Shown: positions 1-64,000 of the stretch, piece after piece | Numbering within the stretch: the stretch's first letter is position 1 | Layout of the letters: each line of letters starts with the position of its first letter | NCBI RefSeq assembly: GCF_041381155.1 | Contig: NC_091134.1 | Coordinates: 2,104,001 to 2,168,000 of the forward strand | Direction: 5' to 3' | Source of the DNA: Argopecten irradians | Taxonomy: Eukaryota > Mollusca > Bivalvia > Pectinida > Pectinidae | Length of the DNA stretch: 64,000 nt | Made by a program: the position numbers and the translations under genes | Notes under the pieces: model-generated | Databases searched by the model: none | The model's input: the letters and a program-made list of their open reading frames with translations, nothing else | What the model was told of the DNA's origin: nothing

Positions 1-236
1 ATAAATACTTCCTCTTTGATTGAAGGTTCTGCACTGAAATGCATTATGTGTATTTAGAATAACTTGACCTGTACAAAATGTGAGAAAATAAATCAATGTG
101 ATAAATTATTACGACCAAATAAAAAAAACAATTATTTGTATTAGTTTTTCAGCCTTAGTTTGAGTCCTGTTTCCTTTGGATCGTTTTCCAATTTGCAGTT
201 ATACTGATAATATAACCATTGACTTATCAATCTTTA
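1..236. repeat. 236-bp repeat, copy 1 (pair with 24271-24506)
   Basis: Positions 1-236 match 24271-24506 base for base except one A/G difference near position 79. The match stops at position 236/24506, after which the sequences are unrelated. It begins at the window edge, so the true left end is unknown. It could be a young interspersed repeat or the tip of a recent segmental duplication in the lectin cluster. No coding potential was recognised. Confidence 0.9.
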
Positions 237-2269
237 TGTAAACAATATATCGTTTTTGTGAATAAGCTGATAACGATTATACTATCTCGCCACTGGATAC
301 AAGTTCTTACATGTTATCACGAAATTGTATCGTATATATGTTAAATAAAAATAAAATACAACCCAATTAAATAATTATCAATGTGGATGTCGAATATTGG
401 GGTTTGCAGTTTCAACATTTTAATAGGCCGCACGTTAACTAGAGTGACACAAACAAAACAAAATATACATTATTTTAAATACACCAATTGGTTTTATTCA
501 TATACATGATTGTATTATGCTATTTAGGACAAAAAAAAATGCAATGTGCGACATTCGTTAGAAAACTACATAAACGAACAACAAGGTAAAACAATATATT
601 TGTGAAACACAAAAAACAAAATATGACGATTGACACTCAAACTTTCCTCCGCCCCTGCCATTCATACTCACGTTTACCATTAGTGTATTTACATAAGAAT
701 GTGGAAACATAAATAAATATGCCGTCTATACGTAAAATCAGAAACATATATACCTAATATATGCTTCTTGTGAAATGATGTACAGTATTACATAAAATGT
801 TCATTGAGTAAATATTTCTACTATATTCGTAAATTGTATTGAATCAAGGAGGAAAAATCTGACCATTTTGACCAATGTTTGTATTTGTCGACAAATGCAA
901 GCTCTTAACCACGACTCAAACCATCTTAAATTATACTATATTATGTATTTCGTTAGATTGTATTGATACAACACAATTCAATACACTATGACAAAATTGA
1001 AATCGGCACTAGATATATATAGATGTTTGTCTTTAAAAAGAGCGAAAAGTTTTGATGACAGTAGTAGACAACACAGCCAAAAGGAATGTTGAAATAAAAA
1101 ATAAATAAAAATTTAGGAAAGACTAATTGAAGTGTTTGCACTATTGAATCACCACACCTTTTTAAACGGAGAAAATAAAATGCGTCACGGTAAAACATAT
1201 TGGATTTTTATTTCTTTGTTATTTTGGCCGAAAATGGATATGTTAATACATATATTTAATTAATGATAATTTCGAGAACTCTCGAGATATCGACATTGCC
1301 ACAAATGCCGTGAAATAATTTTACTCGAAATGTCATCGTTTTCTTTCCGTAAATTTCTATTCTACATTGAGGTGAAAATCAGGAAGTTTTGACAGTAAAA
1401 TCAGCTGTCCATAATGTAACAAGTGATACATATATATACAACTTATATCTGAACGTTATCTTACCTTGACATGGGTAAATACGTTCCATATACCTATATC
1501 AATGCAGGTATTGGCGTACGTATTACCATACTGTACTATTTTAAAAGTACCCTATCTAATGACAAGATTAAAATGTGGTTAGTACAAAACGATTATTTGA
1601 ATAGACTGCAGTATAAGGTTTTCAACTTTACTATAGATATACTTGTATTTTAAAAGTATCAAATCTATAAAACAAATCCTAGAGTAATTTGTACTTCTTG
1701 TCAATATTGCACATTTCCTGAATGTATAGTCATTCTATTAACGGCATGATATAACTATGAGAAGATCATATTACCACAAAACCTGTAGAGTCACAGGCAT
1801 TCATTTACCTCGTCTATCAATATATACATTATAGCCGTATGTTGTGTACAATGACAGAGTACATGTGATAAGTGGTAATTGTAGAGTATGGCCTTGTAGA
1901 TTTTCTCAAAACGTTTACCTTTCTTTTAGATTTTCATATCGCTAAGGATTAACTTTAATTGAGAAATGTAAAAAGTGGGCATTATTAATTGAAAATATAT
2001 TTTTTGTATTGTGATTCCATAAACCGTTTTAAAATCCGCCTGTATCTGTATCGTTATTGTACTTACAATTTATTGAGCATTATTATATCTGTTTTCTAAA
2101 ATCCAATTGTGCGGTCTTGTAATGCAATCAAATACCGTGTTGCATACATCGTTGTCTAATGTCACGGGACGATAGCATATTTTTGCCAATGACAATTCTT
2201 GTACATAAACGCTAATGATACACTGATAGTAGCTGTTCTGGTAGACTATAAGTGTTTTGTTGAAGACCT
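237..2269. other. AT-rich 3' flank of lectin gene A, no gene seen
   Basis: About 2 kb of AT-rich DNA. The open frames of 60-70 codons here show no domain, splice-site pairing or family resemblance. I see no RNA gene, repeat array or terminal inverted repeat in it. Confidence 0.6.
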
Positions 2270-5200
2270 TCAATAACGATCATAAGCTTTATTGTCTATA
2301 GACATCATGGCGTTTGCGGCAGCAGCACGTTTCCTGAAGAAAGAAATTCATTTAATAAATAGGTGAAAAATTAAGATAAAAGATAAGTTGCACAATAGAT
2401 AAACAAGATCTATCATTTTTCAGAATTAAGTTGAATACAACCTTATCTCAGCCAATCAGAAGCGACGTTACAAACGGCAACGCCATTTTTTTCCTTTATG
2501 GGCTGATAAAGTAAATGCTTAAGCCAATGAAAACGCTCCTTTCAAGCAAAATTGAATTATATATGTATAATGGATATTAATTAGAGGATTAACAAACGGA
2601 TTACTGATTAGAATACAACGACATTTAAGAACATCTATACAATGTCCATCATATATTTGAAAGTTTTTAATTTCAAACAAATTCGGACGATCATATATCT
2701 TTATCTATACAAAAAATGTAAAAAAATTTCTAAATCTAAATTGAATTACCTGCGAAGAAGGACACCAAATATGACTGCCAATAATGCGACCATTACACAC
2801 TCCCGACGACACTAACACCGACAATAAACTCCTGTGTAAAAATAAAAGAACGTTCAGTGTGTAACATGTAGATACTGGTGGCTACCTTATACTGAATATC
2901 ATGAAAAAAAAACTTCTAAAATCATTTCGCTGTCTCCTAAAGTTTGTTGTCTAGTTATTGTTTCTATATATTTATAACTCCACATGGACACCATACTTTT
3001 CCTCTAAAACCATAATTTTACTGCCAGGAATAACTTTACCTGTTCCATTTGTCGTATTCGCCGTCGTTTGAGTTCCTTGTTTGTGCAGATTGCATTGAAT
3101 TTCCTTCAAAAATTAATTGAAAGTAAGTTAGGAATACATGCATTAATAAGGTGAAAACAACAATATTGTGTGATTTTCAAAAAATGATCAAATTATGTTT
3201 ACTATTGCATATGTGAACATTTGACAGTAACATTAACTGACATTTTAATGGTTTCCATTCTAAAGCAGTTCAATAATGTAAGGTTGTACCAGCAAACATA
3301 TTCATTGGGTTTTCTTCTGATTAACGTAATGATTTCATCATAATCATCTTTTTAACTTATGATACGTACTTCCTTTACACCAGATGGTCGTACATATACG
3401 GGAGACAGCTTTGAAGGAGAAACATATGGCGTCTGTGTAGAACGGGGTCTGTTTGTTGTTTGTGGTCTGGGTTTCAGTGTCTGTCTTGGTGTCATGACTG
3501 GACGAGCAGTGGACTTTTGATTAATGACGGGTCTGGAACTGGATGGTCTGGCCGTTGCTGGCGATGAAGTCTGGCGTTTAACTGTCGGTCTGGGAGTAAT
3601 GCTTGGTTTAGGTCTAGCTGTTGTTTGTGGTCTGTTGGTGGTCTGTGGGCGTGGCGTCGTCTGTGGGCGTGGCGTTGTCTGTGGTCTAGGAGTTGCTGTC
3701 GGGGGTTGAGTTGTTCGAGGACGAGGTGTTGTCTTTACAGCAGGTTGTGGTGTTCTGTGGGTGGGAGCTGGTGTTGTTTTGGACAGTAGCTGATATAGAG
3801 CTATTGGTGGAAAAGTCAACGTATTCTTTATAACATGAACACAAATGAATATTTTTCAGTGCATAGATGTCACTTCATGATAGCCATTTATTTGATAAAG
3901 AATGCTTGTTTTAGCACATAAGTGAGTACCGATTACTAGTTTTTTATCGCTTAGCAGCAAACAACATCAGAACTACAAATGTATAAAAAAACACATCACA
4001 GATCTGAATACCTTATAGAGGTTTTCAAATTAGAAATGAAAAGTCCACATGTAAAAGAAAAAGGTAAAAGCAATTTCCAAGAGCCTCATTTTTGTGACCT
4101 CATTTTAATTCGAGAATTTAACTGGAACGGATTGGATGTAGATTTGTTATGTATGGATGTGAAGTCTTTCTCTTCCATACCACGTGGTCTCTCTTCCTTT
4201 TGAATGATATCGAGAGTTACTCTACAACTCTTTTCAAGTTTACAGTTGGACTCGTTACATTAGTTCAGCGCATATGCTACCATAATGTTATTGTTACTCA
4301 AGGTACAAGTATGATGCAACCTTTTGTGTTGATGATATGATAATAAGCGCTGTATGTAAGAGGAGTACTCTAAAACCGTTATGATATGAAAATAACAGGA
4401 AATCAAATAATAACTAAGGCGTTGTTCTGTTACAACCATCCGTACCATATTCACAGACGTAAGAGTAGGAGTATCGTAGTCCTCCGCAAGGATAGTCGTG
4501 CCATCTACCTCTGTCATTGAGTCGCAGTAAGGCACAGTCCTCAAAACTGGATGTGGAGAGAAGAAGAACCCGTGGTGCGTGGAAGGACCTTGTCCTCGAG
4601 CCCAGTTACCATACGACATCCGGGAACCTAGGTAAATTAACATGAAAAGACACATATAGCAGCAAATGGCCTCAATACATGTTTCCTTTAAATAAAAGAC
4701 AAAGACTGCAAATGTGGTTGGGCAAATGGATTGTTTTCTTCCGTTACATGCGAAACCAATGGCTTCCATAAATTTGTGTATGACTGTAACTGAAGACTTA
4801 CCATCAACCCATAGCCAGGTGCCCTCTTTTTGTCTGTCTGATCCTCCAAGCCAAAGACCCTTATGCGGCCAGTGAAGACTGTGCAGGGTGGTATAAACGT
4901 AAGACTGCTTCGCAGAGTCCTTAATCATCATCAGGTCCCCTCCCCTCCTCTGACAGTCCGACCTTGCGTTGGTCCAACCACGCTCAGTTAGCACGAACTG
5001 TAGACATTTCCCGCCGTAAACCTTCAGATAGGTGTTCCGGGGTACTGAGGCTGGGCAATGGCTTACATCGGTGCTGCTTTGACCTGTGAACATTCAGTAA
5101 AGAATATTTGGTATAAAACAACTTAAATGCAGTGGTGTAGAACATATCAAAGGAAAATGAACTATGGAAGAAATACATTGCTAATATTTAAATTCCTTTG

Positions 5201-5563
5201 ATACGAAAACTATGAGATATAAGAGAGAGAAAACAACAGTTAAAAAGTCATTTTCCAACAATAAATATACCAATGTTACCACCAGCGGCATCTAGTCTGT
5301 CTCCGAAGTGAAGACAATGTCACTATTATTATAAACTTTTATCGACGAGGTTTCTGATATTATATTACTTTGACAATTATATGCATTAATTCCAGAAACC
5401 TTTTGATACCAATGATGATAACAAAAAACAAAAACAACAACAATGTATTGATTATATTAACATACATGTATATTACAAATACTCTGCTTATTTCAAATAA
5501 ATAAAAATACTTACAAAATACAATGCCAAAAAAGCCGATGAATACTAAGCTATATATGATCAT
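2270..5563 (-). CDS. Lectin gene A: C-type lectin domain with Thr/Pro stalk and membrane exon (8 exons, frame-broken)
   Basis: Exons on the minus strand: 5515-5563, 5271-5300, 4802-5083, 4446-4627, 3370-3800, 3040-3103, 2750-2831, 2270-2333. Each has an AG acceptor and GT donor where expected. Exon 1 encodes a signal peptide (MIIYSLVFIGFFGIVF). Exons 3-4 form one lectin domain with CLQF, GLWLGGSD and GTWLWVDG, then WHDYPCG. Exon 5 is a Pro/Thr/Arg stalk with TTPRPQ repeats. Exon 7 is hydrophobic, and exon 8 is a short basic tail ending NKAYDRY. The classical EPN/QPD sugar loop is not seen. Two faults: exon 4 is 182 nt where its phases need 183, and the hydrophobic codons of exon 7 are split between two frames with a stop in the phase-correct one. 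Either a pseudogene or a sequence with indel errors. A soluble form ending just after exon 4 (stop at 4414-4416) is possible if its donor is not used. Confidence 0.75.
3370..3800 (-). other. Pro/Thr/Arg-rich stalk exon of lectin gene A
   Basis: Exon 5 of lectin gene A, entered in phase 1 and left in phase 0 (431 nt). It encodes about 143 residues dominated by Thr, Pro, Arg, Ser and Gln, with three near-identical TTPRPQ blocks and related TTNRPQ/TTARP blocks. The composition suggests an O-glycosylated extended stalk. It is basic, unlike the almost pure Thr/Pro stalk of lectin gene B. Confidence 0.7.
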
Positions 5564-6222
5564 ATTGTAGATAGTAGTGCCTGCTTCACTTGAATGTTGT
5601 CATTTATTTAGTAAAGTGTTATGAAGTCTCTATAAGTCGTTCGTTTACGCTCTTTGATCTTCTTTCTCGTATGAGCAATTCGACCAATCAGATTGCATCG
5701 ATTGATATACCAACCAATCATATGTGTTTACTAGCGGTTTTGACGAATATAACCATTCGTGAACTTAAGCAAAACTTGCCATGAACTTGTAACGACATCG
5801 TTGATATGTTATCTTTTCTGTGACTGGTAATACATATTTAATCGGGTTTATAAGTATTCAAGGAAGGTTAGGTCTATATCAACAAAAGATAGACATGTAT
5901 ATACAAGATAAAGTGATATCTACTCATTTCAATATCGATTTCATATTTGTATCACTGGCCGATATATATCGCATTATTGTGGTATTGATTTTGCATTCTA
6001 CATAAAAGTTTATATAATACTTGGTGTGTATATCTATTCATGAATTTCATGTCGCTTTGTGACAATCACACGTTATCTATATTTTGATCTAAAAGATTGA
6101 CAACGGAAGAACTAAAAATAAAGTAAAACTCGTTACAAAGAAAATCCACACAGCAAAGAAAATACTGCAAATGAAACGGAATCATAAATATTAAATATCA
6201 ACAAGAATTCAACGAAAGTGGA
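5564..6222. promoter_or_regulatory. Upstream region of lectin gene A
   Basis: The first 100 bases before the start codon of lectin gene A must hold its promoter, but no convincing TATA box or other core element is visible. An AAATAAA-like run lies near 5605-5615 (minus). The rest of the stretch is AT-rich and shows no feature. Confidence 0.3.
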
Positions 6223-6760
6223 TGTGTCGCCTGCACAGTAGTTTAAACATCACAAAAAATAGCTATTTACAGTCAAAAATATTGTTAATAACTAAGTGAA
6301 GTTATCAAGTCCCGTTACTCTTGCAAATGTTGACGGATTTAGACCAGTATCAAACCCATCTGAGATTTTTTTTATGTAAAGCAACATAAATAATTTGGTT
6401 GAAATAGCATCATAAATTTATACAGAAGTTAATGAGCAGTAACCAAGAAATTGTCTGTTCTGATAATTGCAAATATTGACCGATTTTGACCAGTATCAAA
6501 CACATCCTAGATCTCGTTGTTATCAAGAAATGTACCAAATTTAATTGAAATCAGACAAATAATATTAAAGTTATCGAGCGAAAACGAAGGATTTTATATA
6601 TGTTTTGACGATTCCTATATACTAAGTGTGGTTGAAATCGGGCAATCGCACGGAAACCGTTTTCCGAACGCCGACGCCGACAACGCCGACATCGACGCCG
6701 ACGCCGACAACACCGACATAGTGAATACCTATGTGTCGCACTTGCGTTGCAGGCGACACA
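6223..6760. mobile_element. Short TIR element with internal GCCGAC microsatellite
   Basis: The ends are inverted copies of TGTGTCGCCTGCA (6223-6235 and 6748-6760), giving a 538-bp non-autonomous DNA-transposon-like unit. Inside, near 6668-6715, is a run of GCCGAC/AACGCCGACATC units. No transposase frame is present. The 'bounded by GGCGACACA' form looks like a common mollusc repeat class, but I cannot name the family. Confidence 0.6.
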
Positions 6761-6889
6761 AAAAGGAGGCGATGATCGCAAATATGGAAGTGGAATTGAA
6801 TGTTTTGGAATAAATAAGCGTATCCCCGTTTCCATTACGACATCTCCTATACAAATCGAGGTTAAATGCAAGTTGAAATGGAATATATT

Positions 6890-8660
6890 TAGAAGCAAAA
6901 ACAAAAAATGTAACAACAAAAACACTAGCTGTAGTAACAAAAACACTACCCGTTTATAACAACAACGAAAAATGTAGTATAAAAAACACTAGCTGTGGTG
7001 ACAAAAAGGCCCTGCAGGTAGGGCGTTAGAATTGTACCTGCTGCCCCTATTGCATGATCGTAAAAGGCGACTAAATTTAGGATCTTATCTTTTCTATTCT
7101 TCCTAACTGACTTTATCCTTCCTAATGCCTCCCTTGGCACCGCCTCACTTTTGGCCTTGAGTTGAGCGTTCGCCCCTGTGAGGAAGGCTCTGGTTCTGTC
7201 CCCTGGCCGAGACACACCAAAGTCTATAAAAGTGGTAGTTTCTGCTCCTGCTTAGCGCTCAGCAAAAAGGGAGTGGGACGACTGGTTCGCCCGTTGTCAG
7301 TATAATGTGACCGGGTGGGGGTGTTGCTTGGTGTCTTCGGCGGCATGCTCCAGTGATATAGCACTATAAAAAGGGCAAAAGTTCCACTATACAAGAAGAC
7401 ACAACATGAATATACCGCAGTCTCCCGAAACACACGCACAACATACCGCACCTCGCACAACATACACGCAGGACACAACCGCATACTTGGGAGGCCGTCT
7501 AACTTACATGACCATAGCTGTTACTAACTATAGGACGTTAATGACAAAACACACTTACTTAGTATCAAAACAAAACAAACATAATGGTGACAAAAACACT
7601 AGCTGTAGTGACAAAAACACTAGCTGTAGTGACAAAAAACACTAACTGTAGTGAACAAAAACTAACTGTAGTGACAAAACCTAACTGTAGTGACAAACAC
7701 ACTAATGTAGTATCAAAACACTAACTGTAGTGACAAAACACACTTACTGTAGTATCAAAAACACTAGCTGTGGTGACAAAAATACTAGCTGTAGTGATAA
7801 AAACACTAACTGTAGTGACAAAAACACTAACTGTAGTGACAAAACACACTTACTGTAGTATCAAAACACTAACTGTAGTGACAAAACACACTTACTGTAG
7901 TATCAAAAACACTAGTTGTGGTGACAAAAACACTAGCTGTAGTGACAAAAACACTAACTGTAGTGACAAAACACTAACTGTAGTGACAAAACACACAACT
8001 GTAGTGACAAAACACTAACTGTAGTACAAAACACTAACTGTAGTGACAAACACACTCTGTAGTGACAAAACACTTACTGTAGTGATCAAAAACACTAACT
8101 GTAGTGAAAAAACACTAGCTGTAGTGACAAAACACTAGCTGTGGTGACAAAACACTACTGTAGTGACAAAAAAACTAACTGTAGTGACAAAACACTACTG
8201 TAGTGACAAAACAATAACTGTAGTGACAAAACACTAACAAAGTGTGACAAAACACTAACTGTAGTGACAAAACACACTTACTGTAGTGACAAAACACATA
8301 CTGTAGTGACAAAACACTACTGTAGTGACAAAACACACTGTAGTGACAAAACACACTAACTGTAGTGACAAAACACACTTACTGTAGTGACAAAACACAC
8401 TACTTACTGTAGTATCAAAAACACTAACTGTAGTGACAAAACACTAACTGTAGTGACAAAACTCACTTACTGTAGTGACAAAACAATAACTGTAGTGACA
8501 AAAACACTGACCGCTGTAACAACAACAATATGTGTAGTATATCAAAAACACTAGCTGTAGTGTGACAAAAACACTAGCTGTAGTGTGACAAAAACACTAG
8601 CTGTAGTGTGACAAAAACACTAGCTGTAGTAACATTAACATTATATGTAGTAGCAAAAAC
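6890..8660. repeat. 20-bp minisatellite (ACTAACTGTAGTGACAAAAC type)
   Basis: An imperfect tandem array with a period of about 20 bp, split by a SINE-like insert at about 7008-7541. Variants alternate 'actgtagtgacaaaa', 'cttactgtagtatcaaaa' and 'agctgtagtgtgacaaaa', so several sub-repeats were amplified separately. The edges (6890-6990 and 8500-8660) are more degenerate than the middle. The open frames across it are products of the repeat and not genes. Confidence 0.92.
7008..7541 (+). mobile_element. SINE-like element inserted in the 20-bp minisatellite
   Basis: It has a Pol III B-box-like GGTTCTGTCCC near 7191 and a core shared with a second copy at 57472-57816 (GGCCGAGACAC, GTCTATAAAAGTGGTAG, GGTGTCTTCGG, ending GGAGGCCG...GTTAAT). 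It is flanked by TGACAAAA on both sides, which fits a target-site duplication, although that string is also part of the minisatellite unit. The length, near 530 bp, is long for a SINE. Family not named; a tRNA-derived invertebrate SINE with a conserved central domain is my best guess. Confidence 0.65.
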
Positions 8661-9166
8661 ACTAGATGGAGTATCTACATCTTATCAGAACGTAATATCT
8701 CAGTTTCAATCGTGTGTTTTATCATGAGTATTAATATTAGTTTTCATTGATGTATTTATGTATCGTTCCTTTCAGTTATCGATGTGACGGTTAACTCACG
8801 TTTCGTACTTTTTATCTAACGTTACTTATGTAAATAGGAAATTTTATCTCAATTTAGAAGTCAATGTTTGGGGGTCATCAACTGGATGACCTTAAAATCA
8901 GTTAACCTCGGCAGGAGATACCTGCTTCATACCTGCTTCTGAGGCTAAAGAAAAATGAACTAAAACTAAATAATAAAATTAACTGCACCACAAACTGTAT
9001 ACTGTGTATGGATATATATCACATTATCAATTGTGCTTGACTTAATCTTGATAAGTAATCCTCCATTCACTGAGATACCTATGTAATTTTACACAGTAGG
9101 TATTTGTTATTGTAACTTTGTTTAACAGCGCGTCGCCAATTCAAGTCGTTTAAGCCAAACGATATT
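8661..9166. other. Non-coding stretch
   Basis: About 500 bp between the minisatellite and an interspersed repeat. No gene, RNA or repeat structure was recognised. Confidence 0.5.
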
Positions 9167-9230
9167 ATAAACAAGAGGCCCAATGGGCGTTAACAGTCAT
9201 CTGGCTGTTAGTACTATTAATACAATATAA
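9167..9230 (+). mobile_element. Head of an 'ACAAGAGGCCCA' repeat, divergent
   Basis: ACAAGAGGCCCAATGGGC followed by CATCTGGCTG resembles the start of the elements at 16385 and 50211. The body downstream (to about 9500) carries TGACCTTCAATGATG-type sequence, seen in related mollusc repeats, but the 3' limit cannot be placed. Confidence 0.4.
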
Positions 9231-10469
9231 CATATAGTAGAAGTACACAACAACGAAAAACAAGAATTGGATAAATTACAAACCTAGTTACCCTTCATCC
9301 CAGCATGCAATATACTGTCCCTAGACCTCTTAGTTATTGTCAAAAAGTGGTTTAAGATATTTTAGCCTATTTGATTCATGTGACCTTCAATGATGATCAA
9401 GATCATTCTTGTTTTATTTATTTTGCAAACTTTTAAAAAGTTGATCTCAGCAGGCCAAATAGCAGGTATTCGGGTCAGACGATCTAAAATGATTCCAATA
9501 TAAAACCTGCCAAAATAAAAACCATGAACATCAAACTTTAGTAGAAAATGGCTGTATGTATATCATAAAGAGCAGGTGTTTCTAAATCTTAAGCGTCTCT
9601 TAACCTGATCAAACCTTAGCTTCGCTATGATCTCAAATTGAAAATATAGAAGGATATCACGGAGATAGTATTTACTATTAATTTGCTCGTCAGTATCCAT
9701 ACAGATGCCCTGAATCTAAATATACGAATTACAATGCATTTCATCAATTCATTGAAATATTTGACATGCGCACTACATGTTATGTTTTAGCAATATCTTA
9801 ATTGGTTGTTCTCTGCAGAACGCTCGTTTTAAAAAAACCCATTTAGATTGTTCCCTGTCCAATACACTATAGTCCATAAAATATATTCAATAGTATACTT
9901 AAGAAAGAAAACATTATGAGGTGTCCAAGGTGAAATAGCAATATAAAATTATGAGGTCATAGAAGGTAGCTTTCAAATAAGATTTCTCACTGTACAGCTA
10001 TAGAACAAAGCACAATAACCATAATATGTATATAAACTTTAATTATTCGCCGTAAAATTCGATTATTTCTCTACAACCCGGATGAGCTGGAAGAGGATAA
10101 TACAGATACAGAGTGTAAACAAACACAATGATCAGATGACTGGCACATTGAAGATAACATGCTATGCTGATATATTTACCTAATGCAAATATCAACAACC
10201 AGGGGAGATGAGCACTGATACTGTACAGTTAAGACCGAGGTCATTATCGTTAATTCGGGTCAATTAATCAGCAGGCATTGCTATTGTTTATTATTGACCT
10301 TATTAATAGGCTGACCTATTTTATTATATTACTCTCTCAGACTCAGCTCAATACCAGTGCTACATCATTTCTCACAAGTTTGAAAACTATGTTGTAACGA
10401 TCATAGTTACAACTCGGTCTGGAAACTTTTGTTACATATCCCTTGCTTTTTTTTTTGCTGTGGCGTTGT

Positions 10470-10801
10470 TTAAAATGCTCCAAATGGTATTTTTTCACTA
10501 TCAAAAACAGCAGCAGACGATTTAATATTTTTCTTCAGTTACAAAAGTTGCTTACTTAACACCATTACAATCGTTGAAAAGTTTGAACATCTAATTTTAC
10601 TTCAAGTTTTAAATATCGAATAATTCCGTTGCACTATATCCTATATGGAATGAAGTACTGATTGCGCATGCACCAAAGGCAAAATAAGTTATTTTATATT
10701 ATTTTTTGTGTTAATTGGACATATATATACACGATTAAACACCAATTATTGTTCAAATGATTAATATCATTTATGCTCTGTTGGCGGTGGAGCATCTTTA
10801 A
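10470..10801 (-). mobile_element. TTAA-flanked MITE, copy 1
   Basis: One of six copies in the window. The ends are AATGCTCC on the left and GGAGCATCT on the right, each next to TTAA. The internal landmarks shared by the family are ACACGATTAAACACC, GCGCATGCACCAAAGGC and CACCATTAC. It runs in the minus orientation relative to copies 3-6. The TTAA target and the short inverted ends fit a non-autonomous piggyBac-like element; no transposase is present. Confidence 0.8.
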
Positions 10802-10900
10802 ATTAGTACTACATTGTATGTCAACTAGATAGTCTACTGAATCTGTGGCATAAGAACATATATCATGGTTAACTATTGCAAGCCAATTTAACATTTATTA

Positions 10901-11516
10901 AAGGAGCAAGGTCTATCCCATACTTAATCGAATTATATAAGGAATCTTACATTTTTATTTATTATATAAGATATCTCATATAAAATGAAGACATCTTATT
11001 TCTAAATGATATATCTTATATCTATATAACTATATAAAATATCTTATGAAAATTAAAACTCGACGATCTTCCCATAGTACTTTCACCATTTCTTGATGGC
11101 TCTTCAAATGTTTATTTTTTTTAAAGAACAAATCAATAACAATCAATAGCGTGACGTGATATCTTAATATAGTATGCAAGATATCCTACAAGATTTCTTA
11201 TATACATAAGTGTAATTGTAATTTCGTTTTTATATTAGATGTCTTACATAGAATGAGATTTCGTTGAATTTTACACCTTTTAGCCTTTTGATGAAATTTC
11301 GTTCTTATTAAAGATATGTTATATAACAACAAGAGCGATTTTAATTTTATCATATAAGATATCTTATATCAATAAATTAAATATGATATTTCATATAGTA
11401 TATAAGATATATTACATATAATAAGATAAATCTTAATACATTATATAAGATATCTCTTATACTGTATGAAATATCTTATGTAAATGCATTGGAGTTTAGG
11501 ATAGGCATTGCGCCTT
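10901..11516. mobile_element. TIR element filled with GATATCTTAT palindromes
   Basis: The left end AAGGAGCAAGGTCTATCC and the right end, read in reverse, AAGGCGCAATGCCTATCC match at most positions, so they are terminal inverted repeats. Between them lies about 560 bp of AT-rich DNA with many copies of ATAAGATATCTTATA-like palindromes on both strands. No coding sequence. Likely a MITE whose interior was amplified from a self-complementary motif. Confidence 0.6.
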
Positions 11517-13080
11517 GAATAATTATTATGATGGCCTGCCATAGATAACTGTCATTTGGCCACTGAGATATGTGAAGTGGAATGAATTAAAAAAAAGTAA
11601 CATACATTAATCGTGTCCCTTTTGTAAAGAAAATATAATCATGCATGCTATAAATTGAATATGACAGTCGAGTTTGTTTAATATGATGTTAACTTGAACC
11701 GTACAATAGGATAGTAAATACTCATTATATATGTGTCTAAAACCTCATTCTGAATTCTACAAAGATGCCCACTGACAGGAAAGTGAGTTAGCATTGTTTT
11801 CTCCATTTATCGGTCTACAATGGTTAATCATCTTATTTTTTCGGAGGCCTATGTGAAGAGCAACACAAATAACAGGTAATCAGTAGAGCTATAGCCCGAC
11901 AGTTACGACGGCGGTACGATAGACGTGGAGCATGGTTATATCACTGAATCTTCTGCAGTCTCAGTCTCTACCGGAAGGTGTATGGTATTCGGAATGTTGA
12001 TGATCTTCAAAATGGTCAAGTAACCAATTATACCAAAACTTATAGGAAATTTATGACATGTTATATTTCTTCAGTAATATAAACATTATGTTTGATTACT
12101 TAAGGTGCGGAAATTATTCATATGGACAGACAAATAAATGTATGGTGCCTTATAAACATTAATTCACGATTAATAGATGGAGCACCAACGTTACCGTTTC
12201 CTGCTTTTCTTATAGAGGTCTAATTTACTCTTAGCCAGTATGAAAAAACTCAGCTTTTCCATTAGTTTTTAAAGATTCTGGCAATCCGCTACATACAAAT
12301 TCACAGTTACTACAAACCTTGAGGATAAAACTGCCATTAAGTTTATATTTGCTGGATGTCTATCCGAAAGAGGAATGAAATCTCTTTCCAGCAGGACATT
12401 ATTTTCAGCTTCTGGGGAGGGAAACAAGCCAAACCGCTTCATTCCCTGTAAAGAAACCAAACTCTAAAATTTACATTTTATAAATCCCTGACCAGAGTTT
12501 TGTCAGTGTATATAAATGGTTTACTGGTATATATTGTATTTAACGCCTCCTATTGCTAGATATTCATTACATTGTCACTGTTGTATATACCTCTATCTAT
12601 TCATCATTATTAAGTTCAGCCTTTCTATCTTTATTTAAAAAAAATATTGCTTGCTAAAATTAACACAAATCTATATAACACAATACTAATAAATCAGGTG
12701 AATTATCTCTCCAAGTTTGAAACTTATGAAGAAGGCTGATAGAGTGATCGAAATTCTGTCAGTCTACAACCAAGGTAGTAAGGGATGTAACTCTTGATAC
12801 TCACTGTTCATTTTAGGCTTTCGTTGTTAACTTAGTTATTATACCACTAACAAGCTGTTGAGAGAAAATACTTTAACTTGTATTTTATTTCCAACATACT
12901 GGAAAATTATCAATTTATGCCCCTTGAAAATTTAGTCATAAATACAATATAAATGTCAAATTTATAGAATATTATGATCCAGGATTCATCATACCAAACC
13001 AAGAAACTGGAAAGCTATAAGAATCAATGATAAAACGGAACTTGACTTCTCTAAAATGACTGAAGCAATTTCAATAACAT
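11517..13080. other. Mostly empty intergenic or intronic DNA
   Basis: Apart from the candidate exon at 12269-12445, I see no gene, RNA or repeat structure in this 1.5-kb stretch. Confidence 0.5.
12269..12445 (-). CDS. Candidate terminal exon of an unknown minus-strand gene
   Basis: A clean acceptor (TTTCTTTACAG) precedes an open frame of 58 codons plus stop in phase 0, beginning GMKRFGLFPSPEAEN and continuing with LLERDFIPLSDRHP. The mixed composition looks more coding-like than neighbouring frames. A donor-like CTCAAG|GTTTGT lies within it, so it might instead be an internal exon. It is not in phase with the membrane exon of lectin gene B (which exits in phase 2) unless another exon intervenes. 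No family was recognised. Confidence 0.25.
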   Translation of the reverse strand, partial: GMKRFGLFPSPEAENNVLLERDFIPLSDRHPANINLMAVLSSRFVVTVNLYVADCQNL

Positions 13081-13880
13081 TTTTGCACAAACATATGACC
13101 CCACTATGTTATATGGGGGTCTGTGAGAGGGACCAAAAATTCTCAAAAATATTCTCAAATCGCAGATGTGGTCGAATCAAATATACTCTTCATATTTTGA
13201 AACGTCTCTACAAAATCTTGTGAATTTCATGACCCTGAGGTTTCAGATTTTGACCTGAGGAGGGAGTCAAATTTTCAAGAGTTTACATAGGGAAACATAT
13301 TTTGGAACATAGTTTGTTTCATTTAATATGAAATATATGTTAATTTATTCGATTTTTAGTGTGGAATAGTATTTTAAAACTATTGCCAAAAAGGTCTTAT
13401 GCCATTTACAAAAAAAGGTGAATTTCATGGTCCTTAGGTCTAGGATTTTTCCCTGGAGAGGGGGTAATATTACTATTATTAATATAAGGAAGAATATTGG
13501 TCCCCTGTTGGTGAAACCGGAGGGAACTATAGTAGTGTTTGTTCCCATCTGTCTGTCTGTCTGTCCAGATTTGGTTTCCAGAGAACGAATTGACGAATTA
13601 TGATCAGATACAGCTTGGGATTGAATTTGGGGTCAAAATGTCAACTACAAAGGTCACTGTTACTAAAAATAGATTGTTTCACAAATTTGAGTTTCAAGAC
13701 GATGACTTGAGTACACATCATCAGAATTTGTTCAAACTTCATACAATGATAGCATATGGGGTGACATAGCTGGGAATTAAATTTGGGGTGAAAAGAACAA
13801 CTACAAAACTCACTGCGACTAGATATAGATTGTTTCACAAAGTATTAGTTTCCAGATGATAACTTGAGAACATATCAACA
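13080..13880 (+). repeat. Degenerate interspersed repeat with (TCTG)n
   Basis: Two related blocks are visible. One is at 13085-13340 ('GTGAATTTCATGACCCTGAGG' type), echoed at 13418-13450 ('GTGAATTTCATGGTCC'). The other, at 13550-13880, has CTGTCTGTCTGTCTGTCC followed by 'CCAGATTTGGTTTCCAG' and a second weaker copy from about 13770. Such sequences are frequent in mollusc mobile elements. No protein is encoded. Confidence 0.45.
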
Positions 13881-14502
13881 GAATTTGCTCTGAGGAGGTG
13901 CAGTGTAGGCTCCTACACGTCAACAACCAAGAACAAAATGAAAACAATCAACTTAATTTTGGTTCTGTAATAATACGAAAAATACATTTATTTTATTATT
14001 TCATTTTCATATTGAAAAAAAAGATACTTATTAATGGCTGTAGGAGGAATAGTTGTAGTGTTGTTCTTGATGACATTGCAGATGTCGTTGGCAAATGTGT
14101 GGTTGGTATAATTGTTGTGGTTATATTTAGCATAAATATGGTAGTTGTAGCTGGAATTTGAGAGATAGCAAATCCATTTTGTGATAGAAGCCATTAAATT
14201 CACTAGAATACTAGGAATAATAACATTTAATATGCCACCTCGTATACATTTATGTACATTCCATGTTCCTGATTTTTGTCCTGGTATGCAAAGTTATTTG
14301 AAGTTGCTTTATTATTTAAGTTTCTTTATTATTTTCGGATGACTACAAACATTCATCATTGTCTAACAACTAGCAATTTTGTGAATGTGAACATGCCAAC
14401 AAATAGGTTTGTGGTAGGTACTTTTTATAATCTTCATCTAAATATCTATTAGTTGCAAAACACTGTCAGTTGTTTATTGAGAAGATTAAATACGGTATTC
14501 AC

Positions 14503-14640
14503 CTAGCAGATCATAGGGACTGTTCCCACCGTCGTTGTCGTGTAATCTCCCTCTGGACCTGCTTTTGAGTTGCATTAGAGCGCATTTCTCAGACCATGCC
14601 TTAGAGAAGAGGAACCCATGAGCTGGAATCTCCTCGTTTG
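14503..14640 (-). pseudogene. Orphan lectin exon, remnant of a third C-type lectin gene
   Basis: The minus strand reads PAHGFLFSKAWSEKCALM, then a diverged HDNDGG block, and ends at a GT donor in phase 1, exactly as exon 3 of lectin gene B does (THGFLFSKAGYEDCALM, HDYDCG, phase 1). The SYGYW part at the start of that exon is missing, the second conserved cysteine is lost, and no companion exon with the first half of the domain was found upstream. A decayed paralogue or exon-capture remnant is the likeliest reading. Confidence 0.6.
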
Positions 14641-16384
14641 TACTTCGTGCGGATTTTTATCCTGAAGGAATATCACAACCATCCCTCAAAAATGTACCCA
14701 TTCTGATTAAAATCATCTGTTCAAGTTTTCGTTTACTAAGTTCATGCAACGGAGGCAACGAACAAGTTATGAAAACTCCAAATCTACCGATGTAAACCAC
14801 AAATGTTGATGAAAACTGTTCGGAAAAATATTTTCTCATTTTATTTCATTTGACACATTGGCAGTTAATATAAACATTTAACAGCTACTTAATTAATAAG
14901 ACATAACAAATGTATTTCGTATAGTATTTCTAATTAAACCTCTTTGTAAATTTGTAATTTTGGAAATTGTATGAAATATTTTGGGAATAACTACCGGATA
15001 TACAGATTTATCATACTCTCATTAAGATTTTATTATTGTATTATTAAATGGATTCGATTTTCTTATTTACCTGATACTGTGCGATTACCATTTGAAGATC
15101 ACGGGTTAATTTCTTATCTAGTAAATCGTTATATATTCATCCAACCAGAAAGTGGTGTGACAAGTCTCCCTGTGACTGAAGGCCAGGTTCGTTGTACGTT
15201 AATCATCCTCGGCATCACGACAGATAGGCTAGACAACATGCTACACAGATATGGGATGACCGCTCGGACATTGAATTATGTGTAATCCCTTAAACAGATT
15301 ATTTATAAAAATGTGTATTTATGAATTTTCTTTATCTATGAAATAATGAGACATTAGTGAGTTATATATTCTTTTATTTTAGACAAATCAAGAAAGCAGC
15401 TAAAATTTAATTTTCCCGTTTTTACCAAAAATCGCGCGAATTTTGACCCGTGAAGAGAACCAGCTACACGGTATCCTTTTGAAAGAGTATAATTCGTAAC
15501 TCAACTACATTTTGTATGTGAAAAGTCAGAATTTTTCTACTTCTTAAATGTGTTTGTCCAACCGTCTTCAGATGATCGGTGTTGAACTACCGTATATTTC
15601 ATATTTTTCAAAGTATTGCCATTTTTCAAATATCCAGGTTGGCTGCGTATGTTTGGAATTGTAATTCAACACCTTTGCAGATTAAAATTACTGACTGATA
15701 ATAGGGCCTAAAAAAACCAAATAAAGAAATATATGATACTTCATGCATATTAAAACTAGTCATTGATATGAGGTCACTTTACACTTACTTGTACCAACAT
15801 AAAATATGAAACGAAGTTGTTGACAACTGCCTGGCTTCATCGTGTGCATTTATTATTTAGGTCTCTTATTTGGTTTTGTAAAAATAAAACCTATACATCA
15901 TAAAAAAACTAAATGTTGATATTTATGATTTTGAATAACACATGAAATTTTGTCAGTGTGAATCTTATGGCAAATATATTCTTTATTTTCCATTTAGAGG
16001 AAGGAGAAAAACATAAATGCTCGGTTTTTCAGGGAAACATTCGTACAAAACTGTACAAAAGTGATCCCCATAATTATATCATTTGTCAAGATCTGGCCTG
16101 AAATGTCATTCAAGTAGTGAGTGTGGCATATGTTGATGTCATTTCATTTTTCCTGTATATGAAAATGTGTAAATGCGAATGCGCTAAGAGAGGAAGGTGG
16201 ACAACGTAAATGTTAGAGGGAACGAAATAATTTTGAAGCTAAATATCTAATATGTATTATATGGCAGATAGTTTCCAATTCTCTTCTACCCGTCGAAAAC
16301 TTCACAAGTTCTAAAAGATCTGACACAAAACGGGTCATCTTGATTGTATTATTCATAACAAGTGCAAAAACAAAACAAACAAAA
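14641..16384. other. Non-coding stretch
   Basis: No supported gene. The 104-codon plus-strand frame at 14971-15285 has no family resemblance and no splice context. No repeat structure was recognised. Confidence 0.5.
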
Positions 16385-16692
16385 ACCCAGAGGGTCTCTA
16401 TAGGTCATCTGGCTTGTAATGCAAAGTAAGTTTCTGAATACAGGTCCATTATTTCTTTTCTCGAGGGTTTTTAAGATTTGCCTCTAATTTCCCTACTGAG
16501 CGCCAACTCGAGGTCAGATCCAAAATTTATACAATCTCTGTTCTCTTTCCCCAAGGATGTTTCTGGTGAATTGTGGTTACAATCCATGTAGAACACAATG
16601 ATTATTTAAAAGTAAATATTGACGGACGGACGGACGGACGGACAGACAACGGACGCCGCATACATTCACCGGCTCTTTGGCCCAGGTGAGCT
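16385..16692 (+). mobile_element. 'GGCCCA...CCAGGTGAGC' repeat, copy 2
   Basis: It starts with a decayed CCAGAGGGTCTCTATAGGTCATCTGGCT-type head and ends with GGCTCTTTGGCCCAGGTGAGC preceded by a (GGAC)n run at 16621-16650. The body shares TGTAATGCAAAGTAA, 'CAGGTCCATTATTTCTTTTCT' and CCCCAAGGATGTTT with the copy at 50211-50580. A common mollusc interspersed element; no coding sequence. Confidence 0.65.
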
Positions 16693-17835
16693 AAATGCTG
16701 CATTGAATGGATTAAATCTCATGGGACTGTAAATAATAACCATGCATAACTTGCCATTAGTTTGTTCTTTTATTAAAAACATTACTACAACATTTGTATT
16801 TAAGATATTTATTATATACAAAACATCACAGACGCCATCATTCTTCCCATCATAACGCATTAGTGCAGGGTACAATGAACACTACGCGCAGTTTCTTCCA
16901 CTCGCCAATGCATTAATCCTCTTCTACAACACACATCCATCACGGTCATGTCCTTGTCAGACTAACTTTCGACCACTACACTTCTACTTTGATACATTTG
17001 TATTTCTTTTATCCTACACACTAAATCCTCACTTCAACACAACATTCATTTTCTTTATCTCTCGTCTTCTTTTACGTTTGCTCATTCTAGACCTGTTCTT
17101 TACTTTGTTTAAATTTTTCACAGTCTGTCACATCTCTCGTAAATTAAAAAATACTGTTTATGAGTTGACATGATATGAGTATTTGCTTGTTCTCTGTCTG
17201 ATGTTTACGATATCAATATGATATAGTTAGTGTTATCCAAACGACCTGGTACTGTAGATTGTAGAACCCTGATAACCTAAATAGCGAAATAATGTATGAT
17301 TAAATTGATATCCTTGCCATATCATTACTATTCAGATCAGAGGTTTTAAGGTCTGAACAACAAGCTTTATTGCACAGCACACCCAAACACTAGCTTCAGC
17401 CTCAAACGATCAGACGTAAACCCAGATTTACTCAAGCGAAGCTATTTCCTGGCATTGGTCCATCTCGATGCATTATATCGTATATATTTCCGTATTTGAC
17501 TGGCGTTTTCGTCTTCTAGAATTGACAAAAGAAATTAAAAAAAAAATTCAAATGAATAAAGAAAAATAACATGTGAAAAGTGAAATATATCAAATATGAT
17601 CGAAGCATTTGAAACGAAACAAAACTAATATGAAAATGATAATTTTTTTATGGAAACGTATCAGGGGATTTATTTTTTCACGGTCTAAAATTCCCAAAAT
17701 ATTGATTATATTCTTGTCCACGAGGATTGTACATACACACCAATATATACCATTTGTGTTTAGATGTTTTTGTATGAGGAAGTAATACCTATGTACGCTA
17801 CAATATTATTTATATTTTGATGAATGAAACCATAC
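16693..17835. other. Probable 3' end region of lectin gene B
   Basis: The last exon of lectin gene B should lie here, because its membrane exon ends in phase 2. No unambiguous exon was found. An AATAAA on the minus strand at 17366-17371 sits within AAGCTTTATTG, an 11-base string also present in the last exon of lectin gene A at about the same distance (460-470 nt) from the membrane exon, so the terminal exon is probably close to it. A weak lectin-like string (ALMRYDGKNDGVCD) reads on the minus strand near 16815-16860. Confidence 0.35.
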
Positions 17836-20800
17836 CTTAGTATTATTGCTACAATAGCGACCACCAGTACCACCAATCCAACACTACTGGCTCCAATGGC
17901 AATGTAGGTTTCTACAGCAAATACAAATGATGTTAGCTGATAAACAGGAATTTTATGACAAAATATTTTCAACAAAGCGGGAATTTCCTCAGCAATGAAA
18001 ACAAACAAAAAAGCAAAACTGGATCCTATTACCTCAGACCGTAACACGTTAACTACTAATTTATATGTACATTACAAATCGCAGGAAAAAAAATTGAAAT
18101 AGAGTTTTTATTACTTTTATGTGATGCCATTTTCACATATATATATAACTCATTTATATATTTTGCATTAAAACAACATTATATCATACCATATTTCATT
18201 TTTACGGTAAAACTTGGTTTTACCAGTATTGGGATCGCAATTCCAGACCTAGCTTTTTACCCCCCCGGCTGGTGTCGTGAAGAATAAACTGAATAACCAC
18301 ACATTTGTGGTATATGTAGTTGTAATTTGCACCCAGATACAATATAAACTAGTTTAGAATCATTCTGTAAACTTATTCAGCAGCATCAATATCAATTTAA
18401 GTGGATTGCGAAGAAAATAAGAAAATTTAGTGAACTGCATTTCATCATGAAGTTAATAATATTCATTAGGCATTCAACATACACAAGTGGTGTCGTGGTA
18501 AGTCCTGAGCTTTCTTTGCTGACGTTCGGGGTTCAACCCTTGTCGTCGGCAGCTTACTTTTATTTTTTTTTATTTCATATTTTTATTTGTTGTTAATTCA
18601 CCATGCTTGAAAATATTCTTTTATTTTGTCTTTATATTTATTTTTGTTTTATTTTATTTTTGTTTTCCAAAAGTTTATTCCAAACATAGACATGTACTGT
18701 ATAGCATATACACTAAATTACGAACATCCCACTATTACGGCCACTTATTTTCAGTTCCGATTTTTTTTCTCTTCAGAAATACAATCACACCGCTATTCCG
18801 TTTTACGACCAATTTTCATAGTCCCAACGACCACTAAATTAACACTAATTGACCCTTTGATTATGACCACAGGCACATGTGACTTCACACCTCGCTGTGC
18901 CTCACCTTCCCGCACGCAGCAACCCGTGACCAACTACCCGCAGGTACATCAGTCAGTCTTTTGTTTCCGTCGACCTAATTATCAGATTATCTACCTGTAC
19001 TAGGAGAGTGTTAATCGCCATCATTTGCATACTTGTGACGCTGGAGGCTGGCAGTTGACGTGATCGAAACCACAAGTAATGCAACGTTCTTTCGATAGCC
19101 CTGGTGGCGAGATCGAACGATTTAGGCAGTTCTTTCTCATACGTGTAACGCCAATGGAATTAAAATTCTTTAATGTATGAGATATATTGATCTTATTTCA
19201 GATATTTATGAAGTACCGTACGTCAATCATCTTATTTCAATAGATGTGTCATCTATTTTGTTGCGGTAAACAATCGGTGTTTTGCATTAGTTAAAAGTAC
19301 GCTTGACTATTGCACAGTAGTCTTTCAAACACTTTACCGATTGTGATCGTAAGTTATTATTTGACCAATCATTGCACATGGCGGGATAATTAAAATCGAT
19401 TTCCGTAAATATTAATAATAATTTACACAGATCAATACCAATTTTAAAACACATAGATTCTCATTTACCTCAGGTGATACTATGTGATAATTAAACCAGA
19501 GACATAGATAATTTAATTACTATCTAAATCTCTGATTAAACTAACGATATGTATTTGAATTATAATTAAAACATAATAGAAAGTAATGTCTAGAAAAAGT
19601 ATTTTCATTTAGATTGTCAACAATTACTTCAGTGAAATTCAGTTTAAGATTTAAATAAGCACACACCATTAACTTTATTTAATGAAAAAAATATGTCTAT
19701 GCTCTAGAAATAAATGGTAGTCATTATATGTCCATAATTCATCAAACTTTAAAAAATATTTGTAAATTATTGGTTTTGATTAGATACGCATGCATTAAAA
19801 TATGATATGATTAAGATTCTAATGGCCGACAAAACTAATTGATCAAATATAGTAATTTGCAAATTTATCTTAACCAAAATATATCAAATTGTTTTTCCCC
19901 CACACGTACATGTACATACTCAGCATGCTATGTTATGTTTCTTATGGTTTTTTTTATATAAATGTAATGTATATGTCATGTCAAGTTTATGTTGATGTCC
20001 CATGTATTTGTAAATGTGTTAAATGCAAAAAAATTGAAACAAAAGAAAAATAAAAATATATATATATATATATAATATACATTTATATATACATGTATAT
20101 TGCATTTTTCATAAAATTTCAATTTTGAAACAAAAATACAGTACATATATTATGTACCGGTCAGCTAGGATACAGAGTTTCTGTTCTTGATCGTCATGAT
20201 CATAGAAGAAACCTGGTCCACCTCAGAATTAAGACCACCTCGCTATTAAGACCACTTTTACTCAGACCACTGGGTGGTTTTAAAAGATAGGTTTTAATGT
20301 AAATACTGTTATACATATTCTCAACACATGTTATATAATGTTTCTGACGTCCCTTGCTCATACACATTAATTTTCATTTACAGCGGTTCGGAGCGGTAGG
20401 GAGCTGGGTTTTCGAGAAAATATTTCAAAGATTAAAGGATAGATAACCACCCCATATATACATCTCTTCGTATCTGTAGCAGTGCGCAGCCAAGCGTGAA
20501 GGTGTGATACATTGATCATGACCACATCAAAACAATAAGCAGTGATCTAGAGATGGCTGTTCTATTGTTTAGAGGATTCAAGTGTTTCAAGTTTTTATTT
20601 CATCCAAATGCATAACAAGCATATAGGGAACAGTACAATTATTATCATTATAATATGACATACAATGTATACAAGTATAAGATGGCGGAGGACAATATTT
20701 CAGTATTTCAATATACTAATAAGCTACATATGTATAAAAGACGTGATCACAACAGAACCTACGTTGATGCTGACGGCAAATACAAAGCAATTTTATCATT

Positions 20801-23800
20801 TAATTAATTGTGAGCAGAGTTTTTCTTTTCTCTGTTGCACGAAACAAAAAGTTACCCAACATATTCAAAATTTTAACATCTTTACTAGAGAATAATTCTA
20901 TAAACTTATGCACGCTTGGTCTATGATAAAAATATCTGTTAATGTATTTTTCTCTTAATTCAGAATATGCCGGACAGAGAAGAACAAAATGTACTTCATC
21001 TTCGACGTCATTTTTTATCACATAATGAACAAGTCCTTTGATTTCAAGGAATATTATTATAACGTCCGGATTCGATATTAAGACTATGACATTGCATACG
21101 GAATTGGCTTAAAAACTTCTTGAATTTATGATTTACAGGCTTAATTAAATAGAACTGTGTACAAAAATTATGAACAATATGTTTATACAAATAACATTTA
21201 GGAGATACATCAAACGCACTATATAATTCTTGAACAAGAACATCATTAATACGTTGGTGGTATATTTGCAAAAAATGATTTTCATTTAAAACACATTGAT
21301 TTTTCCAAACATATCCAAATCCCAAACTACAAAGTTCGTGCTTAATATGATAGACCCAATTCGTTTTACAATTAGGTTTTCTGCTATTCAATTCGACTAG
21401 TGCATCATAACAAGATTTCAGAATGCAATTGTTTGTTTTCAATAGTTTTAACCAATATTTCATAACAGCTGTCTTACGTTGAACATACAATGAATATCTA
21501 CCCGTTTCGAAAAACACCATAGATGTATTGACTGTTTTTCTAACATTAAGTATGTCTTTAAGGAAAAGGAGGTGAATTTTTTCAACTTGGGGCGAAACAT
21601 CTAGCCCCCACACTTCACAACCATAATTTAATATGCATGTAACATATGTAACAAATAAGGATAATTTTGTTTCTGTGTTAAGGCTAAAGTTTTTCATTTT
21701 TCTTTTTAATTGAAAGTATGCTTTCCTGCCTTGAGACGCTAATGTATCTTGTGCTACAGCAAATCTTCCATTAAAATTAAAAACCAAACCCAGGTAACAA
21801 AACTTATCAACAATTTCTATAGATTTATCATTGAAAGTCCATTTTTCACCAGGTAATATTCTTCTCCTTTTCCTAAATATAACAATTTTTGTTTTATCTG
21901 TGTTTACTTTTAAATTCTATTTAACCGTATAAGTCTGTAGACAGTTGAGCATATGCTAGAGGTCAGTAGCGTCTTCGGAAAATAAGACTGTATCATCTGC
22001 ATACATTAGCATAAAAAGGTTAAGTAACTGTAAGGGTAACTTTGACAATCCGAGTTTATAAATTCACTTTCCATATCATTTACAAATAAAGAATATAGCA
22101 TGGGAGACAAAGATTCCCCTTGTAATAAACCGACATGCAAATCGAACATGGCGGATAGTTTACCATTTAGTTTCACGCATTAACGTACATTATCATAAAT
22201 TGATGAAATTACATTAAGTAATCGCCCTCTACTACCACTTTTCCAAAGTTTATGCCATAAATATCGATGATTAATACTATCAAAAGCCTTACTGTAATCA
22301 ATAAAAGCACAATATAGTCGTTTGTTTTGCTCTATAGAATTAATAATTAAACTTTGCAACGCAAAGATAGCATCACTAGTACCAAACCCAGGCTTAAAAC
22401 CAAATTGTGCATCGGTGACAATATCTTCACGAGCACTCCACTTTAACAAGCGCTTATTTAACAAGGACGTAAATAATTTAGCTAAATGACTAATTAACGT
22501 TATACCTCTATAATTGTTAACATTATTAATATCCCCCTTTTTATGCAGAGGAATTATGACACATTGGGCCCATGACTCTGGAAAATAACCAATTTGTAAC
22601 ATGGTATTAAATAATTTTAACAAAACTGGTAAAAACATATTTTTATATTCAATGAAGTATTCGTTAAGAACCATATCGATGCCAGCAGCTTTGCCCTTAG
22701 GCAGAGCCTTAATTACTTCAGCTATTTCCTCAATACTAAAATCTACATCTAACTCTGGATATACACACTCACAAGGTTAAGTGTCATTTTATAACGAAAT
22801 CTTATCGTTTGGTTGTTTATGCAAATTAAATGAAAAAATTCGGAGGTGTTTAAAATATAAATGAAATTGTAATACATGTACGTACTATTCTGTACTAGGC
22901 AAATGTACTAATATAATTTGTAACACAATGGGTTTTTTTCAGAGTAGATTATCATGTCAAAGTAAAATTGCTGAGTGAATCTGCTATAATATATATTGAA
23001 ACCACTGAAGCTTATAATTTTCGTTACTGTAAAGGAAATTTTAGAAATATCAACCCATTTCAAATGATTCGACTGAACTAATTAAGTCTCCCCATCTTCT
23101 CCTCCCGGTAGGAGTATGTTATTTTTTCATTACATTGTACAGATCAATATGAAATATTTATTGTAAGTAGGAAACAAATTTGACATATTTCAGAGTCAGT
23201 CGAATTCAGGTATTCTCTGATAGCAGATAATAAAACCGTGATATTCCACAAAATTAGTACTAATCTGATAGATTTGTATCAATTCATCAAAACAGTAAAA
23301 AGTAAGCGTGTCACTATACTTCATTAAATCATATACTACAATTATGTTTTTCTTGAACCAAGCCTTATAAGAACTGTTTTTCTACCAATATTCATATTTC
23401 AAAGTAAATTATCATGTTCAAGCCTTATGAAAACAGTTTTGGAACCAATAGTCAAATTTCAAAGTAAATTATCATGTCAAAGTAAAATTTCTGAGTGAAT
23501 TTGCGATCCGAATGTTGGACCTATCCTTGCTCCAAATTTTGCTGAACAACTTTCCATAATGTTTAATAAGAAGATATTTACAAATTGTAGTTAGAAAAGG
23601 ACACTGATGACAATATCTGTCATTTAGGTAACTCGTGCCGTTACCGTTTGTTAGAATATATGTTGTAATGTACTACAAACTTGATAGACATAGAGAAAAA
23701 TATTAACATGTTTTGACAAAAAACATCCTTCCTGCCATTTACATGTCGTTTAGTTAACTCAGGTTATTTAGTTTTATAGTTAATATATATACATTGATGT

Positions 23801-26800
23801 ACTTGAAACTTGATAAAGCATATACCGGTAAACAGCTGATAGCTGACAGAGATTTTTTTTCTCTCTTTCCCTCTCTTTCCCCTCTTTCTCCCTGATATGT
23901 TGCCAAAGTAGTATTAGTGAAGTTATGAAGCACGAAAGTCATCCTTTATGACAATATACGTTAGTTATATATGTTACACGGTCTGACAACCATTAATTTT
24001 TGTAGTTATAGATAGTATGGTGTTCTTAAACTTGCTAGATACATTTTTGTTAAACAGGAAATCCTTGATGTCATTCATATTAGTCATTAAAGGTCAAATA
24101 CGTGTATGGTATTGCTTAAACATTATATGAGATTTTTATATAATATAACCAGTAAGTTTTTTCTTGATATCTGAAGAATGCCTGTTTAGTTTTTAACAAA
24201 AAAAATCAATTTAATTTGACATTACAAGTCACCATAATGCTGAAACTTTTCTTTATATAAACTCAACAACATAAATACTTCCTCTTTGATTGAAGGTTCT
24301 GCACTGAAATGCATTATGTGTATTTAGAATAACTTGACCTGTGCAAAATGTGAGAAAATAAATCAATGTGATAAATTATTACGACCAAATAAAAAAAACA
24401 ATTATTTGTATTAGTTTTTCAGCCTTAGTTTGAGTCCTGTTTCCTTTGGATCGTTTTCCAATTTGCAGTTATACTGATAATATAACCATTGACTTATCAA
24501 TCTTTAACACTCGAATCAACTCCTATCATCCAGAAGTTTTACCGCAGCAGTACTTTCAGTACTTTGATTCTTTACTTACCAGAACCACTTTTGTTTGTAT
24601 TGTCGTGTTTCCCAAGCACGGCAGTGTCAATATTGTCTATTTCTGCTACTCTTCTCTTGGCTGTGAAGGAAAGAAATAGTAATACATATCTGTTGTTGGC
24701 TAAAAAAATTATATATAAAAGTGAACAAAATCGGAAACTAAGTCCTTCCACTGTTTCAGTATATATATATATATATATTTATATTATTTTGATCATTTTG
24801 TTACTTACCACGGATTTTTTTTTTGGGGGGGTTGGGGGGGGGGGGGTTCTGTACTTTTCTGTACAGTGTATACTTGTTGATCTATAATAATACACAATAC
24901 AGTGCATGTGCTATAGAATGCACAAGTAAAGAAAATTTACTTTCATGAAAGATAAATCTGTCAATAAACATTGGTGGCGAAGGAAGACAAATTAATAATT
25001 TGAATTTTCAATGGTTGGTAAGGTTTAACTTTCTAACCAAAGTTGAGATCATATAGGCATGAGCGAATGGATAACGCAAAAAGAAAATGGGAAAAGAATG
25101 GATACTTAGGTTAAAATTCACATCATAATTGTGTATTGCTATACTAACCTTGAGGTGTTGTGCCAAATTCTATTTTGATACCACCGAACGTTGTTGTAAC
25201 AATAGGTTTTGCTGTAGTTGGCAAAGTTGTTGTAGTTGTGGTTGGCATAGTTGTTGTAGTTGTGGTTGGCATAGTTGTTGTAGTTGTGGTTGGCATAGTT
25301 GTTGTAGTTGTGGTTGGCAAAGTTGTTGTAGTTGTAGTTGGCAAAGTTGTTGTAGTTGTGGTTGGCATAGTTGTTGTAGTTGTAGTTGGCAAAGTTGTTG
25401 TAGTTGTGGTTGGCATAGTTGTTGTAGTTGTTGTTGGCAAAGTTGTTGTAGTTGTTGTTGGCAAAGTTGTTGTAGTTGTGGTTGGCATAGTTGTTGTAGT
25501 TGGCATAGTAGTGGTCGTTGTAGTTGGCATAAATGTTGTAGTTGGTATAGTTGTCGGTAAAACCGTCGTTTTCGGCATTGTTGTAGGCATTGGCGTAACC
25601 GGAGGGATGAGTTTGGTTGTCGCTGATGTTGTGGATCTAGTTGTTGTTTTGGTTGTCGGTAACGGTGTTGTTGGACGAACAAGTTTTTCTGTAACAGACG
25701 TTTTTTTTTAAAATCCAATAAGAGCAAGAAATCGAATATTTCGTTATCATTGTTGCTAAAGACAAATGGCAAACAAGACTTGTGATTATCTTAAGCGTGT
25801 TGGTATAACCTTTCCATAATATATACAAATGTATATATATACTGTCGTAATCATTGTTCCGTTTAAATACTGCAGGTTAAAGCAAGATACATGTCCATTA
25901 CCATACTTATATGGTAAGTTCATATTATTTCAAAACAAGAATTTCACTAAATTATTTATGTCAACCTTTACCGCTTTACACAAAGTCCATATGAAGAAAA
26001 ACTTATAGAATATATTTCTCCGCAGGATTGACCGTCGTAAGTTATGACAGTCATAAGAACTCATTAAGATCTGATTTAGATAATTTGATTAGTTGTTGTT
26101 GGCAAAGTTGTTGTAGTTGTGGTTGGCATAGTTGTTGTAGTTGGCATAGTAGTGGTCGTTGTAGTTGGCATAAATGTTGTAGCTGGTATAGTTGTCGGTA
26201 AAACCGTCGTTTTCGGCATTGTTGTAGGCATTGGCGTAACGGGAGGGATGAGTTCGGTTGTCGCTGATGTTGTTGATCTAGTTGTTGTTTTGGTTGTCGG
26301 TAACGGTGTTGTTGGACGAACAAGTTTTTCTGTAACAAACGTTTTCCTTTTAAATCCAATAAGAGCAAGAAATCGAATATTTCGATATCATTGTTGTTAA
26401 AGACAAATGGTCAAACAAGACTTGTGATTATCTTTAGCGTGTTGGTATAACCTGTCCATAATATATACAAATGTATATATACTGTCGTAATCATTGTTCC
26501 GTTTAAATACTGCAGGTTAAAGCAAGATACATGTCCATTACCATACCTATATGGTAAGTTCATATTATTTTCAAAACAAGAATTTCACAAAATTATTTAT
26601 GTCGCCTTTACCGCTTTACACAAAGTCCATATGAAGAAAAACTTAAAGAAAATTTTTGTCCGCAGGATTGACCGTCGTAAGTTATGACAGTCATAAGAAC
26701 TCATTAAGATCTGATTTAGATAATTTTGCTGAGAATTTCTGGGTTCTTAAACAAAAAATACTAGAATTGTTTAGATATTTTTCTCAGCTTTTGCCCATGT

Positions 26801-28369
26801 GTTCTGACCTGACCAACTTTCAGTTCAATCGGATATGATCTATTATTGTGTTTCTTATATCTATTATGCAAATATTTGCTACTTCCTTAAGTCTCTAATA
26901 GCAAGCATGTGACTCATTTCTTAAGGTTAATACATGTACAGTACTTAACGTGTGAACCAAACATATTTAGTCTTTTAGGTCTACTTACAAAACAAAGTAC
27001 AATATACTTACGATATTCACATATAGATGTATGATGATACAGAATAGTGCCACAGTCGTAGTCGTGCCATCTCCCTCCATCATTAAGTCGCATCAGAGCA
27101 CAGTCCTCGTAGCCAGCCTTCGAAAAGAGGAATCCGTGAGTGGGACCCTCACCGGGGTGCCAATAGCCATAGGACAATTTTGTTCCTGAAATATAAAGCA
27201 GATATAGTTAAAATTACGGTGAGCATTTTACAAAACAACAATTTTATATATTCAAGCACACAAGACATGAAATGCTTAGGTCAAGAAATCTGAGTATGTT
27301 CGGGGCTACATTTCTGACTAAAAGCATTCGATTTTCAAACCAAAGGCAAGCAAAATATTTAATATAAACCTATAAATATATTTTTAAATCAAAATTCACA
27401 ATAAATAAAAAAAATCCATAACACTTAAGTTGCATGGAATGGCGCTCCGTAGCTTCACAGGTTTTAATAAGTTTCAAATTGAAATAAGTTTTTTATACCG
27501 TCCGTCCATTTCCATGTTCCCTCACTGTGGTGATCCGTAGCTCCTATCCATACACCCCAGTCTCCCCAGTGCATGGCCTTCAGTGTGTGGTAGATAAAGT
27601 CCTGTTTGTCTTGGTCCTGGATCTGGACTAGACGACCTCCGTGTTGGTGACAATTCGAATTGGCACCGTTCCACGACATTTTCCCCGTGATGAGGTAGAG
27701 ACAAACATCATTATAGGACTTCACATTCTGATTCCGTGGAAGTGATGGTGGACAGTCTCCAAGCTCGTCGGCTAGATTGGCATTGGAGCGACCTAAAATA
27801 TTGTATAACAAATTAACATATCTTTGTAATAGATTAATTGATAATAGGATGTCTCGACCTATGACCACAGACACTCCACCTCTGGGTCGTAAATTCGAAT
27901 TCCAAGTGGGGCTGACCGCTGATGGGTGGTTTTTCTCCGGGTAATCCGGCTTTCCTCCACCAACAAACCTTGAAATATTGTTATCTTTTCAAATTTTTGT
28001 AGGGACTATTTTTTATCAAATTGCATTTATATCTCCAATTAATGCAATCTAACATCCTTTAATTGTTAAAAAAATCATTTTTGTACAAAAATGATATACG
28101 AAATTTTGAATACTGATCATTGTTAATAAAATTACTTTCAATGAGATATTACGATTCTCGCGCCTATGACATTCAGAAGAAAAAGAAGACGTTTACGGTA
28201 AGATATGTTGGGTTAGATGTTTTCGCCATGGTATCAATAACTTAAATTAAATTTATGTAAATAACAATTGATAAGTGTATATATAGATTGACTTATAACC
28301 CTTACCTGCTAGGGTCACTAAGACCACTATAGTCACTAGTAAGACCTTTACGGCTGTATTTTTCACCAT
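17836..28369 (-). CDS. Lectin gene B: membrane C-type lectin-like protein with Thr-rich stalk (6 exons seen, 3' end missing)
   Basis: Exons (minus): 28306-28369, 27499-27792, 27012-27185, 25149-25688, 24580-24660, 17836-17911; all junctions agree in phase. Exon 1 is a signal peptide (MVKNTAVKVLLVTIVVLVTLAG, split by charge then hydrophobic core). Exons 2-3 form one C-type lectin domain: CPPSLPRN, CLYLITGKMSWNGANSNC, VWIGATDHHSEGTWKWTDG, then YEDCALMRLNDGGRWHDYDC and ICEY. The EPN/QPD sugar loop is replaced by GEGPTHG, so classical Ca-dependent sugar binding is doubtful. Exon 4 is a Thr-rich stalk, exon 5 links it (AKRRVAEIDNIDTAV), and exon 6 is a membrane span (VGLVVLVVAIVAIILR). The predicted product is a type I surface protein. 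The tail exon was not identified. Intron 5 (6.7 kb) contains a LINE and other repeats. Ligand unknown. Confidence 0.85.
18485..18570 (+). ncRNA. tRNA-like Pol III promoter, probable SINE head
   Basis: GTGTCGTGGTAAGTCC is A-box-like and GGGGTTCAACCC is a good B box about 40 nt downstream, followed by a T-rich stretch. I could not fold a full cloverleaf with a paired acceptor stem, so a tRNA-derived SINE or tRNA pseudogene is more likely than a functional tRNA. Confidence 0.35.
20215..20300. mobile_element. Fragment of a 'AAGACCACCT' repeat
   Basis: Repeated AAGACCACCT / AAGACCACTT phrases end in GGTGGTTTTAAAAGATAGG. It resembles the 149-bp TIR element at 52903-53051. Too decayed for its ends to be placed. 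Confidence 0.4.
20590..22785 (-). mobile_element. Non-LTR retrotransposon (LINE), 5'-truncated, broken
   Basis: On the minus strand the reverse transcriptase runs from LPKGKAAGID near 22700 through GYFPESWAQCVIIPLHKKGD, NNYRGITLISHLAKLF, AQFGFKPGFGTSDAIFAL and CAFIDYSKAFDSINH, with the catalytic YADD at 21992-22003. It continues into a C-terminal region (21044-21787, GRFAVAQDTLASQG, ILNYGCEVWGLD) and ends with a zinc-knuckle-like CSLCDKKDVEDEVHF block near 20990-21050. The endonuclease domain is absent (5' truncation). At least one stop and frame change lie between 21787 and 22180, and another between 21021 and 21044. Clade uncertain. It lies in an intron of lectin gene B, antisense to neither (same strand). 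Confidence 0.85.
22790..24270. other. Intronic stretch of lectin gene B
   Basis: AT-rich DNA. A short direct repeat ('CAAGCCTTAT...CAGTTTT' and 'TTTCAAAGTAAATTATCATGT') recurs at about 22945, 23365-23420 and 23425-23490, suggesting a decayed local duplication. No gene was seen. Confidence 0.45.
24271..24506. repeat. 236-bp repeat, copy 2 (pair with 1-236)
   Basis: See positions 1-236. This copy lies directly downstream of the linker exon of lectin gene B, inside its intron 5. Left of 24271 the sequence is ACTCAACAAC; the counterpart left flank is outside the window. Confidence 0.9.
24820..24847 (+). repeat. Poly-T/poly-G tract, possible G-quadruplex
   Basis: A run of T is followed by GGGGGGG, TT, and a run of 13 or so G. 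On the strand transcribed for lectin gene B this is C-rich, so any RNA quadruplex would be in the antisense transcript. It is also a place where sequencing length errors are expected. Confidence 0.6.
25149..25688 (-). other. Thr-rich VNTR stalk exon of lectin gene B
   Basis: Exon 4 of lectin gene B, 540 nt, phase 1 in and phase 1 out. It starts QKLVRPTTPLPTTKTTT and becomes a run of about a dozen 24-nt units encoding MPTTTTTT or LPTTTTTT (25210-25500), then ends GGIKIEFGTTPQ. Dense Thr predicts heavy O-glycosylation. The 24-bp unit is a multiple of three, so length changes keep the frame. The opposite strand also has long open frames (Val-rich and Cys/Trp-rich), which are by-products. Confidence 0.8.
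25450..26729. repeat. 640-bp tandem duplication of stalk exon plus intron
   Basis: Sequence from the stalk exon and its upstream intron occurs twice at an offset of 640-641 bp (for example AACGGTGTTGTTGGACG at 25661 and 26302; CTGATTTAGATAATTT at 26071 and 26711). The breakpoints lie inside the Thr repeat and near 26088. The second copy of the exon (26096-26329) keeps its acceptor but lost its donor and runs into intron sequence with a stop, so it is probably skipped. The copies differ by only a few percent. Confidence 0.88.
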
Positions 28370-28384
28370 TTTTTCTTCTCTCCT

Positions 28385-28420
28385 AAACTTCGATAGTAAA
28401 TGAGGATACGATTTATATAC
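28385..28420 (-). promoter_or_regulatory. TATA box of lectin gene B
   Basis: TATATAAA on the minus strand (28412-28419) lies about 43-50 nt upstream of the start codon at 28369, which would place the transcription start near 28385-28390 and give a leader of about 15-20 nt. Confidence 0.55.
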
Positions 28421-28981
28421 TCACCTACCCATAAGTGGTGTGATAATATCAGCCAATGGCCATCGACCTATACCCGATCACCTCTTCTGATATGACTTAT
28501 ACAACGCATGTACATGTATTGTAGAGATAACAATTGTTTACGTTGTATCATTCACAAGTGTATATCACAATAAAAGTACACACATCATCAATAGGAACGT
28601 CTAGATGTGATAGCAAATGTTATGAACTCAGATTAAAAAAAGTGTTAATGGCATAACTATAATATAAAAAAAACAACATTAGTATATATACTGATGTAAG
28701 ATGAAACACAATGATTACATAATGCTATTTAAGTAATGCCAATACCAAAACGGTTGTGCGAGAAAAAACTTATTTCAGTGCATATTTTGACACCATTAAC
28801 CCAATCTAAACGGCATCCTTCATAGAATATTTAATGCTCATAACATTTATGAACAATTTATTTGCTGTCGATATTTTAAATAAACAAATACTTTCATGAT
28901 TTTTTCACACTTCATATGAGGTGAAGAGGTGCAAGAAAACTTTCTGGTACCTGATTGAACGATAATACAGATTTAGAAAGA
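28421..28981. other. Upstream region of lectin gene B
   Basis: AT-rich DNA without recognisable genes or repeats; distal promoter elements could lie here but none can be named. Confidence 0.4.
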
Positions 28982-29330
28982 TTAAAGATGTTCCACCGCT
29001 GACAAATGGCATTTTTTTCAAAAACCAGAGCAGACGATTTAGTATTTTTCTTTAGTTACAAAAGTTACTGTCTTTCCACCATTACCACCATTGTAAAGTT
29101 TGAGCCTCTAATTTTATTTCAAGACAAAAATATTGAAAATAATTAACTGCATCCCGAAAAAAATCCATGGCACTATGTCCTATATGGAACGAAGTGTTGA
29201 TTGCGCATGCACTAAAAGCAAAATAAATGAGTTCACATTATTTTTTTGTGTGTTTATACATGATTAAACACCAATTATTATTAAATTGATGAATATCATT
29301 TATGCTCTGTCGCCCGTGGAGCATCTTTAA
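28982..29330 (-). mobile_element. TTAA-flanked MITE, copy 2
   Basis: TTAA, then AGATGTTCCACCGCTGACAA at the left and GTGGAGCATCT then TTAA at the right. Same family as the copy at 10470 and same orientation. Internal landmarks: TGATTGCGCATGCACTAAA and ACATGATTAAACACC. Confidence 0.85.
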
Positions 29331-29685
29331 AATGTTTACCATGAAGTAAATGAAATTTTGAGATAGAATGTAAATGATACTTTTACTCAATACTATAGTT
29401 AAGTGTTGTAGTGTATTGTACTATCCAGTCTTAGCTACACCAATACAAGCCGTTGACCCTTAACAATCATTTGATCCCTGGTACGATGTCATGACAGGTA
29501 CACGTGTTATAGATGTCAGAGATGGTCATTGATGTCGAAAGTTACACAATGCCTAGAACATTAACCTTTCTAAAACATCATGTATACTGATTTTGTGTTT
29601 TCTGTATAATTCCTAATATGGTTATTGTTATTCCAAAATTTACATATGGTGAGTATGAGAGTAACAATCCTATATCACCTTCCTT

Positions 29686-30052
29686 TTAAAGATGCTCCAC
29701 CGCCGACAGAGCATAAATGACATTCATCATTTGAACAATAATTGGTGTTTAATCGTGTATATATATATGTCTAATTAACACAAAAACTACAATAAAATAA
29801 TTTATTTTGCCTTTGGTGCATGCGCAATCAGTATTTCATTCCATATAGGGTATAGTGACACGGAATTTTTTCGGGACGCAATTAATTATTTCTTTACATT
29901 TTTAACTTAAAGTAAAATTAGAAGCTCAAAATTTTCAATGGTGGTAATGGTGTAAAGTAAGTAACTTTTGTAACTGAAGAAAAATACTAAATCGTTTGCT
30001 CATATTTTTGATAGTGAAAAAATACCATTTGTCAGCGGTGGAGCATTTTTAA
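29686..30052 (+). mobile_element. TTAA-flanked MITE, copy 3
   Basis: TTAA + AGATGCTCCACCGCCGACAG at the left and GTCAGCGGTGGAGCATTT + TTAA at the right: perfect target duplication. Opposite orientation to copy 2, 356 bp away. Confidence 0.88.
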
Positions 30053-30289
30053 ATGATCTCCCCTAGGTCAACTACTACTTGAGATTGATAACACTTCAAG
30101 CTGAAAACTATTTATTTTCAAATTGGAGTACGATCATAGTTCTTAGGGGTGCAATTAATTATCAAATCAATATATGTTTTAGACACAACGTCCAAACTTT
30201 TTGAGTAATCAAAATATTAACTTCCCAATAAAATACAATAACCTCTCTAAACTTTCTTTCGATCATAGCTTTCGGTTGTTAAGGTATAT

Positions 30290-30657
30290 TTAAAGATGCT
30301 CCATCGCCGACAGAGCAAAAATGGCATTCATCATTAGAAGAATAATTGGCGTTTAATCTTGTATATATATGTCTTTTGCCTTTGGTGCATTAATCTTGTA
30401 TATATATGTCTTTTGCCTTTGGTGCATGAGCAATCAGTACTTCATTTCATATAGGATATAGTGCCACGGATTTTTTTCGGGATGCAATTTATTATTTTTT
30501 TACATTTTCAACTTGAAGTAAAATTAGAAGCTCAAACTTTTCAATGGTGGTAATGGTGTAAAGTAAGTAACTTTTGTCACTAAGAAAAATATGAAATCGT
30601 CTGCTCCTGTTTTTGATAGTGAAAAAATACCAATTGTCAGCGGTGGAGCATCTTTAA
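30290..30657 (+). mobile_element. TTAA-flanked MITE, copy 4
   Basis: TTAA on both sides, ends AGATGCTCCATCGCCGACAG and CAGCGGTGGAGCATCT. It carries an internal direct duplication of about 38 bp (TTGTATATATATGTCTTTTG twice, 30358-30425), a private change relative to the other copies. Confidence 0.88.
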
Positions 30658-33600
30658 GGTTTCGTTTCCATTTACGTATAAGCAGATAACTAGACTCAGC
30701 TAAGACTTTATCAGGAAACCAATAAGTTCTCTTCGGTGAATAACTTTGGTAATAATTCTTGGGGAAAATTGTAATTCAATCAAGACATTTAATACAGCCT
30801 CAGCATATTTTTATTGACATAAATAAATCAATCTTTCTTCAATGATTTCTTTCAACGAAGCATCAGATGTTTCTTAACGCTTTGTTTTATTTGGACCCTT
30901 TATTAAATTGTGTGGGCTTAATTAATACATAAGTTAATATGTGAACCTCTCTTTATTTTATATTTGACTTTTAATTTGAGTTTACAAAAAAAGTACATAT
31001 GTTATTTTTTTCTATTTGATATCTGCAGTGTATTTATGCTGAGATTGATTGCTGATGCATATTAAAAAAAACCTCGATGGTATAAAGACGGTGAAAAGCA
31101 AAAAGTTGGACTTCACGAAAATACACAAGGTAATTAAAACGTTAATAAGATCAAATCAATACTGACCTATAACTCATTAGGGTTATTAAAGGTCAATATT
31201 ATATGGAAATGTTTACTAATAAGATGTATCCAAATTTGTATTAAATATTTAACGTTCTTACTAATGTGCAGGCGTAGAAAACGTTCAAGTTTTATAATTC
31301 AAACAAACTCAAGATACATACTGGTGTCAAAAACAATTTATTCTTAAACTTTTGATAAACAAACAGCTGTTAACATAGAAGAACAATTATAAATACAAAC
31401 AAGTTTCTCATTATATTCTAAAATATCAATTTACTTTACCTACATTGATACGTACATGAATATATCAATCGTCCGACAAGTTCAGAATACGTTGCTGTTA
31501 GGTGATATATGCGCTACTTTAATAAATTTACATTTTCTTTATTGTTTAATCATTCATAATCTCATATCGCTGATCAAAACTTATAGGTCATTAAAGTGTA
31601 TACAGTTTGTTTTTTAAATTATTTCTTTTAATTTTTCGAATGCGAACCTAGAATTTCTTTTAAATCTCTCGAATGCGAACATAAAATTCTTGTATTTGAT
31701 AATTAAAAATGCATCACATGTGATCCTGCTTTATAGAATTTTTATGAAGTCTGTTTTTAGAAATCTTATTTTTTTGTTATTGTGTGTTAATCACTCCCTA
31801 CAAACAGCATTAATAACTTAAAAGAGGAAAGCATCATTATATGTAAAATACATAAACATATACGTTTTGCATCTATTATCAAAAACATAACTAATTATCA
31901 ATAACATAATAAATTAGCAACATAATAAATAATCAATAACAATCATTATATGCAGCGTTTTTTAAAACAAAAACTTAATATAACAATATGCCATTCAGTA
32001 TCTTTTAACAAACTTCATCTGTAAATATTCAGGAGGCAACAATTACAGTACATGGAATGTAATAAATAATAAAATAAACATTTTAACTTGTAACAGTAGG
32101 TCTGATAAATCATGACTTTAACGTACAATCAACAATACCTTTTTAACTTAAAATAGGTAATGACAAAGCACATATTTAATAGCTTATGGCATAAATATGA
32201 TATGAAAGTTTTGAAAATAACCTAAACATCAAAGTTTTTCTATCGCAATTTTTTTTTGAAGGTCATGAAGCATTTAATGAAAAAAGCAAGTAGAATTGTT
32301 TAATAGAATTTAATCATCCTCAAATTAGTCATACGTGTTATGTCAATCTAGCAACCATTATTTCTTTTAGTTTTTAATTACTACTTTTCTTATCCATTTA
32401 AGATAAGGAAACTACGGAACAAAATTTGAAAATATAAAAAAACCCATACAATTCAAGAGGAAAATGTGTTGCAGTACCGTTTTAAAAATGGCTTCTTCAC
32501 ATACAACTTGTGATATTTTTCTTAAATACTCTTTACTTTACATAAAATATGTATCTATTTATTTTCAAACTTAATTTTATGGAAGAAACTAAAACGCAAG
32601 AGCGTTTAATGCCATATGCCTTTTTTATAATATTAATTAAAATACATGTCATGTATAGTCAACAACACCAATATCAAGATATGATTGTTTAAACACAAAT
32701 CCGGTAATGTTCGACTAGGAACATTGCGTAACAAAATGAATTAAGTAACAATAATAAAATATAACAAAACAAAGCGTAGTATTTAACTGTAGAGTGAATA
32801 TTTTAATGACTAGACAAACGGAATTTCAGAGCTACTTCTGTAAAAAAGAAAAAAAATTCCCCCCATTATAACCAACAATCTCTCTTTTTAAAACATAATT
32901 GAAACACTTCAAACAATGTGAATGTATATCAATATTAAATACTATATCCTTTTCTCTCTCTATAAATCAACATTGTATATCTAAGCTATTGTATATTTTT
33001 CATTTAAAGATAGCTGGTTATTGTGAATCATCAATTGCTACTGATTTCAAAGAATTTTCCTAAAAATGGAAAATAAATTATAGTCAGATCTCATTAATAT
33101 AGTTGGCGAAACTTCCCGTTATTTCAGTTATTAAATTAAGCTTACTTGAATCCATTCTAAAAAATTTTTTTGGAGAGATCGTCCAAATATTATTATTTCT
33201 GTACACGTATATGTTTAGATTTAACATGTTTGTTAATATCATTTCAAGAGTATTCAGTTAGAAATAGGATACATGTACATGCATAACATTTCATTTAAAT
33301 TTGAAGTGAAAATTTAATGTAAAGTGGTCTTCAATTTACAGGAATTTTATTCCAATAGTACGCACAAATTCAGCGAAATTAAATGATATTGTTTTTTATT
33401 TCTGTTTTCCCCATATTTTCTTAATATAACATTTTAAGCATAAGTTGGTTTCAGAATTTCAAAATATATCAAAATGAATTCAAAATGTATTCTAGACCTT
33501 TCAAATTAAAAAGAACTTTGCTAAATGTGTCAAGAATAAATTACTTCCGTTAGTATTTTTTTCATCTTTTTCAAGTAAGTTTTATATTCTGCAAAATGAA

Positions 33601-33719
33601 TCAGACAAAGACCCAAAAGGAACCAAACAAGATACTACGGTAGTTAAACTGATATTTTCATTTCAACTGTTTCTAATTTGCTGTATCCAAACACAGTCCG
33701 CAATATGTTATGATATTCT
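30658..33719. other. Gene-poor spacer between the lectin cluster and ZCWPW1
   Basis: About 3 kb of AT-rich DNA with no exon, repeat array or inverted ends that I can support. The part nearest 33719 must hold the 3' untranslated region of ZCWPW1. Confidence 0.5.
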
Positions 33720-33724
33720 TTATT
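33719..33724 (-). terminator. AATAAA overlapping the ZCWPW1 stop codon
   Basis: The last codons read GAA GAA TAA, and with the next bases form AATAAA across the stop. If used as the polyadenylation signal, the 3' untranslated region would be only about 15-30 nt. Other AATAAA-like strings further down (minus) could serve instead. Confidence 0.35.
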
Positions 33725-34702
33725 CTTCCATCAAATCAAACGGGTCAGAATCATAAGCGTCCTCTATATCTACTGCCACAGGTAGTGTTGATACTGCCAT
33801 GACATTGATTTCTTGTACCTCATGCTTTTGCTCACATACAGGTAAATCTAACGAGAATTCATCTTCATGCTCTGATTCTTGAGTCTGCACATCAGGCACG
33901 GTCTGTTCGTCACTACATGACATGTGGTGAGCTTTATTTTGAACAGGCATCACCTTTGGTTCTGCTGGCACCGTAGCAGGTGCTGAAAAAGATACCTTTT
34001 TGGAACACGCTTTCTTTTTTGAGGACTTATTCACGGTTTGTTCTGAAATTTTTGTGTCATCAATTTTCACACAATTTTCATTTTCCTCTTTTGGAATTTC
34101 CTCTGATGTTTCTGAAGTAGCTAATAGTGTGTTTTCTAACACATCATGCTTTGCTGGGAAATTATCCTTTTGAGCAAGTTTTTCATCAGAACTGTTTTTA
34201 GAATTTTCCTCGGGTGTGATATTAGTTGGAATCACCTCTGGAACGGCAAAAAGACTTTTCTTTGATTTCTTTTTGTATGGTTTTGCTTCTTGTAATTCTT
34301 TTCTATCTGGCGTGACAGGTACACTACCTTTTGCACTTGATTTACTTTTCTTTGCTTCCTTAGCATTACCATCCGACTCTCCTTCGTCTAGCTCCATTGT
34401 AAAAATATCACTGTCAAATTCAATTGTTGTGATAGTGGTAGAATTTGTCATATTTTCTTCTTTGTCGTTTTTGTCACATGTAACTGTGCCTGAAACATTA
34501 CAAACTTCGGTTTTTATTTCTAATGATTCTAGTGACTTTTTCACGAGAGAATCATTTGAATTCCCATCTTTTCTCTTGCTTTTCTTTACCTTTTCTTTCT
34601 TGTCCCCAGAACCTTTCTTGGTTTCATCTGCAGACTTATGTTTTTTTGGTTTCTTTAAAACTGGTTTTTCTTCATGCTTGCTTGTGTTTTGCCTTTTCAT
34701 AT
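33720..34702 (-). other. ZCWPW1: Terminal exon of ZCWPW1
   Basis: A 983-nt exon entered in phase 1 and ending at the stop. It encodes a Lys-rich start (KPVLKKPKKHKSADETKK), an acidic patch (EFDSDIFTMELDEGE) and the acidic C-terminal IEDAYDSDPFDLMEE. It has no folded domain and is probably disordered with nuclear-localisation-like basic clusters. Confidence 0.8.
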
Positions 34703-37700
34703 CTGTTGGCGTGAAAAAATGTCAAATACAAGAATTAAGCGCAATTGTTTGTTTTAACTATCATGTTTTGCAAATTTTATAATGTGAAAATCAATTTGAC
34801 AAAAGGCGAACACAGTCGAACATGACAAATACTTTTCCCTAACTTGGTCAAAATGTAGACTAACACGAAATCAAACATGAGATATGTCTGATGAAAGTAG
34901 TAATTTGATAAGTGTTAGGATAAATGTTGAGTAAATTATTTACCTGGTTGATGTATACCATGGAAATTTTTTAAAATTATGATTGCAAAACTTCACAACT
35001 GCAAAGTAATAATGATTTTTCTATAGAGCCAGTTTTATAAATTATTTAATTCAAAATTGTACAAGCTACTTTATATAGTTAAAGAAAACTAAACACTGCT
35101 GAATGAAGCCGCCCTCCATAACAGCATCATATCTCTATATTTCTCGTTCCTACATCAGAACAAAATATCCAACTACATCATTAATGAACGAACTAGCTGT
35201 AAGAGAGAAGGACGAAATATTTTCTTTTTATTTCCATTTCCAATCATATTCTTGATCTTGTCGTTCCAATGATGCTCTACCAGTGACAAAATTCCTATGG
35301 TGAGATAGTTTTATTAATTGTTACCTTTTTCCACTTAACATATTTACAGCCAATAGCTTCGATTCCCCTTTTTTCTAAACCTTATTTTATTTCTATGGCC
35401 TCTATCCACTGCCAGAGTAACAGAACACATTTTTAGTTTACAACATGCCTGTGTACTTTTTTTCGTACTTTTTCTGTACTTTTTTAGTACTTTTTTTAGT
35501 ACTGTAGATTGTCTAACCCGAAAAACACAAAAAAAGTACAAAAAAAAGCACAATAAAAGTATATTTTAGTTTACAACATGCCTGTGTACTTTTTTCCGTA
35601 CTTTTTCTGTACTTTTTTTAAGTACTTTTTTTAGTACTGTAGATGTCTACCCCACCCGAAAAAATCACAAAAAAAGTTCCAAAAAAAGCACAATAAAAGT
35701 AGATTTTAGTATACAACATGCCTGTGTACTTTTTTGTACTTTTTCTGTACTTTTTTTGTACTTTTTTATACTCTAGATGTCTATCCAATAAAGCACCACA
35801 AAAAAAAGTACGAAAAAAGTACACATGGTTGGTAGACTGTACTTTTTTCCTACTTTTGTATTTTTTTTCCTACTTTTTTTCTACTTTATTTGTACTTTTT
35901 TAGTACTGCTGAATGAAGCCGCCCTCCATAACAGCATCATATCTCTGTATTTCTCGTTCCTATATCAGAACAAAATATCCAACTACATCATTAATGAACG
36001 AACTAGCTGTAAGAGAGAAGGACGAAATATTTTCTTTTTATTTCCATTTTTAATCATATTCTTGATCTTGTCATTCCAATGATGCTCTACCAGTGACAAA
36101 ATTCCTATGGTGAGATAGTTTTATTAATTGTTACCTTTTTCCACTTAACATATTTACAGCCAATAGTTTTCATTTCCCCTTTTTTTTTCTACCTTATTTT
36201 ATTTCTATGGCCTCTATCCACTGCCAGAGTAACAGAACAGCCATTCCTAGATTGTTTTTATTTATCTTATTCATTTTAATCCCATTATTTCAATGTCAGA
36301 GTAATAAAGTTTCCGTGTCTCGATGACTATATTACGTAAATATTCTTTTACCTACATTTATCGTAATAGCAGGTGTATTTTTTTCTTTTCTATTGTAAAT
36401 ATTACACTGTAACAGTAACAGACTGGTATGTCTTTATTTGTTCTTATCTTTTCATTACCAGTATTCCAGAGTCTGTATGGCTAGATTATCCTACCTTTAG
36501 ATTTCTTTGATGGAGAAGCTTCCGTCTTTGTCTCTGTAGATTCTGTAAACACTTCACGTTCAGAGTTTGTAGGGACATAATCTCCATCTGAAAATAACCA
36601 TAATAAAATGGTATGATAGATCATTTATGTACACATATGTGAAATCAAATCATTTTAGAAATTATATTATAAATTTTATATGGGTTAGAAACTAGCTAGA
36701 ATAAGCCATTGGTCTTTATTCAATTTTTGACTTTGATATAACCGAAGATCGAACTTGCCAGGGCACCAAGGCCTATTCAATGAAACGTATATCAAAGATA
36801 TTTTGAACTTCAGCAAAACAACTTCAAAATTTCATTATTCATATTGAATTATTAACCACAAGTTATTGATTTAAATGGAGTGAAATGCAAAAAGCGAGTT
36901 GACAAAAATATTTACTAATCTTAATATCAGAACAAGGCTGACAAAAATGGCACAGATTGGAACCAGAAATCAAACTTTAACAGATACGCAAAATGTTAGT
37001 GTGCAAGGTCGTTCTAAAACACAAGACATTCCTAATTGGGTCATAGAACAATAAAATTTCAGCATTTAAAAAATATAAAAAACTATCATCAAAGGCGAAG
37101 TGTATTTTATTTAGTGACAAATCTATCAAGCATGTACATTTGTTGAAAACCTGTTCATATTTTTAATATAGAAATCTGTATCCTGTATACGCTAAATTTT
37201 AGACATTAAATCAATGCTTAAATATTTCTGATTTTAATGTTCAAGTGATTGACAAAATTTTATAGAGTAAAGTTCCAAACGATTTCCAAAAATAAAATCA
37301 GATGAAAGATACTGACCATTATCATCACTTAACACGTCACTGCCGAGGGAGTCTAATACATCTTCTATTCCCTTCAGGATAGAGTCAGGCTCCTCCGATA
37401 GCATTTCATCTACCATTGTTGAGTCCAACATGTACATTTCCAGGTCTTGATTTTCCACAGATTTTCCAACTGAACACTCTTTAGGTTTCTTTGGTTTGTT
37501 CTTGCTTTTCTTTGGAGTCAATTTCACTCTGTAATGTTTTTTCACTGAAAAACAATAACATTAAATTCATATCAAAGTAAATTCAGCATAACTGTCAGAA
37601 TTAATAAAGTTATGCAAGATTTGAAATCGGTTTATCTCAGTCAGGCAAACAAAACCAGCAGACGCAAGTTGTGGATATGTTGCTCATAGCATAAACTGCA

Positions 37701-40700
37701 CTATTGTCCCTTTTTTCAATACACTACATCTAAAAACAAGAAGATAATTTGATATCAAAACATATTTGTTCCTTTTTTATACTTCTAAACAGAGTTGAAA
37801 TTATATATCTGTTTCTTTCATTTTTTAACATACCATTGCATAGGAATCAGTTGGTAATCAAAAGGTAAAGCCTGTATATCTTTGCGCTGCATATCCATGA
37901 GAAGAGAGATAATTTTAAAAATAAGAATCCTCACCTTAACTTATTAAAGTCTCCTCAAAAAAAAAAGGAAAAAAAAAAAGAAGACTTTTCACGAACTAGT
38001 TTAATTTGTTCCTGTTTCTTATTGGTATTGATACAGTTTTGGCTTCATTATGCTCCTATTTTGCTCATTTTCTGCTTAAATACCATTTCAGAGGAATCAA
38101 GTTGCAAAATGTATGAAATTATTAATACCTGAAAGGTAAAGTGTGTAGCAACCATGAGGTTATTTATATCAAAATAAGGTAAGAGTTCTACCTTTACTGA
38201 TTGAAGACTCCTCCTCTGCCCATTTGCCTTTATAGCGAGCACTAAAACTGAACTGCTTCAGTCTCTCCTGTCAACAGTAAAAACATCAGTTTATCATACT
38301 GTTTAGATGTTATATGTCAACTTTTTAAATTGTAGATTAATTAACCATGATATTTGTAGGTTTATCACAATACATTTATATTAATCAAAATGATCTATTT
38401 TTGTATTGCATTGACATTTGAAATACATTGTATCATATCACAACAATTGAAATAAAACACTACTTACAACAATTCTCACAAAAGTTTACACCTTTTTCTT
38501 CATAATCAGACTAATTGATAAAATAGAATATGTTTCAATGCTAATGTACGATCTAATTGATTTTTCAAGGGATTGATCTGCCAAACAAATAAACAATGTC
38601 AATTCAATTTCTCTTTGTGATGCGAGTCATGATAGTTTTTATATCATTCTGAGATTTTTTCCCATCGAGGTTAAAAAACATTCAGTCATTGGCAAAACAG
38701 AAAGTCATATTTACTAGACTAAGTATAAAAACAAATAAAAACTAATCGTAAAAATAAGTTTAACAAGATCTGGTAAATCCCTGTGAATGTGAAAAAAATA
38801 AGTCTTGCTTAACCTTTGTCGGAAGCTCAAGGGCTGTCAATGCATTTACTCTTGCAGCATCAACTTCTTTCTTGAAATTTGGTCCTTTAGATTTCTAAAA
38901 AATAGAAATCACAAATTAACACTTATGCATAAACGCATACATCAAAATGCTATTAATACAACATTGAATTTCATTGCACTTTGTAGGTCACCATTTTCAG
39001 TGAGTTCAGTGGTTTATATCATTTCCTACCACAATTGGCGGTGTTATTCAACTCTCAGGACATTAAATAAATACTGCAGCTGTTCATTAACAATTTGTTT
39101 ATACCACACGTGCTATAAACTCTACGCATTCTGATTGGCTGACACGGTGAACTTTGGCAGCTTGATGTCCAAAACCGCTGTTGGAAAGCTTATGGTCGAT
39201 GTGTCAAAATACATTACGTTTTCATACATGTTAAATTGACCTTAAGTACTAATACATCTTGACGGACAAAAATTTCACTGAGATTCGTAGATTGAACGTG
39301 CATGAAATGAACTTGACCTTGATGGTAATGACTTGATGTATATCTGGCGGCAAATAGATGATGCCGTGTCGTGCGAATGCTTTTACATGTATACATCTTA
39401 GTCCGAAATTGAGTTTTTTTTCTTCTGGAAGCAACTATGAAGATTTGAACTCAATAAGACGTTAAATGAGTATTATTTAACCCTAAATATGTTCCCAATT
39501 AAAAGAATTTAATATCGATGGATTCTTTATCAAACGATGACTTTTGAATACAATTAGTGTCTTTTTGCTGATCAAAATATTACTACACTTTTTTGCATAT
39601 TTCGGTAAATACACGTTATTGTATCCCCGCCGTATTTCTATCGGCTAAAAACGAATATGATTGTGGTAGAAACAGGTCACACAACTCGTGGTGGCTGAAT
39701 ATTGAAGCTTTTAAAAAATAACTTAATCGTGTGGAATAAATTCAATGTTCAACAACCATTCATTGTGTAACCTCTATACATACAATAACTAAAAGGTAAA
39801 ATGTACGTACTTACATTGAAATGACTTTTTTTTATAATTTGAATTCAAACTAAATTTGGTATTTTTTGTAGGTTTATCTTTTTGTCAAAAGATGTTGAAA
39901 CAATTATTTCTGAACAGTAACAGATACATGTAGGTATTGAGGTATTTACTTATAACTAAGTGCAAAAATGTATTTAAAACAAGTGGCCATGAAGTGATTT
40001 AAATCACAAATTTCAGCAACCGTAATTACTTTATAGTATACCTTTGTCAAGAAGAGGTTTTTGTTTAGGTCCTCGCCTCCTCGATGGAAAGGAAGAATGG
40101 CTGAGGCTTTCACCCAGGCTCGGGATACTTTGTTGTCTAAATATACCACATGGTAGTGACTCTGAAAATGATAGATATACCACATGGTAGTGACTCTGAG
40201 AATGATAGATATACCACATGGTAGTGACTTTGAGAATGATAGATAACTACATGGTAGTGACTCTGAGAATGATAGATATACCACATGGTAGTGACTCTGA
40301 GAATGATAGATTTACCACATGGTAGTGACTCTGAGAATGATAGATATACTGCAGGGTAGTGACTCTGAGAATGATAGATATACCACATGGTAGTGACTCT
40401 GAAAGTGATAGATATACCACATGGTAGTGACTCTGAGAATGGTAGATATACCACATGGTAAGTGACTCTGAGAATGATAGATATACCACATGGTAGTGAC
40501 TCTGAGAATGATAGATATACCACATGGTAGTGACTCTGAGAATGATAGAGATACCACATGTGATAGTGACTCTGAGAATGGTAGATATACCACATGGTAG
40601 TGACTCTGAGAATGATAGATATACCACATGGTAGTGACTGAGAATGATAGATATACCACATGGTAGTGACTCTGAGAATGATAGATATACCACATGGTAG

Positions 40701-43700
40701 TGACTCTGAGAATGATAGATATATACCACATGGTAGTGACTCTGAGAATGATAGTATACCCAATGATAGATATATACCACATGGTAGTGACTCTGAGAAT
40801 GATAGATATACCACATGGTAGTGACTCTGAGAATGATAGATATACCACATGGTAGTGACTCTGAGAATGATAGATATACCACATGGTAGTGACTCTGAGA
40901 ATGATAGATATACCACATGGTAGTGACTCTGAGAATGATAGATATACCACATGGTAGTGACTCTGAGAATGATAGATATACCACATGGTAGTGACTCTGA
41001 GAATGATAGATATACCACATGGTAGTGACTGAGCATGATAGATATACCACATGGTAGTGACTGAGAATGATAGATATACCACATGGTAGTGACTCTGAGA
41101 ATGATAGATATACCACATGGTAGTGACTCTGAGAATGATAGATATACCACATGGTAGTGACTTTGAGAATGATAGATATACCACATGGTAGTGACTCTGA
41201 GAATGATAGATATACCACATGGTAGTGACTCTGAGAATGATAGATATACCACATGGTAGTGACTCTGAAAATAATAGATATACCACATGGTAGTGACTCT
41301 GAGAATGGTAGATATACCACATGGTAGTGACTCTGAGAATGATAGATATACCACATGGTAGTGACTCTGAAAGTGATAGATATACCACATGGTAGTGACT
41401 CTGAGAATGATAGATATACCACATGGTAGTGACTCTGAGAATGATAGATATATAGATATACCACATGGTAGTGACTCTGAGAATGATAGATATACCACAT
41501 GGTAGTGACTCTGAGAATGATAGATATACCACATGGTAGTGACTCTGAGAATGATAGATATACCACATGGTAGTGACTGAGAATGATAGATATACCACAT
41601 GGTAGTGACTCTGAGAATGATAGATATACCACATGGTAGTGACTCTGAGAATGATAGATATACCACATGGTAGTGACTCTGAGAATGATAGATATACCAC
41701 ATGGTAGTGACTCTGATAATGATAGATATACCACATGGTAGTGACTCTGAGAATGATAGATATACCACATGGTAGTGACTCTGAGAATGATAGATATACC
41801 ACATGGTAGTGACTCTGAGAATGATAGATATACCACATGGTAGTGACTCTGAGAATGATAGATATACCACATGGTAGTGACTCTGAGAATGATAGATATA
41901 CCACATGGTAGTGACTCTGAGAATGATAGATATACCACATGGTAGTGACTTGAGAATGATAGATATACCACATGGTAGTGACTCTGAGAATGATAGATAT
42001 ACCACATGGTAGTGACTCTGAGAATGATAGATATACCACATGGTAGTGACTCTGAGAATGATAGATATACCACATGGTAGTGACTGAGAATGATAGATAT
42101 ACCACATGGTAGTGACTCTGAGAATGATAGAGATACCATGTGGTAGTGACTCTGAGAATGATAGATATACCACATGGTAGTGACTGAGAATGATAGATAT
42201 ACCACATGGTAGTGACTCTGAGAATGATAGATATACCACATGGTAGTGACTCTGAGAATGATAGATATACCACATGGTAGTGACTCTGAGAATGATAGAT
42301 ATACCACATGGTAGTGACTCTGAGAATGATAGATATACCACATGGTAGTGACTCTGAGAATGATAGATATACCACATGGTAGTGACTCTGAGAATGATAG
42401 ATATACCACATGGTAGTGACTCTGAGAATGATAGATATACCACATGGTAGTGACTCTGAATGATAGATATACCACATGGTAGTGACTCTGAGAATGATAG
42501 ATATACCACATGGTAGTGACTCTGAGAATGATAGATATACCACATGGTAGTGACTCTGAGAATGATAGATATACCACATGGTAGTGACTCTGAGAATGAT
42601 AGATATACCACATGGTAGTGACTGAGAATGATAGATATACCACATGGTAGTGACTGTGAATGATAGATATACCACATGGTAGTGACTGAATGATAGATAT
42701 ACCACATGGTAGTGAACTGAGAATGATAGATATACCACATGGTAGTGACTCTGAGAATGATAGATATACCACATGGTAGTGACTGAGAATGATAGATATA
42801 CCACATGGTAGTGACTCTGAGAATGATAGATATACCACATGGTAGTGACTCTGAGAATGATAGATATACCACATGGTAGTGACTCTGAGAATGATAGATA
42901 TACCACATGGTAGTGACTCTGAGAATGATAGATATACCACATGGTAGTGACTCTGAGAATGATAGATATACCACATGGTAGTGACTCTGAGAATGATAGA
43001 TATACCACATGGTAGTGACTCTGAGAATGATAGATATACCACATGGTAGTGACTCTGAGAATGATAGATATACCACATGGTAGTGACTCTGAGAATGATA
43101 GATATACCACATGGTAGTGACTCTGAGAATGATAGATATACCACATGGTAGTGACTGGAATGATAGATATACCACATGGTAGTGACTCTGAGAATGATAG
43201 ATATACCACATGGTAGTGACTCTGAGAATGATAGATATACCACATGGTAGTGACTCTGAGAATGATAGATATACCACATGGTAGTGACTCTGAGAATGAT
43301 AGATATACCACATGGTAGTGACTCTGAGAATGATAGATATACCACATGGTAGTGACTCTGAGAATGATAGATATACCACATGGTAGTGACTCTGAGAATG
43401 ATAGATATACCACATGGTAGTGACTGAGAATGATAGATATACCACATGGTAGTGACTTTGAGAATGATAGATATACCACATGGTAGTGACTCTGAGAATG
43501 ATAGATATACCACATGGTAGTGACTCTGAGAATGATAGATATACCACATGGTAGTGACTGAGAATGATAGATATACCACATGGTAGTGACACTGAGAATG
43601 ATAGATATACCACATGGTAGTGACTGAGAATGATAGATATACCACATGGTAGTGAGAGAATGATAGATATACCACATGGTAGTGACTCTGAGAATGATAG

Positions 43701-46700
43701 ATATACCACATGGTAGTGACTCTGAGAATGATAGATATACCACATGGTAGTGACTCTGAGAATGATAGATATACCACATGGTAGTGACCTGAGAATGATA
43801 GATATACCACATGGTAGTGACTCTGAGAATGATAGATATACCACATGGTAGTGACTCTGAGAATGATAGATATACCACATGGTAGTGACTCTGAGAATGT
43901 AGATATACACATGGTAGTGACTCTGAGAATGATAGATATACCACATGGTAGTGACTGAGAATGATAGATATACCACATGGTAGTGACTCTGAGAATGATA
44001 GAGATATACCACATGGTAGTGACTCTGAGAATGATAGATATACCACATGGTAGTGACTCTGAGAATGATAGATATACCACATGGTAGTGACTGAGAATGA
44101 TAGATATACCACATGGTAGTGACTCTGAGAATGATAGATATACCACATGGTAGTGAATGAATGATAGATATACCACATGGTAGTGACTCTGAGAATGATA
44201 GATATACCACATGGTAGTGACTCTGAGAATGATAGATATACCACATGGTAGTGACTCTGAGAATGATAGATATACCACATGGTAGTGACTCTGAGAATGA
44301 TAGATATACCACATGGTAGTGACTCTGAGAATGATAGATATACCACATGGTAGTGACTCTGAGAATGATAGATATACCACATGGTAGTGACACTGAGAAT
44401 GATAGATATACCACATGGTAGTGTGACTCTGAGAATGATAGATATACCACATGGTAGTGACTCTGAGAATGATAGATATACCACATGGTAGTGACTCTGA
44501 GAATGATAGATATACCACATGGTAGTGACTCTGAGAATGATAGATAAATTTATACCACATGGTAGTGACTCTGAGAATGATCAAGATATACTCACATGGT
44601 TTCTGGGAGTAAGTAAAATTAGACCCTACCAGTGGCTTAATGATATCAAAAATTGATATACATGTTCAGCATTCTGGTAATGACTACAAGCAATGATAGA
44701 TATACCTTACGTGGTATGGTAAAATTGACTATGTTGTGGTGATTGATATACCACATTTTATTCAAAAGCATGGTAAGATCATGACAATTATCTGGCTATG
44801 ATAAAGAAATCAGAATTTTATACTTACTAGGAAACATGGTTTTCTGATACTGCTCGAAATAGGATGTGTCTGGATCGATCTCAACCATTGCTGGCCACCT
44901 TACATCAAGTAAAGCAATCTAATGAGATATCATTTATTCAAAATACTTTAGAATGTTATAAATGATTCTGATGCAATGATGCATCCTACAGTAAACGTTA
45001 ACATATAACATTTTCAAAAAGTCCATGTGATTTTCCTATTTCAGGAATATTCTAGAAATGGTACAAATGATTATTTATATCTATATGAAATGAGCGATGT
45101 CACACTATGCAATGAATAGCTGACACGAGATATTAAATGTTTTCTCTATATTTTAATTTCTTGATTTATTTTGTTTTAAAACAAAAGTCTTAACATGTAT
45201 ATTTGAAAATAATACATATTGCCTCAATATTGGAACAACAATGTTTAAGAGATATTTAAGATTTACCAAGGATAGCCGACCATCCTGGCCCAAACAATAC
45301 TGCCCTCAGAATTATTTGGTTGTAGAAATGTTCCGATTCATCATAATCCTGTTCTTTCTTATCACAGCTGTTGTAAGTTGCGTCTATAAATTTACAAGAA
45401 TACCACAATGCTAAAGCAATAAACTAAAAATCACATTAAAGCAATAGTCACAATACCATTGATATATTAAACTGTCAGATACTTGTCCAAACAAAAAAGA
45501 TCCATGACTGAATCGTTCAACTGATGAAGCAATAGTCATTTTCAGTTTGTTTCAGCTCTACATTTTATATAAGTTTAGTAGTCTATATTTCTGTAATATA
45601 TGAAATAGCACAGTATGAAACATTATGCTGAACAGGATGGATTCAACCCGACACCAAACACCAGGAACATTTAGGTGAGTTTCTGATGCTCCGTCTTTGA
45701 GTCACATATAACTACTGGTCTTAACTTTATATCCTATATTCACATCAATTACAATTTCAACATTTAAATCAAATTATCAAACTAACCAGTGTTCATTTTA
45801 CATGTCCACTTTTCATCAATTTCGGTTGGGTCATTGATGTCTCCTAGAAATCTCCATTTTTGGCAGGTAGTATTCGAACATTGTACCCAAGTTCCTGTAA
45901 AAAATATAAAACATTTTAGCCATAATAAGATTGGTATATGGGTATAAATATTGTGGAAAAAACTATCACACTAATAATTTCTCCACAATGTTCATACATG
46001 TCAGGGTTCTAATAATAATATAATGATTCATGTCTATTCACCCATATTTCTGTTTAAATGAATACCAGCTACTAAAAGTGGAAATATTGTGGAATTTATG
46101 CATAAATCGTAGGTAAGGTAAGATTTAAAAGTTACCTGTTTCTTCAATTTCTCTTTCCATGAGCAACTGTTTTTTACTCTTTGGAAGATAGTCTGTAATC
46201 TTTTGATTATTCTCCGGAAAACCTTTTTTCTTTTCTTTTTTCTTTACTACATCAACAGTCTTACTTTTTTCTGTTTTGTCATTCTTCTTTTCCTTCTTTT
46301 TTCTTTGTGTTTCAGTATTTTCTGGAAAAAAAAACCCCATACATTTCACTGAATAAAAATGCATGTATGATACATCAATTTACATATGAACAGTTCTAAT
46401 GAAAATATAATTGAAATGTTAAAGATGCTCCACCGCCAACAGAACATAAACGCATTTCTTATTAACACAAAAAGTTATATAAAATTTGTTTTGCTTTTGG
46501 CGCATGCACTATAAGTACTTTATTCCATAGAGGACATAGCACTACAGAATTTTTCAGAATGTAATTAATTATTTTAGATATTTATATCTTAAAGTAAACT
46601 TATATTACCGGTAGAAGCTCAGCCCTTTCAATGGTGGTAATGGTGTAAAGAAAGTAACTTTTGTTACTGAAGAAAAATACTTAATAGTCTGCTCCTGTTT

Positions 46701-49700
46701 GATAGAGATAAAAAAGCGATTTGTCAGCGGTGGAGCATCTTTAAAGTTAGAGGGATTTCTGGGAACAGCTGAATATCAAAACCAGCCCTAAAAACAAATT
46801 TTTTCTCTTGGTTCTTTTCTTCCCCAGTAACCGTTTTAAAGCATTGGAAGCCTGGATATTATGTTGACAAAATACACAATATTTGACATCAAATCATAAG
46901 GCATATTGTAAGATCTGCAATAAGCATGATTTCACATAAGAGAAAAACAGCTGAACTTTTGAAGAAAATGGCTGAATGATCAAATAATAGTAAAAATCAA
47001 TTCTTCACCTTAGGCGAATACATCAATTTATTCATTTTTTTATACTTCTTTGAATAAGTTAGATATATAGTATGTAGTTGATAAAAGTATAAAATGTTGC
47101 ACTTGGTTGACATTTGATATTCAGAATGAACAATGTACACTGGCTTTATACTGATAAAACTTTAAAATAAAGCTTTAAAATACCAAAGAATCTAAATAAA
47201 AAGAAAAAATATCATAAAATAAGATGTCTTACTTATTGGCTTTGGAAACTGTAGTTGTCTTGGTGCTAGAACTTTGGCAGCACTGCTCCTATCAGCTTTC
47301 TTTACAGCTTTCTTTATTTGGACAACTGGTGTGCGCTGGTGTTTCTTTTCCTCCTCACCATTAAACTCTAATTCACTTCCCTCTGGGGTATTCTCATTCA
47401 GTTCCTGTACTTCTGCACACTCCAACATTCTGCAACACAAATAGAATTTTAAAGATGCTCCACCACCGAAAGAGCATAAATGATATTCATAATTTGAACA
47501 ATAATTGGTGTTTTATCGTGTATATATAAGTTTATTTAACACAAAAAATAATACAAAATTATTTGTATTGCCTTTGGTGCATGAGCAATCAGTACTTCAT
47601 TCCATATAGAATATAGCGCCACTTCATTTTTTCGGGATGCAATTAATTATTTTTTATATTTTCATTAGAAGTAAAATTAGAAGCTCAAACTTTTCAATGG
47701 TGGTAATGGTGTAAATTAAGTTACTTTCGTAACTGAAGAAAAATACTAAATCGTCTGCTCCTGTTTTTGATAGTGGAAAAAAAAACATTTGTCAGCGGTG
47801 GAGCATCTTTAATTTTCATCAATACTTTATTCAATCAAAACTTGTAATGTTCATCTGTCATTTTATCATCACTCCGTATTTGGTCAGATCATGCATGCAA
47901 ACTTCCTAAACTTTTTTCAATATTTTTTTTTTTCATTTTCAAGATGCATTCTCTTTCTAGCAGCTGATGGAGGTATTAATTTGAATATTAGTAATGTGAT
48001 GCTAGTAACAAATAACAGGGCTGTTCCAGAATTATTGATGTGGGTGAGTGCGAGGCAGTGGTATTAACATTAGATAGGTGGTCAGGGTAAATCCCTGTAT
48101 TCCTTAAACTATATATGTTTTATCATTTCATGGGTGTTTGGGTCTTGACAGATGTGCCTCCCATGTACCTCTCATAACAATTAAATATCATTGATGTTTA
48201 AGACAAGCTAAAGGTTAACAACAAGGATAAGAAGATAACAATAAGGATAGATTTTATGACAGCTAGATAATCCATCAATATTCTCACCGTATCTGTTGAT
48301 CCACAATAGGAACATTATGGTCCAGTGAGTTCTCCAGGATCAGTACTGGACTAACGCTAGGTTTATCATTACTGACTGTGACATCCCGGACTACTGGAGG
48401 ACCATCCTCTACATCCATAGTGTCACATTCCTCCTCCGGAACCTCATCCTCCATTGCAGTGGTTTCACTTACTACCATTTCTTCATCTTCTTGCTTTACT
48501 GCTGTAAACAAAATCAAATCAAACTAACTGTGCAATTACAGAGATGAAAAATACTCAATACATATATACGTGTCCCGGCTTTGATAGGAAAAACATGACT
48601 TACACTGGTCCAGAGGAGTATTCATGACATGGTCAATAGCAGATTGAAATATGTGTTCCCATTCTTCGTCTGTCAATGATTTCGCTGGTTCCTTGACATT
48701 TTCTTTTTTCTAAAAAAAAAACAAAAACAAATAATAAAATAAAAAAATAAAGGAAATGGTGCTATTTAACCGACATTTACTAATCTATTCATAAAACCCA
48801 GATCAAATATCTTTTTGGTTTTACCAATGTAAATCACAATTTACCTGTACTTCCTTTTGTTCTTGCTCTTCACTATCTTTAGCAATGTCATTTTTATTGC
48901 AGATAGTTGAAACTGGTTCCTAAATGAAATTAAAAATCAAGATCATAAACTGTGTAATAAAGTAAAATTAAACCAATCCCTACAAATATATTATTGGTAA
49001 AGTCTGTAAACTTATTGTACTGGATAAGGAGCCTACTGCCTGACTTTTGATTTGTTGATTTTGGTTAGTTTAGTTTTACAACCTATTAACAGCCAGGGTC
49101 ATGTAAGAACATCCCAGGTTTGATGGTTGAGGAATACTGAAGTACCAGGAGAAAAACCACCGACCTGCGGCCAGTACCTGGCAACTGTCCCAGATGGGAT
49201 TTGAACTCACATCCCAGAGGTGAAGGTAGAGGTGGTAATATGTCAGGACATTTTCACCACTGGGTCCCTAAACTTTTTGGGTTTTACATCAATCTACATG
49301 TACTTACAAAAGCCTAAATAGACCCAACTTAGAATATGCAACCTAGGTATGGTGAGACTCCACTGCTAAAAAAAGATCAGATCGCTCTTGAAAACATCCA
49401 ACGAAGAGCCAATAAAAGAGTTCACTCTATTGAAAATCTACCACACCATTCAAGACTTAAAAAGTTGGGACTTCCCACCTTAGAATACAGATGTAAAAGG
49501 AACAATGTGATCGAAGTCTATAAAATTCTGAATGGAATAGATAAACTAGATAAAGACAAGTTATTTACAATATCTACAGCTAGTACTAGAGGTAATAGTT
49601 TTAAACTCTTTAAGAAACAAAGCAGGACTAAAGTCACACAAAGTATATTTAGTCGACGAGTGGTAGATTCGTGGAACTCTCTTCTACTCTACTACTCTAA

Positions 49701-52700
49701 ACCCCTACTAAGCCCCTATTCTAAACTTGTTTAAAAACCGACTGAACACTCACTGGAATTCAGTACCATGCAAGTTTTACCCCAGTTTTTATATGGCACA
49801 ACCAGACAACAACAATCTAGTAAATGAACAAACCGCGCCACAACTAGCTGGAACCAGCTAACTACGGTGTCTACTCTAAGAAGAGGTTAACAGGTAACTT
49901 ACAATTTCAAGAGCTTGAGAATCAGAAGCATCATTACATTCCTTCATTGAATCTTTTTCCACATTTTCAAGATCTTTCAAATTTGAATCAAACTCCTTTG
50001 CTTCACTTTCTGTCTTTTTTGTAATTGATTTCTTGATCTTTTTAGGCTTCAATTCTTTTGATTCAGCATCTTTCTATCAATGAGGAAACATAAAAAATTA
50101 GTTTACACAAATATGACTACAACATTGTAACTTTAACCTTTAATCTTTTCAAACAAAATAATATGTGTCCTTCCGACAATGAAAATAGCAGGTGTCAAGC
50201 CATATAAAAAACAAGAGGCCCAGAGGGCCTGTATCGCTCACCTGGTTTGTAATGCCAAGTAATGTTCTGGACACAGGTTCATTGTTTCTTTTCTGAAGGA
50301 ATTTGAATACTTTCCTCTAATTCCCCTTTGAGCCGCGCCCATCCTAGCCCCATTGGGTCAGAGCCAAAACTTGTACAAGTTCTGCCCCCAAGTCAAGAAG
50401 CGATTAATAGGATTTACCTCCATTTCCCCTATTGGGCACTGTCTCTCCTGCCCCTGGAGGATCAGAGCCAAAATTTATACAAGTTTTGTTCCCCTTCCCC
50501 AAAGGATGTTTGTGGCCAAATTTGGTTACAGTCCTTGCAGAACTCTATGACTCGTAACAATTTAAAGGTGTTAAAAGTTAAAAATTGTTACACCAATGAT
50601 ATCAGAACCAAAGTGGATAGTCATCAAAACAATCAAAACTCATGAAATGAAAATAATTAGAAAGAATTTTTTCCAAACCTGTTTCTCTCCAGGTTGCTTA
50701 GGCTTCTTTTTCTTTGCTGGTTTTTCATCCTTACCACCATCCAGATTTTCCTATCAAAACAAATTTACACAAATATCAGATTAAATTAACTTAGTTAAAC
50801 TATCATATTTGTATTTAGGTTTGAGACATAGTACAAATGTACACCAAAGAAACTTTATGGTCTATGGTAAATTGGGTAGCTATCCATTGAGTATTGAATT
50901 AAAATGTAGAATGGCCATGTTTTGGTATAATTTAATATCCTGTGATAAATAAAAAGTGAAATATATATAATGGAATGTACCAGTTGCATGTAAATGGAAA
51001 CATAAGTTTTAAAGGGATTCTTTTGTGCGAAATATTTTTTATGAGACAGGCTTAAATTTTGTATGGAATCTACAGGAATCTTGTACATTGAACAAAAAAA
51101 TTTTGTATGGAATCTACAGGAATCTTGTACATTGAACAAAATATATAAATTTAAAATTTTACATTAAACAAATACTTCAGGATCAATTTATTGAATAATG
51201 GTTTAATGATATGAATTAGTCATCTAAAGGAAAAATGTATACAGTTTTTAAAAATTTATTTTCAAATGGAGAATTACCTATTGAAATTGAACGAAAAAGA
51301 TAGAAAAAATGTTTTAAATTTTGTACATCTTATTTACATTTGCCCATAGAAACAGGGCGATGGGCTAATATACCAGGCAATGACAGAGTTTGTCTCTTAT
51401 GTTCAGACGTTATTGGTGACCAATTTCATAATTTATTTACCTGAACTCACATATCAGTTCATCAAGTTTGGCAAATACATAATATATATCAAAATATTAT
51501 TTTACTAACCCTAATCTAACAAAAATGACAGGTCTTTTCTCATTGTGTAACATACATATTCTTTCGCAACTTAGCAGGTTTATTGAAAAATCAAAAAAAT
51601 TATTTGTAACAATTAGATTAATTATTAAGTCAATATATTATATACTACCTTATTTTTTTTCAGTCAGAATTTTGAGTCAGATTTTATCTGCTGAGATTTT
51701 AATACAACTGGATTTTTTTCTGCAAGGATTTTCCATATTGGAAAATAGTTTTCCCGATCCGATTCAGAAAATTATGATCAGATTGTGATATACTGTAAGG
51801 AGAAGATATTAATCCGTGCATATTTTTGAAATTTTGAAATCCGATCCGATTCCGATTTCAGTCCAACCAGATTATTTCGTACAGGTAAGCACCCCTGTCC
51901 TGTAAGTGCCCTTCCCACTTTGTGAGGCCTCAATTTCACTTACCATGACTTACTTACAGAATAAAACAATGAAAACTATGGAGATTTCTTTATTTCATTT
52001 CTTTTGTAACTTTATTATTTAATGACTTGCTTTATGCAATATTTTTCTGAAAGATTAGCCCAAATTAATTACTATTAAGAACTCTTTCACTTTTCATTTT
52101 AACCACCCTGGCCATTTATTGGGTCAAGTCTGCATGGTATGCATGATTTAGCAGAATCATTTCAAATCACACAATAAAACCTGTCTTTCTTAATTAGAGA
52201 CAGTGATTTTTCTCTTTATATAACTGGGGTCGATAAACGACCCCAACCCCATTCCCAATGTCAAACCCCCCTATATTTTTCCCAATTACAATGAAAAATT
52301 CCCAAATCAAACTGCTGAGACAAAAAAAAACCCTGTCCTGATAAAAGATTGTTTTTTTGATACAATTCAGGTTCATGTAAAAACAGCATGTTACATCAAA
52401 TAACACAGTTATACAATATTTAATTACCTATGTTCAGTAATGGGTAACTTTTCCTAAAACCCCTCTTTTCGCGATTAAAAATTCACAATATGTATCAAAA
52501 ATGTTTTTCCCAAAATACCTTGAAAAATCACTGAGAGACCCCCTTTCATGTAGAAGACCGAGTCCTGTCAAAGTGTTGGTCCTTGGTGGTCTTAGTTATA
52601 GACAGTTTTCATTTCTGTACAGTTTAGGCAGTATGTCTATATACTACTGCTTAGTTCTGAATTGTAATGTTACATAGTTTTTTTAAGTTCACTATTATTG

Positions 52701-55700
52701 AATATTGAATATAGTCTAAAAATAAATACCATGCTATGTAATTTTACTATGAATGGGAAATAACTCTAAATATGTCAAATTCAATAATTGGTTTTTTTTT
52801 CTCTAATTGACACCTTTAATTTAATGTCATAAAGCTTTAAACCATCAACATCTAAAAACATGTTAATATATCTTCACTTTAATACATTAAAGCCTTCTAT
52901 TTACAATAAAACCTGCCTTATATTAGCGTCCAACTCTGTATAAAGACCACCTACTTATCAAGACCATTTCTTATAGTTCCCAAAAGGTTAGCGGTAGACC
53001 ACTTTTTCCTTGTCCCTTTGGGGGGCTTTCTTTATAGACAGGTTTGATTGTATTTTTATTACATAGTCAATATTACCTTTTGTTCCTTATTTTTCTTAGG
53101 TTTCTTTTCTTTAATCTTCTCATCTTTAGGTTTTTCCACTGAATCAGCATTCTGCTAAACAAAAGGATCAATAATAACAAACTGCTAAATCACTATGTTA
53201 TTAGAAATAGCTGCTTAGATAAACAAGAAATATAGTTAAAATAAAATTTGATTGACTTATTACAGTAAACTATAGTTTGATTCTATATCAAGAAACAACA
53301 CATTAGAAATTATACATTGAAATATTGTGGGGAACTCTTTTTATTGATAATATAAGAGACTGGCGTATTGTTTGAAATCAGCTGATTGATGCATGAGAAT
53401 CGTTGTATTCATAGTGTATATTCATAGTGTTTTCACCTTGTGAGCCTCATGTCTAGAGTTTGAGTTTTGACAGTTATATTGCATTGTTTTTCAACATATT
53501 ACCGTATTCGACCCAATAAGCGCTTATTATTATGCAAATTTATATCGTTTTATGTAATCTATTATCGTTTTTGACACTCAGTAGATAGCCTCAATGTCAC
53601 TTTAAAGAATCCTCAACTTTATTTTGGCAACATCACCTGACTGAATGTTGGTAATGAAAATGGACATTTTCGGTTTTGGTAGATAAATCGAGTCAGATAT
53701 AGAACAAGATCAGGTAATTAATTAAGATGGATACTTGATCAATTTAATACCACAGTTTTTAAATAGTGTAAGACTGCTGTTTAAACTTTGGGGTTCAATC
53801 AATGGACCCTGCATGCATACATAAGCACAGTTTCATCTGTAGTATAATGTCAACCTTTTAGAAGAAGCGTAGGTCCTCCTAATCTTCTTCACAGATTTTG
53901 ACCTACAGTACTTCTAAATGGTTGACATTATTTGACATCAACAATATTCATAGCGCCAATGCACAATTCTATCAGTTTCCATTTCATATTTTATCATAAC
54001 ATTCAATTAATGTTATCAGCTACATTACCTTTTCCTGTGCTGGTTGTTTGCTTTTCTTAGGTTTCTTTTCCTTGATCTTCTCGGATTTGTCAACTACATC
54101 AACATTATTCTGATCAGAATTAAAAAGAAAAATTAAATAGATATCAGCAGGAAATTTATCATTACAAGTAAATATCAACATGAATCATCCAGGTCATGAT
54201 CAACTAAATGTAACCCTACAATCAGACACATCTTATCAATATCCCAAAATATCAACTTCTATGAGGTTTTAGATAGAAAATCTTTACTTTTCACTTTAAC
54301 GATTACCAATAATGAAGACTGTAATTAATCAAGTAGTGTGTGTACTTTACCCATATTGTTTTAGGATCCCGAAACACCCTTATCAAATAGAACTTTTTTT
54401 ATATGTAGTTGAACCAATATAAAGAAAGTTTTATCTTGAAATCAGATTTTATTTTGGATTATATACCGTTGTTGTCGAAACTGTATTAGGAGCTTGAAAT
54501 GCTATTTTTTTCTTCTTAACAGCTTTGACATTAGAAGTTGCTGTTACTGAGTTGTCTTTTCCTGCTTCTGGATTTCCTTTATCTCCTCCAAGGTCCTGAG
54601 TTGATTCCAATTTCTAAATTAAAGAAGATCAATTAACTTTACTTTACAAAAGTATTTGATTCCAATTCCTAAATTAAAGAAGATTAACAGGAATAACTTT
54701 ACTTTACAAAAGTATATTTTTAAATTGTTTTTGTTAAAGAAAGACTTTAAACTGTATATATATATAGGATGATCATTTTGATATTGTCTTCAAAAGTTAT
54801 GATTACTGCACTTAAAATTTGTCTCAGTTTTAAATCACAGGACTTTGATGTTCTGTCAATAATAGTATAATGTTGTTCCAATCAATTGATTTAGTCGATG
54901 TTTATTGTCAATTCTACCCGGAGATCAATTAATCAACCTTTATCATGATTGATCCCAATTTGACTAACTTACATTTACAATATATAATGGTAAGAATTTT
55001 GTGGGTTATATTACTTGGTGTTTCTCGCTGAGGAAGCTAGCGTTTTTTCGGGAAAACAATTTCAATAAAATGTAGCTCATAGACAATAACACATCTTCAT
55101 TTTCCGATGTAAATGTGTGAAAGATGATCCCCGCTCCAACATAAAGAGATATGGATTTTCCAGGAAAGTTAAACAAAAGTAAAAGTAGATTGATAATTTG
55201 GAAGAAAAGTAAATAAAATAAAATCTATAATTTGCGTGAAGTAAACTTCAGCTCATAATCAATCATTAGTCTATCATCAGTCACTTGTCAATAATATATA
55301 GCATGAATTAATTTATCATATATTACAACTACAAAAACTGATTAGTGTATAGTGAGTATTTATGATACAAATCCAGTATTTGCATTGGGTGTTCCATTAA
55401 TTGGGGTCTTCCTCAGTTAAAATGGCATTAACATGGATCCCTAATAGTTTAATCAAATTGGAATTTAAATAAGAAATTTGGGTTCTTTTGATTTCTATTC
55501 TATTAAAACACTGATATCTGTATTATTATTGACGAAATGCCAAACTCCTATGATTTGAAATTAATACAGTATTTTCCCCATTAAGAGCGCCTCCTCTAAT
55601 AAGGGCGCCCCCACTTTTTTGCTGAAAAAAATCCAACTTATTTCATACAATGCAATTTTTGTGCCAGATTGTGACAATTTGTCTCTGCAGACGCTAATGA

Positions 55701-57122
55701 AATACAGTTTTACATCAATCTGACGCCTAACAGATATCCAATCAGCTTGTATAAACACTAAATTTATTGCACTGAACAACTTACGACATCTTTGCCAAGT
55801 ATAATTTACACATAGAAATAGCGAGAATGCCATGTTCAAAATATATCCCATGAAATACAGTTTTACATCAATCTGATGCCTAACAGATATCCAATCAGCT
55901 TGTATAAACACTAAATTTATTGCACTGAACAACTTACGACATCTTTGCCAAGTATAATTTACACATAGAAATAGCGAGAATGCCATGTTCAAAATAAAAC
56001 GAGTCACTTGAATGCCCCACACACGTGTGTGGATGAAGACTAACTGGCAACAAGATTTCAGCGATGTCTATACAGGTTTTATGAATACTTACTGTATATC
56101 TATAATAAAGGTTCCTAACTAACAGGAATATCATGATTTCTAAGCATTTTATTGTGTGCTCTTGTCGGTATTTATCTGCCACAAAACGAAAGTAGCGATT
56201 GAAAGCACCGTGTGTGAAACAGACATATTTAATCAATGTTTAATACTTCTGGTGTATACATTTATTCATTATTATGTAATTTCAATACTTACTTGACTTC
56301 AAAACGTAAGTTGGTTATCAATACCATATGTTTCAGAAAAATACGAAACTAAAAGCAAGATGACTATAGTCTGTTTCAGAAAAAAAAACACATCCAAAAA
56401 TGGTCTCAAATAACAGCCCCCCTCAGCCATTTACCCGCGCCCGGCGCCCTCATTAGGGAAAATACGGTATATTATAGTTAACAGATCAAACTCATTTCAG
56501 ACACCTTAACAGTGCATTTTATAGTCAGTGATTTTTCAGGGTATTTAATTTTTGAGGAAAAAGTTTTTGTAACAAATTGGGAATTTTTGATCACACAAAG
56601 AGCAGTTTTGGGAAAAAGCTTCCCATTACTGAACATGTTATTATAGGTAATTAAATATTGTAAAACATTAAACTGTTTCATTTTATCAAAAGATGATGAC
56701 CATTTCAACAGCTTCAGACTAGGTTGTTTTAGATTAAACAACGAGGGGAGAGATTTTCGGGTTTTGTTTGTCTTTCAGAGATTTGATTTGGGAAATTTTC
56801 ATTGTAATTGGGAAAAAAATTGGGGGGTTTGGCATTGGGAATGGGGTCATTTACCGACCCCAGTTATATAAGGAGAAAAATCACTGATGGTAGAGTATAA
56901 AAATAATTGGAATAAGACAATAAGAATATCACTGATCGTGTTTTAGAGTTCTTTGCTTATGAAATTATGTGTATAGTTGTTATTTTTCAGATAAAACTTC
57001 AAACATTTTATATAGACTTATATCCATGCACACATGTTGAACTCCAAGAAAATATGAAATTCACAAACCTCTTTTTCATCTGGGGATTCTCCAGGTAAAT
57101 TTAGTTGGTTCTCAGTGTCCAT
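33720..57122 (-). CDS. ZCWPW1: ZCWPW1-like protein: CW zinc finger plus PWWP histone reader (20 exons)
   Basis: Exons (minus): 57069-57122, 54467-54613, 54029-54109, 53077-53151, 50679-50750, 49903-50073, 48845-48919, 48604-48709, 48288-48501, 47233-47429, 46136-46321, 45787-45894, 45267-45383, 44828-44898, 40042-about 40161, 38814-38894, 38192-38267, 37317-37544, 36495-36587, 33720-34702. Start MDTENQLNLPGE; about 1085 residues (human about 650). The Lys-rich N-terminus is followed by the CW finger (about residues 460-505: TWVQCS, CQKWRFLGD, KWTCKMN, YNSCD), then PWWP (GSIVWARMVGYPW|WPAMVEIDPD, HYHVVYLDNKVSRAWV), then ERLKQFSFSARYKG and an acidic end (DAYDSDPFDLMEE). In vertebrates CW binds H3K4me3 and PWWP H3K36me3, the PRDM9 double mark, in meiotic break repair. 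Exon 13 is one base short of phase, and the exon 14/15 junction is also out of phase unless an upstream repeat-unit acceptor is used. MEPCE next door supports ZCWPW1 over ZCWPW2. Confidence 0.87.
35094..36242. repeat. Duplicated 337-bp segment around a GTACTTTTTT tandem array
   Basis: 35096-35432 recurs at 35906-36242 (offset 810) with few differences. Between them, 35433-35905 holds three copies of a roughly 135-bp unit that starts TTTAGTTTACAACATGCC and is packed with GTACTTTTTT on the plus strand and AAAAAAGTAC on the same strand further on, so each unit can fold on itself. It lies in intron 19 of ZCWPW1. Confidence 0.85.
40042..40161 (-). other. ZCWPW1: PWWP exon 15 of ZCWPW1 (source of the minisatellite)
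   Basis: It encodes SHYHVVYLDNKVSRAWVK and ASAILPFHRGGEDLNKNL, ending at a donor in phase 0. This is the PWWP strand that normally reads HYHV.FFD..VSRAW. With the acceptor directly before AGT it would be entered in phase 0, yet exon 14 exits in phase 1. Using the second AG in the next repeat unit upstream would restore phase and add about ten residues; alternatively there is an indel. Confidence 0.7.
40139..44600 (-). repeat. 34-bp minisatellite of about 130 units, derived from the ZCWPW1 PWWP splice junction
   Basis: The unit on the minus strand is CTATCATTCTCAG followed by AGTCACTACCATGTGG plus TATAT (34 bp). The first unit (40139-40172) merges with exon 15, whose coding SHYHVVYLDNKV starts with the same bases; the CTATCATTCTCAG half equals the intron end of that junction. 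The array fills most of intron 14. Variants of 30-32 bp (loss of CT or CTCT) are common. The far end at 44540-44755 has decayed units (for example 44690-44715 and 44738-44755). The canonical unit has no stop in any minus-strand frame, which creates three overlapping pseudo-frames of about 1,400 codons. Confidence 0.93.
45787..45894 (-). other. ZCWPW1: CW zinc-finger exon of ZCWPW1
   Basis: 108 nt, phase 1 to phase 1, encoding GTWVQCSNTTCQKWRFLGD and then DEKWTCKMNT, completed by ATYNSCD from exon 13. The four zinc-binding cysteines (two in CSNTTC, one in TCKMN, one in NSCD) and the aromatic-cage Trp of TWVQC are in place, so methyl-lysine binding should be kept. Confidence 0.88.
46419..46744 (+). 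mobile_element. TTAA-flanked MITE, copy 5 (intron 10 of ZCWPW1)
   Basis: TTAA + AGATGCTCCACCGCCAACAG at the left and GTCAGCGGTGGAGCATCT + TTAA at the right. It is somewhat more diverged inside than copies 3 and 4. Confidence 0.87.
47449..47812 (+). mobile_element. TTAA-flanked MITE, copy 6 (touching exon 10 of ZCWPW1)
   Basis: TTAA + AGATGCTCCACCACCGAAAG and GTCAGCGGTGGAGCATCT + TTAA. Its edge is only 20 bp upstream of the exon 10 acceptor (exon begins at 47429 on the minus strand), so the branch point of that intron must lie at or inside the element. Confidence 0.88.
49313..49880 (+). mobile_element. LINE 3' fragment (CR1/L2-type C-terminus) in ZCWPW1 intron 6
   Basis: The plus strand reads RPNLEYAT, then ALENIQRRANKRVHSIENLP, RLKKLGLPTLEYRCKRNNVI, EVYKILNGIDKLD and VVDSWNSL, followed after a frame change near 49720 by LFKNRLNTHWNSVPCKFYP and a stop near 49862. 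These are C-terminal landmarks of CR1/L2-like LINEs. Only the 3' end is present; the palm motif and endonuclease are missing. It is antisense to ZCWPW1. Confidence 0.8.
50211..50580 (+). mobile_element. 'ACAAGAGGCCCAGAGGGCCT' repeat, copy 3
   Basis: It starts ACAAGAGGCCCAGAGGGCCT and then GTATCGCTCACCTGG, a very common mollusc repeat head. The body shares TGTAATGCCAAGTAATG and CCCCAAAGGATGTTTG with the copy at 16385. An internal segment (TCAGAGCCAAAA...TACAAGTT) occurs twice, about 105 bp apart. It lies in intron 5 of ZCWPW1, 100 bp from exon 5. Confidence 0.75.
51050..51145. repeat. 47-bp tandem duplication
   Basis: TTTTGTATGGAATCTACAGG followed by AATCTTGTACATTGAACAAA occurs twice in direct succession. 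In intron 4 of ZCWPW1. Confidence 0.8.
52201..52533. mobile_element. hAT-like MITE, copy 1
   Basis: Inverted ends CAGTGATTTTTC and GAAAAATCACTG. The interior shares GTATATAACTGGGGTCG-type and AATGGGG/CCCCATTCCCAATG sequence with 56526-56886, which lies in the opposite orientation. A five-base AGAGA flanks both ends; a full 8-bp duplication is not clear. No coding sequence. Confidence 0.7.
52903..53051. mobile_element. 149-bp TIR element
   Basis: The left end ACAATAAAACCTGCCTTATA and the right end, reversed, ACAATCAAACCTGTCTATA are imperfect inverted repeats. The interior has 'AAAGACCACCT...CAAGACCA' phrases. In ZCWPW1 intron 4, 26 bp from exon 4. Confidence 0.6.
55565..56469. mobile_element. 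TA-flanked DNA transposon remnant with internal 153-bp duplication
   Basis: Left end TACAGTATTTTCCCCATTAA followed by GAGCGCC; right end GGCGCCCTCATTAGGG followed by AAAATACGGTA. These are terminal inverted repeats of about 28 bp next to TA, fitting a Tc1/mariner-type target. Inside, 55698-55850 is repeated in tandem at 55851-56003. No intact transposase is visible. In ZCWPW1 intron 1. Confidence 0.65.
56526..56886. mobile_element. hAT-like MITE, copy 2 (inverted)
   Basis: CAGTGATTTTTCAGGG at the left and AGGAGAAAAATCACTG at the right; interior CATTGGGAATGGGGTC matches copy 1 at 52201 in reverse. The two copies flank introns 1-4 of ZCWPW1 as a 4-kb inverted pair. Confidence 0.7.
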
Positions 57123-57471
57123 TTTTCTGCTTTAAAATACAGAGAAAAAAATAATTTAAAAAAAAACAACATTCAGAACATTAAAACTCATCTAAATTTC
57201 TTTTGTAACTACTGTGCGTGCTATACTGGCAGGGGACCAGTGCTCGCTGTTAACTCAATCTCGCCATTGCATGTGTATTTATATTATCACACAAATTTTC
57301 AGACATTTTTTGTGTGAAAATCATCATGATAGTGTCTTCTATTGGAAGATGACTTTAACTATTAAAAATACTGTATCTGAAAATATTGATAAATTTACAC
57401 GGTAGTCGTACAGATACAGATCAATGTGATGGTGAAAATTGGTACTTCGCGAGAACCGGTCACTTGCCAGT

Positions 57472-57816
57472 TGGAAAGGCTCTGGGTGCTGTCTCTTGGC
57501 CGAGACACAACAAAGTCTATAAAAGTGGTAGTTTCTGCTTCAGCTAACCTAACTGCTCAGCATAAAGGGAGTTTGAAGACCGGTTTTCCCGTTGTTAGTA
57601 TAAAGTGACAGGGGTATGTAGCTTGGTGTCTTCGGTGGCATCATGCTTCAGTAAAATGGCACACTAGAAAAAGGACAATAGAACTTTCCACTATACAAGA
57701 AGACATAACACGAATATACCAGTTTCCCAAAACAAGCCCCTACACTTCACACACACAACACTCCACATATGTGGGAGGCCGTTCTTAAATGACCCTGGCT
57801 GTTAATAGGATGTTAA
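57472..57816 (+). mobile_element. SINE-like element, copy 2 (5'-truncated)
   Basis: It matches the element at 7008-7541 from AAGGCTCTGG onward: GGCCGAGACACAACAAAGTC, TATAAAAGTGGTAGTTTCTG, CTTGGTGTCTTCGGTGGC, GTGGGAGGCCGT and a GGATGTTAAT end. The tRNA-like head is missing. Confidence 0.75.
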
Positions 57817-58254
57817 TTAATCAAACAAAAGTCTTAATACATTTAAATATTTATGTGTACATGTACAATGCCAGCACATGATCTTGCGCACCAAAAAGTT
57901 TCATAGCTAATAGATATTTAATTCTTTTATCAGCTATTTATTGTTATTTGTTATATCATGATCACAGCAAGGACAAAACGTTTGTTTTTCAGTATACCTT
58001 TTAATAAATGAAAAGCATTGACCTTACCCCATGTTGGCACATGATCTTGCTCAGTACACTGTACATATAATCCAATTTTATTCTTAATCATATCATGATA
58101 TTCAATTAATTTAGCTGACCATTTAAATTCCAATAAAAAACAAAATAAATGAATTATGAATAAGTTTGCAATTTTTACAAATGTCAAATAAAAAATGTTG
58201 GTGTCTTTTTAAATCAGATGGCACTTTCAGCCATTCTTCCAGTAGGCTGAAAAA

Positions 58255-58294
58255 ATATCACCTTCTGACGGAAAAGTCCGTCAGAAGGTGATAT
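58255..58294. repeat. Perfect 18-bp hairpin with a 4-nt loop
   Basis: ATATCACCTTCTGACGGA, loop AAAG, then TCCGTCAGAAGGTGATAT. It is flanked on both sides by CAGTAGGC (58240 and 58319). The loop is too short for a normal microRNA precursor. Confidence 0.85.
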
Positions 58295-59406
58295 CTTTTC
58301 TGCTACAACAGTAGCTACCAGTAGGCCTATTCACCCCATTGTAACTCGGTACATCAGCATCTTAGATTAAAATCTGAGGTTGCATCAGAATTTAAATTGC
58401 CATTCTGTACTTTCTATGTCTTAATAAGTTTGTTACTATATGAAATTTAGCTGAAATTACAAGTGCACAAGATCTTGAATTGACAGTCGCCAAAGATTAA
58501 ATTCCAATAGGCACTATACATATCCAATCATTCAAACTTGCAGAAGTTTCCTAGAATAAGACCTATGTTTTTTTGTGTGGAGCCACATTTACACCATATA
58601 CATATACCCTAAACTAAATAAAGTTTTAATAATACTTAAAGCTGAAACTCTAAATTCAAAGAATTTCAATATTCAAAAATTAATAAACATTTGAGTGCAT
58701 GCATGTAGATCTAGTAAATAACGTTAATTATCCATCTACAGTACACAGTGTATCATAAAAACCGTATTTCCCGCCTTTCCTACTCTGCATAAACGTTAAA
58801 TGTAATATTGATTAATTAGACCTTCATTACAGTAATTAGTCTCCCATAAACAGTTTCATTCTCTCACCAAATTCATTTGATAATGTCGCAGTTACAAGTT
58901 CCCAACGTTTGGCTGAATTTAAACCACAAAGTCTGTCCTAAGCGTATGATGTTTACCCTCAACAGACGACAACTATCTTCTTTTCGTCTCTAAATACCGA
59001 CTCGTTGATTTACACTACGTGCAGTGGTTACGTCCGATTATGTTCCGAATGTCATTTCCCATGCCTCATTGCGATGTTCATGCGCATCTCGAGCACTTGC
59101 TGGGCTGGCGCACGGAGCAGCAAGCTGGGAAAGGAGGTGACATTTTCCCCTCAATACGCTGTTTAAAACATTTTTGGACCTGTATATATGACATTTCATG
59201 TTAAAATGACTCCTTCAACTGCATAATTTCAGAATGCTTTTTGCTGGTAAGCTATACAAAGACGCTTGAATGTAGGTCAATTTACTGTTTTGATGTCCGA
59301 TTTTGTTAGAGCAGCCATTTCCCGCTAGATGGCGGGTCGGAATCGTATTTATGTCGTACACGTGCTGATGTCAACATAAGCAAATTTCGTCGAACCAACG
59401 TTCAGG

Positions 59407-62276
59407 ATGAGTGTTGAAGTGAAAACACCGACACGGACTCAGTTTGAGCACACCGAATTCCATTGTGGGGAAAAACAATTAACTGGACGAAATTCTCCAC
59501 CACTTAGAAAATTTTCATTCAGTGACAATGTCAACAAGAATCAAAATGAAGGAAAACCAATTCGCAAACGCCGATTTAGCCAGTTTCGTACCGATTCAAA
59601 TCAGCACCAAACATTTGGTTTCAAGCGAAAGAGGCTTAAGTCCATGCCATCAGAAACAATAGTGCTTCCTACAAAGTTTCTTCTTGGAGGAAATATCAAC
59701 GATCCGTTAAACTTAAATAGTATGAATGATGAGGAAATAGACAAAGTGTTGAATGAGAAGACGCCAGTATCCTCGCCATTACCAACCCCTATTCACAGAC
59801 AAAAGGTAGAGGTTCAAATTCCCACAAACATTACAGACCCTTTAAATCTGAATCTTGATGAGGACTGGAGTTTAACAAAAGGAGGCAGTCGCAATAAGAA
59901 AAAACGCCAACACAAAAGTAAGAAGAAAGGTGACTCGAGTCAGACTACATCAACTTCATCTTTCATGTCAACATCTTTGTCTAAAGAACCTTGCTCGGAG
60001 AAACGAAAAGGTCTTCTGGAAGCATTAAGGATTGAAATTGATGAGGATGATGAATCCATTCCTGGTGCTCATGATCAGGAAACCAGTAGAAATGTATCCA
60101 CATCTTCAACAGAGACGACTGAAAAATGCAAGACTGTTCCTAATGCAGATAAAATTGTTTCTCCCGTCATCCCACAAATGTCCCCTAGTAACTCATTTTA
60201 CAGACGGCGGCGGCGCACACTAAGCATGAGTGACGCCAGACCTGAACCATCTTCATCAGTTGCACGGTCCATTTTGAGAACATCATTAAGTCCACCGAGA
60301 GCTCCTTCAGATCTTGACAAAGTGACACCACCAAAAAAGTTCAAGAGACAGTTAAGTCAAAAACCTACTGAAAAAACCACCCCATGTTCAACTTCATTTA
60401 AACCATTTCCTAAGAAAGGAAAGTTCATTTATGGCAACTACAACAGATATTATGGGTACAGAAACCCAGACACTGAAGACGATCAGAGACTTGTGTCTTT
60501 CAAGAAAGATTGGTTTGAAGGAAAAGATGCAATTGACATTGGATGCAATGTTGGCCATGTGACATTAGCAATAGCAAAAGAAATGCATCCTCGTAAGATT
60601 GTAGGAATTGACATTGATTCTAGTCTGATAGCTGCAGCTAGAAAAAATGTGAGACATTACATCTCAAAAGAGAACATTGGCAATGGCAGTTTTCCAATAT
60701 CAAATACATTGAGTTACGGTCCAATTGCTGCACCACCAGTAAATGACGCTGGAAGCAATCCTAAATTTCCAAACAATGTTTTGTTTGTACAGGTAAGGTT
60801 CATTTTAAATGTCATAATTTCTCTGTCAATGCAAGATTTTTAAATTAAAACTATAAAGGCGAGGAAAAACAAATGCCTAAGTAACAAACACTTATATGTA
60901 CATGTTACCCAAATTATAGTAAATTGTACTTTATCTTGGCCTATATTAATTCAAATTTTTGAAAAAGTATAGCAAGAGTTGGTCAGTTTTCAGCAATATG
61001 GGTTGTTTTTAGTCACAAATACATACCCCACCAGTTAGCTAGGCTATATTAGGCTAGTTATAAGTACACAAGTTTTGGTGGTTAGATTTCCCCTCGACCT
61101 GTAATGATCACTATTAGTATTAGTGGCCATGGTGGTACAATGGTCTGAGAAACTAAGACCGTCAAAATATTGGAAGGACCCTGCCCCCAAAGAATCTAGA
61201 CTATTGTGGTCCAAAATAGATCACCAAAAATAAATTGATCAATAATGAGATATATTTTAGTAAGGTCTGGATCTATTCTAGATATATAACTCATAATGCA
61301 TCTGCATAAAACAGTTAAACTGTAACATATTACATAAATAGTTCTTTGTTTGTAGATGTAGATATTTACTTATAAATACCAAGATTACAAAGTTCTTCAA
61401 TTTAATTTCGCAGATAATAGGAGATAATTTATTTTATGAACCAGGTATTTAAGTTAAATATAGTTAAAATGGAAGTCTTCACAAGAGTAATATCTTTGCC
61501 GCTATAATAGTTACTGCGTAGCTTCAACTTGTTGAAACATGGTTGTAATATATATATATCCAGTCATCCACATTAGCTTGTAGATTGCAATTGTCAACTG
61601 TATGTATTATTTATGTTTTCACAGGGGAATTATGTACTAGAAAGAGAGGAGTTGTTAGAACTGCAGAAAGAAGCTTATGATATCATCCTAGCATTAAGTC
61701 TAACCAAATGGGTCCATCTTAATTTTGGTGATGATGGTCTAAAGCGGATGTTCAAGAGGATCTATAGACAGCTACGACCTGGGGGACGACTCATCTTGGA
61801 GCCCCAGCCCTGGTCCTCGTACAAAAAGAAAAAGAAACTGACAGTAGGTGTTTTATTCTCAAATAATAATTATGATAACATGTCAAAAGGAGTAGCATAT
61901 TTATATATAATTAGCATTTGTTCTGTTAGGAAAAAAGTTGGTAACTAAATAAAGCAGCCTAATAATAAAGGTTCTATTTCCATAAATTGTGATCAATTTG
62001 ACACTGAATAACTTTTTTTCAATAATAAAGGTTCTATTTCCATCAATTGTGATCAATCTGACACTGAATAACTTTTTTTCCAAACTGAGTTCTAAGAATT
62101 TTATATTCTTTTTCTCTTTGATTTTTATTTTTCTCTTTCATAATTTCAGCCAGAGATTTTTGAGAACTTCAAAAGAATTTCTTTCAAACCAGAGCAGTTC
62201 TCTGACTACCTTCTCTCTAAAGAGGTTGGATTCTCAACTTGTGAAGTTGTAGACACGCCCTTCAACAAGTCGAAAG
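59407..62276 (+). CDS. MEPCE: MEPCE: 7SK snRNA methylphosphate capping enzyme (Bin3 family), last exon outside window
   Basis: Exons 59407-60792, 61625-61843 and 62150-62276 join in frame (phases 0, 0, then 1). The N-terminal 330 residues are low-complexity and basic. Then come the RNA-binding signature [12 protein letters not shown] (about 340-352), the SAM-binding motif [14 protein letters not shown] (about 376-390), GIDIDSSL (about 399), [20 protein letters not shown] (about 485-505) and [16 protein letters not shown] (about 513-528). The C-terminal [12 protein letters not shown]...[17 protein letters not shown] is the known end of Bin3 domains, lacking only the final QRPVYLF-like segment, which must lie past 64000. 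The enzyme methylates the 5' gamma-phosphate of 7SK RNA in the nucleus and stabilises the 7SK RNP that holds P-TEFb. The start is the first ATG of the long frame. No breaks seen. Confidence 0.95.
60793..61624. other. Intron 1 of MEPCE
   Basis: 832-bp intron, GTAAGG donor and TTTTCACAG acceptor. AT-rich; no repeat or nested gene recognised. Confidence 0.7.
61961..62080. repeat. 60-bp tandem duplication in MEPCE intron 2
   Basis: Two direct copies (61961-62020 and 62021-62080) starting AATAATAAAGGTTCTATTTC, with three or so differences. The inner ends read TGACACTGAATAACTTTTTT in both. Confidence 0.88.
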
Positions 62277-62473
62277 GTATATATTATACATTTTTTATTG
62301 CACTTATTTTCAATGACAGGATATGCTCTGGCCAAGATATAATATGGCCTATAGAAATTAGAATTGACATCACTTGCACATGGCAGATTTTGAAATCATA
62401 GAGCATGTCATTTATCTTAACTGTCACTATAATCCATTGATTTTAAATAGTATTACTCTGTTTATAAATACAC

Positions 62474-62504
62474 ACAAAAAAACAAAAATAATAATAATAA
62501 TAAT
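62474..62504 (+). repeat. (AAT)n microsatellite
   Basis: A short run of AATAATAATAATAATAATAA in MEPCE intron 3. Confidence 0.8.
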
Positions 62505-62742
62505 AAAAAATCCAATGCATTACAACCATAAAGAGTACCTGTTACAAGTGTTATCTACTTAATTGATCTTGCACCTCTAAGACTTGACTTTTAGCTGCAG
62601 TAAATAATTACATATAGTTCTAGGGTGTAACTGTCCACTCAATCTTCCCTGATATCAATAATTTAGGCATAATACAAAATATTTTATGTTGCACATTCCA
62701 TATCAATTGAAAGTATGTTCAACTCTTTTCAGTACTAGTACT

Positions 62743-64000
62743 GTTGTCGACTATAGTCAGTAGGATTTTACCCTCTTTCTCCCCTGTTGTCGACTATTCC
62801 GTTGTCTACTAGTCAACAGATTTCACCCTCCTTCTTCCCTGTTGTCGACTATTCCGTTGTCTACTAGTCAACAGATTTCACCCTCCTTCTTCCCTGTTGT
62901 CGACTATTCCGTTGTCTACTAGTCAACAGATTTCACCCTCCTTCTTCCCTGTTGTCGACTATTCCGTTGTCTACTAGTCAACAGATTTCACCCTCCTTCT
63001 CCCCTGTTGTCGACTATTCCGTTGTCTACTAGTCAACAGATTTCACCCTCCTTCTTCCCTGTTGTCGACTATTCCGTTGTCTACTAGTCAACAGATTTCA
63101 CCCCCTTTCTCCCCTGTTGTCGACTATTCCGTTGTCTACTAGTCAACACTCCTTCTTCCCTGTTGTCTACTAGTCAACAGATTTCACCCTCCTTCTTCCC
63201 TGTTGTCGACTATTCCGTTGTCTACTAGTCAACAGATTTCACCCTCCTTCTTCCCTGTTGTCTACTAGTCAACAGATTTCACCCTCCTTCTTCCCTGTTG
63301 TCGACTATTCCGTTGTCTACTAGTCAACAGATTTCACCCTCCTTCTTCCCTGTTGTCGACTATTCCGTTGTCTACTAGTCAACAGATTTCACCCTCCTTC
63401 TTCCCTGTTGTCGACTATTCCGTTGTCTACTAGTCAACAGATTTCACCCTCCTTCTTCCCTGTTGTCGACTATTCCGTTGTCTACTAATCAACAGATTTC
63501 ACCCTCCTTCTTCCCTGTTGTCGACTATTCCGTTGTCTACTAGTCAACAGATTTCACCCTCCTTCTCCCCTGTTGTCGACTATTCCGTTGTCTACTAGTC
63601 AACAGATTTCACCCTCCTTCTTCCCTGTTGTCGACTATTCCGTTGTCTACTAGTCAACAGATTTCACCCTCCTTCTTCCCTGTTGTCGACTATTCCGTTG
63701 TCTACTAGTCAACAGATTTCACCCTCCTTCTTCCCTGTTGTCGACTATTCCGTTGTCTACTAGTCAACAGATTTCACCCTCCTTCTCCCCTGTTGTCGAC
63801 TATTCCGTTGTCTACTAGTCAACAGATTTCACCCTCCTTCTTCCCTGTTGTCGACTATTCCGTTGTCTACTAGTCAACAGATTTCACCCTCCTTCTCCCC
63901 TGTTGTCGACTATTCCGTTGTCTACTAGTCAACAGATTTCACCCTCCTTCTTCCCTGTTGTCGACTATTCCGTTGTCTACTAGTCAACAGATTTCACCCT
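62743..64000. repeat. 55-bp satellite array, open at the window end
   Basis: About 23 units of 55 bp, each with GTTGTCGACTATTCCGTTG, then TCTACTAGTCAACAG and a pyrimidine-rich TTTCACCCTCCTTCTTCCCT. Most units differ by zero to two bases. Two shorter units have lost the GTCGACTATTCC part. GTTG...CAAC with ACTAGT in the middle is partly self-complementary. It lies in the last intron of MEPCE and continues past 64000. Confidence 0.95.

Follow-up and report, generated by a model that had tools for sequence, protein, structure and literature searches.

Known tandem repeats across intron/exon boundaries

The closest described systems are the amphioxus "mirages," which the accessible text of two studies presents as minisatellite-like tandem duplications lying over intron/exon boundaries, 5' or 3', in Adh3, the globin genes BflGb6 and BflGb9, and troponin C (PMC3087553, PMC3902484). 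According to the same text, many mirage units retain splice signals, units are homogenized within the cluster except at its boundaries, and splicing is reportedly undisturbed (PMC3087553, PMC3902484). Our literature search found this kind of repeat described in amphioxus only. The lancelet PGBD5 gene likewise has tandem repeats over splice sites, but there the copies are imperfect and number 2-7 depending on the assembly, the units are larger, and they are partly annotated as exon.

Within the window (the whole 64,000-nt stretch of Argopecten irradians DNA analyzed here), an intron of a ZCWPW1-like gene carries a comparable array. As in the mirages, tandem units hold intron and exon sequence across a boundary, the authentic junction is an edge copy that continues into a coding exon, and the unit is confined to the gene. 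The dimensions differ. There are 132 units of 34 bp here versus 3-6 of 150-160 bp given for BflGb6 in the accessible text, which puts the Adh3 units at 10-72 bp, compared with 34 bp here, in another gene. The array-bearing genome has about 33% G+C; that of amphioxus is smaller, with about 41%. Intron 3 of an abalone TSSK1-like gene also holds a minisatellite, with a 27-bp unit and differing copy number, but the accessible part of that report does not describe it with exon sequence or a splice site (PMC6905558). The novelty implied by the preliminary description of the locus is weakened, as the kind is known from amphioxus and recurs in a neighboring gene. The ZCWPW1-like array is neither a new kind of repeat nor a one-off.

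The array and its authentic acceptor

TRF placed a 34-bp array at 40141-44600, and wrap-around alignment on the minus strand resolved 44585-40141 into 132 tandem units of about 34 bp, with the consensus CTATCATTCTCAG followed by AGTCACTACCATGTGGTATAT. The minisatellite of roughly 130 copies reported in the preliminary description is therefore real. Its reading of the unit as 13 nt of intron end plus 21 nt of exon start was borne out, with 83 of 132 units identical to the consensus without a single change. The other 49 fall into 33 variant types. Unit length is 34 nt in 98 units, 32 nt in 15, and 20 to 42 nt in the remaining 19. The exact 34-mer occurs 87 times, and both CAG and GGTATA are present in 125 of 132 units. 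The array body is homogeneous, and we found no repeated block or higher-order pattern among the units, with no lag from 1 to 89 rising above permutations (P = 0.925). Copy number excludes a chance origin of the array. The predicted RNA structure scored z = -1.86, and 6 of 200 shuffles did as well; it was not used as evidence.

The array makes up 4,424 of the 4,666 nt (95%) of its intron (40162-44827, minus strand). An earlier statement that it fills 4.4 kb of intron holds, but the real junction lies at the 40.14-40.17-kb end and not at 44.6 kb, and position 40042, previously given as the array start, is instead where the exon finishes on the side away from the array. As had been proposed, the real acceptor is formed by the last unit (40174-40141): its intron end, CTATCATTTTCAG (40174-40162), has one mismatch (TTTTCAG for TTCTCAG), and its exon start, AGTCACTACCATGTGGTATAT (40161-40141), has none. 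Downstream of it, the sequence runs on into codons for SHYHVVYLDNKVSRAW, reading TTAGACAACAAAGTATCCCGAGCCTGG (LDNKVSRAW).

The surrounding exons, all on the minus strand, place zf-CW before PWWP (PF07496, E = 7e-11; PF00855, E = 3.4e-13), the PWWP score being obtained with the domain read in its own frame across manually joined junctions. The zf-CW exon, which carries the PF07496 match, spans 45787-45894 (GTWVQCSNTTCQKWRFLGDINDPTEIDEKWTCKMNT). It is followed by an exon containing the zf-CW end and the PWWP start (45267-45383, GSIVWARMVGYPW), whose halves are in different frames through a 1-nt slip. An upstream PWWP exon (44828-44898, WPAMVEIDPDTSYFEQYQKTMFP in the PWWP frame, donor CCTA/gtaagt) precedes the array, and the PWWP exon that ends it, numbered 15 in the preliminary description, spans 40042-40161 (SHYHVVYLDNKVSRAWVKASAILPFHRGGEDLNKNLFLTK, donor AAAG/gtatac). 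Judged by its predicted domains, the gene is a ZCWPW1-like zf-CW/PWWP gene of the ZCWPW1/ZCWPW2 family and may correspond to either member.

The exon half of the unit encodes YHVVY of the PWWP domain, comparable to RQYHVQFF in NSD2. A second zf-CW/PWWP-like gene, on C2 (zf-CW, E = 1.2e-14; PWWP, E = 0.01 only), reads VYHVEFLG, shares TAYCATGTGG with the exon half, and has neither the repeat nor an intron at that point. The exon half is thus a PWWP strand common to other PWWP proteins, and the exon is therefore older than the repeat.

The assembled CAG/AGT acceptor sits one base off the frame in which the upstream exon reads PWWP. The slip in the zf-CW/PWWP exon (exon 13) is of opposite sense and offsets this frame shift. 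Assembly indels are the likeliest cause of both.

Origin of the array and competing readings

Exact matches to a 30-mer from the unit number 88 genome-wide, and all 88 lie inside the array. Allowing up to 3 mismatches, the 34-mer has 103 places in the 846-Mb assembly, again all inside the array, and no dispersed-satellite copy was found outside it at that threshold; the outcome that the preliminary description named as refuting was therefore not seen in this genome. The assembly gives one haplotype, in which the flank at 44600-45420 has one place. Eight stretches in viral contigs sharing a 16-mer with the unit were taken as chance. Local birth from the gene's own acceptor, as first proposed, is well supported by this sequence distribution together with the greater age of the exon.

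The preliminary description expected the oldest units at the 44.6-kb end. Consistent with this, unit-like sequence continues in decayed form beyond the intron-internal edge (44586-44716, minus strand), as seen by wrap-around alignment against shuffles. The significant part of this stretch ends at 44675; its score of 41 exceeds the shuffle maximum of 28 and is reached by 0 of 200 shuffles. The part at 44659-44586 aligns only weakly, as two units that each carry 10 mismatches. However, substitutions are also enriched near the exon, which was not predicted: 12 of 29 fall in the 20 exon-proximal units (permutation P = 0.004). Together, the two edges indicate units homogenized within the cluster but not at its boundaries.

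We consider it probable, at roughly 85%, that the array is a mirage, that is, an ordinary minisatellite that happened to be seeded across a splice junction and is silent under exon definition. A 34-nt tandem duplication would have chanced to straddle the intron acceptor of the ZCWPW1-like gene, and slippage or unequal exchange, the presumed growth mechanism, would then have expanded it to 132 units. Selection could keep only the copy that adjoins the coding exon, and this copy would serve as working acceptor and anchor. The remaining units, nearly all with identical acceptor letters, would sit in the intron as silent look-alikes. Although transcribed before the real acceptor, they are expected to be skipped because pairing of splice sites takes place across exons, the acceptor closest to the exon's donor presumably winning. 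Pairing a unit-internal acceptor with the unit's own GTATAT donor would yield an exon of merely 15 nt. The exon-proximal acceptor is accordingly the predicted site of splicing, and the array probably has no function of its own.

Alternatively, acceptors within the array might be used, adding repeat-encoded residues to the PWWP β2-β3 loop and making the array coding, at least in part, instead of silent. In the PWWP frame the phase is lost at the last acceptor, and, in the 140 nt examined upstream, a CAGAG/TC acceptor one unit away (40193) would restore it with a stop-free insert, ITTMWYIYHFQ. The sense strand is also stop-free in all three frames from 44551 to 40315, with open reading frames of 1470, 1472, and 1422 aa. 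This openness survives in 25% of intron-half shuffles and 7.7% of whole-unit shuffles, and we dropped it as a sign of selection for exonization. The phase problem is more simply met by the opposite 1-nt slip in the zf-CW/PWWP exon, and a KIF1 exon slips as well (CCCC where KIF1A homology needs CCC). Phase rescue by upstream array acceptors (40193, 40262) is possible on paper but unneeded for the data, and we regard an exonized array as improbable.

Slightly less credible again is an array produced, or given its length, by misassembly of a short repeat. The copy number of such arrays is often misjudged in assemblies, and the 1-nt slips in conserved ZCWPW (exon 13) and KIF1 exons point to base errors. 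However, the 33 variant types without a repeated block are unlike a looped assembly, and equal anatomy is found at four other junctions. Least likely of all is the arrival of a mobile tandem repeat or dispersed satellite, with the exon boundary drifting into it: the genome is minisatellite-rich, but the unit is absent elsewhere at up to 3 mismatches, and its exon half belongs to conserved coding sequence that the C2 paralog partly shares.

Arrays in a neighboring kinesin gene and their wider meaning

In 202 kb of unmasked sequence around the window, minisatellites account for 33 TRF rows (15.6% of the sequence), and at least five arrays (6 of the 33 rows) straddle exon boundaries. One is the ZCWPW1-like array, and four are in a KIF1A-like kinesin gene, at three donors and one acceptor. 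Five is a lower bound, since array edges were crossed by 116 open segments, of which 9 were submitted to Pfam (1 above the cut-off, the motor exon) and the rest were judged by eye. The donor arrays comprise 7 copies of 50 bp at the PH exon, about 20 decaying copies of 35 bp at the motor exon, and about 20 copies of 85 bp at the exon ending in EELRYVE. The acceptor array, at the FTVNVTKSF exon, has about 6 copies of 42 bp, with decay in those farthest from the exon.

The join at the PH exon and that at the motor exon, each made at the exon-proximal copy, gave continuous domains (PH, E = 3.7e-13; Kinesin, E = 5.9e-51). By itself, the PH exon had no PH match and no PDB match; once joined, its sole PDB match was centaurin-delta 1 (2.7e-4). 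We tentatively assign the EELRYVE and FTVNVTKSF exons to KIF1A by sequence resemblance; the protein of one of this pair had no Pfam match. The units of two KIF1A-like arrays are local too, in 7 of 7 places for one and 14 of 14 for the other.

Other arrays were left out of the count: one at 111628-111490, which abuts a KIF1 acceptor but whose exon sequence is not clear, and those at -67994, 127121, and 152608 (window frame), which have splice-like letters but unproved coding. Four junction-crossing arrays in KIF1, versus 0.9-1.2 expected from random seeding of 13 arrays (P = 0.015-0.037), are not claimed as an excess because the exon number (30-40) was estimated and the gene was chosen for having matches.

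We see about an even chance that minisatellites born at splice junctions are common here and had an origin independent of the amphioxus cases, and that animal genomes rich in minisatellites generally give rise to mirages. If so, each array would be a natural test of how the spliceosome chooses among dozens to more than 100 near-identical splice sites: in one intron the real acceptor is preceded by up to 131 look-alikes, and donors are arrayed about 7 and about 20 times in the KIF1A-like gene. Transcripts of these genes would separate transcription order, site strength, and exon definition in splice-site choice. That such arrays recur is also relevant to the gain of introns through tandemly duplicated splice sites, as proposed in the accessible text of the amphioxus globin work (PMC3087553). 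If the generalization is true, the arrays would form a standing supply of units for potential new exons or introns.

Anatomy of the array and its host gene

The minisatellite lies in an intron of a minus-strand gene with zf-CW and PWWP domains (Pfam, 7e-11 and 3.4e-13). Comparison with PDB sequences returned 19 matches, among them the PWWP domains of NSD2, NSD3 and MSH6, and we consider the array-bearing gene to be ZCWPW1/2-like on this sequence evidence. Tandem Repeats Finder (TRF) placed the 34-bp array at 40141-44600, and alignment to a repeating 34-nt unit resolved 132 units from 44585 to 40141 on the minus strand. Each unit combines 13 nt of intron end with 21 nt of exon start. Unchanged units number 83 of 132, a length of exactly 34 nt is found in 98 of 132, and the exact 34-mer was counted 87 times. 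The commonest variant lacks an AG (CTCAGTC for CTCAGAGTC), which is the only change in 12 units; CAG and GGTATA are each kept in 125 of 132 units. In the last unit (40174-40141, minus strand), the exon half equals the consensus, the intron half differs at one base, and codons for LDNKVSRAW follow directly. The gene model places the exon that the last unit runs into at 40161-40042 and the preceding exon at 44898-44828 (both minus strand), with the array occupying 4,424 of 4,666 intron bases. The preliminary description was accurate as to copy number (about 130), unit composition, the last unit as the real junction, and an array filling 4.4 kb of intron.

A second zf-CW gene on another contig of the assembly (C2:4942600-4944080, minus strand; zf-CW 1.2e-14, PWWP-like exon E = 0.01) encodes YHVEFLG at the array position within one unbroken exon, without the array-carrying intron. 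An exon on contig C15, MSH6-like by its sequence, encodes VHVQFFDD, likewise with no intron at this point. The exon half of the repeat thus encodes an old strand common to other PWWP genes, from which the repeat derives.

The PWWP reading frame is interrupted at two points. Read in the PWWP frame, exon 44898-44828 leaves off in phase 1 (CCT A/gtaagt, slash marking the splice site), but the acceptor requires phase 0 if cut as CAG/AGT CAC and phase 2 if cut as CAGAG/T. In exon 45383-45267, the zf-CW and PWWP halves are in different frames. These two 1-nt slips are opposite in sense and cancel each other: with GT-AG sites at all modelled introns, the gene, whose model begins at 46321, is open for 686 codons in ten exons from 46321 to the stop, with the first half of PWWP out of frame. 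Base-level assembly indels seem the likeliest source, because a KIF1 exon of the same assembly (about 7380-7490 of flanking piece L031, minus strand) also has one extra base, CCCC vs the CCC needed by KIF1A homology (LNEDPLMSEC), which is probably an assembly error. Another array acceptor may possibly be used instead of the last one, and an acceptor at 40193 would fit the frame. It is also possible that the allele truly carries two shifts that compensate each other.

Local birth and age pattern

We searched the organism's own assembly (845,758,899 bases, 1508 contigs) for the repeat. The exact 30-mer of the unit occurred at 88 places, with 88 in the array. At ≤3 mismatches, the 34-mer occurred at 103 places (100 among the matches listed) and a script counted 103 in the array; confinement holds at this threshold, and more diverged dispersed copies are possible. 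The exon/intron flank at 44600-45420 occurred at a single place. A dispersed satellite, which had been named as the result that would speak against local origin, was not found at ≤3 mismatches in the whole assembly, and the proposed local origin stands.

Unit-like sequence extends past 44585 to about 44716, at the intron-internal edge. The best stretch there ends at 44675 and scores 41, whereas the highest score among 200 dinucleotide shuffles was 28; 44659-44586, closer to the array, matches the unit weakly. In two intron stretches used as controls, and in the flank on the exon side, the score was at chance level, being reached by 43, 195 and 57 of 200 shuffles. Within the array, 12 of 29 substitutions fell in the last 20 units, by the exon (P 0.004), and 2 in the first 20. 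No lag from 1 to 89 of the unit variants rose above permutations (P 0.925). The array thus has a homogenised body; older material lies beyond the 44.6-kb edge, and the units next to the exon are somewhat older as well. The prediction that the oldest units lie at the 44.6-kb end was borne out by the decayed sequence outside that edge; the somewhat older exon-proximal end was not predicted.

Boundary-straddling arrays in the neighbourhood

We surveyed tandem arrays in the window plus 100 kb on each side (C1:2,004,001-2,268,000; 264 kb, 62 kb masked), taking TRF rows of ≥90 bp, period ≥12 and ≥2.8 copies. The 33 rows together cover 15.6% of the 202 unmasked kb; examples of these minisatellite-type arrays are a 35-bp unit repeated 118 times and a 17-bp unit repeated 162 times. 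At least five arrays straddle a splice boundary: the ZCWPW array and four (A, B, E and C) in a KIF1A-like gene at a distance of 41-72 kb. They account for 6 of 33 rows, since TRF reports B as two rows, and five is a lower bound since the Pfam scan covered 9 of the 116 open segments crossing array edges. Two rows (25213 and 71453) occupy open frames and resemble coding repeats: a 24-bp Thr/Pro-rich array at window 25213-25544 and, downstream, an 18-residue repeat (54 bp) at L027:7453-7643. The remaining 25 rows were left out of the boundary-straddling count. At window-frame 127013-128017 (L033:3013-4017), a putative 9-nt microexon-like sequence, TTTTAG/GAGACTGTG/GTAAGT, lies to the left of a 49-bp array, and the array's units contain a similar stretch, TTTTGGGAGACTGTGGTATACC. 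The window also carries a Bin3-type methyltransferase gene, presumably MEPCE (59380-61948, plus strand; Bin3 domain 3.6e-28 in 61577-61948).

All four KIF1A-like arrays are on the minus strand. Array A (window frame 86238-85881; L029:1881-2238) has seven 50-bp copies and a fragment of CACAGTGGCTGGGTCAAACGATGGGTG/GTAAGTTTATTT..., and spans the donor site of the exon whose last residues are WVKRWV. Array B (116684 to about 115959; L032:1959-2684) has about 20 decaying 35-bp copies, GGGAAACAARGSCAG/GTAATTA, across the donor site of the motor exon, which ends in GNKAR. Array E (102730-101072; L030:7072-8730) has about 20 85-bp copies starting ATGTAGAGG/GTRAGGGG, across the donor end of exon ...EELRYVE; the same unit has a second possible donor, GATG/GTAAAA. 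Array C (99411-99162; L030:5162-5411) has about six 42-bp copies, ...CTATACTTAG/TTTACTGTGAA, across the acceptor of exon FTVNVTKSF, with the distal copies decayed. The A and E units are confined to their own arrays (7 of 7 and 14 of 14 places, ≤2 mismatches). A 45-bp, three-copy array at L031:7490-7628 (minus strand) abuts the KIF1 acceptor of SPHLVNLNEDP.

We took the exon-adjacent copy as the putative working site in all four. When exons were joined at that copy, the PH domain (3.7e-13) and the motor segment (5.9e-51) came out intact. The motor exon by itself matched Kinesin (Pfam, 2.8e-14); the PH exon by itself matched neither PH nor any PDB entry, and the sole PDB match of the joined PH was centaurin-delta 1 (2.7e-4). 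Another exon pair of this gene matched KIF1A (1.5e-25). The exons of C and E are putatively assigned to KIF1A by their sequence; Pfam gave no match for C's protein.

Proposed mechanism and relation to amphioxus mirages

Slippage or unequal exchange would enlarge a tandem duplication while selection kept only the exon-joined copy; this combination, with no function ascribed to the array, would explain the features seen. If splicing pairs its sites across an exon (exon definition), the remaining acceptors would be ignored. The last copy of an acceptor array is closest to the exon's donor, and the first copy of a donor array closest to its acceptor. The copy closest to the opposite splice site is the exon-joined copy in 5 of 5 arrays.

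Tandem repeats spanning an exon/intron boundary are termed mirages in amphioxus, whose G+C is unlike the 28-40% of the window (2-kb steps). Troponin C and PGBD5 are further amphioxus examples (PMC3902484). No mirages or boundary-spanning minisatellites outside amphioxus were found among the matches listed from openly licensed literature, including passages of PMC6905558. For ZCWPW1, the matches listed comprised a single oyster paper, PMC12111275. The preliminary description knew of no described case in ZCWPW1; the array is indeed real and locally born, but its kind was already known from the amphioxus mirages. While not categorically new, the ZCWPW array is a real, locally born and very long mirage, of a kind that recurs in this genome.
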